From the NCBI GenBank assembly GCA_003021175.1, contig PXQV01000001.1, forward strand, positions 63,869 through 127,868: a stretch of 64,000 nucleotides of DNA, written 5' to 3'. The translations under genes and the position numbers were made by a program. The stretch comes from Halobacteriales archaeon QH_7_66_36. Lineage in GTDB: Archaea; Halobacteriota; Halobacteria; Halobacteriales; Haloarculaceae. Shown one piece after another: positions 1 through 64,000 of the stretch (position 1 is its first letter; each line of letters begins with the position of its first letter). The notes beneath the pieces were generated by a model. That model worked only from the letters and a program-made list of their open reading frames with translations. It ran no database searches and was not told the origin of the DNA.

Positions 1-1956
1 AACATCGGCGGGCCCATCCGCGACAAACTCAGCGGGCAGGCAGTCACCCGCGGCCAACAGGTGCCCTTCTCCTTCGGCTTCGGTGCCTTCTCCTCGCGGG
101 GCGGCCAGCAGATCCCGATGCAGATAGCCGAAACCGACCCGTCGGGAACGGTCGTCGTCACCGACTCGACGGAGGTGAACGTCTCCGAACAGCCGGCCGA
201 ACAGATCGTCGGCGGCGAGACGGGCACCCAGCCCACCGAGGGCGGCACGCCGAACGTCACCTACGAGGACATCGGCGGGCTGGACGACGAACTCGAACAG
301 GTACGCGAGATGATCGAGTTGCCGATGCGCCACCCGGAGCTGTTCCAGCAGCTCGGCATCGAGCCGCCGAAAGGCGTCCTGCTTCACGGCCCGCCCGGGA
401 CCGGCAAGACGCTCATCGCCAAGGCCGTCGCCAACGAGATCGACGCGTACTTCACCGACATCTCCGGCCCGGAGATCATGTCGAAGTACTACGGCGAGAG
501 CGAGGAACAGCTCCGCGAAATCTTCGAGGAAGCCGAAGAGAACGAGCCGGCCATCGTCTTCATCGACGAGATCGACTCCATCGCGCCCAAGCGGGGCGAG
601 ACCTCCGGCGACGTGGAGCGGCGCGTCGTCGCACAGCTGCTCTCGATGATGGACGGGCTCGACGAGCGCGGACAGGTGACGGTCATCGCGGCGACGAACC
701 GGGTGGACGCTATCGACCCGGCGCTGCGCCGCGGCGGCCGCTTCGACCGCGAGATCGAGGTCGGCATCCCGGACAAGCCGGGCCGCAAGGAGATCCTGCA
801 GGTCCACACCCGTGGGATGCCGCTGGTGGACGGTATCGACCTCGACCAGTACGCCGAGTCCACGCACGGCTTCGTCGGCGCGGACCTCGAATCGCTGACG
901 AAGGAGGCCGCGATGAACGCGCTCCGGCGCGTCAGGCCAGACCTCGATCTCGAAGCCGAGGAGATCGACGCCGAGGTGCTCGACAGCATCGAGGTCACCG
1001 AGCGCGACTTCAAGGACGCGCTGAAGAGCGTCGACCCGTCGGCGCTCCGCGAGGTGTTCGTCGAGGTTCCGGACGTGACGTGGAACGACGTGGGCGGGCT
1101 CGACGAGACGAAAGACCGGCTGCGGGAGACGATCCAGTGGCCGCTCGACTACCCGGAGGTGTTCGAGTCGATGGATCTCGACGCCGCCAAGGGCGTGCTG
1201 ATGTACGGCCCGCCCGGCACGGGGAAGACCCTGCTCGCGAAGGCCGTCGCCAACGAGGCCGAGAGCAACTTCATCTCCATCAAGGGGCCGGAGCTGCTCA
1301 ACAAGTACGTCGGCGAGTCGGAGAAGGGCGTCCGCGAGGTGTTCGAGAAAGCGCGGTCGAACGCGCCGACCGTGATCTTCTTCGACGAAATCGACGCCAT
1401 CGCCGGCCAGCGCGGCCGCAACATGGGCGATTCGGGCGTCGGCGAGCGTGTCGTCTCCCAGCTGCTGACGGAGCTCGACGGGCTCGAAGAGCTGGAGGAC
1501 GTGGTCGTGGTCGCCACGACCAACCGGCCGGACCTCATCGACTCGGCGCTGCTGCGGCCCGGGCGGCTCGACCGCCACGTCCACGTGCCGGTGCCCGACG
1601 AGGAGGCGCGCCGCGCCGTGTTCGCGGTCCACAGCCGCGACAAGCCGCTGGCCGACGACGTGGACCTCGACGAACTCGCGGCCAAGACCGACGGCTACGT
1701 CGGTGCAGACATCGAGGCCGTCTGCCGCGAGGCGTCGATGGCGGCGACCCGCGAGTTCATCAACAGCGTGGACCGCGACGACGCCGACCGCTCGGTCGGC
1801 AACGTCCGCGTCACGATGGCCCACTTCGAGCAGGCGCTCGACGAGGTGGGCGCGAGCGTCGACGACGAGACGCGGCGCCGCTACGATGACCTCGATGCCG
1901 GCGACTTCGGCACCGACGGCCCGGACGAGCCCGAAGTGTCGCGTACTTTCCAGTAA
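1..1956 (+). CDS. cdc48: CDC48/VCP-family AAA+ ATPase, 5' end cut by the window
   Basis: Unfoldase/segregase-type ATPase of the cytoplasm, expected to act as a hexamer that extracts or unfolds proteins, probably feeding the proteasome. Reading is open from base 1, where the first codons encode the end of an N-domain ([10 protein letters not shown]...), so the true start lies outside the window and the in-frame GTG at 61 is not the start. Two AAA modules are visible: each has a Walker A (GPPGTGKT, near 388 and 1207) and a Walker B (FIDEID and FFDEID), followed by an arginine-finger region. The C-terminus is acidic. The next gene, iscA-like, follows after 60 bp on the same strand. Family assignment is certain; which of several haloarchaeal CDC48 paralogues it is cannot be told. 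Confidence 0.96.
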
Positions 1957-2016
1957 CGACGCGACCCGTCGGGCGGCGGCGTCACCGTTTTCACCCTGTG
2001 GCCGAACTGTTCGGGT

Positions 2017-2370
2017 ATGAGCTCGGCCGAAACCGCGCCACCAGTCGACATCACCGAGTCGGCCGCCGACCAGGCGGTCGACCTGCTGGAGGGTGAGGGC
2101 ATGGACACCGACGAGGCCGGTCTGCGACTGTTCGTCCAGCAGGGCGGCTGTGCGGGCCTCTCCTACGGTATGCGCTTCGACAATGCTCCGGAGGACGACG
2201 ACACGGTCGTGGAGGGCCACGGCCTCCGCGTGTTCGTCGACCCCGCGAGCCTGAAGTACATCGGCGGCGCGACCCTCGACTTCGAGGGTGGTCTCCAAGG
2301 CAAGGGGTTCTCTGTCGAGAACCCGAACGCCGAAAGCGAGTGCGGCTGCGGAGAGAGCTTCAGAACCTGA
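2017..2370 (+). CDS. HesB/IscA-family iron-sulfur cluster assembly protein
   Basis: A-type Fe-S carrier of 117 residues, the usual family length. The three conserved cysteines are present: Cys45 in GGCAGLSYGM, and Cys109 and Cys111 in the C-terminal CGCGESF motif. These residues bind iron or a [2Fe-2S]/[4Fe-4S] cluster for transfer to apo-enzymes in the cytoplasm. The N-terminus carries a short acidic extension typical of halophiles. The ATG at 2017 is 60 bp after cdc48 and a 4-Cys PurF lies in the window as one possible client. Specific client proteins cannot be deduced. Confidence 0.93.
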   Translation: MSSAETAPPVDITESAADQAVDLLEGEGMDTDEAGLRLFVQQGGCAGLSYGMRFDNAPEDDDTVVEGHGLRVFVDPASLKYIGGATLDFEGGLQGKGFSVENPNAESECGCGESFRT

Positions 2371-2379
2371 CGATTCAGG

Positions 2380-2577
2380 TCATTCCAGCTCGAACGCGAC
2401 TTCGACTTCCGCCTGATACTCCCGACCCTCGACCGACGCGACTTCGACGCCGAACTCCTCCACTTCCATCCACATCACGTTGTCGAGCGTCTCGTCGGCG
2501 CGGTCTAGTGCGTTGTCCACCGCGTGGTCGAAGCTCTCGCTGCTCTGTCCGATGAGCGTTATCTTCTTGAACACCAT
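2380..2577 (-). CDS. Dodecin, flavin-sequestering protein
   Basis: A 65-residue protein that matches the dodecin fold: a beta-alpha-beta-beta pattern beginning [10 protein letters not shown], a helix with [13 protein letters not shown], and the Trp-containing strand [11 protein letters not shown]. Archaeal dodecins form hollow dodecamers that bind pairs of riboflavin or other flavins stacked between tryptophans; Trp36 in NVMWM is the expected stacking residue. It is convergent with the iscA-like gene, with only 9 bp between stops. It most likely buffers free riboflavin and protects against photochemistry. The match in length and motif is close. Confidence 0.93.
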
Positions 2578-2615
2578 CGTAATCGATGTTACTCCGGCAT
2601 CCGGGTAAAGCTACT

Positions 2616-2650
2616 CCCGACTGTCTGTCGCGCACGATGGCCGAGTCGGG
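2616..2650. repeat. Inverted repeat between mscS-like gene and dodecin
   Basis: CCCGACT at 2616-2622 is the perfect reverse complement of AGTCGGG at 2644-2650, with a 21-bp spacer. It lies in the 138-bp gap upstream of dodecin and downstream of the mscS-like gene on the minus strand. It could be a terminator hairpin for mscS or an operator for dodecin; no U-tract follows on the minus strand. Chance occurrence is possible in G+C-rich DNA. Confidence 0.3.
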
Positions 2651-2715
2651 CGTCGATAGCGTCGGCCGCCCCGGAGAGATGTGCGGTTTCCCGCGCCGCG
2701 ACTCGAACCAGTTGG

Positions 2716-3306
2716 TCAGGATCCCGACTCGCCGTGGCCGTCCTGCGTCGCCGGGTCGGCTTTTCGCGTCCACTGCTTTTCTATCTCGGCGTTGCCGCGC
2801 ACGACGGTGTCGCCGTCGACATCCAGTCGCGTCTTCCGGAGTTCGATGGCCTGCACGTCCCCGACGGTGCCGCCGATGTCGACGGTGTCTCCGGGGTTGA
2901 AGTCCGGGTCGCGGAGCAGATAGACGCCGGCGACGGCGTCCGCGAGCATCTCGGAGAGCGCGTAGGAGACGCCGAGCGCGAGAAAGCCCGTCGCGGTGCC
3001 CAGCGACGCGGCGATACCGTCGAGTCCGACCACCGACAGGAACGACAACCCAACGCCGAAGGCGAGGAAGACGAACACGACGGTCGCGATGAACTGTCGG
3101 TACACCGGCGATTCGTCGGCGAGCCCCTGGCGGAGCGCGAACCGGACGACGGCCATGACGAGTTTGACGAGCACCGCCGCAACGGCGAGGAAGGCGATGC
3201 CGGCGATGATATCAGGGAGCGTTGTGACGAAGCCGGCGACGAACTCACGCAGTGCGCTCTCGACGACCGTCGTGAGGTCGCCGGTCGGCGTTTGCTGTGT
3301 CAGCAT
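2716..3306 (-). CDS. Small MscS-type mechanosensitive channel protein
   Basis: Inner-membrane protein of 196 residues. Three hydrophobic segments lie at about 25-55, 70-95 and 98-120, the last being the Gly/Ala-rich pore-like helix (GFLALGVSYALSEMLADAVAG). A short beta domain follows with the MscS signature region FNPGDTVDIGGTVGDVQAI. The C-terminal alpha-beta domain of full-length MscS is almost absent, so this belongs to the short MscS class. It would release solutes on osmotic downshift. The stop is followed by the inverted repeat at 2616-2650. Start ATG at 3306 gives the full first membrane segment. Confidence 0.88.
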   Translation of the reverse strand: MLTQQTPTGDLTTVVESALREFVAGFVTTLPDIIAGIAFLAVAAVLVKLVMAVVRFALRQGLADESPVYRQFIATVVFVFLAFGVGLSFLSVVGLDGIAASLGTATGFLALGVSYALSEMLADAVAGVYLLRDPDFNPGDTVDIGGTVGDVQAIELRKTRLDVDGDTVVRGNAEIEKQWTRKADPATQDGHGESGS

Positions 3307-3351
3307 ACCGCTGGCTCACCCGCTCCGGTAGAAAAGGTACTGGCGTCGGCG

Positions 3352-3666
3352 TCAGGGGGCTTGGAGGGTTCCGGCGTCGGGATGGAGCACGTCGTAGTCG
3401 TCGTCGCTCACCGCGACCACGGCCCAGTCGTAGGGGTGGTCACCCGCCTGGAGTGTCGCACGAACCGTCTCGGCACGGTCGGTCTCGACGACGAAACACC
3501 GGAAATCCCCTGTCTCGGGGGCCTCGTCTGGGGTTTGGGTCGTCACGTGGACGGTTCGCCACTTCCGGGTGGCACGGAGTTCCTCGCCGTACCGCTCCAC
3601 CTCGTAGCCGAGGTCCCGGAATATCGATTCTGCTCGCGCCGCGAGCCGGGTGGTGGCTGCTGCCAT
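3352..3666 (-). CDS. Conserved haloarchaeal hypothetical protein
   Basis: A 104-residue cytoplasmic protein with no membrane segment. It has the alternating strand/helix look of a small alpha/beta domain: an N-terminal helix (RLAARAESIFRDLGYEV), strands around TVHVTTQTP and CFVVETD, and an acidic tail. I do not recognise a characterised family; similar proteins of this size are common in haloarchaea. It stands alone, transcribed on the minus strand, 45 bp downstream (in map terms) of the mscS start. No function is proposed. Confidence 0.7.
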   Translation of the reverse strand: MAAATTRLAARAESIFRDLGYEVERYGEELRATRKWRTVHVTTQTPDEAPETGDFRCFVVETDRAETVRATLQAGDHPYDWAVVAVSDDDYDVLHPDAGTLQAP

Positions 3667-3723
3667 TCGTTCGAACCTGACCGCGTAGTGTGTTAACGGT
3701 TTGCAACTGTCACAAAGCCGTGA

Positions 3724-3981
3724 CTACTCGTGGGCGGCGTCCCACTCGTCGGGTCGCTTGAAGTTCTCGCAGTCGTCACACCGGAGTCGGCCCATCGGGT
3801 CCATCGCGTGCGTGAACGTCTGGCAGTTGCCACAGAAGTAGCCCCAGCGGCGGTCGCGCTCGGGGTCAACGAACGCGGCGAAGAAGGGAGCCTTCGACCC
3901 CGTCTCGGCCTCGTCTCGGGCGACGTACAGCGTCTCGTCGTCCGGTCCCGCACGCGGCGTGAGCTGCTCCGTCTCGGTCAT
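3724..3981 (-). CDS. Small zinc-ribbon protein (DUF5816-like)
   Basis: An 85-residue acidic protein. The ATG at 3981 (MTETEQLTP) was chosen because the longer upstream reading has no protein-like composition. The C-terminal half holds two Cys-x2-Cys pairs, CGNC and CDDC, 20 residues apart around GRLRCDDCENF, which form a likely zinc ribbon; the N-terminal part (APFFAAFVDPERDRRWGYF) resembles haloarchaeal DUF5816 proteins. It starts 133 bp away from the divergent P450 gene. Role unknown; nucleic-acid or protein binding through the ribbon is an inference. Confidence 0.78.
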   Translation of the reverse strand: MTETEQLTPRAGPDDETLYVARDEAETGSKAPFFAAFVDPERDRRWGYFCGNCQTFTHAMDPMGRLRCDDCENFKRPDEWDAAHE

Positions 3982-4084
3982 AGTTCTCGTTCGGGTCTCC
4001 GTTGCGATAACGCTGTGGGGACACACGGTCGGCTCGCCGCGCCGGAACAGCTCCAGTCGGGGAGCCGCTCGCCCGTTCGCAAAC

Positions 4085-4093
4085 ATACATATT
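4085..4093 (+). promoter_or_regulatory. TATA box of the cytochrome P450 gene
   Basis: An AT-rich element (TACATATTC) in G+C-rich surroundings, centred about 26 bp before the ATG at 4115. This spacing fits a leaderless archaeal transcript and supports 4115 as the start. Confidence 0.55.
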
Positions 4094-4114
4094 CGTGCCA
4101 CCGTAGTGAGAATC

Positions 4115-5455
4115 ATGACACGGCTCGTCCCGGAGCCGCCGGACGCAGGTGTGGTGAACGCGCTCCGGTTCGGCAGCGACACGTTCCGGTTCCTCGAAGG
4201 TATCCAGTCGCGGTTCGACGACGCGGCGCGTATCCCGGTGCCGGGCGCGCCGGATCTGGTCGTCGTGACGAACCCGACGCTCGCCCGCGAGGCGCTCGAC
4301 CAGCCGGACGTGTTCAGTCGGGTGCCCGCACAGGATTCGGCTTCGCTCATCGCCGAGCGGGGTCTCGTCCAGAGCGAGGGCGAGCTGTGGCGACAACAGC
4401 GGTCGGTGATGGGACCGGCGTTCGCCGGCCGACAGGTCGCCGCATACGCCGACACGACCGGGCGACGCGCCGAGCAGGTCGCAACCGAGTGGGCAGACCG
4501 GGGCGAACGAGAGATAAATCTCCACCGCGAGATGACCTCACTGACGATCCGCGTCGCCTCCGAAATCCTGCTGGGCGAGGACATCGGCCGCGAGCGGGCC
4601 GCCGACTTCCACGAGTGGATGGCGACGGCGGGCCGCGAGTTCGAGTTCGGGCTAGAGGTGGCGACGCCCGACTGGCTTCCGGAGCGAATCTCCCCGGAGT
4701 TCGAGGACGCGGCGGCGAACATCCGCGGACTGGCGGAAGAACTCATCGAGCGTCGCCGCGCGGATTTCGCCAACGGCGACCACGAGGGGCCGCCGGACAT
4801 GCTGACGATGCTGATCCGGGCCGAGGACGACTCCGACGTCGAGTATCCGGACAACCAGATCCGCGACGAGGTGGCCACGTTCCTCATCGCCGGCCACGAG
4901 ACGACCGCACTCAGCCTCTCGTACACCCTGAGCCTGCTGTCACAGCATCCAACCGCGCGCGAGGAGGTACGGGCGGAAGCGCGGGAGGTCGTCGGTAACG
5001 GGCCGCTCACGCACGAGGACGTGGACGCGCTCCCGGCGACGATGCGCGCCTACCGGGAGGCACTGCGGCTGTATCCGCCGGCGTGGTCGGTGTTCCGGCG
5101 CGCCGACTCGCCCGCCGACCTCGGGGGGTATCGGCTCGACGGCGGGTCGGCGCTGATGATCCCGCTCTGGTCGATCCAGCGCGACGGCCGCTACTTCGAC
5201 GAGCCGGAGCAGTTCGACCCCTCGCGCTGGGCGCGGCGCGACCCCGGCAGCGTCGATGCGTACATGCCCTTCTCCGTCGGCCCACACGCCTGTATCGGCC
5301 AGCAGTTCGCGCTGAAGGGCGCGACGCTCACGCTCGCACGGCTCGTGAGCCAGTTCGATATCGACGTTGCACGCACGGAACTAGACGACCTCCGGGTCAC
5401 GCCGACCCTCCGTCCCCAAGGCGGGGTATCGGCGACCGTGACGCCCCTCGACTGA
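4115..5455 (+). CDS. Cytochrome P450 monooxygenase
   Basis: Soluble heme monooxygenase of 446 residues. The I-helix oxygen-binding motif AGHETTAL, the K-helix ExxR (REALR) and the heme-binding loop FSVGPHACIGQ with the thiolate Cys393 are all present. No membrane anchor is seen, as in prokaryotic class I/III P450s. Start ATG 4115 was chosen from the TATA box 26 bp upstream; the longer upstream reading is not protein-like. It resembles the haloarchaeal CYP174-type enzymes, whose natural substrate is not established. No ferredoxin or ferredoxin reductase gene is adjacent, so electrons must come from elsewhere. It converges on sucD with 3 bp between stops. Confidence 0.93.
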   Translation: MTRLVPEPPDAGVVNALRFGSDTFRFLEGIQSRFDDAARIPVPGAPDLVVVTNPTLAREALDQPDVFSRVPAQDSASLIAERGLVQSEGELWRQQRSVMGPAFAGRQVAAYADTTGRRAEQVATEWADRGEREINLHREMTSLTIRVASEILLGEDIGRERAADFHEWMATAGREFEFGLEVATPDWLPERISPEFEDAAANIRGLAEELIERRRADFANGDHEGPPDMLTMLIRAEDDSDVEYPDNQIRDEVATFLIAGHETTALSLSYTLSLLSQHPTAREEVRAEAREVVGNGPLTHEDVDALPATMRAYREALRLYPPAWSVFRRADSPADLGGYRLDGGSALMIPLWSIQRDGRYFDEPEQFDPSRWARRDPGSVDAYMPFSVGPHACIGQQFALKGATLTLARLVSQFDIDVARTELDDLRVTPTLRPQGGVSATVTPLD

Positions 5456-5458
5456 CGT

Positions 5459-6331
5459 TCAGAGGAACGCTTCGATGTGGTCGGCGACCTCGTTCGGCGT
5501 GTCGCCGACCGGGACGCCGGCGTCGTCGAGCGCCTGAATCTTCGACTCGGCGGTGCCGGTGCCGCCGCCACCGGAGACGATGGCACCGGCGTGACCCATC
5601 CGCTTGCCCGGCGGGGCCGTGCGCCCGGCGATGAAGCCGGCGACCGGCGTGTCCATGTGGTCGCCGATGAACGCGGCGGCCTCCTCCTCGTCTTGCCCAC
5701 CGATCTCACCGCACATCGCGACCGCCTTCGTGTCGGGGTCGTCCTCGAAGTACGCCAGCGCGTCGACGAAGTCCGTGCCGATGATGGGGTCCCCCCCGAT
5801 GCCGATCGCGGTCGTCTGTCCGATGCCGCGCTGGGTGAGGTTGTCCACGACCTGATAGGTGAGCGTGCCGGACCGAGAGACCAGCCCCACGTCGCCCCCC
5901 GCGAAGATGTTGCCCGGCAGGATGCCGAGCTTCGCTTCGCCGGGCGTGATGATGCCCGGACAGTTCGGCCCGATGAGGTCGGTGTCGGAGACTTCGAGTT
6001 GCGCGTACACCTTCGCCATGTCCTGCTGTGGGATGCCCTCGGTGATGGCGACGGCCAGCTCCACCGGCGAGTCCAGCGCCTCCAACACGGCGTCGGCGGC
6101 GAAGGCCGGCGGGACGAAGATGACGCTCGCGTTGGCGTCCTCCTCACGGGCCGCCTGCTCGACCGTATCGTAGACGGGCACGCCGTCGACCTCCTGTCCG
6201 CCGCGGCCGGGGACGGCTCCGGCGACGACGTTTGTGCCGTACGACATCATCTGTTCGGTGTGGAACTGGCCCTCACCACCGGTGATGCCCTGTACCACGA
6301 CGCGGGTGTCGTCGTCGACGAGAATGCTCAT
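5459..6331 (-). CDS. sucD: Succinate-CoA ligase, alpha subunit
   Basis: Citric-acid-cycle enzyme that makes succinate and ATP (or GTP) from succinyl-CoA. At 290 residues it has the family length. The N-terminal Rossmann CoA-binding domain starts with [14 protein letters not shown], and the ligase domain carries [14 protein letters not shown] with the histidine that is phosphorylated in catalysis. It overlaps sucC by 4 bp (sucC stop/sucD start), so the pair is a translationally coupled operon transcribed sucC then sucD. Confidence 0.97.
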
Positions 6332-7470
6332 TGGTTCCCCTCCGTGTATTCGACCGCGCGTTCGACCGCACTCTCCAGCGTCTCCTCGACCGTCACGAGG
6401 TCGGTGTTGAGTATCTCCATGCCTTCGGTCGCGTTGGTGCCGGCGAGTCTGACGACGACCGGTTTGGGTATCTCGTCGAACTGCGCGAGCGCCTCGTTGA
6501 TCCCCTTCGCAACCTCGTCGCCGCGGGTGATACCGCCGAAGATGTTGAACACGACGCTGTCGACGTTCTCATCGGAGAACACCATGTCAAGCGCGTTCGT
6601 CACGCGCTCGGCCTTCGCGCCGCCGCCGATGTCGAGGAAGTTGGCGGGCGTCCCGCCGAAGTAGTCCACGAGGTCGAGCGTCGTCATCACGAGACCCGCG
6701 CCGTTGCCGATGATGCCGACGTTGCCCGACAGCCGCACGTAGTCGAAGCCGTACTCGTTCGCCTTCGCCTCCAGTTCGTCACCCGCGGCCTCCTCCTCCA
6801 TCGCCGCGAGTTCGGACTGACGGAACAGCGCGTCGTCGTCGACGTTCATCACGGCGTCGGCACAGACCGCGTCGTCGTCGGCCGTCACCATCACCGGATT
6901 CACCTCGATTTCGGTGGCGTCCCGCTCGGCCCACAGGTCGTACAGCGTGGTGAGCACGCGCGCCACGTCCGTCGCCACCTCGCGGTCGACGCCGGCCTCG
7001 AAGACGGCCCGACGCGCCTGATACGGCTGGAGACCGGAGGCGGGGTCGACGTGTTCGCGAGCGATGGCGTCCGGGTTCTCGGCGGCGACCTCTTCGATGT
7101 CGACACCGCCCTCCGTCGACACCATCGCGACGGGTTCGCCCTTCGCGCGGTCCATCGTCACGCCGGCGTACAGCTCGTCGACGAAGTCGACCGCTGACTC
7201 GACCAACACGCGGTCGACGTGCAGACCCTTGAGGTCCATCCCGAGGATGGCGGCGGCGGCCTCGCGCGTCTCCGTCTCGTTCTCGACGAGTTCGATGCCG
7301 CCCGCCTTGCCGCGGCCGCCGACCTGTACCTGCGCCTTGACGGCGACCGGGTAGCCGATCTCGTCGGCCGCCGCGACCGCCTCGTCGACGGTCGACGCGA
7401 GTCGGGACTCCGGCACCGGAAGTCCGGCGCCGGCGAAGACACCCTTCGCTTGGTACTCGTGTAGTTTCAT
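6328..7470 (-). CDS. sucC: Succinate-CoA ligase [ADP-forming], beta subunit
   Basis: ATP-grasp partner of SucD, 380 residues. The start [16 protein letters not shown] is the classic SucC N-terminus; the ATP-grasp domain follows ([15 protein letters not shown]), and the C-terminal ligase domain contains the loop [13 protein letters not shown] that faces the alpha-subunit histidine. First gene of the sucCD operon; the stop overlaps the sucD start. The upstream region (7471-7521) leads into a decayed stretch. Confidence 0.97.
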
Positions 7471-7521
7471 CAGACGGTTTGCCGTTTCGGCGACCCCGAG
7501 TTAGTAGTGTCGGAACCAGCG

Positions 7522-7790
7522 TTAGGCGTACGACCACACGAGTCGACGCTCCGGACAGAGATACGCGTCGACGTTTCGCCGGTCATCGATGCCGATCCGT
7601 GCCAACACACCGCCCGCATCGGGGTGCTCGATGCGGAGTTTGTGCTTGCTGCCGTAGCTCTGTGCCGTCTCGGTGGGCAGACGGAGCGACCGCGCGAGTC
7701 TTTCGGTCGTCGCTGTTCGCCGACGCGCTCGCCGACCGAGCGATACTCGTCGACGAGCCGCGAGAGATGCTGTCTTGACCACGCACCAGC
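7522..7790 (-). pseudogene. Possible frameshifted gene remnant
   Basis: The last 50 or so codons before the stop at 7522 read like a real haloarchaeal C-terminus (KHKLRIEHPDAGGVLARIG, then NVDAYLCPERRLVWSYA). Further upstream that frame becomes Arg/Ala-rich and unconvincing, while another minus-strand frame reads QHLSRLVDEYRSVGERVGEQ at about 7700-7780. The two pieces would join by a frame change near 7690-7710. I see no start codon with a promoter and no recognisable family. It may be a decayed gene, or a coincidence of two open frames. Confidence 0.35.
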
Positions 7791-7825
7791 ACACAGCTAT
7801 TCCACAGCGCGTTCCACACGTCGGC

Positions 7826-8282
7826 ATGGACCGCTCGATCCGAGACATCCTCATGACACTCGTGACCGGGGGTGGCGTCACCAGCGGCGTGTACGAGATA
7901 GCCGGCTATCTAAGCTTAGCTGGCGTCACAGGGCTATGCTGGGCTGTTGGGGTTGCACTCGCACTCCGTATCGACCACCTCTATCCAGCGTATTGGACGG
8001 GAGAGGGGTGGGCCGACCGACGGTGGAGGGGGCTCGCAGGCGGTACGTTCGCCCTCGCTGCGACGATAGGCGTCAGTCCGCTGCTCCCGGTGACGAACGA
8101 AGTACGATTTGGACTCGGGACGCTCGTCGTCTACCGGATTTGTTACTCACTTAGCGGGGATGCTCGCTGTGTTAGAACGGACGGGCGGCGACACGGGAGC
8201 GGCCTCGTCGGGTTCTGACGAGGGCCAGCAGAGCGGGGACACTGCCCGCGGAAGTCGCGGGGCCGAGCTGGAAGGACCGTGA
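7826..8282 (+). pseudogene. Small membrane protein gene with a probable 1-bp frameshift
   Basis: From ATG 7826 the frame encodes MDRSIRDILMTLVTGGGVTSG followed by three likely membrane helices (about residues 22-45, 70-88 and 92-105), then becomes implausible and stops at 8218. Skipping one base near 8129 moves into a frame that reads STGFVTHLAGMLAVLERTGG and a polar Ser/Gly/Asp tail ending at the TGA at 8280-8282, which is a natural end for such a protein. Third-position composition is less G+C-biased here than in the neighbours, suggesting relaxed selection or foreign origin. Family not recognised. As annotated without repair it would give a 130-residue protein with a garbled C-terminus. 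Confidence 0.55.
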
Positions 8283-8540
8283 ACCGACGGCTACCGCCCG
8301 ATGGTAGCTATCCTCGCGGCTCTGAGGCGAAAATGCGTAATATGCCTATCGGGTAGTATCCCGTTTCTGCATGCAGTCGCTCATTCGTCCGAATCGCCCA
8401 GCAGCCGATGGGATGGCTGTCGCAGTTCCTTCGCCGGCGACAGCGTCGCGCTGCCTCTTCCCCGGCTGCCCCGTCGGCCCGTGACTTCGCCCACAAGCTT
8501 TTCTATTCGCTGACGAGACACCGGCTACAAGCCCCCCGGA

Positions 8541-10205
8541 ATGAAGTTACGCAACAGGCTCGTTATCGCACTGTGTCTCGTCGGCCTCGTTCTCGGGACG
8601 ACGACGTACGTCGGCTTCGAGCTGTTTCAGGATCGGTCGGTCGAACAGTCCCGAGCGAACGTCAACGAGACGGCGGCGATGAGCGCGGACATCGTCGAGG
8701 GACAGGTGCGCGAACGGAAGGGACAGGTCGCGTACGTCGCCGCGCAACCGGCCGCCCGGGGTGATAACGTCGACGCGTACATCAGGAGCTTCGTCCAGAA
8801 CAGCCGATTCGTCAGCGCACACACGCTCTCCGAGGACGGCACCGTGCAGTCGGTGTATTCGGCACCCGGCACGCCGAAGCCGGTCGCCGAGGGTGACCGA
8901 CGCGCGACAGCGCAGTACGCCGAGCGTACGTTAGACGGGCGAACGTACGTGTCGCCGGTGTTCTGTGCCGAGGAAGGGCGGTGTCGCGTCCGCATCAGCG
9001 CGCCGATCATCGACGCCAGCAGCGACGGCGGTAGCGTCGTCGGTGTGCTCGCGGCCACGATACCCGTCCGCGGCGGCGTCTTCTTCGAAGCGTCGGAATC
9101 TGGCACCCCGAACACGGCGGTGTACGTGGTCGCCCCCACCGACGACGGCGAGATCATCTTCGGCGGTGAGCCGCCGAACTTCGCCGCGAGCATCAGTGGA
9201 AAGGCGACCGTCGCGTCGACGGACTGGGAGGTGCGCGTCACCCGAAACCGCGCCGGATTGAACACTCGGCTTCGAACTACCTTCTACGCGCAGTTGGTGA
9301 GTCTGCTCGTCGTGCTCGGGTCGGTGGCGATGTTCGGGGCGTGGGAGTACCGGACGAATCTCCGGCACGTCGACCGCCTGCTCGACGGTCTCGACGCGCT
9401 CCGCGACGGCGACTACGGCCACTCGTTGGACCTGTCGGACGCCGACGAGTGGTCGAGCATCGAGCGCCGCTTCTCGGGGTTGGCGGCGACGCTCGCCGAG
9501 CGAGAGACGGAGGTCGAAGAGCAGCGGCAGCGCCGGCGCATGCTGTACCGACTGCTCCGGCACAATCTGCGAAACGAACTCAACGTCGTCATCATGGATG
9601 CAGAGCGCATCCCGGACTACACGGAAAGAGAGGAGATAATCGACATCGCAGACAACGTCGTCGACACCAGTCGGCGACTGATCGACCAGGCGGACAAGGC
9701 GCGCAAACTCGAACGGCTCATGGCCGACGCGGCGAAGACCGAGCCGACCGAGGTGACGGCGCTCGTGAGCGCAGAACTCGCCGACCTGCAGACGGAGTAC
9801 GACGTGACGGTGACGGCGGAGATGGTCGACGAGGCGTGGGTGGAAGCGCCGTCGCTGCTGTCACACGCGATTCGCGAGCTGTGTGAGAACGCGGTCGAAC
9901 ACAACAGCGCCGACCCGGTCGTCGAGGTCGCGGTCGAGCGAGCCGACGAGTCGATACTGCTTCGCATCCGCGACGACGGTCCGGGGATCAACGCACAGGA
10001 CCGGCGAGCGCTCGGCGACGAGACCGAGACGCGACTGGAACACGGGAGCGGTATCGGCCTCCGCTTCGTCTACTGGACCGTCGAGCGGATGGACGGCTCC
10101 GTGACCGTCATCGACAACGATCTGGGCGGGACCACGATCACGCTGCGACTGCCGGCGATACCGTCACCGACGGCGCAGGAGCACGATACCACCGAGCAGG
10201 AGTAG
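8541..10205 (+). CDS. Membrane sensor histidine kinase with extracellular Cache-like domain
   Basis: A 554-residue sensor. Helix 1 at about 7-27, an extracytoplasmic sensor of about 220 residues with the strand pattern of a Cache domain, helix 2 at 249-270, a HAMP-like linker (271-320), a coiled stretch, then the H-box LLRHNLRNELN with phospho-accepting His341, N-box ELCENAVEHN (447-456), DDGPG (478-482) and GSGIGL (502-507). All kinase motifs are present. The reading frame overlaps the convergent CARDB-like gene by 42 bp. The HalX response regulator at 10653-11237 lies just beyond, on the other strand, and is a plausible partner, though that is inferred from position only. Confidence 0.92.
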   Translation: MKLRNRLVIALCLVGLVLGTTTYVGFELFQDRSVEQSRANVNETAAMSADIVEGQVRERKGQVAYVAAQPAARGDNVDAYIRSFVQNSRFVSAHTLSEDGTVQSVYSAPGTPKPVAEGDRRATAQYAERTLDGRTYVSPVFCAEEGRCRVRISAPIIDASSDGGSVVGVLAATIPVRGGVFFEASESGTPNTAVYVVAPTDDGEIIFGGEPPNFAASISGKATVASTDWEVRVTRNRAGLNTRLRTTFYAQLVSLLVVLGSVAMFGAWEYRTNLRHVDRLLDGLDALRDGDYGHSLDLSDADEWSSIERRFSGLAATLAERETEVEEQRQRRRMLYRLLRHNLRNELNVVIMDAERIPDYTEREEIIDIADNVVDTSRRLIDQADKARKLERLMADAAKTEPTEVTALVSAELADLQTEYDVTVTAEMVDEAWVEAPSLLSHAIRELCENAVEHNSADPVVEVAVERADESILLRIRDDGPGINAQDRRALGDETETRLEHGSGIGLRFVYWTVERMDGSVTVIDNDLGGTTITLRLPAIPSPTAQEHDTTEQE

Positions 10206-10622
10206 CCCGACACCGAGCGCGAGCTTCAGGCTCGACACCGGGGAGGATGTCGCCGCACGTTCGGTCGCCGTCGCGGTGGTCGTCGTCGTGGACTCCTCGA
10301 CCAGCACGTCGTTCACGTAGACGCTGTACGTACCGCCGTCCGACACCGGCCGCTCGAACACCACCTGTCTGGTTCCGTCCACCGGCACGCGCACGTCGCG
10401 GCTGGCGACCGTCTCGCCGTCCGTGGCGAGGTCGACCTCGTAGGACGCGTCGGTGTCGCCGCGGTTCGTGATGCGAACGCCCACGGTGAGCGTGCCGTCC
10501 GCGGTGCCGGTCGTCACCGACACCGACGCCTGCCCGGTCGCCGCGGCACCGACCACCCCGGTCGGAAGCGCACCGACGACTACGAGGACGGCGAGCGCGA
10601 TAGCGGTAGGTTTCCGAATCAT
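10164..10622 (-). CDS. Secreted, membrane-anchored CARDB-like protein
   Basis: A 152-residue exported protein. It has a Sec-type signal peptide (RKPTAIALAVLVVVGALPTGVVGA), one beta-rich domain of about 75 residues (VGVRITNRGDTDASYEVDL, as in CARDB/DUF11-type adhesion modules), a Thr-rich linker (STTTTTATATE) suited to O-glycosylation, and a C-terminal helix followed by RRR, which anchors it in the membrane. It is the last gene of the minus-strand string that starts with the surface protein at 14081. Its 3' end overlaps the convergent kinase gene by 42 bp. Confidence 0.75.
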   Translation of the reverse strand: MIRKPTAIALAVLVVVGALPTGVVGAAATGQASVSVTTGTADGTLTVGVRITNRGDTDASYEVDLATDGETVASRDVRVPVDGTRQVVFERPVSDGGTYSVYVNDVLVEESTTTTTATATERAATSSPVSSLKLALGVGLLLLGGIVLLRRR

Positions 10623-10652
10623 GGTGTCGTGGGCTGCGGCAACGTCACGGGG

Positions 10653-11237
10653 TTAGGGTCGCCGTTGGACCGTGTCACCGTTCAGATCATCGAGGACGGC
10701 AGCGAACGACGAGTCGCTGAGTCGCTCTGCTGGCGTCTCCGACTCCTCGCGAAGGTGTCGCACGCGGTCGAGCAGTTCGACGTAGGTGTCGTTCGCGCCG
10801 AGCCCGACCGCGACCTCCTGCAGCGTCGACAGCTGCTGTAACAGCGCGTACTGTTTTCTGACCGCGTCGGACTGCGACGACAGGGTCGACAGTTCCGCCA
10901 CGGTCTGCTTCAGGGTCTCGCCGTCGACCGGCTTGATTAGATACGCGTCGAACAGGGTGCTGACGATGTCCGGGTCGAGGTCGATAGCCGACACCATGGC
11001 GATGCCACAGTCGTACCCCCGTTCTCTGATCGCTTCGACCAACTCGTCGCCCGACATGCCGGGCATCCGTCGGTCGATCAGACACACGTCGACCGTCTCG
11101 TCTATCAGTTCGGCCCCCTCGGTTCCCGACGAGGCACACTGTACGTCGTGTCCGTCGGCGAGATAGAGCGCGTACATCTCCGCTAACTTCGGCTCGTCGT
11201 CGACGACGAGCACTCGCGCCGCGTCAGCGTCGGTCAT
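10653..11237 (-). CDS. HalX-domain response regulator
   Basis: A 194-residue cytoplasmic response regulator. The receiver domain has the acidic pocket (VVDDEPK), the phospho-acceptor Asp in VCLIDRRMPGMSG, and the Lys in LIKPVDGET. A C-terminal helical HalX domain (about 125-180) contains the typical LLQQLSTLQEVAVGL region. HalX regulators are a haloarchaeal family without a classical DNA-binding domain. The start overlaps the end of the degenerate sensor gene by 14 bp, so both are probably co-translated. Possible partner kinases are the degenerate sensor next to it (which lacks the catalytic parts) and the intact kinase at 8541-10205. Confidence 0.9.
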   Translation of the reverse strand: MTDADAARVLVVDDEPKLAEMYALYLADGHDVQCASSGTEGAELIDETVDVCLIDRRMPGMSGDELVEAIRERGYDCGIAMVSAIDLDPDIVSTLFDAYLIKPVDGETLKQTVAELSTLSSQSDAVRKQYALLQQLSTLQEVAVGLGANDTYVELLDRVRHLREESETPAERLSDSSFAAVLDDLNGDTVQRRP

Positions 11238-11745
11238 GGTTCTCTTCGTCCCGCCGGGCCGCGTCAGTCGTCGGCCGTGATTCGGTCGGCGTCTTCACAC
11301 CACGGAGCTCGACACACGCGTTCGCCGCGCTCAGCGGATTCCGGAGGCCGTTGACGAACACCCTGACGAGTTCCTGCCGCTCGGCGTCACGACGCTCCAG
11401 TTGCGCCTTCTGCCGCTGCAGTTCCGCGACCTGCCGGAGCGACGTTTCGTCGTCACTGCCGAGTCCGTCGAGCGCGGCAGCCACGTGTGCTGCTAACTCG
11501 CGGACGAACGGAACGAGCGGGACGTTCGCCGTGCCGTCACCCGTCACGGCCAACAGCGCGTGGTCGGCCGCTGGAACGAACAGCGTCGCCGTCGCGCCGG
11601 ATGGGTCGTGAGCCTGTTCCACCGCACGCCGGTACACCCTCTCGCGGTCGGTCGCACGGAGCAGCGATCCGGCGGCGGACCGGTGCGCTATCTCGTCTTG
11701 TCTGTAGTGTGATTCCTGATCGGTCGGGGGGTACGTTCGACTCAT
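11224..11745 (-). CDS. Degenerate sensor: partial GAF plus histidine-less dimerisation helix
   Basis: A 173-residue protein with a partial GAF-like module (about 35-95), a coiled helix, and a stretch that aligns with a histidine-kinase dimerisation helix. The usual SHDLRNPL is VNGLRNPLSAA here, so the phospho-accepting His is Asn and the next Asp is Gly. The protein ends about 35 residues later with no ATPase domain. It therefore cannot autophosphorylate and may act as a sensing or scaffolding partner for the HalX regulator it overlaps by 14 bp. Its start overlaps the surface protein stop by 4 bp (ATGA). Erosion of a former kinase is the alternative. Confidence 0.75.
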   Translation of the reverse strand: MSRTYPPTDQESHYRQDEIAHRSAAGSLLRATDRERVYRRAVEQAHDPSGATATLFVPAADHALLAVTGDGTANVPLVPFVRELAAHVAAALDGLGSDDETSLRQVAELQRQKAQLERRDAERQELVRVFVNGLRNPLSAANACVELRGVKTPTESRPTTDAARRDEENHDRR

Positions 11746-14081
11746 GAGTTGTCTTCGGTGTCTTCGCCGGTCGTGGACTGTTCGAGGAGGAGGACGATTG
11801 CCGCGGCGACCAGTGCCACCGGCACGCGGAACCCGGGGGTCGTCGGCCGGGTCGACGGCGTCCCGGTTCGGCCTTGTCGCACCCGCACCGAAACCGACGC
11901 GTCGCCGATCGCGAGGTCGTATCGGCCCGGGCGGTCGAACGTGTGCGCGAACGCGACCGTCGTCGACCCGCCGGCGGCGAGCGACACGGTCGACTGCTCG
12001 ACGACGACGCCGTTGATGCTGGCGGTGATGGTCTGCTGTCCGGAGGCGTTGCCGACGTTCCGGGCCGCGACGCTGACCCGAACGGGCGTTCCCGGGTCGA
12101 TATCGCTCCGGTTGAGCGCTACCTCGCGAATCTGAATATCAGGCCGGCGGTTGGGTCGGGACGGCCCCGCCCAGACCGAGTACGACGAGAGCGTCGCCGC
12201 CTCGACGCGGTACTGGTAGGCCGTCGCCGTCTCGCCGACGAGTCCGGTCTCCTTGCGACGCCAGTCGCCGTCCTGCCGATAGTACAGCGAGACGTTCCGC
12301 GGGCCGTACTGCACCTCGGCGAGCCGCGACTTGGCGACGGTGAACTCGACGGTGACGCCGGCGACGTTGCCCTCGCTGTGTTGGAGCGTGAGTTCGCCGA
12401 GCTCCTGTCCGCGGACGCCGGCCGGGGCGGGCATGTCGCCGCCGCTCCCGACGACGACACTCGAACTCGCGTTGCCGAAGGCGATCGAGAGCTGCTGGAG
12501 TTCGACGTCGCTCGACCCGACAGAGTCGAGCGAGACGTTCGCCGACCCGGCCGGCGAGGCGCGGACCAACTTGCGGCTCTCGTTGTTCGACTCGAACTCG
12601 AACACCTCCGTGGTCGGCTCGCCGACCACCAGCGTCGCGCGCTCGGTCGGGCGGTCGTCGAACCGAATCGCGGTCGCGTACGTTCCGAGCGACGGATTCC
12701 GGACCGGCTCGAAGCCGACGACGAACATCTCGCCCGCGCGGAGTCGCTGTCGGTCCGCGAGGGTGACCGTCACCGCGTTGGCGTCCGTCTCGATCGACTC
12801 GACGGCCGCGATGAGATTGCTGTCGACCGCTCCGTCACCGTTCCTGTTGATGCCGAACGTCGTCAGGTTCGACCGGTCCAATTTGCCGATATCGATGGCG
12901 GCCGGATAGCCGACGGTCACCTGCGTCACCGACACGCCGGTATCGGCGACTGCGTACGCGGTGTGCGTGGCGTCGGCCTCGGCGGCGGGCGGTGAGGCGA
13001 CGAGAAACCCCTGTCGGATGGCGTCATCCGTTCCGGAAATCGACTCGGTAGTCGAGAAGTTGCCGGTCACCGTGAGGTTCGTCGACCCGAGCGTCGCGAC
13101 GACGCTAACCTCGTGATCGCCGGCGGGCGGATTGACGACGCCCTCGAACACGAACTGCAGCACGTCATCTCGGTCCGGCGTGTACGCACCGTCGAACCCG
13201 ACGTGGATGGTCCCGTCGCTGTTCACCTCGACAGACTCGACGCGGTCGTCCAGCGCCGCGTCAACGTCGCCGTCGCGGTCGGTGTCCACACCGACGGAGA
13301 CGTTGCTGAACGAGACGGGCCGCGGGTCGGCCCGTTCGTAGTCGACGACGACGCCCTCGATTGGTTCGCTGGCGTTCGCTGACCCAACGTGCAACCGCAG
13401 TTGGTGGGTCGCGGACGCGCTGGCTGCCTCCGGCAGCGTGACGACTTCGACGTTCGGTTGAGTCGGCTCCGGTTCGCTCTCGCCGCCGGAGTCTGGATCG
13501 TCTGGCGTCGGCGTTGGCGTCGGCGTCGAACTGCTGGTGATTTCGAGGCCGGCCGTCGACGGCGTGCCCGCGCTCTGTGGGTTGATCGTGACGTTCACGT
13601 CGAACGTCCCCGCGCTGTCCGGGTTCACGGTGTCGTTGTACTCGACGACGACGGTGTCGTTCTCGGCGAGCGAGTAACTGCCGCCGAAGCCGAACTTTAT
13701 CGTGTGGCCGTTGTTCGAGACGCTCGCCTCTCCCAAGTCGTCGGAGACGTCCGTGTCGATCGTCCCGTCGCCGTCGGTGTCGATACCGACCCGGACGACG
13801 TCGTTCTGGCCGACGTTGCTCACGTCGGCGGGCGAACTGGAGACGGAGTAGTCGACGGTGAAGCCGTTGAGCGAGTCGCTCGCCGACTTCGAGCCGACGA
13901 CGGCCGTCGCCGTGTGAGTCGCCGTCACGCCGGGGTCGTCGGGCGCGGCGACGACCCTTACAGTCGTCGACGCCGCGGTCACCGGTACACCGACCGCGCC
14001 AACCACCAGCAACGAGACCACGAGCTCACACAGCAGGCGCTGGAGCGTCGCCTGCCTCGGGTCGAGCGTGGCAGATGTCAT
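11742..14081 (-). CDS. Large surface protein with three Ca-loop repeats, PGF-pre-PGF and CARDB domains
   Basis: A 779-residue exported protein; ATG 14081 gives a signal segment (LLCELVVSLLVVGAVGVPVTA). Three related beta-rich repeats begin with ATHT/ATHQ at about 54, 224 and 371, and each contains an acidic loop resembling an EF-hand or thrombospondin-3 loop: DTDGDGTID (101), DTDRDGDVD (266) and NRNGDGAVD (412). A Thr-Pro linker separates repeats 1 and 2. A PGF-pre-PGF-type domain (about 500-638), a CARDB domain (about 650-735) and a C-terminal membrane helix (752-768) follow. Probably an adhesin or cell-envelope protein that binds calcium. It heads a minus-strand string with a degenerate sensor and a HalX regulator. 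Confidence 0.82.
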   Translation of the reverse strand: MTSATLDPRQATLQRLLCELVVSLLVVGAVGVPVTAASTTVRVVAAPDDPGVTATHTATAVVGSKSASDSLNGFTVDYSVSSSPADVSNVGQNDVVRVGIDTDGDGTIDTDVSDDLGEASVSNNGHTIKFGFGGSYSLAENDTVVVEYNDTVNPDSAGTFDVNVTINPQSAGTPSTAGLEITSSSTPTPTPTPDDPDSGGESEPEPTQPNVEVVTLPEAASASATHQLRLHVGSANASEPIEGVVVDYERADPRPVSFSNVSVGVDTDRDGDVDAALDDRVESVEVNSDGTIHVGFDGAYTPDRDDVLQFVFEGVVNPPAGDHEVSVVATLGSTNLTVTGNFSTTESISGTDDAIRQGFLVASPPAAEADATHTAYAVADTGVSVTQVTVGYPAAIDIGKLDRSNLTTFGINRNGDGAVDSNLIAAVESIETDANAVTVTLADRQRLRAGEMFVVGFEPVRNPSLGTYATAIRFDDRPTERATLVVGEPTTEVFEFESNNESRKLVRASPAGSANVSLDSVGSSDVELQQLSIAFGNASSSVVVGSGGDMPAPAGVRGQELGELTLQHSEGNVAGVTVEFTVAKSRLAEVQYGPRNVSLYYRQDGDWRRKETGLVGETATAYQYRVEAATLSSYSVWAGPSRPNRRPDIQIREVALNRSDIDPGTPVRVSVAARNVGNASGQQTITASINGVVVEQSTVSLAAGGSTTVAFAHTFDRPGRYDLAIGDASVSVRVRQGRTGTPSTRPTTPGFRVPVALVAAAIVLLLEQSTTGEDTEDNS

Positions 14082-14256
14082 GGGGGGTGGTCGTTCAGTA
14101 CGGACGCGTCCCGATCCGACTGCCAGCGGTCTCCTGTCTCGAAGGAGTTCCTGACGTGTGGAAAGCATCCGAAGTAACACACTAATAGCTGGTGGCTGTT
14201 TCGGACGGAGACGGCGAAAAGAAACCAGAGTGGGCCTCGCTCCCCCGTCTGGCGGC

Positions 14257-15714
14257 TCAGTCGTCGGCAGGTTGGGCACCGACGTCCGGCCGTTCGACCG
14301 TCCGGTCGGTGGCCTCACCGTCGATGTCGTACGGATACTCGCCGGTGACACAGCCGAGACACAGATCCGCCTCGCTGGCGTCGAGCGCGTCGGCGACGGC
14401 CTCGACGGAGAGATACGACAGCGAGTCGGCACCGATCTCCTCTCGGATCGCGTCGACCGAACTGTCGGCCGCGATGAGTTCCTCGCGGGTCGCCATGTCG
14501 ATACCCATGTAACAGGGTGAGATGATCGCCGGCGCGCCGACGCGGAAGTTGACCTCTTCTGCACCCACGTCGCGAAGCAGGTCGACGAGTTGCCGCGAGG
14601 TCGTGCCGCGGACGATGGAGTCGTCGATCACCGTGACCGTCTTCCCCTCGACCACGTCCCGGATCGGGTTGAGCTTCAGCCGGACGGCGCGCTCGCGGGC
14701 GTCCTGTGTCGGCATGATGAACGTCCGCCCGACGTAGCGGTTCTTCATGAGTCCCTCGGCGAACTCGACGCTCGCGCCCTCCTCCTGTGCGGCCTCGGCG
14801 TAGCCCGACGCGAAGGCGCGCCCGGAGTCGGGGACCGGCATCACCACGTCGGAGTCGGTGCCCGACTCCTCCCAGAGCTTCCGGCCCAGTTCGCGGCGCA
14901 CGTCGTAGACGAGACTGCCGTCGATGCGGGAGTCCGGGCGGGCGAAGTAGACGTGTTCGAAGAAGCAGTTGGCCGTCCGTTCGGCCTCGACGAGTTGGTA
15001 GGATTCGAGGCCAGCGCCGTCGTCATCGAGGACGACGAGTTCGCCCGGTCGCACGTCGCGGACGAGGTCGCCGTCGAGCACGTCGATGGCCGCCGACTCC
15101 GAGGCGAGGATGTAGCCGTCGTCGATCTTCCCGATGCACAGCGGTCGGTTCCCGCGAGGGTCGCGGACGCCGAGCACGGTGTCGTCGTGTGCGATGGTGA
15201 GCGCGTACGAGCCGTGGATGCGGTTCATCGTCCGCCTGACGGCGCGCACGAGGTCGGCTTCGAGGAGGTTGCGCGCGAGGTCGTGGGCGATGACCTCGGT
15301 GTCGCCGTCGCTGGTGAACGCGTGGCCGTGGCCCGCGAGTTCGCTGCGGAGCTCTCCGGCGTTCACGAGATTGCCGTTGTGCGACAGGCCGAGCGATCCG
15401 GACTTGAACGACACCGAGAACGGCTGTGCACAGGAGGTGTCGACGCTGCCGTCCGTCGGATAGCGGACGTGGCCGATGCCGACCTCGCCCGCGAGCCCGT
15501 TGAGGTCGGACTCCTCGAAGGCGTCGCCGACGAGCCCCATCTCAACGTGGTCGTGCTGTTGGAACCCGTCGTGTGTGACGATCCCGGCCGACTCTTGGCC
15601 GCGGTGTTGGAGCGCGTACAGCGCATAATAGAGGGGGCGAGCGGCCGCCCGCCCGTCGAGCGACACCCCGACGACCCCGCATTTCTCCCGCGGCCCCGCG
15701 AGCTCCCGCGTCAT
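14257..15714 (-). CDS. purF: Amidophosphoribosyltransferase (PurF), Fe-S type
   Basis: First committed step of purine synthesis: PRPP + glutamine to phosphoribosylamine. It has 485 residues. The N-terminal glutaminase domain begins REKCGVVGV, with Cys12 expected to become the N-terminal nucleophile after propeptide removal. The PRPP-binding motif is VTVIDDSIVRGTT. Four further cysteines (in TANCFFEH, ISPCYMG and DLCLGC) match the [4Fe-4S] ligands of the Bacillus-type enzyme, so it should be oxygen sensitive. Single gene; the 3' end faces the surface-protein promoter region. Confidence 0.96.
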   Translation of the reverse strand: MTRELAGPREKCGVVGVSLDGRAAARPLYYALYALQHRGQESAGIVTHDGFQQHDHVEMGLVGDAFEESDLNGLAGEVGIGHVRYPTDGSVDTSCAQPFSVSFKSGSLGLSHNGNLVNAGELRSELAGHGHAFTSDGDTEVIAHDLARNLLEADLVRAVRRTMNRIHGSYALTIAHDDTVLGVRDPRGNRPLCIGKIDDGYILASESAAIDVLDGDLVRDVRPGELVVLDDDGAGLESYQLVEAERTANCFFEHVYFARPDSRIDGSLVYDVRRELGRKLWEESGTDSDVVMPVPDSGRAFASGYAEAAQEEGASVEFAEGLMKNRYVGRTFIMPTQDARERAVRLKLNPIRDVVEGKTVTVIDDSIVRGTTSRQLVDLLRDVGAEEVNFRVGAPAIISPCYMGIDMATREELIAADSSVDAIREEIGADSLSYLSVEAVADALDASEADLCLGCVTGEYPYDIDGEATDRTVERPDVGAQPADD

Positions 15715-15844
15715 GTACGTAGCCCTTCGGCGCCGGGGGTAAAACGTTCGTGGTTGTGTTCAGCGACAGGGTTCGTTGAGTCGCAGTATGCACGAACGTG
15801 TGTATCGGCGGCGGTCGAGGAGGCTGTTCCCGGCCGCGAGCGGG

Positions 15845-17683
15845 TCAGTCCAGCACGACGAGCGCGTCGCCCTGATTCACCGACTGGTCTTCCTCCACGG
15901 CGACCTCCGTGACGGTGCCGCCGAACTCGGCGACCACGTCGTTTTCCATCTTCATCGCCTCCAACACGAGCAGCACGTCGCCGGCCGCCACCTCGTCGCC
16001 CTCGTCGATGTCTACGTCGATGACGGTTCCCTGCATCTCGGCGGTGACGACCTCACCGTCCGCGGAGACGCTCGGTGCCTCGCGGGTCTCGCCGCCGTCG
16101 CTGCCGCCCCCGCTGTCGCCGCCGGTCGGCGCGGGCCGGGCCGACTCCTGCCGTGGGACGCCCGTCTCTTCCAGATCCACGTCGAACCGCTTGCCGTTCA
16201 CCTCGATAGTGAACTCGCGGGTGACGGTCGGCTCCTCCTCGTCCCCGTCGTCGGTCGCGGTGCCGGTCCCGTACTGTTCCTGATACTCGTCGAAGGCCGA
16301 CCGGTCGATCTCGTTGTCGAGATACTTCGTCGTGTGCGTCCCGTCGACGAACTCGTCGTCGTCGAGCATCGCGAGGTGGAACGGGACGATGGTGACGATA
16401 CCCTCCAGCCCGTACTCGCGGAGGGCGCGCTTCGACCGGGTGATGCACTCCGACCGGTCGCCCCCGTGGACGACCAGTTTCGCGATCATCGAGTCGTAGT
16501 CGGTGACGAGGTCGTCGCCCTGCCGGAGCGCGTCGTCGAGACGGACGCCGATGCCGCCCGGGGTGTCGTACGTCTCCAGCGTCCCGCCCTGTGCGGGCGC
16601 GAAGTCGTCGGTGGCGTCCTCCGCGTTGATGCGAAACTCCATCGCGTGGCCTTCCAGCTCCACGTCGTCCTGCGAGAAACTGATCGCCTCGCCGGCGGCG
16701 ACTCGGATCTGCCACTTCACGATGTCGATGCCAGTCAACTCCTCGGTGACGGTGTGTTCGACCTGAATCCGCGTGTTCACTTCGAGGAAGTAGAACTCGG
16801 CGTCGGCACCCAGCAGTTCGCCGTGCTCGCGCTCGGGGTTCTCCTCGACGAGGAACTCGACGGTGCCGGCGTTCACGTAGTCGGACTCCGCGACGCCGCG
16901 GCGTGCGGCCTCGCCAATCTCCTCGCGGAGGTCGTCGGTGAGCGCGGGCGAGGGGCCCTCCTCGATGACCTTCTGGTGGCGGCGCTGGAGCGAGCAGTCG
17001 CGCTCGCCGAGATGCCGGACGTTGCCGTGTTCGTCGGCGAGCACCTGCACCTCGATGTGGCGCGGATTCTCGAGATACCGTTCGAGATACACGGAGTCGT
17101 TGTCGAAGTACGCCTCGCCCTCACGCTTGGCAGATTCGAGCTGGTCGGCCGCCTCGCTCTCGTCGCGGACGACCTTCATTCCGCGGCCGCCGCCGCCGCC
17201 CTCGGCTTTGATCGCGACGGGATAGCCGTACTCGTCGCCGAAGTCGGTGACTTCCTCGGGGTCGGTGACGGGGTCGGTCGTCCCCGGGACGATGGGCACG
17301 TCCGCGGCGGCCATCAGCGACCGCGCCTGCGTCTTCTCGCCGAGTTGGCGCATCGAGTCGGCCGCCGGACCGATCCACGTGATGCCGTCCGTCTCCTGAA
17401 CTCTGCGGGCGAACTCGGCGTTCTCGGCGAGGAAGCCGTAGCCCGGGTGGATGGCGTCGGCACCGGCCTTCTGTGCCGCGTCGACGACCGCCTCGTGGTC
17501 GAGATACGAGTCGGCGGCGCGGGCCGGGCCGATGTTGTACGCCTCGTCGGCGAAGCGGACGTGGCCGCCGTCCTTGTCCGCCTCGCTGTAGACGGCCACC
17601 GTCGCGACCCCGAGTTCCTCGCAGGCCCGCATCACGCGCACCGCGATTTCGCCCCGGTTGGCGACGAGTACCTTCTCGAACAT
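15845..17683 (-). CDS. Acyl-CoA (propionyl/acetyl-CoA) carboxylase, biotin carboxylase + BCCP subunit
   Basis: ATP-dependent carboxylation of biotin for acyl-CoA carboxylase; in haloarchaea this complex carboxylates propionyl-CoA and acetyl-CoA. Start ATG 17683 ([19 protein letters not shown]), 612 residues. Order: biotin-carboxylase N domain, ATP-grasp domain with a Gly-rich loop (EGGGGGRGM), C domain, an Asp/Glu/Gly-rich linker, and a C-terminal biotinyl domain with biotin-accepting Lys578 in EAMKMEN. Its carboxyltransferase and small-subunit partners lie at 22135-23917 on the other strand, separated by a broken esterase, an acyl-CoA synthetase and an oxidoreductase. Confidence 0.94.
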
Positions 17684-17861
17684 GGGCGAGTCTGTCCCCG
17701 GAGCACACCTTACTTTATCGGTCTCACCCACGGGCTGACGCGTCTGGTGTCGGTGGCCCCCGGAAGCTCCGATGTTCGGACAGCGACGAGCGGTATCGGC
17801 TCGTGTCAACGCTTGGTTCCGGAACCCGTGGACTGATACCGATCCACGTGGCCCTACGGAT

Positions 17862-18741
17862 ATGCGCGCCGACGAACCCCATCCGGACGTACAGGATATC
17901 CTCGCCCGCGTCGAGGAAGCCGACGTGATGCCGCTCGCACAGTACGGCGACCCAGAGGTTGCCCGCGACGTGGCCGCGCAGATGCGCGCAGACGCCGAAG
18001 GGCCCGCGCTGGGCGACATCGAGAACCGGGCGGTCCCGGGCCCGGACGGCGACGTGCCGATTCGGGTGTACCGACCCGAGGGCGACGGTCCGCGCCCGAC
18101 GGTGCTGTACTTCCACGGCGGCGGGTGGGTCATCGGCGACTTGGAGAGTCACGACCTCGCGTGTCGCCACCTCGCCGTCGAGACCGGTTGCACGGTCGTC
18201 GCGGTGGATTACCGCCGCGCGCCCGAGCATCCGTACCCCGCCGCGCTGGAGGATTGTTACGCCGTCACCGAGTGGGTCGCCGAGAACCCTGACGCCGTGG
18301 GTGGCGACGGGCGACTCGCCGTGGCGGGTGACAGCGCCGGCGGCAACCTCGCTGCCGCCGTCTGCCTGCGCGCTCGCGACGAGAACGGCCCCGACATCGC
18401 GTATCAGGCGCTCGTCTACCCCGCCGTCAGCCCGAGCGACGACTGGGACTCTCGCCGCGAGAACGGCGAGGGCTACTATCTCACGGAGCCGGACATGGAG
18501 TGGTTCGGCGACTGCTACTTCGACGAGGACGACGAGTCGGACCCGTACGCGTTCCCGATGGTCGCCGACTCGCACGCCGACCTGCCGCCGGCGTCGGTCC
18601 ATCGCCGTGAACCACCACCACTACCCGGCGATGATCCACGCGTTCTTCACGATGCTCGCGCCGCCGGCCGAACTGGACGCCGGCCACGACGCCGTCGAGC
18701 AGGTGGCCGCCGACCTGCGCGCCGGTCTCGGCGTCGAGTGA
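17862..18741 (+). pseudogene. HSL-type alpha/beta-hydrolase (esterase), broken by internal deletion and frameshift
   Basis: From ATG 17862 the frame reads a normal hormone-sensitive-lipase-family esterase: oxyanion motif FHGGGWV, nucleophile elbow GDSAGGN, then VYPAVSPSDDWDSR. Near 18595-18606 it breaks. The next recognisable family segment, VNHHHYPAMIHAFFTML with the catalytic His, is in the +1 frame and ends at the TGA 18739-18741. The roughly 25-35 residues that normally lie between, including the catalytic Asp loop (DPLRDEG in relatives), are missing. Without that Asp and with the frame change, no active enzyme can be made. Before damage it would have been an esterase of about 300 residues. 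Confidence 0.88.
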
Positions 18742-18750
18742 CGACGTGGG

Positions 18751-20331
18751 CTACGCGGACTCTTCTTCGAGCTTGAACTTCTGTATCTTGCCGCTCGCGG
18801 TTCGGGGTAGTTCCGCGATGAACGCCACCTCACGGGGGTGTTTGTACGCCGCGACGTTGTCGAGTGAGAACTCCCGTATCTCTTCGGCGGTGACACCCGG
18901 GTCGTCGGGGTCGCCGTTCGCCGGGACGACGTACGCCTTCACCGTCTCGTTGCGCCGCTCGTCCGGCACGCCGACGACGGCGGCCTCGCGGACCGCCTCG
19001 TGTTCCGCGAGCAGGTCCTCCACCTCGCTGGGGTAGACGTTGTAGCCGGCCGTGACGATGACGTGCTTCTTCCGGTCGACGATCTCGTAGTACCCCTCCG
19101 CGTCCCGGCGCGCGATGTCGCCGGTGCGGAAGAACCCGGCGTCCGTGAACGCCTCCTCCGTCGCCTCCGGTCGCTCGTGGTAGCCGTCCATGACGCTCGG
19201 GCCGCGCACGAGCAGTTCGCCTGTCTCGCCGGGCGACACCTCTTCGCCGTCGCTATCGACGATGCGACAGTCCGTGTGGCGGAGCGGCTGCCCGACAGTG
19301 CCGTGCCGCGATCCGTAGACCGATCCCACCTGCGAATGTGTCGCCCCGGTCGTCTCCGTCAACCCGTACCCCTCGTAGATGTCGACCTTGGCCGTCGCCT
19401 CGAACGCCTCTTGAACGGCAGGCGTGAGCTTCGCGCCCCCCTCGGCCGCCTGTTCGAGGCTCGTCAGGTCGTAGTCGCCGAACGCGTCGCTCCCGACCAT
19501 GTCGGCGTACATCGCCGTGACGCCGACGAACTCCGAGATGCGCTCGGATTCTATCAGCGCCATCGCCGTCTCGGCGTCCCAGTTAGCCGCGCTCCGGATG
19601 TGGAGTCTGCCGCCGCGGACGAGCGGCTGGAGCGCGGTGTGGACGAAGCCGGTGATGTGGTACAGCGGCAGCCACACCAGACTGGCCACCTCGTCGGGCG
19701 TGAGTTCGTCCGTTCGGGTCGCGACCGTCGTGAGCAGTTGTGCCCGGACGTTGTCGTGGGTGAGCCGCACGCCCTTCGACCGGCCGGTCGTACCGGAGGT
19801 GTACGGGAGCGAGGCGACGTGGTGGCCGTTCACGTCGACCGTCGTCGGGTCGCCGTCCACCTCGTCGAAGGGAACGTCGTCGGCAGTGATGGCCTTGCGG
19901 TCGCCGACGGTGACGACGACCGGGTCAGCGTCCGTCTCCGTGAGCGCCTCAGCGAGATGCTCGCGGAGCGCGACGTGCGTGACGACCGCCGCCGCGCCCG
20001 TATCGTCGAGTTGGTACGCCAACTCGCGGGATCGGTACTGGGGGTTGACCGGGGAGACTGGGGTGCCGGCGCGGAAACAGCCGACCGACGTGACGAGGAA
20101 CTCGGGGCAGTTCGGCAGATACAGCAGCACTGGGTCGCCGGGCGAGAGCCCGAGGTCGTGGAGGCCCCCAGCGAACGTCCGGGTCGCGTTCCGGAACTCG
20201 GCGTGGCTCACGGTCCTGTCTCGCGCTTCGATTGCGGGAGCCGCCGCGCGAAGTTCGGCCGTCGTGTCGTACATTCTGGCGACGTTGCCGTCGGCCACGC
20301 TGTCGCCGAGCGCATCGAGGGTAACGCGCAT
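18751..20331 (-). CDS. AMP-forming acyl-CoA synthetase (class I adenylate-forming enzyme)
   Basis: Activates a carboxylic acid with ATP to acyl-AMP and then acyl-CoA. From ATG 20331 it has 526 residues. Visible motifs: P-loop YTSGTTGRSKG, substrate region VWLPLYHITGFVHT, YGLTETTG, the hinge GYYEIVDRKKHVI and the catalytic Lys near the end in RTASGKIQK. The acid substrate is not clear; fatty or short branched acids are likely given the adjacent acyl-CoA carboxylase genes, which could consume its products. It converges on the broken esterase with 9 bp between stops. Divergent from the quinone oxidoreductase gene. Confidence 0.92.
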   Translation of the reverse strand: MRVTLDALGDSVADGNVARMYDTTAELRAAAPAIEARDRTVSHAEFRNATRTFAGGLHDLGLSPGDPVLLYLPNCPEFLVTSVGCFRAGTPVSPVNPQYRSRELAYQLDDTGAAAVVTHVALREHLAEALTETDADPVVVTVGDRKAITADDVPFDEVDGDPTTVDVNGHHVASLPYTSGTTGRSKGVRLTHDNVRAQLLTTVATRTDELTPDEVASLVWLPLYHITGFVHTALQPLVRGGRLHIRSAANWDAETAMALIESERISEFVGVTAMYADMVGSDAFGDYDLTSLEQAAEGGAKLTPAVQEAFEATAKVDIYEGYGLTETTGATHSQVGSVYGSRHGTVGQPLRHTDCRIVDSDGEEVSPGETGELLVRGPSVMDGYHERPEATEEAFTDAGFFRTGDIARRDAEGYYEIVDRKKHVIVTAGYNVYPSEVEDLLAEHEAVREAAVVGVPDERRNETVKAYVVPANGDPDDPGVTAEEIREFSLDNVAAYKHPREVAFIAELPRTASGKIQKFKLEEESA

Positions 20332-20436
20332 GACCGCTCGTGGTCGAGGGTCCGTGGTAAAAGTTGGCGCTTCTCGAGAACGGAGCGCGGTCGTCCGTTC
20401 CTGAACCCTTTTGCACCCACCCTCCTCACGAGAGCT

Positions 20437-21390
20437 ATGCGCGCGGTTCGCTACCACGACCACGGCGGCACGGACGTACTGACGCTCGAAGAAGCCGACC
20501 GGCCGGAACCGGGGCCGGAGGAACTCCTCGTACGGGTCGAGGCCGCCGGGATCAATCCGGTCGACACGTACTTCAGAGAGGGGAGCTACCCTCTGCCGGA
20601 ACTCCCGTGGATACCCGGCTCCGACGCCGCCGGCGAGGTCGCGGCCGTCGGCGACAGTGTGGAGGCGTTCGCCGTCGGCGACCGCGTCTACGCCACCGGC
20701 CTCGGTCGCGAGGAACAGGGCACCTGTGCGGAGTACGTCGCCGTCCCCGCCGAGTTGGCCGCGCCGCTCCCGGATGCGGTCGAGTACGACGCCGCGGCGG
20801 CGCTCGCGCTCGTCGGCACGACCGCGTGGCAGGCGTTCGTCGACCACGGCGAGGTCGCCCCCGGCGACGAGGTGCTGGTCCACGGCGGTAACGGCGGGGT
20901 CGGTCACATTGCCGTCCAACTGGCCCGCGCGATGGGCGCGACTGTGACCGCCACCGCCGCGCCGGAATACCACGACCGACTCCGCTCGCTCGGGGCCGAA
21001 CACGTCGTCGATTACGCGCGCGATGATTTGACGGACGCCATCGAGTCGGTCGCTACGCCGGACGTGATCCTCGGCACGGTCGCGAACCAGACGATAGCGA
21101 CGGACGCCGAGGTGGCCGCCGACCGCGGCCGCATCGTCGCCATCGGCAACACGGAGCCGACCGTCGCCGTCCCGATGGGTCCGGGGAAGTTCAACGACCT
21201 CCGCTTTCAGGCGATGTCGATGTTCAACACGCCCGACACCGGCGACGTCTTGGGCAAACTCGCCGGCCTCGTCGCCCGCGACGACATCGAGCCGGTAATC
21301 GCCGAACGCTACGGGCTGGACGGGGTCGCGGAGGCACACCAGACGGTCGTCGGCGAGTCGTTCCTCGGGAAACTCGTCGTGGAGCCGTAA
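20437..21390 (+). CDS. Zinc-free quinone oxidoreductase (MDR superfamily)
   Basis: A 317-residue NADPH-dependent reductase of the medium-chain dehydrogenase/reductase superfamily. GroES-like N domain (RYHDHGGTDVLTLEE, GINPVDTYFREG) and Rossmann domain with HGGNGGVGHIAVQLA. No zinc-ligand cysteines are present, as in the QOR/zeta-crystallin class. It starts 105 bp from the divergent acyl-CoA synthetase and converges on the next gene with no gap (stop at 21390, next stop at 21391). The physiological electron acceptor is unknown. Confidence 0.92.
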   Translation: MRAVRYHDHGGTDVLTLEEADRPEPGPEELLVRVEAAGINPVDTYFREGSYPLPELPWIPGSDAAGEVAAVGDSVEAFAVGDRVYATGLGREEQGTCAEYVAVPAELAAPLPDAVEYDAAAALALVGTTAWQAFVDHGEVAPGDEVLVHGGNGGVGHIAVQLARAMGATVTATAAPEYHDRLRSLGAEHVVDYARDDLTDAIESVATPDVILGTVANQTIATDAEVAADRGRIVAIGNTEPTVAVPMGPGKFNDLRFQAMSMFNTPDTGDVLGKLAGLVARDDIEPVIAERYGLDGVAEAHQTVVGESFLGKLVVEP

Positions 21391-22032
21391 TCAGTCGACG
21401 TAGGAGGTGTCCTCGCGCTTCTGTGCGTCGCCGGGTGTCGGCGCGTCACCGGCGACCGTCGCGGGGTCGCTCGGCTCGAAGGCCGCAATCGCGTAGTAGT
21501 CGATGCCGTCGGGCACGTAGACGGTGAGGTCGAGTTCGCGGTGTTCGCCGGGACCGACCTCGAACTCGCGGGACTCCACCTTCCAGACCGCCCGGTCGGT
21601 CGAGTCGTAGAAGGCGATGGACACCATCGCGTCCGTCCGGTCGCCGTTGTTGACGAGATGGCCGCGGAGCTGCGTCTCGCCGGCCTCGGCCAGCGGCGCG
21701 GTGTCGCCCGCCCGCTCCAGTCGCCCGTTCGAGACGTGGAGCGTCCGCGAGGACTCGCGGCGGGCGTGTCGGTAGTTGGCGAAGCGGTTCTGGATCGTCT
21801 TCGCCCACATCGCCGCGTCGCCGTCCGCGTACATCAGCAGCGAGTCGATCAGGTTCTCTATCGTCTGCACCTGCGACTCGCGGCTGTCGGGGGCACGCGC
21901 CGTCAGTTCGTCCAGTTCGTCGCGTATCTCGTCGACGTAGCGGGTCGCCTCCGGGTCGTCCGTGTTCGCCGCGACCCGGTCGAGCACGTCACCGAAGTCG
22001 ATGATCGGGGGAAGTCGACGCTGACTGCTCAC
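21391..22032 (-). CDS. Conserved haloarchaeal hypothetical protein, two-part
   Basis: A 213-residue cytoplasmic protein starting at GTG 22032 (SSQRRLPPIIDF). The first half is helical (DEIRDELDELTARAPDSRES, then an Arg-rich helix WAKTIQNRFANYRHARR). The second half is beta-rich and resembles an Ig/FxLYD-like domain (TQLRGHLVNNGDRTDAMVSI, SREFEVGPGEHRELDLTVY). The tail is acidic and disordered. No signal peptide is seen. It sits back to back with the carboxyltransferase gene (102 bp gap), so the two probably share a divergent promoter region. No function assigned. Confidence 0.72.
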   Translation of the reverse strand: MSSQRRLPPIIDFGDVLDRVAANTDDPEATRYVDEIRDELDELTARAPDSRESQVQTIENLIDSLLMYADGDAAMWAKTIQNRFANYRHARRESSRTLHVSNGRLERAGDTAPLAEAGETQLRGHLVNNGDRTDAMVSIAFYDSTDRAVWKVESREFEVGPGEHRELDLTVYVPDGIDYYAIAAFEPSDPATVAGDAPTPGDAQKREDTSYVD

Positions 22033-22134
22033 ACGTCTCGGTACGGCTGGGCCGGTGAAATAGCCCCGGTGTGTTCCGGTAAGCGGCGTGTCTCCCGGAA
22101 GTCCTTTTGTACCGGCCCTCTCAGCCTCGCGCAT

Positions 22135-23682
22135 ATGGGCATGGACGACAAGCGGGAGGAACTCCGCGAGCGGAAGGCGACGGCTCGCGAAGGGGGTGGC
22201 GAGGAGCGCATCGAGAAGCAACACGAGAAGGGGAAGATGACCGCCCGCGAGCGTATCGACTACTTCCTCGACGACGGCACGTTCCAAGAGATCGATATGC
22301 TCCGGGAACACCGGTCGACGAACTTCGGCATGAGCGAGCGGGAGTTCTCCGGCGACGGCGTCGTGACGGGCTACGGCGAGGTCGACGGCCGGACGGTGTT
22401 CGTCTTCGCACACGATTTTACCGTGCTCGGCGGGTCGCTCGGCGAGCAGTTCGCCGAGAAGGTGTGTAAGGTGATGGACCGAGCGATCGAGACGGGCGCA
22501 CCCATCGTCGGTCTCAACGACTCCGCGGGCGCTCGGATTCAGGAGGGGATCGACTCGCTGGCGGGCTTCGCCGAAATCTTCCACCGCAATCAGCAGGCGT
22601 CGGGCGTCGTCCCGCAAATCTCCGCTATCATGGGGCCGTGTGCCGGCGGCTCGGTGTACTCGCCCGCCATCACCGACTTCACCCTGATGATCGAAGAGAC
22701 GAGCCACATGATGATCACCGGGCCGGACGTCATCGAGACGGTGACCGGCGAGGAGGTCACCTTCGAGGAGCTGGGCGGCGCGAGCGTCCACACGACCGAG
22801 TCCGGGGTGGCCGACTTCGCCGCCATCGACGAGGAGGCCGGTCTCGACACGGTGCGTCGGCTGCTCTCGTATCTTCCCCAGAACAACGTCGAAGACCCGC
22901 CGCGCGTCGAGCCATGGGACGACCCGGACCGGGACGCCGACGTGACGGGCATAGTCCCCGCCGATCCACAGAAGCCGTACGACATGGCCGACGTCATCGA
23001 CGGCATCGTCGACGAGGAGAGCTACTTCGAGGTGGCGGAGGGGTTCGCGCGCAATCTCATCACCGGCTTCGCGCGTCTCGACGGCCGGTCGGTCGGCGTC
23101 GTCGCCAACCAGCCGCGGTTCAACGCCGGCACGCTCGACATTCAGGCCTCACAGAAGGGCGCGCGGTTCGTCCGCTTCTGTGACGCGTTCAACATTCCAA
23201 TCGTCACGCTCGTCGACGTGCCTGGCTTCCTTCCCGGCAAGGATCAGGAGCACGGCGGCATCATCAGACACGGCGCGAAGCTGCTGTTCGCCTTCTCCGA
23301 GGCGACCGTGCCGCTGATGACCGTCATCACGCGGAAGGCGTACGGCGGTGCCTACGACGTGATGGCCTCGAAGCATCTCGACGCCGACGCGAACTACGCG
23401 TGGCCGACCGCCGAGATAGCCGTCATGGGCCCGCAGGGGGCCGTCAGCGTCCTCTACCGGGACGAACTCGAAGACGCCGACGAGGTGGAGGCGCGTCGAC
23501 AGGAACTCATCGACGAGTACCGCGACGCCTTCGCCAACCCCTACACCGCGGCCGAGCGCGGCTACGTCGACAGCGTGCTCGAACCCGAGGAGACGCGCCG
23601 CCGCCTCATCGCGGATCTGGAGATGCTCGCGTCGAAGCGCAAATCCAACCCCGACCGCAAACACGGCAACATCCCGCTCTGA
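22135..23682 (+). CDS. Acyl-CoA (propionyl/acetyl-CoA) carboxylase, carboxyltransferase subunit
   Basis: Transfers carboxyl from biotin to propionyl-CoA or acetyl-CoA. It has 515 residues from ATG 22135; an in-frame ATG at 22141 is the alternative. Both crotonase-like halves are present: oxyanion regions around [12 protein letters not shown] with [13 protein letters not shown] in the N half, and [20 protein letters not shown] with [13 protein letters not shown] in the C half, as in PccB. The small gene at 23684 begins 1 bp after its stop. Works with the biotin-carboxylase/BCCP subunit at 15845-17683. Confidence 0.95.
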
Positions 23683-23683
23683 G

Positions 23684-23917
23684 ATGGAGGAGTTCGTTCC
23701 CGCCGACGCCGACGACGAGGAGACGGCCGCCATCGTCGCCGCCGTCTCCGCGTATCTCGCCGAGGAAAACGCGGGCGAAGAACCGGAGGAGACGTGGGAC
23801 GGCAAACGGTGGGCCTTCGCCGGCCGAACCGACGCCGTCGTCGGCCGGTCCCTCCGGCCGCGTGACGGCACGCCGACCGACGCGTGGACCGCCGCGAGTC
23901 GGGCCGACCGGCTGTAA
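23684..23917 (+). CDS. Small acyl-CoA carboxylase subunit (PccX/epsilon-like)
   Basis: A 77-residue acidic protein starting 1 bp after the carboxyltransferase stop, so clearly co-transcribed. It has an N-terminal helix ([18 protein letters not shown]), the motif [11 protein letters not shown] and a basic-aromatic C-terminus ([12 protein letters not shown]). This helix plus GxRW/WAxAGR pattern is that of the small epsilon-type subunit of actinobacterial carboxylases and of the haloarchaeal PccX. It probably bridges or stabilises the biotin-carboxylase and carboxyltransferase subunits. Assignment rests on motif and context. Confidence 0.8.
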
Positions 23918-23942
23918 CTGCCTCGTCGCTCGCTGCTCGGTC

Positions 23943-24503
23943 TCAGTACACCAGATACAGCAGCGCGTAGACGACGTTGCCGAGGACGAAGGAGACGAGC
24001 CACAGCGAGGCGGCGACGCGGCCAGCCCGACTGTGTTTCGTCCCGAACACCTCACGAATCGGTCGGGTCGCCGCCAGCAGGAGCACGTAGTAGAGCAACG
24101 GGACGCAGACGATGGCGAGCAGGATGTGAATCGCCAGCAGCGGGAGATACAGATACGTCTCGACCGCGGCCGGTCCGGGGAACGCTGCCGGCCCCTGAAT
24201 CGTCACCTTGTACAGGTATAAGAGGAGGAAGACGGCGAACAGCCCGAGCGAGGTGACCATCATCGCGCGGTGGCGCTTGTACGCCCCGCGCCGGGCGAAG
24301 ACGACACCCGCGAGGATCGTCCCGACGGCGAGCGTCGACACCACCGCATTCACGTGTGGGATAGCGGTGAAGACGGCGTCGGGGGCGACCGGGAGCAGCG
24401 ACGCCGGAATGACCCGCAGCGCCGCGCCGAACACCAAGCCGAGCGAGACGACCGTCAGTAGAACCGTCAACTCGGGCACTCGCTCGCGTGCGACCAGCTG
24501 CAT
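23943..24503 (-). CDS. DUF420 membrane protein (YozB/CtaM-like)
   Basis: A 186-residue integral membrane protein with five likely helices. ATG 24503 (MQLVARERVPELTVLL) was chosen because upstream codons are not protein-like. The conserved His-containing segments AIPHVNAV, RRGAYKRHRAMM and LLAIHILLAIV match DUF420, the family of YozB/CtaM, linked in bacteria to maturation of heme-copper oxidase. A role in terminal-oxidase assembly is inferred from the family. No oxidase genes are adjacent in this window. The gene lies alone between the carboxylase operon and tRNA-Leu. Confidence 0.87.
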   Translation of the reverse strand: MQLVARERVPELTVLLTVVSLGLVFGAALRVIPASLLPVAPDAVFTAIPHVNAVVSTLAVGTILAGVVFARRGAYKRHRAMMVTSLGLFAVFLLLYLYKVTIQGPAAFPGPAAVETYLYLPLLAIHILLAIVCVPLLYYVLLLAATRPIREVFGTKHSRAGRVAASLWLVSFVLGNVVYALLYLVY

Positions 24504-24636
24504 GGCATCGGGTAGCGTCGTCGGGGTCAAAACGGCACCGAAGCTGGATGCCGCCGGACCCGTCGCTCGTGGTGTTGTCTCGATAGGATGATGCGTGGGT
24601 GCTGTCCCGAGGACAGGCACCCGCACTCTGTGAGAG

Positions 24637-24721
24637 TGCGTGGGACCGGATTTGAACCGGCGGACCTCTACAGGACAGCGCCCTCAACGCTGCGCCGTTG
24701 GCCTGGCTTGGCTACCCACGC
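24637..24721 (-). tRNA. tRNA-Leu (GAG anticodon)
   Basis: An 85-nt class II tRNA on the minus strand. The acceptor stem is GCGTGGG (24721-24715) with CCCACGC (24644-24638), discriminator A at 24637. The anticodon loop is TTGAGGG between CAGCG and CGCTG, giving anticodon GAG (reads CUC/CUU). A long variable arm typical of leucine tRNAs and the T-loop GGTTCAAATCC are present. CCA is not encoded. Confidence 0.95.
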
Positions 24722-24787
24722 ACGCCGTGTGTGCATCTCACGGTACTGCGGTGGGGTACAAAAGCCGAACGGTTCTGCCCGCGACGG

Positions 24788-24796
24788 ATAAATATT
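24788..24796 (+). promoter_or_regulatory. TATA-like element upstream of the aMBF1 gene
   Basis: ATAAATATT in a G+C-rich gap, about 74 bp before the ATG at 24866. If used, transcription would start near 24820 and leave a 5' leader of about 45 nt, unlike the leaderless pattern seen at other genes here. Confidence 0.5.
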
Positions 24797-24865
24797 CAGG
24801 CGACGGTGGCCGTCGGAAGCGGCACAGACGCGGGCTTGAAGTGCGCCCGGCGAGCGATACGAGAT

Positions 24866-25375
24866 ATGGCGAAGTACTCCACGGGTGGGGTCGGCTCCGA
24901 CGACGCCGACAGCTGCGAGCTGTGCGGCGCGGACGACGTTTCACTGCGGGAGACGACCGTCGCCGGTGCACAGCTACAGGTGTGTGCGGACTGCGCGCAA
25001 CACGGCGAAGACGGCGGTCCCGGGGCCGATTCGGGCGGCGACGACCGCGACACGGATCAGGAGCGGCGACGCGAGGCCGCGCGCAACGCGGCACGGCTCG
25101 CAGAGGCCAACAGCACGGACTCGGCCCACTGGGAAGCGGAGGGCACCGGCTACGAGGACGACCCGCTCCCGTATCTGGTCCGCGACTACGGCGACCTGCT
25201 GGCCGAGGCGCGACAGGACGCCGGCCTCCAGCCCGACGAATTGGCCGGCGAACTCGGTGTCACCGAGGCGGACATCGTCGCCGTCGAACAGGGCCGCGCG
25301 AATCGGGCGAACATCCCCGGTTCGCTCATCGAGGCCATCGAGGAACGACTCAACGTCCAGCTCTCGGAGGAGTAG
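24866..25375 (+). CDS. Archaeal multiprotein bridging factor aMBF1
   Basis: A 169-residue basal transcription/translation-associated factor. N-terminal zinc ribbon with two Cys pairs (CELCGADD and CADCAQH), a long acidic linker (GGPGADSGGDDRDTDQ), and a C-terminal helix-turn-helix of the Cro/XRE type (DAGLQPDELAGELGVTEADI, QGRANRANIPGSLIEAIEER). Archaeal MBF1 proteins are known to associate with ribosomes and possibly with TBP-dependent transcription. Start ATG 24866 chosen because the zinc ribbon begins soon after. It is followed closely by alaX. Confidence 0.93.
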   Translation: MAKYSTGGVGSDDADSCELCGADDVSLRETTVAGAQLQVCADCAQHGEDGGPGADSGGDDRDTDQERRREAARNAARLAEANSTDSAHWEAEGTGYEDDPLPYLVRDYGDLLAEARQDAGLQPDELAGELGVTEADIVAVEQGRANRANIPGSLIEAIEERLNVQLSEE

Positions 25376-25419
25376 CCGAGAGCGTCCGGTTTTTCTCCCC
25401 CGACTCCGAGGGTGTGCAC

Positions 25420-26589
25420 ATGACAGCGAGCCGGGCAGCAGCGGAGCCGAACGTGCTGGAGTTCGAGGCGACGGTCGAAGACGGTGGACGAGAGGTGGTG
25501 CTCTCGGAGACGTACTTCTACCCCGAAGGCGGCGGCCAGCCGGCCGACCGCGGCCGCATCGACGGTATCGAGGTGGTCGACGTGCAGTCACGGGACGGAC
25601 AGGTCGTCCATGTCCTCGACGGCGAGCTCGACGCCGGCGCGACGGTTCACGCGAGCATCGATCCGGCGTTCCGCCGCTACTGTCGGCGCGCCCACACCGC
25701 GAGTCACGCGCTGTACGGGGCCGGGCGACGACTGCTCGACGACCTCGGCTACGGCGGCTTCGACATCGCCGAGGAGCGGGTCCGCGTCGACCTCACGACG
25801 AGTACGGACATCGACGACGGCACGCTCGTCGAGCTGGAACGGCTCGTCAACCGCGTCGTCTGGGAGTCGCGCGACGTGACGTGGGAGGAACGCGAGAGGG
25901 AAGAGGCCCTCTCCGACGACGATGTCGCGTTCAACACCAAGACGGAGGAGGGCGTCGAGAGCGACGCGGTCCGCGTGGTGACCATCGACGGCTGGGACAC
26001 GGCGGCCTGTGGCGGCACACACGTCGACAACACGCGCGAAATCGGCCCGGTGACGGTGCTGTCGCGGTCGAACCCCGGCGAGGGGCTGACGCGCGTCGAG
26101 TTCGCGGTCGGGCCGACGGCCGTCGAGCGACGCGCGACCGAGAAGGGTGCCGCACTCGACGCCGCGGCCGCACTCGATACGAACGTCGGCGGGGTCGTCG
26201 ACGCGGTGGAACGGCTCGACCGCGAACGCGAGCGGCTCGAAGCCGAGCGCGACGACCTGCGCGCGGAGCTCGCCGAACGCCAGTTGGCCGGACTGCCGAC
26301 GGTCGAACGAGACGGTGCGGCGTGGCTCGTGGGCGAACTCGACCGCGACGCGAACACGCTCGCCGACCTCGCGCGCGAGCAGGCGGGCGGCCGGGCAGCG
26401 GTCGTGGGACTGGTCGCGCCCGACGGCTCGCTCGCCGTGGCCACGGACGGAAGCGTCGACGCAGGCACCGTCGTCGACGACGTGACGGAGACGTTCGGCG
26501 GCGGGGGCGGCGGCTCCGGAACGGTCGCACAGGCCGGCGGGCTGTCGGCCGACGCGGACGCCGTCGTCGCGTTCCTCCGCGACGAGTAG
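25420..26589 (+). CDS. alaX: AlaX-type alanyl-tRNA editing protein with DHHA1 domain
   Basis: Hydrolyses mischarged Ser- or Gly-tRNA-Ala in trans. It has 389 residues from ATG 25420. N-terminal barrel (SETYFYPEGGGQPADRG), then the editing-site metal ligands HxxxH (AHTASH) and CGGTH (AACGGTHVDNT). A coiled-coil (VERLDRERERLEAERDDLRA) and C-terminal DHHA1 domain (GGGGGGSGTVAQAGG) complete it, making it the long AlaX-L form. It begins 44 bp after the aMBF1 stop and may share its transcript. Confidence 0.93.
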   Translation: MTASRAAAEPNVLEFEATVEDGGREVVLSETYFYPEGGGQPADRGRIDGIEVVDVQSRDGQVVHVLDGELDAGATVHASIDPAFRRYCRRAHTASHALYGAGRRLLDDLGYGGFDIAEERVRVDLTTSTDIDDGTLVELERLVNRVVWESRDVTWEEREREEALSDDDVAFNTKTEEGVESDAVRVVTIDGWDTAACGGTHVDNTREIGPVTVLSRSNPGEGLTRVEFAVGPTAVERRATEKGAALDAAAALDTNVGGVVDAVERLDRERERLEAERDDLRAELAERQLAGLPTVERDGAAWLVGELDRDANTLADLAREQAGGRAAVVGLVAPDGSLAVATDGSVDAGTVVDDVTETFGGGGGGSGTVAQAGGLSADADAVVAFLRDE

Positions 26590-26650
26590 AGGCTGTCGAG
26601 TCGCGGGACCGAACAGTATTACACGTGGGGCACACACCCCACTACAACGG

Positions 26651-27661
26651 ATGCGACAGTATCTCGACCTCGTGGCCGACACGCTCTCGACGGGGAGCCA
26701 CAAGCCGAACCGGACCGGCGTGGACACGATCTCCGATTTCTCCCACCACTACACCGTCGACCTCGCAGAGGGGTTTCCCCTCCTGACGACGAAAGACCTC
26801 TCCGGCTTCCGCTGGAACTCGCTCATCCACGAACTGCTGTGGTATCTCTCCGGCGAGGAGCACATCCGAAACCTCCGCGAGGAGACCGGCATCTGGAACG
26901 CGTGGGCCGACGAGGACGGCAATCTCGACACGGCTTACGGTCGGTTCTGGCGGCGCTATCCGGTGCCCGAGGAGAGCGACCGACTGCCGGGCGAGTCGTG
27001 GACCGGCAACGGTGACCTGCACCGCTTTCAGAACGACGACGGCACCTTCGACCAGTTGGCGTACGCGCTGGAACAGCTCCGCGAGAACCCACGCTCCCGG
27101 CGCATCGTCGTGAACGCATGGCACCCCGCCAACGCCGCCGTCTCCACGCTCCCGCCCTGTCACTACACCTTCGTGTTCAACGTGCAGGACGGCCGGCTCA
27201 ACACCCACCTGACCCAGCGCTCGGGCGACATCGCGCTCGGCGTCCCGTTCAACGTCGCGGCCTACTCGCTGCTCACCCACGCCGTGGCGAACCGGACGGA
27301 TCTGGCGGTGGGCCGGTTCGGCCACACCGTCGTCGACGCCCACATCTACTGTGGCCGGGGCGCGCGCGGTGACTGGTACGGCGAGAATCTCGGTCGCGTA
27401 CAGTCGCGTCTCGCTGACGCCGACGCGCCCGAGGAGTACGAGGCGATCCGCGAGTGGCTGACCGACGCCGCGCCCCCGGAGGCCGACGGCGACGAGCGAC
27501 TCGACCACGTGCCGGGGCTGTTGACGCAACTCACCCGCGAGCCGCGCGAGCGCCCCACTATCGAGGTGGCGAACGAGCCGCTCGACGAGCTGTCGTTCGG
27601 CGACTTCGAACTGTCGGGCTACGACCCCGCGCCCGGGATCGACTTCGCCGTGGCCGAATGA
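26651..27661 (+). CDS. thyA: Thymidylate synthase (ThyA)
   Basis: Makes dTMP from dUMP using methylene-tetrahydrofolate. It has 336 residues with the conserved N-terminal Arg (KPNRTGVDT), GFPLLTTKDL, the RxGDxxLGxPFN-type dUMP region (QRSGDIALGVPFNVA) and the catalytic Cys in LPPCHYTFVF. The C-terminus is longer than in bacterial ThyA. Its stop overlaps the dihydrofolate reductase start (ATGA), an arrangement that fits because ThyA produces the dihydrofolate that DHFR reduces. Confidence 0.97.
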   Translation: MRQYLDLVADTLSTGSHKPNRTGVDTISDFSHHYTVDLAEGFPLLTTKDLSGFRWNSLIHELLWYLSGEEHIRNLREETGIWNAWADEDGNLDTAYGRFWRRYPVPEESDRLPGESWTGNGDLHRFQNDDGTFDQLAYALEQLRENPRSRRIVVNAWHPANAAVSTLPPCHYTFVFNVQDGRLNTHLTQRSGDIALGVPFNVAAYSLLTHAVANRTDLAVGRFGHTVVDAHIYCGRGARGDWYGENLGRVQSRLADADAPEEYEAIREWLTDAAPPEADGDERLDHVPGLLTQLTREPRERPTIEVANEPLDELSFGDFELSGYDPAPGIDFAVAE

Positions 27662-28167
27662 GCGGGAGCGACGACCCCGAACTCGTCGTCGTCGCCGCCG
27701 TCGCGGCCAACGGCGTCATCGGCAAGGACGGCGCGATGCCGTGGCACTACCCCGAAGACCTCGAACACTTCAAGCAGCTCACCACGGGCCACCCCGTGAT
27801 CATGGGCCGGCGCACCCACGAGTCCATCGTCGCGCGCATCGACGGCCCGCTTCCCGACCGGACGAACGTCGTCCTCTCGCGCTCGGACCTCGACCTGCCG
27901 GACGGTGTCGTCCACGCCAGCGACGTGGACGAGGCGGTCGCCATCGCCGGCGAGCGCGACTCGCTCGCGTTCGTGATCGGGGGCGCGACGGTGTACGAGG
28001 CGCTGTTGTCCCGCGCGGACCGGCTGGAGCTCACGGAGATAGACGCGGCGTACGAGGGCGACACGACCTTCCCGGAGGTCGGTGACGCGTGGGTCGAGAC
28101 CGACCGCGACGAGCGCGACCAGTTCGCGTTCGTCACGTACGAGCGCGACCCAGACAGCGGAAACTGA
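27658..28167 (+). CDS. folA: Dihydrofolate reductase
   Basis: NADPH-dependent reduction of dihydrofolate. It has 169 residues from ATG 27658, which overlaps the thyA stop by 4 bp. Family landmarks: VVAAVAANGVIGKDGAMPWH near the N-terminus, the substrate-binding acid in HYPEDLEHF, VIMGRRTHESI, and FVIGGATVYEALL for cofactor binding. A longer in-frame reading starts inside thyA but lacks DHFR-like sequence. The thyA-folA pair is one translationally coupled operon. Confidence 0.96.
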   Translation: MSGSDDPELVVVAAVAANGVIGKDGAMPWHYPEDLEHFKQLTTGHPVIMGRRTHESIVARIDGPLPDRTNVVLSRSDLDLPDGVVHASDVDEAVAIAGERDSLAFVIGGATVYEALLSRADRLELTEIDAAYEGDTTFPEVGDAWVETDRDERDQFAFVTYERDPDSGN

Positions 28168-28227
28168 AGCTGTTTACACAGCGACCACCCTGCGTGCCCG
28201 TCGAGTGTGTCACTGCGCTCGTTTCAA

Positions 28228-28581
28228 CTATAGCTCGTCGGCGAGATACGCGCCCAGCGCGCCACCGAGCGCGCCGCCGCCCACGAAGTAGCCCGCGCCG
28301 AAGAAGAGGAGTATCGGCGCGAACAGCGCGAACAGCCCACCGGACCGACCCATTCCGGCCATCATGAAGCCGCCGACAGTGCCGAACAGCAGTAACGCTG
28401 GCACCAGCGCGAAGACGCCGGCCAGCGCGCCGACCTTCGCGCCCTCGCGGTACTCTCGTGGGATGTCCTGTAGATACCCTGCCAGCGCCCCGCCGATCAC
28501 GATGGCGGCCGGGAGGAACGACAGGAGCAGACCGACGGCAGCGCCGATGGCCGCGTTCAGGAGGGTGTCGCCTTCGCCCAT
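28228..28581 (-). CDS. DUF5518 small membrane protein
   Basis: A 117-residue protein made of four hydrophobic Gly/Ala-rich helices (for example NAAIGAAVGLLLSFLPAAIV, AKVGALAGVFALVPALLLF). The start MGEGDTLLNA is typical of the haloarchaeal DUF5518 family. No catalytic residues are seen and the function is unknown. It converges on folA and lies just downstream of the broken TrkA-N gene on the same strand. Confidence 0.85.
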   Translation of the reverse strand: MGEGDTLLNAAIGAAVGLLLSFLPAAIVIGGALAGYLQDIPREYREGAKVGALAGVFALVPALLLFGTVGGFMMAGMGRSGGLFALFAPILLFFGAGYFVGGGALGGALGAYLADEL

Positions 28582-28615
28582 ACCGGGGTGTGAACACCGA
28601 CCGATAAACGCTTTG

Positions 28616-29153
28616 TCACAGCAGTTCCGACACCTCCGTCCCGCTGGTCACCTCCGGAATGATCACCTCGTCGGCGCCGGCCCGGCGGGCGGTTCCTTCG
28701 TACATCTCTTCGCCGATCCGGGTGACGATCCGACACTCCGGCCTCGGCGAGCCGCTGCGTGATGGTGCGGCCGAACATGCCGAAGCCACAGACGACGACG
28801 TGATTTTCGAGTGTCTCTATCTGACGTTTCACCCGTATGCGTCGTAGTTCCGTCCCGATCTGTCCGCCGAAGGCCGCCGCCACCACCGTCTCGCCGGCCC
28901 AGATGCCCGACACCACCAGCCCGGAGAACACAACGAGCGCGACTGCTTTCGTGAGACGCGCCGGGCCGCCCGGATGCTCGACGAAGTGTAATTCGAGGCC
29001 CGTCGGGTCGAGCAGCCAGAACGCGGCTTCCACCACGCCGATGTCCGCGAGCGAGACGAAGGCGACGACACCTCCGACTGCGGTGACGACGAAGGCCGTC
29101 GCGGGCACCAACATGCGCCGCAGCAACGGCCGGTCGACGATTCGCTCTGCCAC
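28616..29153 (-). pseudogene. Membrane TrkA-N (RCK) potassium-channel-type protein, broken by internal deletion
   Basis: From GTG 29153 the frame encodes two membrane helices, a linker (ELRRIRVKRQIETLENH) and the start of an RCK/TrkA-N Rossmann domain (VVVCGFGMFGRTITQRLAEAG). It breaks near 28739. The +1 frame then reads ECRIVTRIGEEMYEGTARRA and GADEVIIPEVTSGTEVSELL, the normal end of a TrkA-N domain, to a TGA at 28618-28616. About 60 central residues of the NAD-binding domain are missing and the frame is lost. The intact form would have been a ligand-gated K+ channel or transport regulator; this copy cannot fold properly. An unrepaired reading runs on to 28557 as an Arg-rich tail. Confidence 0.87.
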
Positions 29154-29240
29154 GCCCTGTGGTAACAATCAGCGAGACAAAAGCTTCTCGCCGTCGCGTT
29201 CCGCGTGCATTTATACTGGTCCGAATCGCAGTCCCGGTAG

Positions 29241-30356
29241 ATGAAGCGGGCCGTCGTTCCAATCGTCTGCCTGCTCGTGGCGGCCAGCCTCGCCGCGGCC
29301 GGTGTCGCCGCCGGAGACGCCACACAGCCGCCCGAACTCACGCAGCAGGACTTCGACCGGACGAAGTTCAACGTCACCGTCTACGCCAACGGCTCCGCCC
29401 GGTGGACGTTCACGTTCTCGCGGGGGCTCGAAAACGAGTCCGAACAGGCCGCCTTCGAGGACTACGCCGACCAGTTCAACACGGAAGAGAAGTCGCTGTA
29501 CACCGACTTCCAAGCCAGAGCCGACGCGCTCACGGCGAAGGGCGAGAACACCACCGGCCGCTCGATGGAGGCGAGAGCCTACGCCAGGCGCGCGTACGTC
29601 GAGGAGAACCTACCGGGTCAAGACGACAACGTCGGCGCCGTCGAGATGTCGTTCCGCTGGACGAACGCCGCACGCACCAGCGGTGACCGCGTCGTCCTCA
29701 GCGACATCTTCGAGGGCGGGTTCTACATCGCCTCGAATCAGGCGCTCGTCGTGACCCACGGCCCGAACCTCGTGTTCAGCGACGCGGAACCCGCCCCGAG
29801 TTCGACGAGCAATCGCAGTTCGCTGACGGCCAGCGACGCCGTCACGTGGGGGGGCGAGCGGTCGTTCAGCGAACAGCGGCCGCTGGTCGTGCTCGGTCCG
29901 CCCGACGAAACACCAGCCGACGGTGGGACCGACCCGACGACTGACGAGGGCGGAGGCGTCGGTCTCGGCTCGTTCCCGTGGCTCGCGCTCGCCGCAGTTC
30001 TCCTCTTGGGCGTGGGCGCGGCCTACGCCTACAAGTCGGGCGCGCTGGACGACCGCGGCGGGTCGAGCGCGGCCGAGGGAGGCGTCTCGACGCCGGACAT
30101 CAGCGAGGAAGAGTTGCTGAGCGACGAGGACCGCGTCGTCTCGATGCTCGAAGACCGGGGCGGCCGGATGAAGCAGGTGAACATCGTCGAGGAGACCGGC
30201 TGGTCGAAGTCGAAGGTGTCAATGTTGCTGTCCGACATGGAAGACGACGAGCTGATCTCGAAGCTCCGCGTCGGCCGTGAGAACATCGTCTCGCTGGCCG
30301 GCGAGGAGCCCGAGGCCGCCGGCTCGCCGTTCGACGACGAGGACGACGGCGAGTGA
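29241..30356 (+). CDS. Membrane-anchored winged-helix regulator with extracellular domain
   Basis: A 371-residue one-pass protein. Signal peptide (KRAVVPIVCLLVAASLAAAG), an extracellular domain of about 190 residues with strand pattern FNVTVYANGSARWTFTFSRG, a low-complexity Gly/Thr linker, one membrane helix (FPWLALAAVLLLGVGAAYAY), an acidic linker and a C-terminal winged helix-turn-helix (RMKQVNIVEETGWSKSKVSM). This layout is common in haloarchaea and would couple an outside signal to transcription at the membrane. Ligand and targets are unknown. Divergent from the broken TrkA-N gene. Confidence 0.87.
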   Translation: MKRAVVPIVCLLVAASLAAAGVAAGDATQPPELTQQDFDRTKFNVTVYANGSARWTFTFSRGLENESEQAAFEDYADQFNTEEKSLYTDFQARADALTAKGENTTGRSMEARAYARRAYVEENLPGQDDNVGAVEMSFRWTNAARTSGDRVVLSDIFEGGFYIASNQALVVTHGPNLVFSDAEPAPSSTSNRSSLTASDAVTWGGERSFSEQRPLVVLGPPDETPADGGTDPTTDEGGGVGLGSFPWLALAAVLLLGVGAAYAYKSGALDDRGGSSAAEGGVSTPDISEEELLSDEDRVVSMLEDRGGRMKQVNIVEETGWSKSKVSMLLSDMEDDELISKLRVGRENIVSLAGEEPEAAGSPFDDEDDGE

Positions 30357-30390
30357 GAAACCACGACACGGCGACCCCGAAGCGCAACGG

Positions 30391-30397
30391 TTATACA
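30391..30397 (+). promoter_or_regulatory. TATA box of tRNA-Glu
   Basis: TTATACA, about 41 bp upstream of the tRNA 5' end, is the only AT-rich hexamer in this gap. The position fits a start of transcription 10-15 nt before the mature tRNA. Confidence 0.55.
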
Positions 30398-30434
30398 ACG
30401 TACCACGCTATCGAACGATGTACACGAGTGACGT

Positions 30435-30509
30435 GCTCTGGTGGTGTAGTCCGGCCAATCATATCACCCTCTCACGGTGATGACCAGGGTTCGAATCCCT
30501 GCCGGAGCA
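30435..30509 (+). tRNA. tRNA-Glu (CTC anticodon)
   Basis: A 75-nt tRNA. Acceptor stem GCTCTGG with CCGGAGC (one G-T pair), discriminator A at 30509, D arm GTGTAGTCCGGCCAATC, anticodon loop CTCTCAC between TCACC and GGTGA giving CTC (reads GAG), T arm AGGGTTCGAATCCCT. CCA is not encoded. Confidence 0.95.
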
Positions 30510-30614
30510 CTCGACATTCTCCGAGAAGTCTCCCCACGAAGCCGCGGCTTCGAGCCGTCACACCTACCGCCGCAGGCCGGTACACTTCTCACACGCCGCT
30601 CCGAGAGTGAGGCT

Positions 30615-31940
30615 ATGACTGACGCGCTGCATCGACTCGCACGGACGTGTCTCGACGCCGGTATCGACGCCGCACAGCCGGCCCGCGTCGTCGCCGAGTC
30701 GGTTACCGCGGCCGACGACGCGTTGACGGTCGGGGGCCGGCCGCCCGGCGGCGAGGACTCGTCCGTAACCTACGACCTCACCGCGTACGACGAACTCCTG
30801 ATCGTCGGTGGTGGCAACGCCGCGGGCACGGCAGCGGCGGCACTGGAGGCAGAACTCGGCGCTCAGATCGACGATGGCGTGGTCGTGTCCGACGTGCCGA
30901 CGGAGACAGATCGCGTGACGATGGTCGAAGGGAGCCATCCGGTCCCTGACGAGACGGCCGTGGACGGGACGCGGCGACTCCGCGAACTGCTCGTCGGCGC
31001 GGACGAACGCACGCTCGTGCTCGCTGTCGTCAGCGGCGGGGGGAGCGCGCTCCTGCCGGCACCGGCCGGCGACCTGACGCTCGACGACCTCCGCGCGACG
31101 ACCGAACAGTTGCTCGCGAGCGGCGCGAGCATCGACGAGATCAACGCCGTCCGCAAACACTGTTCGGCGACGAAGGGCGGGCGACTGGCCACCGCCGCGT
31201 CGCCCGCGACGGTCGCCGCCCTCGTGTTCAGCGACGTGGTCGGGAACGACCCGGCCGTCGTCGCCAGCGGTCCGTTCACGCCCGACCCGTCGACGTACGC
31301 GGAGGCCCGTGCCGTCGCCGACCGATACGACCTCGACCTGCCGGACGCGGTCGAATCGCGGCTGTCGCAGGGCGTCGCCGGCGCGGTTCCCGAGACGCCC
31401 GGTCCCGAGGATTCGGCTTTCGAGCGCGTGACGACGCGGCTCCTCGCGGACGGTTACACCGCGGCGAGCGCGGCCGCCGAGGCCGCGCCCGACGAATACG
31501 AGTCCGTGATCCTCTCGACGCGCGTTCGCGGCGAGGCGCGGGCGGCGGCACAGTCACACGTCGCGATAGCAGAGCAGATCCGCGCGACCGGCGACCCGGT
31601 CGCGCCGCCGGCGGTCGTCGTCTCCGGCGGCGAGACGACCGTGACGCTCGACACTGATCCCGGTCGCGGCGGGCCGAATCAGGAGTTCGCGCTCGCCGCG
31701 GCGCTCGAACTCGACGCGGAGGGGGTCGTCGTCGCCGCCGTCGACACGGACGGTCGCGACGGCGCATCGGCTGTCGCGGGCGCGAGCGTCGACCGCGAGA
31801 CGGTCACCGATGTCACGGCCGCCCGGCGCGCGCTCGCCGACCACGACGCGGGGTCGTATCTGGCAACCGTGGACGCGCTCGTCAACACCGGCTCGACGGG
31901 GACGAACGTCAACGACCTGCGCGTCCTCGTTGTTCGTTAG
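30615..31940 (+). CDS. Glycerate 2-kinase (MOFRL/DUF4147 family)
   Basis: Phosphorylates D-glycerate to 2-phosphoglycerate. It has 441 residues from ATG 30615; the longer upstream reading crosses the tRNA and is not coding. The family landmarks are a GGGNAAG nucleotide loop (LIVGGGNAAGTAAAAL), VVSGGGSALLP, NAVRKHCSATKGGRLA, DVVGNDPAVVASGP and the C-terminal MOFRL domain (DTDGRDGA, NTGSTGTNVNDL). It connects glycerate or sugar-acid breakdown to lower glycolysis. The 3' end overlaps the convergent UbiB-like gene by 4 bp. Confidence 0.92.
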   Translation: MTDALHRLARTCLDAGIDAAQPARVVAESVTAADDALTVGGRPPGGEDSSVTYDLTAYDELLIVGGGNAAGTAAAALEAELGAQIDDGVVVSDVPTETDRVTMVEGSHPVPDETAVDGTRRLRELLVGADERTLVLAVVSGGGSALLPAPAGDLTLDDLRATTEQLLASGASIDEINAVRKHCSATKGGRLATAASPATVAALVFSDVVGNDPAVVASGPFTPDPSTYAEARAVADRYDLDLPDAVESRLSQGVAGAVPETPGPEDSAFERVTTRLLADGYTAASAAAEAAPDEYESVILSTRVRGEARAAAQSHVAIAEQIRATGDPVAPPAVVVSGGETTVTLDTDPGRGGPNQEFALAAALELDAEGVVVAAVDTDGRDGASAVAGASVDRETVTDVTAARRALADHDAGSYLATVDALVNTGSTGTNVNDLRVLVVR

Positions 31941-33673
31941 TTCCGCTTTCGCTCGAAGCTCCGACCGGCGACCTGCGCGCCGACCTGTATTGAGCGGTTC
32001 GACCGCCGCCGGAAGGTGTACGTGAGCGCGACCACGCCGGCCCCGGTCGTGGCCGCGACGACGGCGGCCACTCCGGGTTGATCGAACGCGACGAGCGCGC
32101 TCGTCGCCAGTCCGCCGACCCCGACCCCGATACCGAGACCGATTCGCGTGGCGAGTCTGCGAAACGACCCCGGGTCGTCGGCGTACAGGAAGGTGACGTC
32201 CGCGTCGCCGCGCGCGACCCGGTCGAGCGTCCCCTCGGCGGCCGGCGGGACGGCGAACAACCCGCGAACCGTGTCGCGCGCCAGCGACTCCAGTTCCTCG
32301 CGGGCGATGCCGGTCGCGTCGAGGTCCGCGAGGCCGCGCTTTCGAATGAAGTCGGTGACCGCCGAGACGAAGTCGAACTCCTCGTCCAGCGTCCGGGTGA
32401 CGCCCTCCAACACCGTCGAGACGCGGACGATGAGCGCCAGATCCTGCGGGAGCCGGAACGGAAACTCGCTGATGTCGCCGACGGCGGCCTGAAACTCCCG
32501 GACGTACTGTTGGATCTCGTCCTGATCGAACGGCTGCCCTTGGAGCTGTTCGATCACGAGTTCGAACACCTGTCGGAGCAGTTCCCGGTCGGCGTCGGGG
32601 TCGAGCGCGCCCATCTGGATGAACGCGTCGATGACGCGGTCGATGTCGTCGGTCGCGAGGCCGACGTAGAAGTCGAGTATCTGGTCGCGCCGCTGTGCCG
32701 AGAGCCGGCCGACGACGCCGAAGTCGTAGAAGACGATTGCGCCGTCGGACCGCACCGAGAGATTGCCCGGGTGCGGGTCGGCGTGGAAGACGCCGTCCTC
32801 GACTATCATGCGGAAGTACGCCTCCGAGAGCTGGTCGACTAAGTCTGAGGGTTCGATCCCCTGTGCTTCGAGCGCGTCCACGTCGGTGATCTTCGTCCCC
32901 TCGACGTACTCCATCGTCAGCACGCGCTCTGTGGTTCGATCGGCGACGACGGGGGGAACAACGATGCTCGGCTCGTCGGCGAAGTTCTCGCGCACTTCCT
33001 GCAGTCGGTCGGCCTCCGCCTCGTAGTTCATCTCGCCGCGGATGGTGGTCGCGAACTCGGCGGCGAGATTCTCCATCGTGAACGTCTGTCCCGGCGGCGC
33101 GAAGCGGAGCACCGCCGGCAGGAGCGTCTCCACGACGACCAAGTCCGCCTCGACACGCTCGCGGATATTCGGCCGGAGCACCTTCACGGCCACGCGCTCG
33201 CCGTCGTGGGTCGCCGTGTACACCTGTCCGAGCGACGCGCCGCTGATCGCCTCGCGGTCGAACTCGTCGAACACCTCGTCGACGGGACCGAGCTCCGCCT
33301 CGACGACCGGCTCGATCCGCGCCCAGTCCTCGGGCGGCACCTCGTCTTGAAGCGCGGACAGCTCGTCGATGTACGCCGGCGGGAGCACGTCGGGCCGCGC
33401 GGAGAGGATCTGTCCCACCTTGATGAACGTCGGGCCGAGGTCGAGCAGCGTCTCCAGCAGATACGCCGCCCGGCGGCGCTGGTCGGCGACCGTCACCTCG
33501 CGGCCCCGACCGACGAGGAGGAATCGGCGACGGTCCCGAGCGTACGCGACCGCGAGCGGGAGGAACGCACGGAGCACGGCGACGAAGCGCCGGAGCGTCC
33601 GTAGCGTGGTCGGCTCGGGCCGGTCGGTCGCGGTCTGCGTCGTCACTACCCGCCGTACGTGGAGCCACCCCAA
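31937..33673 (-). CDS. ABC1/UbiB/AarF-family atypical kinase
   Basis: A 578-residue protein-kinase-like ATPase. N-terminal KxGQ region (FIKVGQILSARPDVLPPAYI), Ala-rich loop ISGASLGQVYTA, AVKVLRP with the catalytic Lys, HADPHPGN and FYDFGVVG as the metal-binding loop. Two C-terminal hydrophobic helices place it at the membrane. Relatives support ubiquinone synthesis in bacteria; haloarchaea use menaquinone, so a general isoprenoid-quinone or lipid role is the better inference. Confidence 0.93.
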   Translation of the reverse strand: MGWLHVRRVVTTQTATDRPEPTTLRTLRRFVAVLRAFLPLAVAYARDRRRFLLVGRGREVTVADQRRRAAYLLETLLDLGPTFIKVGQILSARPDVLPPAYIDELSALQDEVPPEDWARIEPVVEAELGPVDEVFDEFDREAISGASLGQVYTATHDGERVAVKVLRPNIRERVEADLVVVETLLPAVLRFAPPGQTFTMENLAAEFATTIRGEMNYEAEADRLQEVRENFADEPSIVVPPVVADRTTERVLTMEYVEGTKITDVDALEAQGIEPSDLVDQLSEAYFRMIVEDGVFHADPHPGNLSVRSDGAIVFYDFGVVGRLSAQRRDQILDFYVGLATDDIDRVIDAFIQMGALDPDADRELLRQVFELVIEQLQGQPFDQDEIQQYVREFQAAVGDISEFPFRLPQDLALIVRVSTVLEGVTRTLDEEFDFVSAVTDFIRKRGLADLDATGIAREELESLARDTVRGLFAVPPAAEGTLDRVARGDADVTFLYADDPGSFRRLATRIGLGIGVGVGGLATSALVAFDQPGVAAVVAATTGAGVVALTYTFRRRSNRSIQVGAQVAGRSFERKRN

Positions 33674-33683
33674 GTGACTGTCC

Positions 33684-34172
33684 CTAGAAGACCGCGTCGA
33701 GTTGGTCGAACGTCGCCGCCAGTTCGCCGGAGTTGTCGACCACGAGGTCCGCGTCCTGCACCGGGTCGTACGTCTCGCGGAACTGCTCGTACACCGCTAC
33801 GTCGGCGTCGCTGGCGTCGTCGCTCCGGGCGTGGATGCGCTCGCGCACCACCTCGTCTGCACACTCGACGCCCACGAGTCTGAAGGCCGCGTCAACGGAC
33901 TGGGCGGCTTCGCGTGCGCCAGTCCGGAACGCCTCTGTGCGGAACGTCGCGTCGAGGACGACGCTCTCGTCCGCGAGCGCGGCCGTCGCCCGGTCGAACA
34001 GCTCCGCGTAGACGGTCTCCGTCTCGGCCGCCGTGTACGCCGGGTCGTCGAACAGGTCCTTGCGAACCACGTCGGTGCGGAGGAGACGCGCGTCGAGTCT
34101 CTCGGTTATCTCTCGGGCAACCGTCGTCTTCCCCGTCCCCGGCAACCCACAAACGACGACCAGCGTGTTCAC
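33684..34172 (-). CDS. P-loop kinase-like ATPase (AAA_33 family)
   Basis: A small phosphotransferase-like protein of about 162 residues if started at GTG 34172 (VNTLVVVC); a GTG at 34193 adds seven residues. Walker A is CGLPGTGKTTVA right at the N-terminus, which favours the shorter start. LLRTDVVRKDLF and VVLDATFRTEAFR match the family of zeta-toxin/shikimate-kinase-like proteins that phosphorylate small molecules. The substrate is unknown. It ends 10 bp upstream of the UbiB-like gene start on the same strand. Confidence 0.82.
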   Translation of the reverse strand: MNTLVVVCGLPGTGKTTVAREITERLDARLLRTDVVRKDLFDDPAYTAAETETVYAELFDRATAALADESVVLDATFRTEAFRTGAREAAQSVDAAFRLVGVECADEVVRERIHARSDDASDADVAVYEQFRETYDPVQDADLVVDNSGELAATFDQLDAVF

Positions 34173-34222
34173 GCGAACGACCTGCGCCAGCACCCACTAA
34201 TCGGTTGCGACCTCGGCCCGCC

Positions 34223-34804
34223 TCAGACGTCGACCGGACAGCCGTTTATCTCGCCGCCGCGCATCCCGTCCGCGAGCCAGAACACGGACAGGAGCAACAC
34301 CACGCCGGAGCCGAGTGCGAACTCCAGCCCGTCGAGCGGGAGCAAGAGGAGCAGTCCCGACCCGCCCACGAGCGAGAGGAGGCCAGCGAGGACCGCGGAC
34401 CCGCAGGCCGCACAGCCGGCACCGAGCGTCCCGAGCACGACGCCTGCCGCGCTCGACCTCCCTTTCCGCACGGAGATGCCGTGCTCGCGGAAGTGGTACA
34501 CGGCCATCGTTACGTCGACGCCGGTGAGGGCCGCGACGCCGACGAGGAGCAGTCCCTGCACGGTCGTGAAGCTTGGTCCGACGAAAGGACACTGGGCGAC
34601 GAGGAGACGAATCCGAGCCGTAGCTGCCAGATCACCCGTGACCGCGAACACCACGAGCTGTCCGTTCAGTGAGAAGACGAACAGGGCGAGCGCGGCGACG
34701 GCGACGATGCCCCCGAGCAGTGCGTAGCCGGGCACCGAGAGTACGAGCCGCGCCGTGCGCCTCATCAGTCGCCAGTCGCGTCGCCGTGTCGGCACCCGAA
34801 TCAT
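34223..34804 (-). CDS. Membrane protein with a Cys-x2-Cys helix, coupled to a DsbA-like lipoprotein
   Basis: A 193-residue integral membrane protein with about five helices. One helix is the Gly/Ala/Cys-rich LGTLGAGCAACGSAVLAG, containing a Cys-Ala-Ala-Cys pair, and another Cys lies in VAQCPFVGP. The start codon overlaps the stop of the DsbA-like gene (ATGA). The cysteines inside the membrane and the coupling suggest a role as redox partner of the DsbA-like protein, comparable in job to DsbB, VKOR or CcdA, but I recognise none of those families in the sequence. The pairing is an inference. Confidence 0.75.
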   Translation of the reverse strand: MIRVPTRRRDWRLMRRTARLVLSVPGYALLGGIVAVAALALFVFSLNGQLVVFAVTGDLAATARIRLLVAQCPFVGPSFTTVQGLLLVGVAALTGVDVTMAVYHFREHGISVRKGRSSAAGVVLGTLGAGCAACGSAVLAGLLSLVGGSGLLLLLPLDGLEFALGSGVVLLLSVFWLADGMRGGEINGCPVDV

Positions 34805-35457
34805 CAGTAACCCAACCCCGCCGCGAACACGTCGTACCCCTGCGGGCCGTTAACCGTGGTCTGGAACTCGCCGTCGCGGAAGAGATAACACGTCGGCGTC
34901 CCGTCGATCCCGAGCTCTTCACCCACCGCGAGGTCAGTCTCGACCGGCGGGTCGTACTCGCCGTTCTGTGCGGCCGAGACAGCTGGCTCCGCGTCGACGC
35001 TCGTCTCCTCGGCGAGGAACGTGCGCGAACAGTCGGCGACGTTGTCGGTCGAGAAGGCGTCCTGCTCGTCGTAGTAGTGACTCTTCAGCGCCCAGAACGC
35101 GTCCGCCGAGGCGTCGTAGGCCGATTCGAGGATGCGCGTCGCCGGCTTGCCCCACTCGTAGATGATCGGCAACCCGCGGTAGACGAAGGCGGCCTTTTCC
35201 TGCGCGACGAGCTTCGAGCGTATCTGCGGGAGCGTGTTCTGCTCGAACCGCCGACACTGCGTACACGAGGGGTCCTCGAAGGCGACGATGGCGGTGCCGC
35301 CCGCGGTGTCGCCGAGCGTCGGCTGGTCGGCCAGCGCGCGACCGGCAGGGTGCTCCGACAGCGACTGCCCGCCGCTGCCGCCACCGTCGAGGCTCGTACA
35401 GCCGGCGAGCGCGACGACCCCTGTCCCGGCCGTCGCGAGGAGCGTCCGTCTATCCAT
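34804..35457 (-). CDS. DsbA/thioredoxin-fold thiol-disulfide lipoprotein
   Basis: A 217-residue exported lipoprotein. The N-terminus MDRRTLLATAGTGVVALAGC combines a twin-Arg-like start with a lipobox (ALAGC). After a Gly/Ser linker, a thioredoxin-like DsbA fold follows with active site CTQC in FEDPSCTQCRRFE, the helical insertion (YYDEQDAFSTDN) and the cis-Pro loop GTPTCYLF. It would oxidise or isomerise disulfides on the outer face of the membrane. It overlaps the next membrane gene by 4 bp (ATGA), so the two are translated together. Confidence 0.9.
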   Translation of the reverse strand: MDRRTLLATAGTGVVALAGCTSLDGGGSGGQSLSEHPAGRALADQPTLGDTAGGTAIVAFEDPSCTQCRRFEQNTLPQIRSKLVAQEKAAFVYRGLPIIYEWGKPATRILESAYDASADAFWALKSHYYDEQDAFSTDNVADCSRTFLAEETSVDAEPAVSAAQNGEYDPPVETDLAVGEELGIDGTPTCYLFRDGEFQTTVNGPQGYDVFAAGLGY

Positions 35458-35571
35458 ACCGACGGTGCGCGTGCGACCGACTGAATGGTTCGTCGGTCGT
35501 GCGTCGCGGCCGCGCCGGCGAGTGTGGCTCCGTGGCGTGTGTTTTTCGGGACGGCACCCGTCGGTGCAGGT

Positions 35572-36261
35572 ATGTGTGGTCGCTACAGCATCTTCATCTC
35601 GCCCGAGCGGTTGGCCGACCGGTTCGACGTGACCGTCGGCGACGAGTACGCCGCCCACTACAACGCCGCGCCGAGTCAGTCGCTGCCCGTGATCACCAAC
35701 CACGACCCGGACCGCGTCACCCACCAGCAGTGGGGGCTCGTCCCGTCGTGGGCGGACGACGACTTCTCCGGCGTCATCAACGCCCGAGCGGAGACGGTCG
35801 ACGAGAAGCCCGCGTTCGCCGACGCGTACGAACGCCGGCGCTGTCTCGTCCCCGCGGACGGCTACTACGAGTGGACCGACGCCGACGACGGCAAACAGCC
35901 GTACCGGATCACCCGGGCCGACGGCGAGCCGTTCGCGATGGCCGGGCTGTGGGAACGGTGGGAGCCGGAGACGACACAGACGGGATTGGGGCAGTTCGGC
36001 GACGGCGAGAGCGCTGATCCAGACGGGAGCGTGGTGGAGACGTTCACCATCGTCACGACGGAGGCGAACGCGTTCCAGTCGTCGTACCATCACCGGATGC
36101 CGGTCGTGCTCGACCCCGCGGACGAACGCGAGTGGCTCGCCTCGCCGGACCCTGACCTGTTGGCACCGTACGAGGGCGACCTCGACGCGTACCCGGTGTC
36201 GACGCAGGTGAACAGCCCCGCGAACGACGACCCCGCGGTAATCGAAGAAGTCGACGCGTGA
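35572..36261 (+). CDS. SRAP-domain protein (YedK/HMCES family)
   Basis: Shields abasic sites in single-stranded DNA by a covalent thiazolidine link through Cys2. From ATG 35572 it has 229 residues beginning MCGRYSIF, so Cys2 is correctly placed once Met is removed, which fixes the start. Other conserved parts: YNAAPSQSLPVI, VINARAETVDEKPAF with the Asn/Arg/Glu of the active site, GYYEW and HHRMPVVL with the catalytic His. Single gene; role in DNA-damage tolerance is from the family. Confidence 0.94.
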   Translation: MCGRYSIFISPERLADRFDVTVGDEYAAHYNAAPSQSLPVITNHDPDRVTHQQWGLVPSWADDDFSGVINARAETVDEKPAFADAYERRRCLVPADGYYEWTDADDGKQPYRITRADGEPFAMAGLWERWEPETTQTGLGQFGDGESADPDGSVVETFTIVTTEANAFQSSYHHRMPVVLDPADEREWLASPDPDLLAPYEGDLDAYPVSTQVNSPANDDPAVIEEVDA

Positions 36262-36327
36262 CGCCGGCGCGAGCACGCGAGCCGTCGAACCGTCAGCCGT
36301 TTGTAGCGTCGGCTCCCGCCCGCAGGC

Positions 36328-37041
36328 ATGAGTACGAAGTATGCACGCGTCCGCACCGACGATGGGGTCACGACCGGTATTTACGAGGATAGGGTCGTCG
36401 AGACGGACGACAGCACCGTCACGGTCGGCGAAGACGCGGAACTGCTCGCGCCCTGTGAGCCGTCGGCGCTCTACTGTGTCGGGCGCAACTACGGCGAGAC
36501 GGTCGACCAGATGGGCTACGACGTCCCCGACGAGCCGGACTTCTTCATCAAGGGCCCCACGTCGGTGTGCGGGCCGGGCGACGAGATCCCGTATCCGTCC
36601 TTCACGGAGGAGCTCACCTACGCCGGCGAACTCGCGGCCGTCGTCGACGAGCGGTGTCACGCTATCGCCGAATCGGAGGTCGACGACGTGGTGCGCGGCT
36701 ACACCATCATGAACGACCTCGACGCCCTCGACCAGCAGGGCCGCACCGCGCGCAAGGCGTTCGACCGCTCCGGCCCGCTCGGGCCGGTCATCGCGGACGT
36801 GGAGCCGAGCGCGCTCGACGTGCGTACCCGCGTCGGCGGCGAACTCCGGCAGGAGGACAACACGGCGAACATGTTCTTCTCGCCCCGCGAGATCGTGAGC
36901 TACCTCTCCGAGCGGTTCACGTTCACGCCCGGCGACGTGATCGCGTTCGGGAGCCCGGCCAACCCCGGACTCGTCGAACCGGGTGAGGAGGTCGCCATCG
37001 AGTACGAGGGTATCGGTACGCTCTCCAACACGGTCATGTAG
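36328..37041 (+). CDS. Fumarylacetoacetate hydrolase (FAH) family protein
   Basis: A 237-residue metal-dependent hydrolase/decarboxylase/isomerase of the FAH fold. CVGRNYGETVDQMG, FFIKGPTSVCGPG, TYAGELAAVV (metal-ligand Glu), YTIMNDLDALDQQ and ITFG-type IAFGSPANPGLVEPG match the family. Substrates range from acylpyruvates to 2-oxo-enoic acids; sequence alone does not decide. The next gene, an HTH regulator, follows after a TATA box and is probably separate. Confidence 0.9.
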   Translation: MSTKYARVRTDDGVTTGIYEDRVVETDDSTVTVGEDAELLAPCEPSALYCVGRNYGETVDQMGYDVPDEPDFFIKGPTSVCGPGDEIPYPSFTEELTYAGELAAVVDERCHAIAESEVDDVVRGYTIMNDLDALDQQGRTARKAFDRSGPLGPVIADVEPSALDVRTRVGGELRQEDNTANMFFSPREIVSYLSERFTFTPGDVIAFGSPANPGLVEPGEEVAIEYEGIGTLSNTVM

Positions 37042-37086
37042 CCGATACCCGTCGTCTTTTCACGCTCTCGATTCGCGAGAAAACCC

Positions 37087-37091
37087 TTATG
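37087..37091 (+). promoter_or_regulatory. TATA box of the HTH gene
   Basis: TTATG preceded by a purine-rich BRE-like GAGAAAACCC, centred 26 bp before GTG 37115. The spacing fits a leaderless start at 37115 and therefore argues that translation begins there, in a different frame from the rest of the gene. Confidence 0.5.
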
Positions 37092-37114
37092 GGCCATCCA
37101 TCGGTGATTCGATT

Positions 37115-37473
37115 GTGGACGATTCGAGAGCAGCGAAGAGATACTCAACGCCATCGGGGACGAACGCGCGCGTGACCTGCTGGCGGCCGTGGCGACGAAT
37201 CCCCGACCGGCCAAGGAGCTTGCCGACGCGTGTGACATGTCGCTTCCGACCGTCTACCGGCAGTTAGGGCTGTTAGAGGGCTACGACCTCGTGACCGAGC
37301 GGACGAAGGTGGCCGACGACGGCAACTACAGCGTCTACGACTGTAACTTCGATTCGACCGTCATCAAGCTGGACGACGAGGGCGGTTACGACGTGCGGGT
37401 GTACCGCAGCGAGAACGTCCCCGACCGCTTCGCACAGCTCTGGGACGAACTCGCGGGCGAAGAGGAGCAGTGA
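37115..37473 (+). CDS. Winged-helix regulator (ArsR-like), damaged 5' end or internal start
   Basis: From 37135 onward the frame encodes a good winged-helix domain: EEILNAIGDERARDLLAAVA, PRPAKELADACDMSLPTVYR, then a wing and an acidic tail to the TGA ending at 37473. That frame has no ATG, GTG or TTG start after the in-frame TGA at 37105, except the internal GTG at 37189, which would remove helix 1. The promoter-supported GTG at 37115 reads VDDSR in a different frame. One missing base around 37126 would join the two (VDDSESSEEIL...). So either the gene is frameshifted or it starts at 37189 (94 residues). It is followed after 3 bp by a DUF7521-like membrane gene. Confidence 0.7.
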
Positions 37474-37476
37474 CCC

Positions 37477-37779
37477 ATGGTAGAGGTTAGTGTTCCGGGG
37501 CTCGTGCTGGCGCTGTTCCGCCTCGTACTGTTCGGGCTCTCGCTCGGACTCACGGTCATCAGCTACCGGGCGTACAGCGGCAACGGCGGTGAACGTCTCA
37601 AGTTCGCGTTCATCGGTTTCGCGTTCGTCAGCATGGGCGTCGCCGTCTCGAATCTCAACACGCAACTGCTGCTCGCCACGACCGGCGGAGCTGACCGGGA
37701 GTTCGTTCTCCTCCGGATCGCCGGGACGATCCCCTTCTCGGTCGGCTTCGGCACTATCTATCTCTCGCTGTACCGGTGA
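37477..37779 (+). CDS. Small membrane protein (DUF7521-like), partner of the HTH gene
   Basis: A 100-residue protein with three hydrophobic helices (PGLVLALFRLVLFGLSLGLT, FAFIGFAFVSMGVAVSN, FSVGFGTIYLSLY). It begins 3 bp after the HTH stop, so the two are co-transcribed. Pairs of a winged-helix protein followed by such a three-helix membrane protein recur in haloarchaea, which suggests the membrane part modulates the regulator. That function is inferred from arrangement only. It converges on the next gene with no gap. Confidence 0.78.
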   Translation: MVEVSVPGLVLALFRLVLFGLSLGLTVISYRAYSGNGGERLKFAFIGFAFVSMGVAVSNLNTQLLLATTGGADREFVLLRIAGTIPFSVGFGTIYLSLYR

Positions 37780-38037
37780 TCAGCGGCGTGCCGAGACGAC
37801 GAGCAGCGGGCCGACGAACAGCAGTGCCACCCCGAGGAACCGATACTGTACCGGCGCGAGCGAACCGGGCGTGATCATGAAGATCAGCCCGAAGACGACG
37901 GTGTTGAGACCGATGACCTTCAGCGACTTGAGCGGTAGCGCCCCCAGCGTCGAGAGAACGAGCAGCGCCAACAACACCTGTCCGGCGTTGTACTGGAGCA
38001 GGAAGTCGTCGATGACCTGCAGCGGAACGGCAAACAT
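37780..38037 (-). CDS. Small membrane protein of unknown function
   Basis: An 85-residue protein with three likely helices (VLLALLVLSTLGALPLKSL, VIGLNTVVFGLIFMITPG, FLGVALLFVGPLLVVSA), a short N-terminal amphipathic segment and a basic C-terminus (ARR), which should face the cytoplasm. I do not recognise a characterised family. Its stop abuts the stop of the DUF7521-like gene on the other strand. Confidence 0.7.
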   Translation of the reverse strand: MFAVPLQVIDDFLLQYNAGQVLLALLVLSTLGALPLKSLKVIGLNTVVFGLIFMITPGSLAPVQYRFLGVALLFVGPLLVVSARR

Positions 38038-38132
38038 CCTTACCAGAGGGTGACGCCGTTGCTTTCTTAACCTTTCTGTTCCCCACGGCGCGCGCCCAGA
38101 TCGCTTATCCTCACACCGGCCAATCGCCCGGT

Positions 38133-38381
38133 ATGGAGTGGGACCGCACCCACGAGACAGCCGAGAGGATCGAGTGGGAGCGTGCAGGCGGCTACGCCTA
38201 CGTCATCGCCCGAGCGACGGCCGACGGCGAGTGGGCCGTCAGTCTCGACCGACTCGAACAGGCACCAGAGGGGAAGACGTATCGCCACGAGACTGCCCCC
38301 GACCGCGAGACGGCCGTCTCGGTCGCGACGGGATGGCTCGGCGGCGAGGAGGCCGACGGCTCGCACGAGTCGTCACCCTGA
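38133..38381 (+). CDS. Small haloarchaeal protein, Trp-rich beta type
   Basis: An 82-residue soluble acidic protein. ATG 38133 lies just after an AT-rich patch. The strands EWERAGGYAYVIARATADGEW and a helix (RETAVSVATGWLGG) suggest a small alpha-beta domain. It resembles a family of haloarchaeal proteins of the same size and unknown function. The 3' end overlaps the convergent lipoprotein gene by 9 bp. Confidence 0.72.
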   Translation: MEWDRTHETAERIEWERAGGYAYVIARATADGEWAVSLDRLEQAPEGKTYRHETAPDRETAVSVATGWLGGEEADGSHESSP

Positions 38382-38810
38382 GTCGGGGGTCACCGGACTC
38401 CGTCCGGACAATCGGTCGAAGTCGTCGGTCCGTGCCGCGATGCGGTCGAGATACGCCTCGGTCGAGAGATTCCCCGCGGCGTGTGCCCGCGCCCACGATC
38501 CCTCCGCGATCCACGAGGCGGTCCGGGCGTCGTCGGCGTCCGCGATGGCCGTCGCGTCCAGTCGGTGGTCGCCGTCGGGAACGGTCGCCGCGTACGCGAG
38601 CGCGATGTCGCGCGCCTCGCGGCGTACCGCCTCGCTGGTCGTCGCTGTCGTGAGATACTCGATCACCCACGCGTCGGTCGTCTCGGAGAGTGCGCGTATC
38701 TCGACGCGTTCCTCGACGCGAGCGCGGAATCGGTCGGCGGAGGCGCGCCCGGTACAGCCGGCGAGTGCGAGCGTCGCCGCCGCGAGCAGACGACGACGGG
38801 TAGTCCTCAC
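38373..38810 (-). CDS. Tat-type lipoprotein of unknown function
   Basis: A 145-residue exported lipoprotein starting at GTG 38810: VRTTRRRLLAAATLALAGC has a twin-arginine motif and a lipobox. The mature part is helical and Arg/Asp/Ala-rich (SEAVRREARDIALAYAATV, GNLSTEAYLDRIAART). No enzymatic motif is seen. The start codon overlaps the stop of the 49-residue Cys-rich gene (GTGA), so the two are translationally coupled. Its own 3' end overlaps the convergent small gene by 9 bp. Confidence 0.78.
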   Translation of the reverse strand: MRTTRRRLLAAATLALAGCTGRASADRFRARVEERVEIRALSETTDAWVIEYLTTATTSEAVRREARDIALAYAATVPDGDHRLDATAIADADDARTASWIAEGSWARAHAAGNLSTEAYLDRIAARTDDFDRLSGRSPVTPDSG

Positions 38811-38956
38811 GCACTCAGGCCGTCGGAGAGATACGAGACCGCACAGTCGGTGCCACGGAAGACGCTCTCGAAGTCCATGTATTCGTGGTGGTGTTCGACT
38901 TCGATCCACTCCCCCGCTGTCCCGACCTGTGTCCCGCAGCTCGCACACTGAACCAT
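38807..38956 (-). CDS. 49-residue Cys/His-rich mini-protein (DUF7576-like)
   Basis: A very small gene with ATG 38956 and TGA 38809-38807. The product begins MVQCASCGTQVGTAGEWIEV and continues through EHHHEYMDFESVFRGTDCAV. A Cys-x2-Cys knuckle at 4-7, a His cluster and a Cys near residue 38 resemble haloarchaeal zinc-finger micro-proteins. Its codons follow the G+C third-position bias of its neighbours, and the stop overlaps the start of the downstream lipoprotein (GTGA), both signs of a real gene. Function unknown; zinc binding is inferred. Confidence 0.75.
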   Translation of the reverse strand: MVQCASCGTQVGTAGEWIEVEHHHEYMDFESVFRGTDCAVSYLSDGLSA

Positions 38957-39048
38957 CACCCGTGTTTAGTCCCCGACCGCGTGAAGTAGGTTCGGGTCGA
39001 CTGGTGTATCCTTCCCCCTCGGCGTCTAACGACCGATAGGATTACCGC

Positions 39049-39615
39049 GTGACGCGATCCGAGACCCACCCCGTCGGACAGCGCGAGGCAGCGTTGGTGG
39101 AGGCGTCGACGGGCGCCGATGTACCCCCTTCCAGTGACGACTTCGCGCAGAGCAGCCGTCCGCACGTGATCGAACTCTCGCTGGCGATGACGGCAGCCGA
39201 CTGCCGCGAGCGGTGGGCGTCGGACGGCGCGACTCTCCCGGTGTCGCTCGCAGTCGTGGAGATAGGGCCGCGCGCGGGCACAGGCTCAGACGTGGACGAC
39301 GTGCCCGTTGACTGCGTCGCCTCGGCGGATGATCTCACCGGCATCGGTATCGCGCTCACCACCGCGCTCGAATCGTGGGCCAGCGCCGACGAGTTGCTCG
39401 TCCGGTTCGACTCCGTCTCCGTGCTGTTACAGCACGTCGACACGGCGACGGCGTTCCAGTTCCTCCATACGGTCGTCGGTCGACTCCGAGGCGTCGGCGC
39501 CCGCTCGTGGTTCTATCTCGACCCGTCGCTCCACGACGAGCAGACGATAGCGACGATGGCCGCGGCGTTCGACGGTCGGCTGTGCCGCGTCGGGGAGACG
39601 TGGCGTCGCGATTAG
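39049..39615 (+). CDS. Haloarchaeal DUF7504/MEDS-like protein
   Basis: A 188-residue cytoplasmic protein from GTG 39049. The middle and end have a RecA/KaiC-like alpha-beta pattern: VSLAVVEIGPRAG, LTGIGIALTTALESWA, ELLVRFDSVSVLLQHVD, AFQFLHTVVGRLRGVGARSW. It lacks a Walker A. This resembles a large haloarchaeal family (DUF7504/DUF835-like) often found near signalling proteins; the hybrid kinase lies about 2 kb away. No activity is proposed. The end overlaps the alcohol dehydrogenase stop by 4 bp. Confidence 0.75.
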   Translation: MTRSETHPVGQREAALVEASTGADVPPSSDDFAQSSRPHVIELSLAMTAADCRERWASDGATLPVSLAVVEIGPRAGTGSDVDDVPVDCVASADDLTGIGIALTTALESWASADELLVRFDSVSVLLQHVDTATAFQFLHTVVGRLRGVGARSWFYLDPSLHDEQTIATMAAAFDGRLCRVGETWRRD

Positions 39616-40649
39616 AGTTCGACCAGCACCTTCACTGCGTCGCGTTCGTCCATCGCGCGGTACCCCTCCGGCACCCCGTCGAGGTCGACCGTTTTCGTGA
39701 ACACCGGCGCGGGGTCGAGGGTTCCCTGCAGCACGTCGGCCATCAGATCCTCGATGTACTCGCGGACGGGCGCGACGCCGCCGCGGAGCGCGATGTTGTC
39801 GCCGAAGAAGGGGAACGGGTCGACGCCGGCGTCCATGCCGTGAGGGACGCCGACGTAGCCGACGGTGCCGCCCGGGCGCGCGACCCCGACGGCCGTCTCC
39901 ATCGACGACTCCGCGCCGACGCATTCGAGCACGTGGTCGACGCCGCCGTTCGTGCGTTCGTGTACCGCTTCGACGGCCTCCTCACCGCGTGCGCTCACCA
40001 GATCCGTTGCACCGAACTCCTCTGCGATCTCCAGTCGGTCCTCGTGGTGGCCCATAGCGATGATGCGTTCGGCACCCAGTCGCCGGGCCGCGAGCACGCC
40101 ACAGAGGCCGACCGCGCCGTCACCGACGACCGCACACGTGGCACCGGCGTCGACGCCCGCACTGACGGCCGCGTGGTGGCCGGTACACATCACGTCTGTC
40201 AGCGGGAGCAGCGAGCGGAGCGTCTCCGGGTCGTCGGCGTGCCGGTCCGGCACCTTCACCAGTGTGCCGTCCGCCTGCGTACAGCGGACGTACTCGCCCT
40301 GTCCGCCGCCGTTGTCGCCGCCCCAGCCGTCGCCGTTCACACAGGACGTGTGGATACCCTTCCGGCAGAACTCACACTCGCCACAGGAGACGGCGAAGGG
40401 TGCCAACACGCGGTCGCCGGGTTCGACTGAGACGACGTCGTCGCCGACCTCCTCGACGATGCCCATCGGCTCGTGGCCGACCGGCGACGGGGCCTCGCGG
40501 TCGCTCGCGCCGCGGTAGAACCACAGGTCGGAGCCGCAGATTGCGGTGTGCGTGACGCGGACGATAGCGTGGTCGGGGGATTCGATCTCGGGCTTCGGTA
40601 TCTCGTCGACGCGGATGTCGCCGGGACCGTGATAGCGGGCTGCGCGCAT
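39612..40649 (-). CDS. Zinc-dependent alcohol dehydrogenase (MDR superfamily)
   Basis: NAD(P)-dependent alcohol/aldehyde oxidoreductase of 345 residues from ATG 40649. Catalytic-zinc ligands are in ICGSDLWFY and GHEPMGIVEE; three cysteines of a structural-zinc loop are in CGECEFCRKGIHTSC. The Rossmann motif is VVGDGAVGLCGVLAA. The pattern AICGSDLWFYRG places it with zinc alcohol dehydrogenases of the sorbitol/threonine-dehydrogenase type. Substrate unknown. Divergent from the membrane protein at 40749. Confidence 0.92.
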   Translation of the reverse strand: MRAARYHGPGDIRVDEIPKPEIESPDHAIVRVTHTAICGSDLWFYRGASDREAPSPVGHEPMGIVEEVGDDVVSVEPGDRVLAPFAVSCGECEFCRKGIHTSCVNGDGWGGDNGGGQGEYVRCTQADGTLVKVPDRHADDPETLRSLLPLTDVMCTGHHAAVSAGVDAGATCAVVGDGAVGLCGVLAARRLGAERIIAMGHHEDRLEIAEEFGATDLVSARGEEAVEAVHERTNGGVDHVLECVGAESSMETAVGVARPGGTVGYVGVPHGMDAGVDPFPFFGDNIALRGGVAPVREYIEDLMADVLQGTLDPAPVFTKTVDLDGVPEGYRAMDERDAVKVLVEL

Positions 40650-40748
40650 ACCCGCGCTCGGACCGCCCCGCACAAAACACCGACGGATGGGGGCAGAGGC
40701 TCGGCCGACTCCAGTACTGGCTTGGTTGTGGCGGTCGTTCGGCCGGGT

Positions 40749-41219
40749 ATGCAACCCGATATCGCAGGCGTCCCAACGCCCGCACTACGCTTCCCGCTCG
40801 GCCTCGTCGCGGCCGTCGTCGCCACGCTCGCGATGGACATCGTCATGGCCCGGCTTCCGGAGGGGACGACGCCACCGCAGGTCGCCGCCAGCGTTCTCAC
40901 GGAGTCACACCCAGACAGCGCACCCCGGCGGCTCGCGTCGGTCGTCCACTATCTCGCGGGCGGGCTGACCGGCCCGCTGTTCGTCTGGCTGCTGTACGCC
41001 GGCGAGTTCGCCGTCGACGCCCCCCGACTCACGACGACGCTTCTCACCGCCGGGGTTCTGCTCGTCCTGATGTTGGGATTTTTCATCGGCGTCGTGCTCC
41101 CGCGCTCGCGGCTCCGGTCTGACCGGCGCGTCCCGGTCGCCCGCGACTGGGCGCTGTCCGCCGTCACGTATCTCGTCGTGCTGGTGCCGGTCGTCCACGT
41201 CGGGACGGAACTGCTCTGA
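40749..41219 (+). CDS. Four-helix membrane protein of unknown function
   Basis: A 156-residue integral membrane protein from ATG 40749. Likely helices: FPLGLVAAVVATLAMDIVMA, VVHYLAGGLTGPLFVWLLYA, TTTLLTAGVLLVLMLGFFIG and LSAVTYLVVLVPVVHVG. The loop between helices 1 and 2 carries PEGTTPPQVAASVLT. I do not recognise a characterised family. It stands between a divergent alcohol dehydrogenase and a convergent hybrid kinase. Confidence 0.75.
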   Translation: MQPDIAGVPTPALRFPLGLVAAVVATLAMDIVMARLPEGTTPPQVAASVLTESHPDSAPRRLASVVHYLAGGLTGPLFVWLLYAGEFAVDAPRLTTTLLTAGVLLVLMLGFFIGVVLPRSRLRSDRRVPVARDWALSAVTYLVVLVPVVHVGTELL

Positions 41220-41270
41220 CCGGACGAGCGACCCCGGTTTCGGTCTCGTCGGCGAGGCGTTGGCCGACGG

Positions 41271-43988
41271 CTACGCGCGGTTATCGGCCCACGGCGAGGT
41301 CGCGGATGCAGTTTCGACAGCGGTTATCTCGAAGCGCGCGCCGCCGTCCTCGGCGTCCGTCACGCGGACGTCCCACCCGTGTGCTCCCGCTATCTCGCGA
41401 ACGATGGTGAGCCCCAAGCCGGTGCCCTCCTCCTGTGTCGAGTATCCGCGGTCGAACACGCGGTCGCGGTTCTCCTCGGACACGCCGGGGCCGTCATCAG
41501 CGACGTAGAATCCGTCGTCGAACGAGCCGACCGTAATCGTCACCTCGTCGGTCGCGCGTCCCCCCTCCCCCGTCGGGGTCTGTTCGACCGCCTCTGCATC
41601 GGTCACCGGTCCGGCGCCGGGACTGTGTTCCACGGCGTTCCGGAGTAGGTTTTCGAGTAACGCGTTCAGTCGGCTCTCGTCTGCGAGCACCGACTCGTCC
41701 GTCTCGATATCGAGCGTCGCGCCGGCGGTGGCGACGTTGTGCCAGCACCGTCGGGCGGCCTCGTCGAGTGCGACCGGCGTGACCGCGTCGATCTGTTCGC
41801 CGTTGCGGGCGAGCGCGAGCAGGTCGTCGATGAGGGTGTCCATCCGGTCGAGCGCCGACGCCACCCTGTCGAGATCCTCGTCGTCGACTGTCTCGCGGGC
41901 GATGTCGAGTCGCCCGGACGCGACGTTCAACGGGTTCCGGAGGTCGTGGCTCACGATGCTCACGAAGTCGTTGAGTCGCTCGTTGCGCCGTTCGAGTTTC
42001 CGCTTTCGTCGCACTCGCTCGGTCACGTCCCGGATGACGCCGACGGTGCCGATCCACTCGCCGTCTTCGTACCGAGGCGTGACCCGCGACTCACAGGTGA
42101 TCGTCGACCCGTCGGCGGTGTGGAGCGTCCACGTGAACGCACCGGTCGCCCGCTCCTCGTCGGTCCCCTTGCGAAGTTGGCGTTTGACTTCCTCGCGTCC
42201 GGTCTCGATGTCGTCGGCCGCCATGATGAGGTCGACGTGGCTCCCGACGAGCTCCTCGCGCGAGTAGCCGGTGATCTGCTCGGCGGCGTCGTTGACGAAC
42301 GTGAATCGGCCCTCGGTGTCGAGGCTGTACACCATGTCGCCGGCGGTGTTGACCATCCGCTCGTACCGTTCGAGTTCGCGCGCTCGCTCCTTCCGGTCGC
42401 TGATGTCGCGGACGACCCCCGCGACGCCGCGGTACTCGTCGTCTTCGTGTGGCAACAGCGCGATGTTGTCTTCGTACACCGCCTGCTCCCCGTCGGCAGT
42501 TTGAATGGTGATCTCGTACGTCCGGCTGCGCGCGTCCGTCTCGTCGGAGAGCAGACTCCCGACGGCCGCCTCGGCTCGCTCGGCCGATTCCTCGTCCAGC
42601 ATGGACGTGGCCTGTGAGCCGATGGTTTCCTCGTACTCGTAGCCGGTCAGCTCGCCGAACGCCTCGTTCACGAATTCGTATCGGCCGTCGCTGTCGATGA
42701 CGTACACCGGGTCGCCCAGCGCCTCGACGATGGTCTCGTAGCGTTCCAGATTCTGCTCGTAGGCGATCCGGTCCAGCTCCCGCGTCGCGTGGGAAGCGAG
42801 CAGTTCGACCAGTTTCAGGTCGGCCTCATCGAACGCGCCGACCGCCTCGCTGACCGTCTGGAAGACGCCGTGGTCGCCCATCGGGACGGAGACGGCCGAC
42901 CGGTACGGTCCCTGCGGGTTCGCGGCTTCGCACTCCCACACGTCGTCGATCCGGAACGACTCACCGGTCTGGTACGTCTTCCCGACGATACCCTCGTCGA
43001 CGGCCATCCCCGTCGTCCCCGCCTGCGGTACCTCATCGCTCGCCGCCACGACGACGAGTCGACCGTCCCGTTCGAGATTGGTGACGCACATGTTGAGTTC
43101 GAGCACCCGAGCGGCGGCGTCGACGACCCGCTGACAGATCGCTTCCTTGGTGTCACACGACGGAAGTTCCGCCGCGATGGCGTTCAGTTCCTCCAGCGCA
43201 CGTTCCCGTTGCTTGCGGTCGCTGACGTCGCGTGCGAACCCGGCCACCCGAACGACGGTCCCGTCGTCGTTGGTGATAGGCTCTCCGTGGACCCACAGCC
43301 ACCGACCGTACTCCTCCGCCTCGTTGACGCGAAACTCGAGGTCTATCGACTCGCCGGCCGACAGCCGGTCCATCTCCCGTCCGACGCGGTTCCGGTCATC
43401 CGGATGAATTCCGTTCAGGAAGTCCGTCGGATCCGTCTCCAGCGTCTCGGGCGACCGGTTCCAGTGATCCTTGTACGCGTCGTTGACGAAGAGGAGTTCC
43501 GACCAGTCGGCGGTGTACATCCAGAGCACGTCGTTGCTGTTGTGAGCCAGATCGGTCAGGCGGCGTTCCGTCTGCTCGGCGACGCGTTCCGCTCGTTGTT
43601 GGCGCACCGCGTTCGTGATCCGGTTCGCGAGGACGGCGTACTGGTCTGTCTCGCCTTCCTTCTGGAGATAATCCGTGACGCCGGCCGAGATAGCCTCGCT
43701 GGCTATCTCCTCGGTCCCTTTGCCCGTGAACAGGATGAACGGCACGTCGGGGGAGCGCTCGCGAACCGCTTCGAGGAACTCGATGCCGTTCCGGTCCGGC
43801 ATCTGGTAGTCGCTCACGATACAGTCGACCGTGCCCGTGTCGAGACGCGACAGCGCCGACGCCACGTCCGTCACCGATTCGACGCGTAACCGCTCGTCGG
43901 CGCGTTCGAGCTGCGCTGCGGCTATCTCCGCGAACTCCGATTCGTCCTCGGCGTGGAGGACGCTGATACGCCCGGTTTCCTCACCCAT
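41271..43988 (-). CDS. Hybrid histidine kinase: receiver, PAS, GAF, PAS, PAS, kinase
   Basis: A 905-residue soluble sensor kinase; ATG 43988 (MGEETGRISVLHAEDE) chosen to place the receiver domain at the N-terminus. Order: receiver (about 8-125; Asp in DCIVSDYQMPDRNG), PAS (about 145-262), GAF (about 285-420), two PAS domains (about 425-545 and 550-665), then the kinase core with VSHDLRNPLNVA (phospho-accepting His), N-box LLRNAVEHS, DDGPG and GTGLGL. No membrane helix, so it senses a cytoplasmic cue. All catalytic motifs are intact. The output regulator is not adjacent. Confidence 0.94.
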   Translation of the reverse strand: MGEETGRISVLHAEDESEFAEIAAAQLERADERLRVESVTDVASALSRLDTGTVDCIVSDYQMPDRNGIEFLEAVRERSPDVPFILFTGKGTEEIASEAISAGVTDYLQKEGETDQYAVLANRITNAVRQQRAERVAEQTERRLTDLAHNSNDVLWMYTADWSELLFVNDAYKDHWNRSPETLETDPTDFLNGIHPDDRNRVGREMDRLSAGESIDLEFRVNEAEEYGRWLWVHGEPITNDDGTVVRVAGFARDVSDRKQRERALEELNAIAAELPSCDTKEAICQRVVDAAARVLELNMCVTNLERDGRLVVVAASDEVPQAGTTGMAVDEGIVGKTYQTGESFRIDDVWECEAANPQGPYRSAVSVPMGDHGVFQTVSEAVGAFDEADLKLVELLASHATRELDRIAYEQNLERYETIVEALGDPVYVIDSDGRYEFVNEAFGELTGYEYEETIGSQATSMLDEESAERAEAAVGSLLSDETDARSRTYEITIQTADGEQAVYEDNIALLPHEDDEYRGVAGVVRDISDRKERARELERYERMVNTAGDMVYSLDTEGRFTFVNDAAEQITGYSREELVGSHVDLIMAADDIETGREEVKRQLRKGTDEERATGAFTWTLHTADGSTITCESRVTPRYEDGEWIGTVGVIRDVTERVRRKRKLERRNERLNDFVSIVSHDLRNPLNVASGRLDIARETVDDEDLDRVASALDRMDTLIDDLLALARNGEQIDAVTPVALDEAARRCWHNVATAGATLDIETDESVLADESRLNALLENLLRNAVEHSPGAGPVTDAEAVEQTPTGEGGRATDEVTITVGSFDDGFYVADDGPGVSEENRDRVFDRGYSTQEEGTGLGLTIVREIAGAHGWDVRVTDAEDGGARFEITAVETASATSPWADNRA

Positions 43989-44110
43989 TGACCGAAGAAG
44001 AGCATCCGGCCAAATAAGGGATGTGACCGGATTCAAGGTGTGATACCACCGCTACCGGGAGAAGCAGCCGTCGACCCAAGAGTTTCGCCGCCGGGGGTCC
44101 GCATCGAGGT

Positions 44111-44776
44111 ATGGTGACGACGGGGAGAACGCTCGACGACCGCGGGGAACCAGTGGCGGGAACCGGATTCGACCTCGACCCGGCAGGTGACCTCGCGGCG
44201 CTCCTCCGGGAGCGAACGGGACCGCTCACCTCACATCCGACGCGGGACGCGTGGGCGGCACCGCTGGCGGCCGACGACGACCTACTCCGGTCGGTCAGCG
44301 TCTTCGGCCCGGGCTACACCGGGCCGCCGGAACACTACCACGAGGTGAGCGACGAGGCGTTCGACGTCCGACAGGGGACGCTCGGCTTCACGCTCGACGG
44401 CGAGGCGCACCGCGCGACGGCCGGCGAACGGTTCGAAGTGCCGACGGGCGTGCGACACACCTTCCGGTGTGAGGGGCCGGAACTCGGCGTCGTCGTCGCG
44501 GAGATCGAGCCGCCGGGTCGCATCGGCCACGTGTTGCCGACGCTCGGCGGCATCGCACACGACGACGCAATCGACGCTGAGAACCCACTCCAGCGGGCGA
44601 TCATCGCCGACAAGCTCGCGGGCGACACCGTGTTCACCGAGCGTGACCCGCGGGTCACCCGCCCGCTTGCGGCGCTACTGGCACCCGTCGCGAAGGCGCG
44701 GGGCTACCGCGCGGCGTACGGCAAGTACCAACAGCCGGCCTTCTGGGAGCGACACGTCGAACAGCCCGACCTGTGA
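44111..44776 (+). CDS. Cupin-domain protein
   Basis: A 221-residue protein with a double-stranded beta-helix (cupin) core. Motif 1 (GPPEHYHEVSDEAFDVRQG) provides two His and one Glu ligand, and motif 2 is VPTGVRHTFRCEG with the third His, so a metal site is likely intact. A C-terminal helical tail of about 80 residues (RAIIADKLAGDTVFTERDPR) is extra. Reaction unknown; relatives include isomerases, dioxygenases and sensors. It starts 122 bp from the divergent hybrid kinase. Confidence 0.85.
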   Translation: MVTTGRTLDDRGEPVAGTGFDLDPAGDLAALLRERTGPLTSHPTRDAWAAPLAADDDLLRSVSVFGPGYTGPPEHYHEVSDEAFDVRQGTLGFTLDGEAHRATAGERFEVPTGVRHTFRCEGPELGVVVAEIEPPGRIGHVLPTLGGIAHDDAIDAENPLQRAIIADKLAGDTVFTERDPRVTRPLAALLAPVAKARGYRAAYGKYQQPAFWERHVEQPDL

Positions 44777-44795
44777 CCGACGGCGACTGTGCCGG

Positions 44796-46118
44796 TCAGT
44801 CGGTGCGGAACTCCACCTCCTCGGTGACGGCCGCGTGGGTGTCGAGGTGGCCGTCGCCGTGATACTGCTGTGCGGAGGCGCCGTCGGCAGTCTCTCGCAG
44901 GTGGCGACGCACGCCCGGCGCGTCGAGGTCGGGGTACCGACTCCGAACGAGCGCAGCGGCGGCAGTCACCTGCGGCGCGGCCATGCTCGTGCCGGCGAGC
45001 CAGCCGTAGCCGCTCGGGAGGCTGCTGAACACGAGGTCGTAGAACCAGCGGCGGTCGGTGTCCATCGCGTCGCGGTCCACGTTGCCCCCGGGCGCGCTCA
45101 CGTCGATGGCCCGTTCGCCGTAGTTGGTGTAGTACGCCGGCTCGCTCGGCGGGCTGGTGAGGTCGTCGAGCGGATCGTCGTCGCCGTCGTCGCCGTCGTC
45201 GTCCCAGCGGAAGCCGATCGGGCCGGTCGCGCTGACGCTCACGACGTTCGCCGCCTCGGTCGGGAGGCTGACGACCAATCCGTCGGTGTCGAGGTCGACG
45301 CCCGCGTTGCCCGCCGCCGCGACGAAGACGGTGTCGTGCTGGCGGCCGACCGCAGTCGCTCGGTTCAGCAGGTCGAGCAGGAACTGCACGTCGGTGTCGG
45401 CCAGCGGGAGCGGATACGCGCCGAGGCTCATGTTCACCGCGTCGGCCTCAATGCGGGCGCTGTACACCATCGCCGCGAGTATCGCGCCGAACCGCGCGGT
45501 GCCGCGCCCGGTGAACACCCGACAGGCGACGAGGTCGGTCGCAGGGGCCGTGCCGAGCACTCCGCGGCCGCTCCTGTCGCCGCCAGCGATGATGCCGCTC
45601 ACGTGCGTGCCGTGGCCCATCACGTCGGTGAAGTCGCCGCCGTCGTCGGTGAAGTTCCGCGAGCGCTCGGCGTCGACCGCGTGCCGCAGGTCGGGATGGT
45701 CGGGCGCGACGCCGGTGTCGATGACGGCGACCCGCGTGCCGTCGCCGTCTGTGACGCCGTGGGCATCGGCGACGCGCTGGCTTCGCTTGTCCCACTGGAG
45801 GTCGGACAGTTCGTCGATGCCCGCTGGCGTCGCGCCGAGCTCTTGGGTCGTCACCGGGAGTTCGAGATCGAACGACACGTCCGGCGCGTGGCGAACGTCG
45901 ATCCCGCTCGGGTCGGCGGTTTCGATCGCCAGCGCGTCGATTGCACTGAGGTCGTGGACGACCCGTGCGTCACCGAGGTTGGGGTCTGTCGAACGCGTGT
46001 CGACGAGGAACCGCTCGTCGGACGCGGTGGCCGTGACCGACTGTGGCCCGAGCGCGAGGGTGCCGAGGCCCGCGCCGAACGCTCCGAGGATCGACCGGCG
46101 AGTGAGCCGTCGTACCAT
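44796..46118 (-). CDS. Tat-exported subtilase (S8 serine protease, halolysin-like)
   Basis: A 440-residue secreted protease. The N-terminus MVRRLTRRSILGAFGAGLGT is a Tat-type signal. A propeptide of about 90 residues precedes the catalytic domain. The triad is Asp134 (AVIDTGVAPDHPD), His172 (GHGTHVSG) and Ser378 (GTSMAAPQ), with oxyanion Asn271 (AAGNAG). An acidic loop (DDDGDDGDDDPLDD) may bind calcium. It ends soon after the catalytic domain, so unlike classical halolysins it has no long C-terminal extension. The AT-rich promoter with an inverted repeat lies at 46141-46167. Confidence 0.93.
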   Translation of the reverse strand: MVRRLTRRSILGAFGAGLGTLALGPQSVTATASDERFLVDTRSTDPNLGDARVVHDLSAIDALAIETADPSGIDVRHAPDVSFDLELPVTTQELGATPAGIDELSDLQWDKRSQRVADAHGVTDGDGTRVAVIDTGVAPDHPDLRHAVDAERSRNFTDDGGDFTDVMGHGTHVSGIIAGGDRSGRGVLGTAPATDLVACRVFTGRGTARFGAILAAMVYSARIEADAVNMSLGAYPLPLADTDVQFLLDLLNRATAVGRQHDTVFVAAAGNAGVDLDTDGLVVSLPTEAANVVSVSATGPIGFRWDDDGDDGDDDPLDDLTSPPSEPAYYTNYGERAIDVSAPGGNVDRDAMDTDRRWFYDLVFSSLPSGYGWLAGTSMAAPQVTAAAALVRSRYPDLDAPGVRRHLRETADGASAQQYHGDGHLDTHAAVTEEVEFRTD

Positions 46119-46146
46119 GCCTCGCCGGTGGTAGCCGCTGGACGTA

Positions 46147-46166
46147 ATAATAGATGATGTTATTAT
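46147..46166 (-). promoter_or_regulatory. AT-rich inverted repeat in the protease promoter
   Basis: ATAATA at 46147-46152 and TATTAT at 46161-46166 form a 6-bp inverted repeat with an 8-bp spacer, 29-48 bp upstream of the protease ATG (46118). It is the only strongly AT-rich stretch nearby and covers the expected TATA position, so it may be both promoter and operator. Confidence 0.4.
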
Positions 46167-46349
46167 CGGGACGAATGAGCGCGAGCCAGCGACGGGGACT
46201 CGGGACCCGTCGTCGGTCGTCTTTCCGTCGGCCCAGTCGCGCTATCGGGCGGATTCGTCTCGCTCGGCGGGTGACGTCGCCGCTCGATGCCGAAATCGTC
46301 AAAAGGGCGTCGTACCCGGCGCTGTCGCTCCGCCGTGTGAGACAAGGTA

Positions 46350-46475
46350 TGGCCGGGGCGGGCTCCGAACCCGCGATCTCCGCATGTCCCAGGTTCCGGG
46401 CGACAGCCCGGGGGAATGCGTGAAAGCCGCTCAACCCTATGAGTGCGGCGCTATGTCCAGCTAAGCCACCCGGCC
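46350..46475 (-). tRNA. Elongator tRNA-Met (CAT) with a 52-nt intron
   Basis: Minus-strand tRNA. Acceptor stem GGCCGGG (46475-46469) pairs with CCCGGCC (46357-46351); discriminator A at 46350. D arm GCTTAGCTGGACATAGC, T arm GCGGGTTCGGAGCCCGC. The anticodon stem CCGCA/TGCGG is interrupted after position 37 by an intron at 46386-46437; removing it gives loop CTCATAA with anticodon CAT. An intron in elongator tRNA-Met at this site is known in haloarchaea. Mature length is 74 nt without CCA. Confidence 0.9.
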
Positions 46476-46587
46476 GCACCACTGCGTAATCCGCTGGCGG
46501 ACTTGAACCTGTCTATCCACGCCGACAACGGGACAAGAATCGAGTGAGGCAGACGCGAAAGGAGCGTCGGAAGAGAGCGAAGCGTCG

Positions 46588-46863
46588 TCAGCGGGCGCGC
46601 ATCTGGAAGCGGACGGTGTCGCCGCTCCGGACCTGACTGTTCGAGGAGAGTCGCTCGCGAGAGTCGTGGGACTCGCGGACGGCAATCGTATCAGTTCGGA
46701 GGCGGTCGGCTTCCAGAATGGCCGGCCGAACCTGCGGTCCGTACTCCTCGGCGAGCGCCGCGACGACGTCGTCGAGCGTCGCGTCCTCCGGCACCGACAC
46801 CGTGGCGCGTCGGGCCCCCGCCCGCGCCACGAGCGCCCCTTCGAGTCTCACGTCCACCAGCAT
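46588..46863 (-). CDS. MoaD/ThiS-like beta-grasp protein without C-terminal Gly-Gly
   Basis: A 91-residue ubiquitin-like protein from ATG 46863 (MLVDVRLEGALVARAGA). The pattern VSVPEDATLDDVVAALAEEY and SGDTVRFQM is that of MoaD/ThiS/SAMP proteins. The C-terminus is RFQMRAR, so the Gly-Gly needed for thiocarboxylate or isopeptide formation is absent. It is therefore probably not a sulfur carrier or protein modifier but a structural paralogue. Divergent from the aldolase gene. Confidence 0.8.
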   Translation of the reverse strand: MLVDVRLEGALVARAGARRATVSVPEDATLDDVVAALAEEYGPQVRPAILEADRLRTDTIAVRESHDSRERLSSNSQVRSGDTVRFQMRAR

Positions 46864-46893
46864 ATCTGCCGCAACGCTCGCCACTCACTAAAA

Positions 46894-46911
46894 GTTTACT
46901 CGATTCCGAAA
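46894..46911 (+). promoter_or_regulatory. TACT-N7-GA operator candidate, aldolase promoter
   Basis: GTTTACT at 46894-46900, seven bases, then GAAAA. It lies between the divergent beta-grasp gene and the aldolase (ATG 46957), upstream of a TATA-like CGTTTTAC near 46926. The same pattern occurs at 51396 and, inverted, at 55717-55735. It resembles the published haloarchaeal TrmB site TACT-N7/8-GAGTA, with a degenerate right half here. Confidence 0.5.
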
Positions 46912-46956
46912 AAGAACGTGCGCAATCGTTTTACCCGCCGGCGACAACCACGGTGC

Positions 46957-47874
46957 ATGACACAGGAAGCGCCACAGCCGGGGGCGGCCGACCCGCTCTC
47001 GCTGCGGGGCGTCGTCCCGCCGACCGTGACGGCGTTCCGCGACGACGAGTCGCTGAACGCCGACGCGACCGCCGCCCACGCGCGGTTCGTCGTCGACCGC
47101 GGCGCGACGGGCGTCTTCCCGCTCGGCACCAACGGTGAGTTTCCGCTCGTGACCGCCGACGAACGCGAGCGAGTCGTCGAGTGTGTCGTCGACGAGGTGG
47201 GCGGCGAGGTGCCCGTAATCGCCGGCGTCGGTGCGCCGAGCACGCGCGAAACCGTCGTCAACGCACGGGCGGCCGCCGACGCAGGTGCCGACGGCGTCGT
47301 GGTCGTGACGCCGTTCTACTATCCGCTCGACGACAGGGCGGCCGTCGGACACTACCGGCGCGTCGTCGAGGCGGTCGACCTGCCGACGTACGTCTACCAC
47401 ATTCCGAGCAAGACCGGCAACGCGCTGTCGCTGTCGGCGCTGTCCGCCCTCGTCGAGGCGGGCGTCGCCGGCGTGAAGGACTCCAGCAAGGACGCGCCGT
47501 GGCTCGGACAGGCCATCGACGCCAACCCGGAACTGACGTTCCTCGCCGGCTCCGACTCGCTGCTGTTCCCCGGCCTTCAGGTCGGGTGTACCGGCGTCGT
47601 CAGCGCCGTCGCGAACGTCTTTCCGGAACTCGTCGTCGACCTGTACGAGGCGTACGACGCCGGCGACAGAGAGCGGGCCCGCGACCTCCAGAGCACGGTG
47701 TACGACGTGCGGGACGCGCTCAAGCGCGGCCCATACATGGCCGGCGTCAAGACGGCGCTCACGCTACGCGGTGACGCTCCCGATGCAGGCCCGCTCCGCA
47801 GTCCGCTACGAGCGATGGACGAGTCCGACCGCGAGACACTCGCGGCCGACCTCGCGGACCTCAGCGTCCTGTAA
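46957..47874 (+). CDS. DapA/KdgA-family aldolase (2-keto-3-deoxy-(6-phospho)gluconate aldolase)
   Basis: Class I aldolase of 305 residues from ATG 46957. The Schiff-base Lys174 is in VAGVKDSSKD, Tyr147 in YVYHIPS and the carboxylate-binding loop in GTNGEFPL. Members of this family in archaea cleave KDG or KDPG to pyruvate plus glyceraldehyde or glyceraldehyde-3-phosphate. Its place in a cluster with gluconate dehydratase, KDG kinase and pyruvate kinase favours that role over dihydrodipicolinate synthesis. An operator-like site lies 45 bp upstream. Confidence 0.88.
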   Translation: MTQEAPQPGAADPLSLRGVVPPTVTAFRDDESLNADATAAHARFVVDRGATGVFPLGTNGEFPLVTADERERVVECVVDEVGGEVPVIAGVGAPSTRETVVNARAAADAGADGVVVVTPFYYPLDDRAAVGHYRRVVEAVDLPTYVYHIPSKTGNALSLSALSALVEAGVAGVKDSSKDAPWLGQAIDANPELTFLAGSDSLLFPGLQVGCTGVVSAVANVFPELVVDLYEAYDAGDRERARDLQSTVYDVRDALKRGPYMAGVKTALTLRGDAPDAGPLRSPLRAMDESDRETLAADLADLSVL

Positions 47875-47928
47875 TCGGTCGATTTAGTACCGCCTGCGGA
47901 CCAACGATCCGATAGCACTCCCCTCTCC

Positions 47929-49623
47929 ATGAACTCCGAACGCACGTGGTGGAAGAACGCCGTCGTCTACCAGGTATATCCACAGAGCTTCGACGACTCC
48001 GACGGCGACGGCGTGGGTGACATCCCCGGCATCATCGACCGACTGGACTACCTCGCCGACCTCGGCGTCGACGTCGTCTGGCTCAACCCCGTCTACGAGT
48101 CGCCACACCACGACGACGGCTACGACGTGCGGGACTACCGAGCGGTCCGCGACGAGTACGGCGACATCGCCGAGTGGGAGCGGCTGCTCGACGGCCTCCA
48201 CGACCGCGGGATACGGCTCGTCATGGACTTCGTCCCGAACCACACCAGCGACGAACACCCGTGGTTCCGAGCCTCCCGAACCGATCCCGACGGCGAGTAC
48301 GGCGACTACTACATCTGGCGACCGGGCGACCCGGCCACGGACGCGACCGACACGCCGGGACCGGCCGACCGAGCGCCGCCGAACGACTGGCAGTCGTACT
48401 TCGGTGGTCCCGCGTGGACGTGGGATGCCACCCGCGGCGCGTACTACCTCCACCTGTTCGACGAGCACCAGCCGGACCTCGACTGGACGAATCCAGACGT
48501 GCGCGAGGGCATCTACGACCGGATGAACTGGTGGCTAGAGAAGGGGATCGACGGCTTCCGGCTCGACGTCGTCAACCTCATCTCGAAGCCCGAGGGCCTC
48601 CCCGACAGCGACTCCGACGGTGACACGACCGGGCTGAGCCAGTGCGTGGAGGGGCCGCGGCTCGACGAGTATCTCGCCGAGATGCGCGAGGCGACGTTCG
48701 GCCGCTACGACGCCGTCGCAATCGGCGAGACGCCCGACATCACCCTCGAAGAGGCGCGGCACCACACCGGCCCGGACGGCCCCCTCGACATGGTGCTTCA
48801 CTTCGAGCACATGGGGCTCGACAGCGACGACGAGGACGGCTGGTGGTCGGTTCGCGAGTGGGACCTCACGGAACTGAAACGGGTCGTCGACCGCTGGCAG
48901 ACGGGACTGGGCGACGGCTGGCACGGCGTCTATCTCGGCAACCACGACCAGCCGCGGATCGTCTCGCGGTTCGGCGACGACGGCGGGTATCGCCGCGAGT
49001 CCGCCACCATGCTCGCCACCCTCCTGTTGACGCTCCGCGGCACCCCGTTCGTTCATCAGGGCGACGAACTCGGCATGACGAACTACCCGTTCGAGGCACG
49101 CGAGGAACTCGCCGACGCGGGGACGCTGGGCCGCATCGACGAGGCAGTCGCGGCAGGGCGCATCGACGGCTTCGACGACGCGCGTGAGATCGTACGCTAC
49201 CGGACGCGCGACAACGCCCGGACGCCGATGCAGTGGGACGCCACCGAACACGCCGGCTTCACGACGGGCGAGCCGTGGCTCCCGGTCAACCCCGACCACG
49301 AGACGGTCAACGTCGAGCGGGAGCGTGGCGACCCGGACAGCGTGCTCGCGTACTACCGGCGGCTCGTCGCGCTCCGCGGGGAGACGCCCGCGCTCGTCTC
49401 CGGCGAGTACGAGCCCGTGTTGCCCGACGACGAGTCGGCGTTCGCGTACCGGCGGACGCTCGACGGCGACCGTCTGCTCGTCCTCCTCAACTTCGACGAC
49501 GGAGAGACGACGGTCGACCTGTCGCTCGACGGCGTGACCCGGCTGGTCGGGAACTACGACGCCCCCGCGGACCGCACCGTCCTCCGACCGTACGAGGCGC
49601 GACTCTACCGACTTCAGGAATGA
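47929..49623 (+). CDS. GH13 alpha-glucosidase, likely alpha-1,6-type (copy 1)
   Basis: Cytoplasmic glycoside hydrolase of 564 residues, no signal peptide. Conserved regions: DFVPNHTSDEH, GFRLDVVNLIS with nucleophile Asp213, AIGETPD with acid Glu267 and GNHDQPR with Asp340. It fits the oligo-1,6-glucosidase/alpha-glucosidase subfamily. Val214 after the nucleophile is the residue found in enzymes that prefer alpha-1,6 bonds, so isomaltose-type sugars are the predicted substrates. An Asp-rich loop (SDSDGDG) near residue 25 probably binds calcium. The stop overlaps the start of copy 2 (ATGA). Confidence 0.92.
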   Translation: MNSERTWWKNAVVYQVYPQSFDDSDGDGVGDIPGIIDRLDYLADLGVDVVWLNPVYESPHHDDGYDVRDYRAVRDEYGDIAEWERLLDGLHDRGIRLVMDFVPNHTSDEHPWFRASRTDPDGEYGDYYIWRPGDPATDATDTPGPADRAPPNDWQSYFGGPAWTWDATRGAYYLHLFDEHQPDLDWTNPDVREGIYDRMNWWLEKGIDGFRLDVVNLISKPEGLPDSDSDGDTTGLSQCVEGPRLDEYLAEMREATFGRYDAVAIGETPDITLEEARHHTGPDGPLDMVLHFEHMGLDSDDEDGWWSVREWDLTELKRVVDRWQTGLGDGWHGVYLGNHDQPRIVSRFGDDGGYRRESATMLATLLLTLRGTPFVHQGDELGMTNYPFEAREELADAGTLGRIDEAVAAGRIDGFDDAREIVRYRTRDNARTPMQWDATEHAGFTTGEPWLPVNPDHETVNVERERGDPDSVLAYYRRLVALRGETPALVSGEYEPVLPDDESAFAYRRTLDGDRLLVLLNFDDGETTVDLSLDGVTRLVGNYDAPADRTVLRPYEARLYRLQE

Positions 49624-51377
49624 CAGACGAACGCACCGTCTCCGACGACACGACGCTCGCCGTCGCGCCGGACGTGAACGCGGCGTGGTGGCAGGACGCC
49701 GTCGTCTACCAGGTATATCCGTGGAGCTTCAACGACAGCGACGGCGACGGCATCGGCGATCTGGCCGGCATCATCGAGAGGCTCGATTATCTGGAGTGGC
49801 TCGGCGTCGACGTCGTCTGGCTCAACCCCGTCTACGAGTCGCCGCAGGTGGACAACGGCTACGACATCTCGAACTACCGGGCGATCCACGACCAGTTCGG
49901 GACGATGACCGAGTGGGAGCGACTCCTCGACGGCCTCCACGACCGCGACATGCGGCTGGTGATGGACCTCGCCGTGAACCACACCTCCGACGAGCACGTG
50001 TGGTTTCAGGAGTCGCGGCGCGATCCGGAGAGCCGCTTCGGCGACTACTACATCTGGCGGTTGGGTCGGGAGGCCGACCCGTCGGTCCACGACTCCACCC
50101 CCGGACCGCCGGGGCGTGCGCCGCCGAACAACTGGGAGTCGCACTTCGGCGGCTCCGCGTGGGCGTGGGACGACTGTCGCGAGGCGTACTACCTCCACCT
50201 GTACCACGACCGACAGCCGGATCTCAACTGGGCGAATCCGGCGGTTCGCGAGGAGATCTACGAGCTGATGGAGTGGTGGCTGGAGAAGGGGATCGACGGC
50301 TTCCGGCTCGACGTCATCAACCTCATCTCGAAGCCCGAGGGCCTCCCCGACGGCAATCCCGACGGCGACTGGGTTGGCAGCGAACACTTCGTCGACGGCC
50401 CGCAGGCGACGGCGTATCTCGACGAGTTACACGAGCGCGTGCTGTCGCGGTACGACGCCATGACGGTCGGTGAACTGCCAGACGTGAGCATTCAGGGTGC
50501 TCGCGAGTACACCGGCCCGGACGGCCCGCTCGACATGGCGTTCAGCTTCGACCACGTCCAACTCGACTTCGGCGACTCCGGCCGGTGGGCGATCGGCGAC
50601 TGGTCGCTCCCGGAGTTGAAGGCCGTGTTGAGCGGCTGGCAGACGGGGCTCGCGGACGGCGGCTGGAGCGCGCTGTTCTTCGAGAACCACGACCAGCCGC
50701 GGATCGTCTCGCGGTTCGGCGACGACGAGCGGTTCCGCCACGCGTCGGCGACGCTGTTCGCGACGCTGCTTCTCACCCTCCGTGGCACTCCGTTCGTGTA
50801 TCAGGGACAGGAACTCGGGATGACGAACCCCTCCTTCGAGAGCCTAGACGCGCTCCGTGACGTGGACACGATACGGAACGTCCGAATGCTGATGGAGGAG
50901 CGCGGCATCACCGACTACGACGAGATCCGGGAGCTGGTCGAACACCGGACGCGCGACAACGCCCGGACGCCGATGCAGTGGGACGCCACCGACCGCGCCG
51001 GCTTCACGAGCGGCGAGCCGTGGATGCCTGTCAACCCCAACCACCGCGAGATCAACGTGGCCGACGCACAGGCTCGACCGGGGTCGGTGCTGCAGTTCTA
51101 CCGGCGGCTCATCGATCTGCGAGCGGAGACGCCGACGCTCGTCCACGGCGACTACGAACTGCTGTTCCCGAATCACGAGTCCGTCTACGCCTACCGGCGA
51201 CGACTGGACGACGAGACGATTCTGGTCGTCCTCAACTTCGACGACGGCTACACGAGCATCGACGTGCCCGGAGCCGACCCGGACGCGACGCTGCTGCTCG
51301 GGAACTACGACGACACTACGACGCCGGCGGGACCGCTCGACCTCCGACCCTTCGAAGCCCGCATCTACGAACGCTAA
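49620..51377 (+). CDS. GH13 alpha-glucosidase, likely alpha-1,6-type (copy 2)
   Basis: A 585-residue paralogue of the preceding gene, starting in its stop codon (ATG 49620). An N-terminal extension of about 20 residues precedes the shared WWQDAVVYQVYPWSF start. Catalytic residues: Asp231 (GFRLDVINLIS), Glu285 (TVGELPD) and Asp358 (ENHDQPR). Val232 again suggests alpha-1,6 preference. The two copies differ in loops around the active site (SDSDGDTT in copy 1 against NPDGDW here), so they may cut sugars of different chain length. No signal peptide, so the substrate must be imported. Confidence 0.92.
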   Translation: MTDERTVSDDTTLAVAPDVNAAWWQDAVVYQVYPWSFNDSDGDGIGDLAGIIERLDYLEWLGVDVVWLNPVYESPQVDNGYDISNYRAIHDQFGTMTEWERLLDGLHDRDMRLVMDLAVNHTSDEHVWFQESRRDPESRFGDYYIWRLGREADPSVHDSTPGPPGRAPPNNWESHFGGSAWAWDDCREAYYLHLYHDRQPDLNWANPAVREEIYELMEWWLEKGIDGFRLDVINLISKPEGLPDGNPDGDWVGSEHFVDGPQATAYLDELHERVLSRYDAMTVGELPDVSIQGAREYTGPDGPLDMAFSFDHVQLDFGDSGRWAIGDWSLPELKAVLSGWQTGLADGGWSALFFENHDQPRIVSRFGDDERFRHASATLFATLLLTLRGTPFVYQGQELGMTNPSFESLDALRDVDTIRNVRMLMEERGITDYDEIRELVEHRTRDNARTPMQWDATDRAGFTSGEPWMPVNPNHREINVADAQARPGSVLQFYRRLIDLRAETPTLVHGDYELLFPNHESVYAYRRRLDDETILVVLNFDDGYTSIDVPGADPDATLLLGNYDDTTTPAGPLDLRPFEARIYER

Positions 51378-51395
51378 CCGGATGGTCCGCAAAGC

Positions 51396-51414
51396 GTTTA
51401 CTACATGCCGAGTG
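51396..51414 (+). promoter_or_regulatory. TACT-N7-GAGTG operator candidate, gluconate dehydratase promoter
   Basis: GTTTACT at 51396-51402, seven bases, then GAGTG at 51410-51414. This differs by one base from the published TrmB consensus TACT-N7-GAGTA. It overlaps the region about 25-30 bp before ATG 51426 where a TATA box is expected, so a bound protein would block transcription of the dehydratase and KDG kinase pair. Confidence 0.6.
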
Positions 51415-51425
51415 AATAAATCAGC

Positions 51426-52664
51426 ATGACCAAGGACTACGCCGACCTCCACGACCCGAACGCGGAGTACACGGCGCGAAATCTGTCCGCGGAGACGATG
51501 GGCGTCACGGCGAAGCGCGGCGGCGGGCGCGACGTCGAGATAACCGACGTGCAGACGACGATGGTCGACGGGAACTTCCCGTGGACGCTCGTCCGGGTCT
51601 ACACCGACGCCGGCATCGTCGGCACCGGCGAGGCGTACTGGGGTGCGGGCGTCCCCGAACTCATCGAGCGGATGACGCCGTTCCTCGTCGGCGAGAATCC
51701 GCTCGACATCGACCGGCTCTACGAACACCTCGTCCAGAAGATGTCCGGTGAGGGGAGCATCGAGGGCGTCACCGTCACCGCCATCTCTGGCATCGAGGTG
51801 GCGCTCCACGACCTCGCGGGGAAGATTCTCGAACTCCCGGCCTACCAACTCCTCGGGGGGAAGTACCGCGACGAGATGCGCGTCTACTGTGACTGTCACA
51901 CCGAGGCCGAGGCCGACCCCGAGGCGTGTGCCGACGAGGCCGAGCGGGTGATCGAGGAGTTGGGCTACGACGCGTTGAAGTTCGACCTCGACGTGTCCAG
52001 CGGCCACGAGAAGGACCGCGCCAACCGGCACCTTCGGCCCGCCGAGATACGCCACAAGGCGGAGATAGTCGAGCGCATCACGGACCGAGTCGGCGACCGG
52101 GCCGACGTCGCCTTCGACTGTCACTGGAGCTACGCCGCCGGGTCGGCCGAGCGACTCGCCGCCGAACTGGAGCCGTACGACGTCTGGTGGCTCGAAGACC
52201 CCGTCCCGCCCGAGAATCTCGACGTGCAGGAGGCGGTGACGAAGTCGACGCTCACGCCGGTCGTCGCCGGCGAGAACCGCTACCGAGTGACGGAGCTTCG
52301 CCGACTGATCGAAACGGGCGCGGTCGACATCGTCGCGCCGGACATGCCGAAGGTCGGTGGGATGCGCGAAACCCGGAAGATAGCGGACGTGGCGAGCGGG
52401 CGATACATTCCGGTGGCGATGCACAACGTCTCCTCGCCGGTGGCAACGACGGCGGCCGCACACGTCGGCGCGGCCGTTCCGAACGCGCTGGCCGTCGAGT
52501 ACCACTCCTACGAACTCGGCTGGTGGAGCGACCTCGTGGAGGAGTCCGTGATCGAGGACGGCTACATCACCGTCCCCGAGGAGCCCGGACTCGGCGTGAC
52601 CCCCGACATGGACGCGGTCGCAGAACACATGGTCGAGGGGGAGACACTGTTCGACGAGCGATGA
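51426..52664 (+). CDS. gad: D-gluconate/D-galactonate dehydratase (enolase superfamily)
   Basis: Removes water from gluconate or galactonate to give 2-keto-3-deoxy acids. It has 412 residues of the mandelate-racemase/muconate-lactonising type. The N-terminal capping domain is followed by a barrel with metal ligands around VAFDCHWSY, WWLEDPVPPEN and VVAGENRY, and a catalytic His in AMHNVSSPVA. A long Glu/Asp-rich segment (HTEAEADPEACADEAERV) is typical of the haloarchaeal enzymes. The stop overlaps the KDG kinase start (ATGA); together they convert gluconate to KDPG. Confidence 0.93.
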   Translation: MTKDYADLHDPNAEYTARNLSAETMGVTAKRGGGRDVEITDVQTTMVDGNFPWTLVRVYTDAGIVGTGEAYWGAGVPELIERMTPFLVGENPLDIDRLYEHLVQKMSGEGSIEGVTVTAISGIEVALHDLAGKILELPAYQLLGGKYRDEMRVYCDCHTEAEADPEACADEAERVIEELGYDALKFDLDVSSGHEKDRANRHLRPAEIRHKAEIVERITDRVGDRADVAFDCHWSYAAGSAERLAAELEPYDVWWLEDPVPPENLDVQEAVTKSTLTPVVAGENRYRVTELRRLIETGAVDIVAPDMPKVGGMRETRKIADVASGRYIPVAMHNVSSPVATTAAAHVGAAVPNALAVEYHSYELGWWSDLVEESVIEDGYITVPEEPGLGVTPDMDAVAEHMVEGETLFDER

Positions 52665-53614
52665 GCACGCTCCTCACGTTCGGCGAGACGATGCTGCGGC
52701 TCACGCCCCCGGGCGACGAACGCATCGAGAGCGCGGACAGCCTCGCGGTCCACGTCGGCGGCGCCGAGAGCAACGTCGCCGTCGCCGCACAGCGGCTCGG
52801 CGTCGACGCGGCGTGGATGTCGAAGCTCCCCGACACCCCGCCGGCGGACCGCATCGCCCGCGCGCTGCGCGCACAGGAGGTCGAACCGCTCGTGACGACG
52901 GCCGAGACGGGGCGGGTCGGCACCTACTATCTCGAAACCGGGAGCCGACCGCGCGGGACGAACGTCGTCTACGACCGCGAGGGCGCGGCGGTCCGAACCG
53001 CGACGCCCGACGAACTGCCGGTCGAGCGCGTGCGCGAGGCGGACACCTTCTACACGAGCGGGATCACGCCCCCGCTCTCCGACACGCTCGTCGACACCGT
53101 CGCCGACCTGTTCGCGGCGGCGAACGAGGTGGACACCTCGGTCGCCTTTGATCTCAACTACCGGGCGAAGCTCTGGTCGCCGACCGAGGCGCGTGACACG
53201 CTCCGCGGGCTGTTACCCGCCGTCGACACGCTCGTCGTCGCGGCCCGTGACGCCGCGACGGTGCTCGACCGCGAGGGCGACCCGGAACCCGTGGCGCGTG
53301 CCCTCGCCGCCGAGTACGACGCCGAGACGGTCGTGGTCACGCGCGGCGACGAGGGGGCGGTCGCCGTCCACGAGGGCGAGGCGTTCGACCAGCCGGCGTT
53401 CGACGCCGACTCGCCGTATCCGGTCGGCACGGGCGACGCCTTCGTCGGTGGCTTCCTCGCGCGTCGCCACCGCGGAGGCACCGTTCCGGAGGCACTGGAG
53501 CACGCCGCCGCGACCGCCGCCCTCAAGCGCACGATTCCCGGCGACATGGCGACGGTGACGCCCGGCGATGTGGCGGCGGTCGTTGCCGGCGAGCCGGAGG
53601 CGCTCTCCCGATGA
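52661..53614 (+). CDS. kdgK: 2-keto-3-deoxygluconate kinase (PfkB family)
   Basis: Phosphorylates KDG to KDPG. It has 317 residues from ATG 52661, overlapping the dehydratase stop by 4 bp. PfkB landmarks: LTFGETMLRLTPPGDE near the start (a pattern typical of KDG kinases), HVGGAESNVAVAAQRLG, FDLNYRAKLW, and the ATP-anion loop VGTGDAFVGGF with the catalytic Asp. The coupling to gluconate dehydratase supports KDG as the substrate. Confidence 0.92.
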   Translation: MSTLLTFGETMLRLTPPGDERIESADSLAVHVGGAESNVAVAAQRLGVDAAWMSKLPDTPPADRIARALRAQEVEPLVTTAETGRVGTYYLETGSRPRGTNVVYDREGAAVRTATPDELPVERVREADTFYTSGITPPLSDTLVDTVADLFAAANEVDTSVAFDLNYRAKLWSPTEARDTLRGLLPAVDTLVVAARDAATVLDREGDPEPVARALAAEYDAETVVVTRGDEGAVAVHEGEAFDQPAFDADSPYPVGTGDAFVGGFLARRHRGGTVPEALEHAAATAALKRTIPGDMATVTPGDVAAVVAGEPEALSR

Positions 53615-53666
53615 CGCGACCGAATCCTGTCCGCGAACGGCCGTACCCGGCCGGCGAGTGGTGCTC

Positions 53667-54620
53667 GTGACACCCGACATCCTCGTCGCCGGCGAGACGC
53701 TCGTCGACTTCCTCCCGGAGCACGTCGGGTCGCTGGAGTCCGTGGAGTCGTTCCGCCGGCGGCCGGGCGGCGCGCCCGCGAACGTCGCCGTCGGCCTTAC
53801 GGCACTCGACCGGACGCCGTGGTTCTGGACCCGAGTCGGGAGCGACCCGTTCGGCGACTCGCTGGCGGCGGCGCTCGCTGACGCCGGTCTCCCGGATCGG
53901 TTCGTCGAACGCGACCCCGAGGCGAAGACGACGCTCGCCTTCGTGGAACACGACACGACGGCCGACCGCGCGTTCACCTTCTACCGTGACGGGACCGCCG
54001 ACACCCGGCTCCAGCCCGGCACCGTCCCCGACGACGTGCTCGAATCCGTCGAGTGGGTGTACGTCGGCGGCGTGACGCTCGCATCCGAGCCCGCGCGAAC
54101 GGCGACGCTCGACCTCGCCGAACGGGCGAGCAACCGGGGTGCGAGGGTCGTCTTCGACCCCAACGCGCGTCCCGAACTCTGGGACGACGAGTTTCCCGCG
54201 GTCGTGGCGCGTGCGCTCGCCCACGCGGACGTGGTGAAGGCGACCCCGGAGGATCTGGCGGCGGCGGGCTTCGACGCCGACGCCGGCGCAGAGGCGCTCG
54301 CGGCGGCAGTCCACGACGCCGGGCCGGCGACACTTCTCTTGACCCGTGGCGACGCCGGCGCGTTCGCCGCCGCGACCGGGAACGCGCCGTGGGGACCGGC
54401 GACCGTAACCCACGACGGCTACCGGGTCGACCCGACGGACACGACGGGCGCGGGCGACGCGTTCACCGCGGGCGCGCTCGCGGCGCTGGCCGACGGAGAG
54501 CCGCTCGACGAGGTGGTCGCGTTCGCCAACGCCGTCGCCGCCGTCACGACCACGGCGACGGGCGCGATGACCGCGCTCCCCGACCGGGCGGCCGTCCGCG
54601 CGTTCCGCGAGCAGCAGTAG
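53667..54620 (+). CDS. Second PfkB-family carbohydrate kinase (fructokinase-like)
   Basis: A 317-residue sugar kinase starting at GTG 53667 (VTPDILVAGETLVDFLPE); GTG 53661 is a close alternative. RRPGGAPANVAVGLTALDR and TDTTGAGDAFTAGAL are the two PfkB signatures. The RRxGGApaNVA form with an early GETLVDF is more like fructokinases than KDG kinases. It could phosphorylate fructose from isomaltulose- or sucrose-type disaccharides cut by the neighbouring glucosidases, but no substrate is proven. It follows kdgK after 52 bp and converges on the M24 gene with no gap. Confidence 0.88.
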   Translation: MTPDILVAGETLVDFLPEHVGSLESVESFRRRPGGAPANVAVGLTALDRTPWFWTRVGSDPFGDSLAAALADAGLPDRFVERDPEAKTTLAFVEHDTTADRAFTFYRDGTADTRLQPGTVPDDVLESVEWVYVGGVTLASEPARTATLDLAERASNRGARVVFDPNARPELWDDEFPAVVARALAHADVVKATPEDLAAAGFDADAGAEALAAAVHDAGPATLLLTRGDAGAFAAATGNAPWGPATVTHDGYRVDPTDTTGAGDAFTAGALAALADGEPLDEVVAFANAVAAVTTTATGAMTALPDRAAVRAFREQQ

Positions 54621-55709
54621 TCACCCGTCGAGGATAGCCGGCCGCTCTATCGTGCAGTCGTATCCGACCGCGCGTGCCTCGCGGGTCGGCCACTCGCCCG
54701 TCCGAGTCAGCGTCTCGACGCCCGACTCGGTGACGAGCGCCGTGTCCTCGCTCTTGGCGCCGGCTATCGTCGGGTTCCACGCGTAGGCCATCGGGAGTCG
54801 GACGCGCTCGTCGCTCTCGGGCGTCGCGACCCACTCCCGGCCGGCGAACCCCGCGGCCCCGCCCTGATGGTGGTGCTGCCACTCGCCCTCGTGGCCGACC
54901 GCGGCGTACGCGTCTCGAATCGCGTCGAACACGTCGCCGGCGTCGCCGCCTCGCTGCCCGACATCGCGGGTCGCGGCCAGCGCCGCCGCCTCCACGCGCG
55001 CTGTGGCCGCGTGCCGGTCGGTGAGCCACGAGGGCGGCTCGAACGCGACCGTTCGGGTGCAGCTCGCGTACAGGCCGCCCCGCCGTGCCGTGACAGAGAC
55101 GAGCGCGTAGTCGCCGAGTTCGGTTTCGGAGGGCGTGTAGTGGCGGTATCGGGTCGCGCGTTCGCCCCCGCCGACGAGCGTGACGGGCGTATCGATCCCG
55201 CTCGTCGCCAGTCGTCCCCGGAGGTCGGCGGCGACGGACCGTTCGGTGTCCGACGGCGTCGCGTCGCGACAGACCGCCTCGACGGCCGCCGCGGTATCGG
55301 CACCGAGCGACCGGTAACGCTCCACGTCGCGGTCGGACAGCGGCTGGCGCAGGTCGGTCGGATCGAACGTGTCGAGTCCGGGCACAGCGAAGTCCGCCGC
55401 GGCCGGCGTCGGGGTTCGCGCGGCCACCGCCTCGGCGAGTGAGGACTCGTGCCACGGGAACTGCTCGACGACCACGTCGTCCGACAGCTCTTCGGTGGCG
55501 AGCCGTTCGGCCTCGACGTTGTTCGTCACGACCCGGAGGTCGCCGTCGTAGCCGGCCGCGGCGACGCCGACATCGCCGGCGCGGTCCACGATGTTACTCC
55601 CGCCCGTTGGCCACGCGAACCCGTCCGGGGTGGCGAACCAGACGGCCGCGAGGTCACGCTCCCGTAAAAACGTGTCCAGCCGTGCCGTCCGCTCCGTCGA
55701 GACTGCCAT
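54621..55709 (-). CDS. M24-family (creatinase/prolidase fold) protein lacking both metal-binding Asp
   Basis: A 362-residue two-domain protein from ATG 55709 with the creatinase-type N domain and a pita-bread C domain. In active M24 peptidases two Asp ligands occur in a VLIDxG...GYxxDxTRT pattern. Here the segment is LVSVTARRGGLYASCTRT, so both are Ser (205 and 216). The later His and Glu regions (WQHHHQGGAAG; LVTESGVE) are present in part. It is unlikely to be a metallopeptidase; a metal-free, creatinase-like hydrolase or a binding protein fits better. Divergent from the aldehyde dehydrogenase with a shared operator-like site. A decayed copy lies at 59230-59450. Confidence 0.82.
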   Translation of the reverse strand: MAVSTERTARLDTFLRERDLAAVWFATPDGFAWPTGGSNIVDRAGDVGVAAAGYDGDLRVVTNNVEAERLATEELSDDVVVEQFPWHESSLAEAVAARTPTPAAADFAVPGLDTFDPTDLRQPLSDRDVERYRSLGADTAAAVEAVCRDATPSDTERSVAADLRGRLATSGIDTPVTLVGGGERATRYRHYTPSETELGDYALVSVTARRGGLYASCTRTVAFEPPSWLTDRHAATARVEAAALAATRDVGQRGGDAGDVFDAIRDAYAAVGHEGEWQHHHQGGAAGFAGREWVATPESDERVRLPMAYAWNPTIAGAKSEDTALVTESGVETLTRTGEWPTREARAVGYDCTIERPAILDG

Positions 55710-55716
55710 CAGTATT

Positions 55717-55735
55717 AATTCTATTGTGAGTAAAC
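55717..55735 (-). promoter_or_regulatory. TACT-N7-GA operator candidate in the M24/aldehyde dehydrogenase divergent promoter
   Basis: On the minus strand GTTTACT (55735-55729), seven bases, then GAATT (55721-55717). The gap between the two start codons is only 55 bp and very AT-rich, so this site overlaps the promoters of both genes. The same pattern is retained in the decayed copy at about 59377-59391. Confidence 0.5.
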
Positions 55736-55764
55736 TTCTTAACAGTGGCGGTCGCACGGCCCGT

Positions 55765-57195
55765 ATGGCAACCGGATCGACACGACAGGGGGCGACGAAC
55801 CTCATCGGCGGCGAGTGGGAGTCGTCGCGGAGGAGTATCGAGGTGGAAGACCTCGCCGACGGGGGTGTTTTCGCAAGGCGTCCCGCCGCGACCGCGGAGC
55901 AGGCGCGGGCGGCCGTCGCCGCGGCGGCCGGTGCGGAGCGAGCGATGCGCGAGACGACCATCGTGCAGCGGGCGAACTGGCTGACGGCGATCGCCGACGG
56001 ACTCCTCGAACGGAAGGCCGAACTCGCGGATGCTATCGTCCGCGAGGCGGGCAAGCCGGTGTCGAGCGCGCGCGGCGAGGTCGACTCGGCGGCCGAGCGG
56101 TTCCGCCGGGCCGCCGAGGAGGCCCGCGACAATCAGGGCGACTTCATCGAGGGAACGACCGAGGGTCACGAGGGGTGGCAGGCCGTCGTCAAGCCGCAGC
56201 CGGTCGGGACCGTGCTGTGTATCACGCCGTACAACTACCCGCTCGCGACCACTGCACTGCAGGTCGCGCCGGCGCTCGCCGCAGGCAACAGCGTGGTGCT
56301 GAAGCCCGCGAGCAAGACGCCCGTCAGCGCCGGTATCCTCGCGGAGATCATCGCCGAGGTCGGAGTGCCGGCCGGCGGCTTCAACTTCGTCTGTGGGCGA
56401 GCGAGCGACATCGGCGACGCCCTCGCGAGTGACGACCGCGTCGACGCCATCGCGCTCACTGGCTCGTCGCGTGCTGGCGAGCGCATCGCCGACACCTCTG
56501 GGATGGTCACGCTCCACATGGAACTGGGCGGCAACGCGCCGGCGCTCGTCTTCCCGGACGCCGACCTCGACCGCGCGGCCGACGACTGCGCGAAGGGGTC
56601 GTTCAAGTACGCCGGTCAGCGCTGCTCTGCCGTCTCGCGTGTGCTGGCCCACGACGCGATACACGACGAGCTCGTCGATCGGCTCGAAACGCGCGTCGAC
56701 GAGTGGCAGCCCGGCCCGCTGTTCGACGAGGGGACCGCCATCGGCCCGCTCATCAGCGAGTCGCAGGCCGAGTGGGTGATGGAACTCGTCGGGGACGCCG
56801 TCGACCGCGGCGCGGAACTCGTCCGGGGCGGCGACCGCGACGGCCGCACCGTCGAGCCGACGCTGCTCGCGGACGTGCCACACGACGCCCGTATCCTCCA
56901 CGAGGAGCAGTTCGGGCCGGTGGTGGTCGTCGCGCGCGTCGCCGACGAGTCGGAGGCGCTGGCGCTAGCGAACGCCGACGACATGGGGCTCGACGCGGCC
57001 GTCTTCACCGCCGACCACGACCGCGCGATGCGGCTGGCCGACGACATCGAGGCCGGCGCGGTTCGCATCAACGGTGCGCCGTCGCACGGGCTGGGCGACA
57101 TCCCCTTCGGTGGCGTCGGCGACTCGGGCATCGGTCGGGAGGGCATCGGCTACAGCATCGAGACGCTCACCACCACGAAGAGCATCGTGCTCTGA
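55765..57195 (+). CDS. NAD(P)-dependent aldehyde dehydrogenase, possibly GapN-like
   Basis: A 476-residue enzyme of the ALDH superfamily from ATG 55765. Motifs: PYNYPLATTALQVAPALAAG and NSVVLKPASKTP (cofactor), LTGSSRAGERIA, MELGGNAPALVF (general-base Glu) and YAGQRCSAVSRVL with the catalytic Cys. The GQRCxAVxR form resembles non-phosphorylating glyceraldehyde-3-phosphate dehydrogenase and lactaldehyde dehydrogenase. Lying between the aldolase genes and pyruvate kinase, oxidation of glyceraldehyde-3-phosphate or glyceraldehyde is a reasonable guess. Pyruvate kinase starts 13 bp downstream. Confidence 0.9.
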   Translation: MATGSTRQGATNLIGGEWESSRRSIEVEDLADGGVFARRPAATAEQARAAVAAAAGAERAMRETTIVQRANWLTAIADGLLERKAELADAIVREAGKPVSSARGEVDSAAERFRRAAEEARDNQGDFIEGTTEGHEGWQAVVKPQPVGTVLCITPYNYPLATTALQVAPALAAGNSVVLKPASKTPVSAGILAEIIAEVGVPAGGFNFVCGRASDIGDALASDDRVDAIALTGSSRAGERIADTSGMVTLHMELGGNAPALVFPDADLDRAADDCAKGSFKYAGQRCSAVSRVLAHDAIHDELVDRLETRVDEWQPGPLFDEGTAIGPLISESQAEWVMELVGDAVDRGAELVRGGDRDGRTVEPTLLADVPHDARILHEEQFGPVVVVARVADESEALALANADDMGLDAAVFTADHDRAMRLADDIEAGAVRINGAPSHGLGDIPFGGVGDSGIGREGIGYSIETLTTTKSIVL

Positions 57196-57208
57196 GTTCG
57201 ACCTGCCC

Positions 57209-58957
57209 ATGCGCACCGCGAAAATCGTCTGTACGCTCGGCCCGGCATCGAGCGACCGGGAAACGGTTCGCTCGCTCGCCGAAAGCGGGATGTCGGTCGC
57301 ACGTCTCAACGCCAGTCACGGCTCGATCGAAGACCGGGCGGCCGCCATCGATCACGTCCGTGCAGTCGACGGAACCCTCGACACCACCGTCGCCGTCATG
57401 CACGACCTCTCCGGGCCGGAGATACGGACGGCACCGACCGACGAACCGGTGCATCTCGAAACAGGGTCCGAGGTGCGGTTCGTCGCCGCCGACCGCGTCA
57501 CACCTGAGTCGGTCGGTCTCTCCGCGTCGCTCGACGGCGTGAGCGAGGGCGACCGCGTGTTGCTCGACGACGGCCGCATCGAAACGCGAGTAGTTGGCGT
57601 GGGCGACGGCGTACGCGTGCGCGTCGAAACGGGCGGCGGCCTCGGCGGGCGCAAGGGTGTGAACGTTCCCGGCGTCGACCTCGGTCTCGACCTGCTCACG
57701 GAACGCGACGAGCGCGAACTCGACTTGGCAGTCGAGGCGGGCGTCGACTTCGTGGCCGCGAGCTTCGTCCGCGACGCCGACGACGTGTACCGAGTGGGCG
57801 AGGCAATCGAGACGCGCGGCGCGGAGATACCCGTCGTCGCCAAAATCGAGCGGGCAGACGCCCTCGAGAATCTCGACGGCATCGTCGACGCCGCCGGCGG
57901 CGTGATGATCGCCCGAGGCGACCTCGGCGTGGAGTGTCCGCTCGAAGCGGTGCCGCTCATCCAGAAGCGCATCATCCGGCGCTGTCGGGCGGCGGGAGTG
58001 CCGGTGATCACGGCGACGGAGATGCTCGACTCGATGGTTCACGAGCGGCGGCCGACGCGCGCGGAGGCGGCGGACGTGGCGAACGCGGTGATCGACGGGA
58101 CCGACGCGGTGATGCTGTCGGCCGAAACCGCCGTCGGCGACTACCCGGTTCGGGTCGTCGAGACGATGGCACGCATCGTCCGCGACATCGAGGCGAGCGG
58201 CGAGTACGCCGAACGGCGCGAGCAGAGCGTCCCGAGCGCCGAAAAGTCGAAGACGGATGCGGTCGCCCGCTCGGCCCGCTTCCTCGCCCGCGATCTGGAC
58301 GCGACGGCCATCGTCGCCGCCTCCGAATCCGGCTACACCGTCCACCGCGCCGCGAAGTACCGGCCCTCCGTTCCCGTGTTCGCCGCCACGCCGAGCGACC
58401 GCGTGCGCCGCCAACTCGCGTTGTCCGGCGGCGTCGTGCCGAAACACGTCTCCGTGGACGGTGACGACGCGAGCGCCGTCGTCAACCGCGCCGTGCAGGC
58501 GGCGCTCGAAGCCGGGGTCGCCGACGGCGGCGACACCGTCATCGCATTAGCCGGGATGATGACGGAACTCGAAGGCGTGAACACGACGAACATGCTGAAG
58601 GTCCACGTCGCCGCCGAGATACTGGCGTCCGGTCAGCCGGTTGTCGAGGGGTACGTGACAGGCACGCTACACCGCACGGAGGATGGCGACCTCTCTGACG
58701 CCCCGGAGCGGGCGATACTCGTCGTTCCGGGTAGGTTCGACGAGGAACTGACCGGCGAGTTCGACCGCGTGGCCGGCGTGGTCGACGCACGTGGCGGCAT
58801 GACGAGCTACGTCGCCACGGTCGCCCGCGAACTCGGCGTGCCGATGATCGGCGACGTGACGCTTCCGCGCGAGGCGACGGACGGCACCGCCGTCACCCTC
58901 GACGGCCAGCGAGGCGTGGTGTACGAGGGCGTCCTCGGGGAGAGAGAAACGGGCTGA
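57209..58957 (+). CDS. pyk: Pyruvate kinase with C-terminal PEP-utiliser-like domain
   Basis: Converts PEP and ADP to pyruvate and ATP. It has 582 residues from ATG 57209, 13 bp after the aldehyde dehydrogenase. Catalytic-core motifs: TLGPASSDRE, ARLNASHGS (Arg32, Asn34, Ser36), DLSGPEIRT, VAKIERADA with Lys212, and TATEMLDSM. The B domain (about 70-155) and C domain are complete. An extra domain (about 500-575, ILVVPGRFDEELTGEF, DARGGMTSYVATVARELG) resembles the PEP-utiliser swivelling domain of PPDK, but the phospho-His of TSH is Tyr534 here, so phosphotransfer is unlikely and a regulatory role fits. Confidence 0.95.
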   Translation: MRTAKIVCTLGPASSDRETVRSLAESGMSVARLNASHGSIEDRAAAIDHVRAVDGTLDTTVAVMHDLSGPEIRTAPTDEPVHLETGSEVRFVAADRVTPESVGLSASLDGVSEGDRVLLDDGRIETRVVGVGDGVRVRVETGGGLGGRKGVNVPGVDLGLDLLTERDERELDLAVEAGVDFVAASFVRDADDVYRVGEAIETRGAEIPVVAKIERADALENLDGIVDAAGGVMIARGDLGVECPLEAVPLIQKRIIRRCRAAGVPVITATEMLDSMVHERRPTRAEAADVANAVIDGTDAVMLSAETAVGDYPVRVVETMARIVRDIEASGEYAERREQSVPSAEKSKTDAVARSARFLARDLDATAIVAASESGYTVHRAAKYRPSVPVFAATPSDRVRRQLALSGGVVPKHVSVDGDDASAVVNRAVQAALEAGVADGGDTVIALAGMMTELEGVNTTNMLKVHVAAEILASGQPVVEGYVTGTLHRTEDGDLSDAPERAILVVPGRFDEELTGEFDRVAGVVDARGGMTSYVATVARELGVPMIGDVTLPREATDGTAVTLDGQRGVVYEGVLGERETG

Positions 58958-59229
58958 TTCACGGCGGCTTTCGTACTACGAGGGACGAATACCCGTCGGT
59001 ACAGTCCGAACGCTGATACCGCGAGGACCGATGGCTCGGGAGCGTGCCCTTTTGATTCGCGTCCGACCCGCGCCACCCCGACCACACCGGAGCGAACCGC
59101 TGTTGGCCGTGTACGGTCGCCAACGTCGTGCTCGTCGGAATCGGTGCTGCGGCCGTGAATACCGTCGTCTCGCCGCTCGTCTGGCTCGGTGAATATCTGG
59201 TTCCGAGAACGCCACGGTTCGCCCCGCTG
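58958..59229. other. Intergenic stretch without a recognisable gene
   Basis: Downstream of pyruvate kinase. Several frames are open on both strands but none has a start plus protein-like composition. It may be further decayed parts of the duplicated copy that follows; I could not align it with the M24 or aldehyde dehydrogenase genes by eye. Confidence 0.4.
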
Positions 59230-59450
59230 CTCGTCCCCAGCCGTCCCCGGAGGTCAGCGGCGACGGAACGCTCGGAGTCACCCGAAGTCACGTCTCGACA
59301 GACGGTCACGAGACCACGCTCTCCTAAAACGCGTCCAGCCGCGTCGTTCGCTCCGTCGAGACCACTATTGGTATCCATTCGACTGTGAGTAATCGTCTTA
59401 ACGGCGGCGGTGCGAAGCGAGCGATGCCCGAGACGATGGACGGCGAGCCG
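59230..59450 (-). pseudogene. Decayed duplicate of the M24 / aldehyde dehydrogenase intergenic region
   Basis: Three blocks match the region 55200-55955 in the same order. 59230-59304 matches 55200-55272 and on the minus strand still reads ERSVAADLRGRL, as in the M24 gene. 59305-59400 matches 55650-55745: it holds the M24 start region, reading VVSTERTTRLDAF then a stop, and the promoter with GTGAGTAA and CTTAAC. 59400-59437 matches 55920-55955 of the aldehyde dehydrogenase. Segments between the blocks are deleted. So an old tandem copy of the M24-ALDH unit has collapsed to a relic of about 220 bp. No product is expected. Confidence 0.85.
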
Positions 59451-59530
59451 TGGTGGACGCGGGCACACTTGACCGACAGTCGAGTCGAGCTGACGCGGCT
59501 CGTGGTTACGAGCGACGCCCGCGCGGAGTC

Positions 59531-59731
59531 CTACAGCAGCTGCTCCTTCCGTTCCTCGCGCTCTTCGTCCGCCTCGGCCTGCCGCTTCGCCGCCGCGCGC
59601 CGCCGTTTGTATCGTCGCACTGCGGGGACGAACTTGTTCTTCAGGTCGAAGCCGAAGGAGACGATGCCGTACACCCAGAAGAAGAACAGCAGCGTCATGA
59701 TCCCGACGTAGGTGAGCGGGTCGAGCGCCAT
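59531..59731 (-). CDS. 66-residue single-helix protein downstream of the ABC operon
   Basis: A small membrane protein from ATG 59731, 1 bp after the ATPase stop. One N-terminal helix (LTYVGIMTLLFFFWVYGIVS) is followed by a charged cytoplasmic tail with a coiled look (KRRRAAAKRQAEADEEREER). It is the last gene of the sugar-transporter operon. Single-helix proteins of this kind may help assemble or stabilise the transporter; I do not recognise a named family. Confidence 0.75.
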   Translation of the reverse strand: MALDPLTYVGIMTLLFFFWVYGIVSFGFDLKNKFVPAVRRYKRRRAAAKRQAEADEEREERKEQLL

Positions 59732-59732
59732 C

Positions 59733-60920
59733 TCAGTCGTCACCCTCCGCCTCGGCGGTGCCGGAGCCGGCACCGGTCGACAGATTCGTTATGCCGTGGA
59801 CGATGGCGTCGCCCGAGTCGCCGTCGAACAGGTGGATCTTCGAGCGGTCGAACACCACGTCCATCTCCTCGTCGGCCTCGATGTCCGAGTCCGGCGAGAC
59901 GCTCATCAGCAGTTGGTTGTCGGCGTTCTGGTCTTCGAGGTCCACGTCGGCGTCGGGGTTGGTCAGCAGGTAGACGAATATCTCGTCGCCCATCGGCTCC
60001 AGGACGTCCGAGGTGACGGCGACCGGGTCCGACGGCTCGTCTGCACTCTCCGCGTCGGCGACCGGATACACGTCCTCGGGCCGGACGCCGAGCGTCACCG
60101 ACTGGTCCGGCTGGACGCCGGCGTCCATCGGGTCGAACTCGATGCCGAGGTGGCCGTTCACCGAGCGGTAGCCGTCGTTGGTGACCTCGCCGCGCGCGAA
60201 GTTCATCGACGGCGAGCCGATGAAGCCGGCGACGAACAGATTGGACGGTTCGTTGTAACAGACGAGCGGCGGGTCGATCTGCTGGAGGTGGCCGGCGTTC
60301 AACACTGCGATGCGGTCGGCCATCGTCATCGCCTCCGCCTGATTGTGGGTGACGTAGATGATGGTGGTGTCAAGCTCCTTGTGGAGCCGCTGGAGCTCCG
60401 TCCGCATCGTCACCCGGAGCTTGGCGTCGAGATTCGCCAGCGGCTCGTCCATCAGGAACACCTCGGGTTCGCGCACGATGGCGCGGGCGATGGCGACCCG
60501 CTGGCGCTGCCCGCCGGACATCGCGTCGGGCATCCGGTCTAACATTCCTTCCATCTGGACGACGCTCGCGGCGCGCTCGACCCGCTCGTCGATCTCCGCC
60601 TTCTCGTACTCCCGGAGGCGGAGACCAAAGGAGATGTTGTCGTACACGTCCATGTGCGGGAACAGCGCGATGTTCTGGAACACCATCGAGATGCCTCGGT
60701 CCTTCGGCGGGAGCCGGGTCACCTCGCGGTCGCCAATGTTGACCGTCCCGCTCGTCGGGTGTGTCAGTCCCGCGACCGTCTCCATTGTCGTCGACTTCCC
60801 ACACCCCGAGGGACCGACCAAGACGACGAACTCGCCGTCCCGGATCTCGAGGTTCATGTTGTCGACAGCCGTTACGTCGTCGTACCGTTTCACCACGTCG
60901 TCGAGTTGTACTCGTGCCAT
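59733..60920 (-). CDS. Sugar ABC transporter ATPase (MalK/UgpC-like, CUT1)
   Basis: Energises sugar uptake at the cytoplasmic face. It has 395 residues. Walker A GPSGCGKST, Q-loop VFQNIALFP, signature MSGGQRQRV, Walker B VFLMDEPLANLDA and switch His in IYVTHNQAEAM. A C-terminal TOBE/OB regulatory domain (about 240-380) is typical of the CUT1 family; its acidic insert is halophilic. Located 4 bp after the permease gene and 1 bp before the 66-residue gene. Confidence 0.95.
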   Translation of the reverse strand: MARVQLDDVVKRYDDVTAVDNMNLEIRDGEFVVLVGPSGCGKSTTMETVAGLTHPTSGTVNIGDREVTRLPPKDRGISMVFQNIALFPHMDVYDNISFGLRLREYEKAEIDERVERAASVVQMEGMLDRMPDAMSGGQRQRVAIARAIVREPEVFLMDEPLANLDAKLRVTMRTELQRLHKELDTTIIYVTHNQAEAMTMADRIAVLNAGHLQQIDPPLVCYNEPSNLFVAGFIGSPSMNFARGEVTNDGYRSVNGHLGIEFDPMDAGVQPDQSVTLGVRPEDVYPVADAESADEPSDPVAVTSDVLEPMGDEIFVYLLTNPDADVDLEDQNADNQLLMSVSPDSDIEADEEMDVVFDRSKIHLFDGDSGDAIVHGITNLSTGAGSGTAEAEGDD

Positions 60921-60924
60921 GATC

Positions 60925-61863
60925 TTACTCCTTGAGTGCCCCTGAGGTCAGTCCGCTCACGATCTTCTCTTGGGCCACCACGACGAGAATCGTGACCGGC
61001 AACACCGCGATGATGCTGCCGGCCGCCATCACGCTGAAGGTGACCTCGAACTGTCCGGCCCGCTGTAGCTGGATGAGCCCGCCGACGATGGGCGCCCAGT
61101 CGCCCGCGCCGCCGTCCGTCATCAGGAACGAGAAAAAGAACTCGTTGTAGACGGCGATGAACGTCAACACGCCGGCGGTCGCGACGCCCGGCGCCGACAG
61201 CGGGATGATGACCCGGAACAGCGCGCCCAGCCGCGTCGTCCCCTCGACGCGGGCCGCGTCCTCCAGTCCGTCCGGGATCTGCCCGTAGAACGTCGTGAGG
61301 ATGAATATCGACAGCGGCATGAACAGCGAGCTGAACGGGAGCACCATCGATCCCGGGGTGTTGTACAGCTCCAGCCACGGGAAGACGTTCCCGGTGAACA
61401 GCCGGTAGAGCGGCAGGAAGAACGCCGCCGGGGGGAAGTAGCTGATAGCGAGGATGAGCAACATCAGCGGCTGCCGTCCGGGGAACTCCAGCCGCCCGAA
61501 CACGTAGCCGGCGAGACTCGCCAACAGCAGGACGAACACCGTCGTCACCGTCGCCAAGAAGAGGCTGTTGAACATGTACCGCAGGAAGTCGATCCGCTCG
61601 AACACGGAGCCGAAGGCGGACAGGTCGACGCCGGCCGGAACCAGCGCGTAACTGCTTCCGGGCGTCACGGCCACCACGAGCAGCCAGTAGAACGGGAACA
61701 GTGTGGTGACCATGAAGAACAGCATGGCGACGTAGAACATCGCGCGGTAGGCCCGCTCTGGGTCCTCGATGGCGCGATTCACCCACTCTTGGATCGGGCC
61801 GCGCTCTAGCTCTCGCTCGTCGAAGCTGCCGGCGACCGTCGGATCCTCTTGGCTGGTCGTCAT
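60925..61863 (-). CDS. Sugar ABC transporter permease (MalG-like)
   Basis: Integral membrane subunit of 312 residues from ATG 61863, with six helices after an acidic N-terminal tail. The EAA loop for contact with the ATPase is DGLEDAARVEGTTRLGALFR. It overlaps the upstream permease gene by 4 bp. Pairs with the MalF-like subunit to form the membrane channel of the importer. Confidence 0.94.
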   Translation of the reverse strand: MTTSQEDPTVAGSFDERELERGPIQEWVNRAIEDPERAYRAMFYVAMLFFMVTTLFPFYWLLVVAVTPGSSYALVPAGVDLSAFGSVFERIDFLRYMFNSLFLATVTTVFVLLLASLAGYVFGRLEFPGRQPLMLLILAISYFPPAAFFLPLYRLFTGNVFPWLELYNTPGSMVLPFSSLFMPLSIFILTTFYGQIPDGLEDAARVEGTTRLGALFRVIIPLSAPGVATAGVLTFIAVYNEFFFSFLMTDGGAGDWAPIVGGLIQLQRAGQFEVTFSVMAAGSIIAVLPVTILVVVAQEKIVSGLTSGALKE

Positions 61864-62873
61864 GCTCCCTCCTCCCGGGCGTAGCCGATGATGTAGACGG
61901 TGACCACGAGGCCGATGAACGCGGCCGTGAGGAACGCCACCGTCGCCGCCGTCCCGACCAGCCGCGTCCCGCCGAAGAAGGACGTGACGACCAGACACGA
62001 CAGCGACGGGAGCGTCGAACAGCCGACGCCGCTCGCCTCGATGATCCCGTACACCCGCATCGCCTGAATGGTGCGGAACAGCATCGCCACCAGCACCGTC
62101 GGCAGCACGATGGGGAGCGTGATGAGTTTGAACCGCTGCCACGTCGACGCGCCCGACACCCGGGCCACGTCGTAGAGGTCGCGGTTGACGCTCTGTAGGC
62201 CCGCGAGGATCAACAGCGCCATGAACGCGGTCGTCTTCCAGATGTCGGCGACGATGGTGATCATCGCCGCGTCGATCGTCGTCTGGAGCGGCGAGTCCGA
62301 CAGGATGCCGGCCTGCTGGAGCGACAGCGGCCCCTCACCCACGAACGGGCCGATCCCGGGGGCGAAGAACAGGTAGAAGATCATCCCTTGGATGACGATG
62401 GGAACGGCCCATGGGATGATGATGACCACCCGCGCCCACCGACGCCCGCGGAAGTCCTGATCCAACACGAGCGCCTGTCCGAACCCGATGATCGTCTCGA
62501 AGAACACGCTCGCGATGGTGAAGATGAGCGTCACCGTCAGGGCGCTCCCGAAGATCGCCTTCACCGAGAGCGAGGTCGGAATGAACGGGGCCGGCAGCAG
62601 CGCGTTTCGCTCGCCGGTCAGCACGGCGAGGTAGTTCTGTATCCCGACGAACTCACCGACGGTCGACGTGCCGGTGATGGCGTCGGCGAACAGCGAGAGC
62701 CGGAACGTGGAGAGGAGCGGCCAGAAGGCGATGGCGCCCAACAGCAGCAGCGCTGGCGTCAACAGGAAGTACGCGAACTGCGTCTCCGACAGATTCTCCA
62801 TCCATCGGATGAACGAGGCGTACACTCCACCCCCTTCGCCCGGCAGCGTCTCTGTTTCGTGTTCCGTTGCCAT
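61860..62873 (-). CDS. Sugar ABC transporter permease (MalF-like)
   Basis: Integral membrane subunit of 337 residues from ATG 62873 (MATEHETETLPGEGG), six helices. The EAA-type loop is RDLYDVARVSGASTWQRFKL. Two Cys (GVGCSTLPSLSCLVV) lie in a loop between the last helices, predicted to face outward. The stop overlaps the MalG-like start by 4 bp. It starts 28 bp after the binding-protein gene, so all are one operon. Confidence 0.94.
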   Translation of the reverse strand: MATEHETETLPGEGGGVYASFIRWMENLSETQFAYFLLTPALLLLGAIAFWPLLSTFRLSLFADAITGTSTVGEFVGIQNYLAVLTGERNALLPAPFIPTSLSVKAIFGSALTVTLIFTIASVFFETIIGFGQALVLDQDFRGRRWARVVIIIPWAVPIVIQGMIFYLFFAPGIGPFVGEGPLSLQQAGILSDSPLQTTIDAAMITIVADIWKTTAFMALLILAGLQSVNRDLYDVARVSGASTWQRFKLITLPIVLPTVLVAMLFRTIQAMRVYGIIEASGVGCSTLPSLSCLVVTSFFGGTRLVGTAATVAFLTAAFIGLVVTVYIIGYAREEGA

Positions 62874-62900
62874 GTTTGTTGTTACCAATTTGTGAGGTAT

Positions 62901-64000
62901 TTAACCCTGCCCCTCGAGCGAAACGAGGGTTTCTTGCAGTTCGGTCATCGCCTCCTCGGGCGTCTTCTCCTGTCGGATCGCGGCGTTGACCTGCTGTGAG
63001 ATCTTGCTCGACTGGGACGGCCAAACGGCGGTGACGGGTCGCGGCACCGAGTTCTCGCCGGCCACCTTCAGCGTGTCCACGTACCGACCGAGCGGGTCGA
63101 GTTCGCGAGCCTGATCCGAGTCGACCAGCTCCGGAATCGGCGGGATCCAGCCGACCGCTTTGAAGATGTCCAGCCGGACCTGATCCGTCTGGAGCGCGTC
63201 GAGCATCTGCACCGCGGCCCGCTTCTGCGTCTCCGGGGCGTGTGGGTTGAGCGCGAGATGCCAGCCGCCTAGCGCCGAGGTCGAGCCGCCGATCTCGGGC
63301 CCGTACGGCGAGTCGCTCGTCGACGTGTGGTACGGAATCGGCATCGCGCCCAGATCCTCGCCGAAGCCGGTGGTGTCGCCGCTTCCCGGCTCGCCGCCGT
63401 GGAGGTCGAACACGTACGGCCAGTTGCGCAGCGCCACCAGGTCGCCGTTCGCGAACGCTTTGCGCGACGGCTCCTCCGTGTACGAGACGGTGTTGGACGG
63501 CGAACACTGGGTGAAGTCGCTCAGCGCCTCCGGGTCGTCCTGTCCGTTGATGAACGTCCGCATCATCCGGACTGCGTCGATCACCTGTTCCTCGTCGACG
63601 GTGACCGGGCGGTCGTCGACCGGGCCGAACAGGTTGGAGAACTCGCCGAAGTAGGAGCCGCCCCACGACCCCATGAACTCGACGAAGTCACAGCACGCCA
63701 AGCCGACGTAGTTCTTCCCCTGCCAGCCGAAGCCGCCCTTCGTGCCGGTTTCGTCCCACACCTGCGCGACCGCTTCCGAGAACGTGCTCCACTCCATCGG
63801 CTCCGTCGCCCACGTCTCGAAGTCGGAGTCGGAGTATCCCGCCTCGCGGAACAGGTCCTTGCGGTACTGGACAGTCGGGAACGCCGCGAACAGCGGGACG
63901 CCGTACAGGTCGCCGTTCTGGTCCTGTGCCGTCGCGACCATCGAGTCGAAGTAATCCTCCTTCACCGTGCTCGTGATCGACTCCGGCAACGCCTCGCTGA
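62901..64000 (-). CDS. Sugar ABC transporter binding protein, 5' end cut by the window
   Basis: Extracellular solute-binding protein of the CUT1 (family 1) type. Coding continues to base 64000 without a start, so the N-terminus with its signal/lipobox is outside; the apparent start near 63989 is an internal TTG. At least 366 residues are present, with typical motifs: YGVPLFAAFPTVQYRKDLFREAG, and GGWHLALNPHAPETQKRA in the C half. It is the first gene of the minus-strand importer operon (binding protein, MalF, MalG, ATPase, 66-residue protein). Alpha-glucosides are the likely ligands given the facing GH13 genes. Confidence 0.92.
   Translation of the reverse strand, partial: SEALPESITSTVKEDYFDSMVATAQDQNGDLYGVPLFAAFPTVQYRKDLFREAGYSDSDFETWATEPMEWSTFSEAVAQVWDETGTKGGFGWQGKNYVGLACCDFVEFMGSWGGSYFGEFSNLFGPVDDRPVTVDEEQVIDAVRMMRTFINGQDDPEALSDFTQCSPSNTVSYTEEPSRKAFANGDLVALRNWPYVFDLHGGEPGSGDTTGFGEDLGAMPIPYHTSTSDSPYGPEIGGSTSALGGWHLALNPHAPETQKRAAVQMLDALQTDQVRLDIFKAVGWIPPIPELVDSDQARELDPLGRYVDTLKVAGENSVPRPVTAVWPSQSSKISQQVNAAIRQEKTPEEAMTELQETLVSLEGQG

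Follow-up and report, generated by a model that had tools for sequence, protein, structure and literature searches.

The segment at 59056-59464 of the Halobacteriales archaeon QH_7_66_36 window (the whole 64,000-nucleotide stretch of DNA analysed) represents, with a probability of roughly 0.8, a non-functional remnant of a haloarchaeal sugar-degradation cluster that was once present here in a second, tandem copy. It lies in the 573-bp gap between the pyruvate kinase gene (pyk, PYK) and the gene for a small membrane protein, TM62, and is made up of successive fragments, HTG'(+), M24'(-), promoter, ALDH'(+) and PYK'(+), each oriented as in the intact cluster and together occupying the site where the outgroup Halorarius litoreus has pyk directly beside TM62. 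Duplication of the M24-ALDH-PYK unit is well supported, and we infer that duplication of the whole cluster is likely. The relic is an ordinary pseudogene from a duplicated and decayed gene cluster, somewhat richer than the first-pass annotation of this DNA saw, and shows no sign of present function. It changes no general view, and its value is that of a small readable record of the duplication of a haloarchaeal sugar cluster, followed by trimming via short direct repeats.

The intact cluster and the fragments between pyk and TM62

The intact source copy includes an M24 peptidase-family gene (54621-55709, minus strand; Pfam Peptidase_M24, 1.4e-11), from which relic blocks 1 and 2 derive, and an aldehyde dehydrogenase (ALDH) gene (55765-57195, plus strand; Pfam Aldedh, 2.2e-145), with a divergent promoter region between them (55710-55764) in which a pattern scan finds conserved TTATTC-N6-GAGTAAA and CTTnTTAA elements, both recurring in Halorarius litoreus, QS_4_69_225 and QS_8_69_73. 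These are followed by intact pyk (57209-58957, plus strand; Pfam PK, PK_C and PEP-utilizers) and, beyond the relic, by TM62 (59531-59719, minus strand) and the ABC sugar transporter genes. TM62 encodes a 62-residue membrane protein that matched no Pfam family and is conserved next to the ABC sugar transporter ATPase gene; by tblastn synteny it adjoins pyk in Halorarius litoreus and M24 in QS_9_67_17. The cluster continues past the window end with a TrmB regulator, an aldo/keto reductase (AKR), HTG and a ROK sugar kinase, the intact cluster copy of HTG lying outside the window at about 66721-67530 in window numbering.

When 58601-60000 was queried against the whole window by blastn with permissive settings, the three best non-self matches were on the same strand as the M24-ALDH source and collinear with it. 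Block 1 (59229-59311, minus strand), an internal part of M24, matches 55200-55282 with 80.7% identity (E 2.0e-17). Block 2 (59299-59411) matches 55639-55752 with 78.9% identity (E 1.2e-22) and comprises the M24 5' end (59299-59369, minus strand; 55639-55709, 81% identity) and a promoter part (59370-59411; 55710-55752, 77% identity). Block 3, ALDH' (59402-59436, plus strand), matches 55922-55957 with 91.7% identity (E 1.3e-5), and the ALDH start is deleted. The next unrelated match has an E value of 0.009, and the pairwise alignments, which the first-pass annotation had proposed as a check, give an identity beyond that of random G+C-rich segments. Its three ordered blocks are borne out, and their coordinates are accurate to a few bases apart from the start of the second source block, which is 55639 and not 55650; the collinear blocks confirm its relic of a once-duplicated M24-ALDH unit.

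A fourth block, PYK' (59434-59464, plus strand), matches the 3' end of pyk (58900-58930) at 25 of 31 nucleotides without gaps. In an ungapped diagonal test this is the sole match of at least 24/31 in the 64-kb window on both strands; gapped alignment alone does not single out the pyk end, other places scoring up to 20.5 against 20. The block extends the order to M24'-ALDH'-PYK', and it is followed by TM62, just as pyk is in the outgroup. As the 3' end of pyk it implies that the collapsed copy spans M24'-ALDH'-PYK', so that an earlier suggestion that pyk was perhaps included is now supported. A genome search found no further copy elsewhere in QH_7_66_36. Matches of 59419-59451 to two other genomes (G019 and G050) fall in a coding gene that is unrelated, and we attribute them to chance.

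On the other side of M24', a plus-strand remnant of the 5' part of a second HTG copy, HTG' (59056-59240), is identified by tblastn to HTG family members (E about 1e-14 to 4e-16) and by a protein tree. It is 51% identical to residues 8-90 of the HTG protein of its own cluster (E 2.7e-9). In the tree it groups with the HTG genes of TrmB-AKR sugar clusters (fork 91/79), whose linkage to AKR and TrmB was checked. It sits there on a long branch, with little support for its exact position (inner fork 92/17), and its DNA is only about 70-75% identical to the present HTG, which makes its origin in the same duplication as M24'-ALDH'-PYK' no more than probable. The HTG family is conserved in haloarchaea and carries the motifs HTGxxRCWPC, from which it is named, and RGYLVPxTPRFAP (L105:2789-3598, homologues L125-L154). 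In sugar clusters its genes are often divergently paired with AKR-TrmB, and no Pfam or NCBIfam model matches the protein.

The flanks of these fragments are less distinct. The spacer from pyk to HTG' (58958-59055) is at most weakly like the sequence that precedes the cluster HTG (10 of 300 shuffles score equally well) and has no clear diagonal match to any source. The tail up to the stop of TM62 (59465-59530) has no unique diagonal match; it aligns in gapped alignment only, where 3 of 500 shuffles score equally well, and may possibly derive from the second copy, as its pyk stop and the spacer from there to TM62.

Decay and proposed stepwise deletion

M24' is dead. Its start codon has changed from ATG to ATA, a 1-nt deletion in an A5 run (own copy 55666-55670, relic 59326-59329) shifts the frame, and an early TAG at 59324-59326 on the minus strand follows after 14 codons. 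Most of its length is also gone, and ALDH' has no start. The peptides ERSVAADLRGRL and VVSTERTTRLDAF, read by the first-pass annotation in one minus frame ahead of a stop, are both present, the second being followed by this TAG, but the loss of one A from the A5 run puts them in separate minus frames. The G+C content of the relic is 63% against 71-73% in the source genes ALDH and M24, which fits decay, and the open reading frames at 58959-59468 (minus strand) and 59128-59711 (plus strand) are probably not genes.

The block offsets give deletions of 369 bp within M24, of 180 bp covering the M24/ALDH intergenic region and the ALDH start, and of about 2945 bp covering the rest of ALDH and most of pyk. 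A further deletion took the M24 3' end and fused M24' to HTG'. At this last junction the two parts share the repeat GCTCGTC (59229-59235, 7/7), while the junction inside M24' has an imperfect 13-nt repeat and the junction before ALDH' a shared GGCGGT. Internal deletion had been proposed before, but with two events, where at least three and the HTG'-M24' fusion are found. Since one deletion joins M24' to what is left of another cluster gene, a tandem unit of just M24-ALDH-pyk does not suffice, and one of M24-ALDH only is ruled out by block 4, from the pyk 3' end, and by HTG'.

In the course of events that we propose, M24-ALDH-PYK, and probably the whole cluster to HTG-ROK, would have been duplicated in tandem in an ancestor that QH_7_66_36 has in common with the QS_9_67_17 lineage, or in one near to that lineage. 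If the whole cluster was copied, the HTG of copy 1 would come to lie upstream of the M24 of copy 2. The middle of the duplication would then have been removed stepwise by deletions, mostly between short direct repeats, leaving M24-ALDH-PYK of copy 1, TM62-ABC transporter-TrmB-AKR-HTG-ROK of copy 2, and the relic at the seam. The order HTG'-M24'-ALDH'-PYK' before TM62 is that expected from a whole-cluster tandem duplication with its middle deleted, whereas duplication of M24-ALDH-PYK alone leaves HTG' unexplained. An intact intermediate occurs in no relative searched. A more specific version can be offered only tentatively, in which the whole cluster of ~13 genes was duplicated, the present cluster is a mosaic of M24-ALDH-PYK from copy 1 and the transporter and regulators from copy 2, and the sister lineage lost ALDH-PYK. 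If so, the relic would mark a recombination seam and the divergent resolution of a single duplication.

The relic resembles prokaryotic tandem-duplication remnants and pseudogenes collapsed between short direct repeats in its collinear fragments beside an intact source and its junction repeats, and also in its lost start codon, frameshift, stop and lowered G+C. Unlike these, it keeps a piece of HTG, a gene normally at the far end of the cluster, which suggests that the duplicated unit was larger than three genes. A search of the literature on tandem-duplication pseudogenes in haloarchaea found nothing relevant.

Relatives, age and alternative origins

The cluster of Halorarius litoreus (NZ_CP101454, L184), KDGK-M24-ALDH-PYK-TM62-ABC-perm-perm-SBP-TrmB-AKR-HTG-ROK, is identical to that of QH_7_66_36 in genes, order and orientation. 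It differs in having no relic and in its pyk and TM62 matches, which are about 46 bp apart instead of 573, and the longer gap is thus the derived state. QS_9_67_17 (PXSB01000033.1, L104), of the same genus as QH_7_66_36, has gnaD, KDGK, M24 and TM62, with an M24 protein that is 90% identical. It differs in that M24 adjoins TM62, with KDGK on the other side, ALDH and PYK absent between, and no relic; elsewhere in this metagenome-assembled genome (MAG), which is 67% complete, there is no strong ALDH or PYK match. An intact second copy in related genomes, which the first-pass annotation had thought worth seeking, was not found, nor was a less decayed one, at the relic's place among 59 relatives; this absence is weak evidence, because few of these are genomes of the genus. 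The cluster varies within the genus, as four members (G002-G005) are without close M24 and ALDH homologues and three of them (G002, G004 and G005) have a more distant pyk (66-70%).

Over 120 aligned positions, relic M24' has an identity of 81% with the own copy, 84% with that of QS_9_67_17 and at most 67% with those of other genera, and it falls inside the genus clade. Likelihood tests retain all three inner orders of the own, QS_9_67_17 and relic sequences (AU p 0.69, 0.50 and 0.12). Fourfold-site divergence in M24 is 12% between the own copy and QS_9_67_17; relic and own copy show a difference of about 19%. If the relic decayed neutrally, the duplication would therefore be about as old as, or older than, the split between the own and QS_9_67_17 lineages.

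The main rival to tandem duplication is import, in which an HTG-M24-ALDH-PYK fragment of a related haloarchaeon entered by recombination next to the existing cluster and then decayed, this lineage itself having undergone no duplication. Block 1 of M24' indeed shares 88% identity with QS_9_67_17, against 81% with the own copy, and the required order with HTG upstream of M24 exists in nature, as in one family member (G029, L183) HTG precedes M24 by about 3 kb with their relative orientation unchanged. However, the relic lies within the genus clade with no other genus closer, and its place and order are as tandem duplication predicts. Furthermore, it matches nothing in the plasmid collection and is flanked by no noteworthy direct or inverted repeats, which rules out a mobile-element origin and also argues against import, an explanation that we regard as improbable. 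Chance similarity of G+C-rich coding DNA does produce matches at E values of 0.009 and above, but the E values of the three collinear blocks lie below this background by many orders of magnitude and, together with the unique block 4, leave it a vanishingly small probability.

Tandem duplication might be refined by reciprocal loss, with the duplication preceding the QS_9_67_17 split, QS_9_67_17 keeping the second M24 and losing ALDH-PYK, and QH_7_66_36 keeping the first; the relic and the QS_9_67_17 M24 would then be orthologues. This accords with the QS_9_67_17 M24 directly adjoining TM62 without ALDH or PYK, with the relic divergence exceeding that between the own copy and QS_9_67_17 at fourfold sites, and with the block 1 sites, 7 of which are common to the relic and QS_9_67_17 against 1 to the relic and the own copy. 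Yet 6 of these 7 sites fall within 16 bp, block 2 has no such preference (4 against 5), and the topology tests favour no order. The QS_9_67_17 M24 has also retained its KDGK neighbour on the far side, like copy 1, and that MAG is only 67% complete, so reciprocal loss is a rather doubtful addition to the tandem duplication.

The M24/ALDH promoter element

The divergent M24/ALDH promoter element TTTATTC-N6-GAGTAAACTTnTTAA is strongly conserved upstream of M24 in four genomes, QH_7_66_36, Halorarius litoreus, QS_4_69_225 and QS_8_69_73 (loci L184, L046 and L039). The dyad within it, TTATTC-N6-GAGTAA, is kept in four intact M24/ALDH promoters, and the relic holds mainly its right half. Since a TrmB gene is present in the cluster, this dyad may be a candidate TrmB-type operator; a partly palindromic TrmB motif of 19 bp has been reported (PMC10817205).

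The idea that the operator-like site and promoter core survived better than the coding parts is not supported, as identity in the relic promoter is 77% (33/43) and that in the coding blocks 81% (57/70 and 67/83). This lower value is one reason why it is very unlikely that the relic promoter or operator is under selection and still binds TrmB or drives a transcript. The GAGTAA and CTTAA elements do remain, and the window holds three near-matches to the dyad, the relic's among them, where 0.31 are expected, but the left half of the relic dyad is degraded (CCATTC against TAATTC) and there is no intact gene directly downstream on either side. In QS_9_67_17 (L104:9567-10867), the intact part of the M24 promoter extends only as far as GTGAG.
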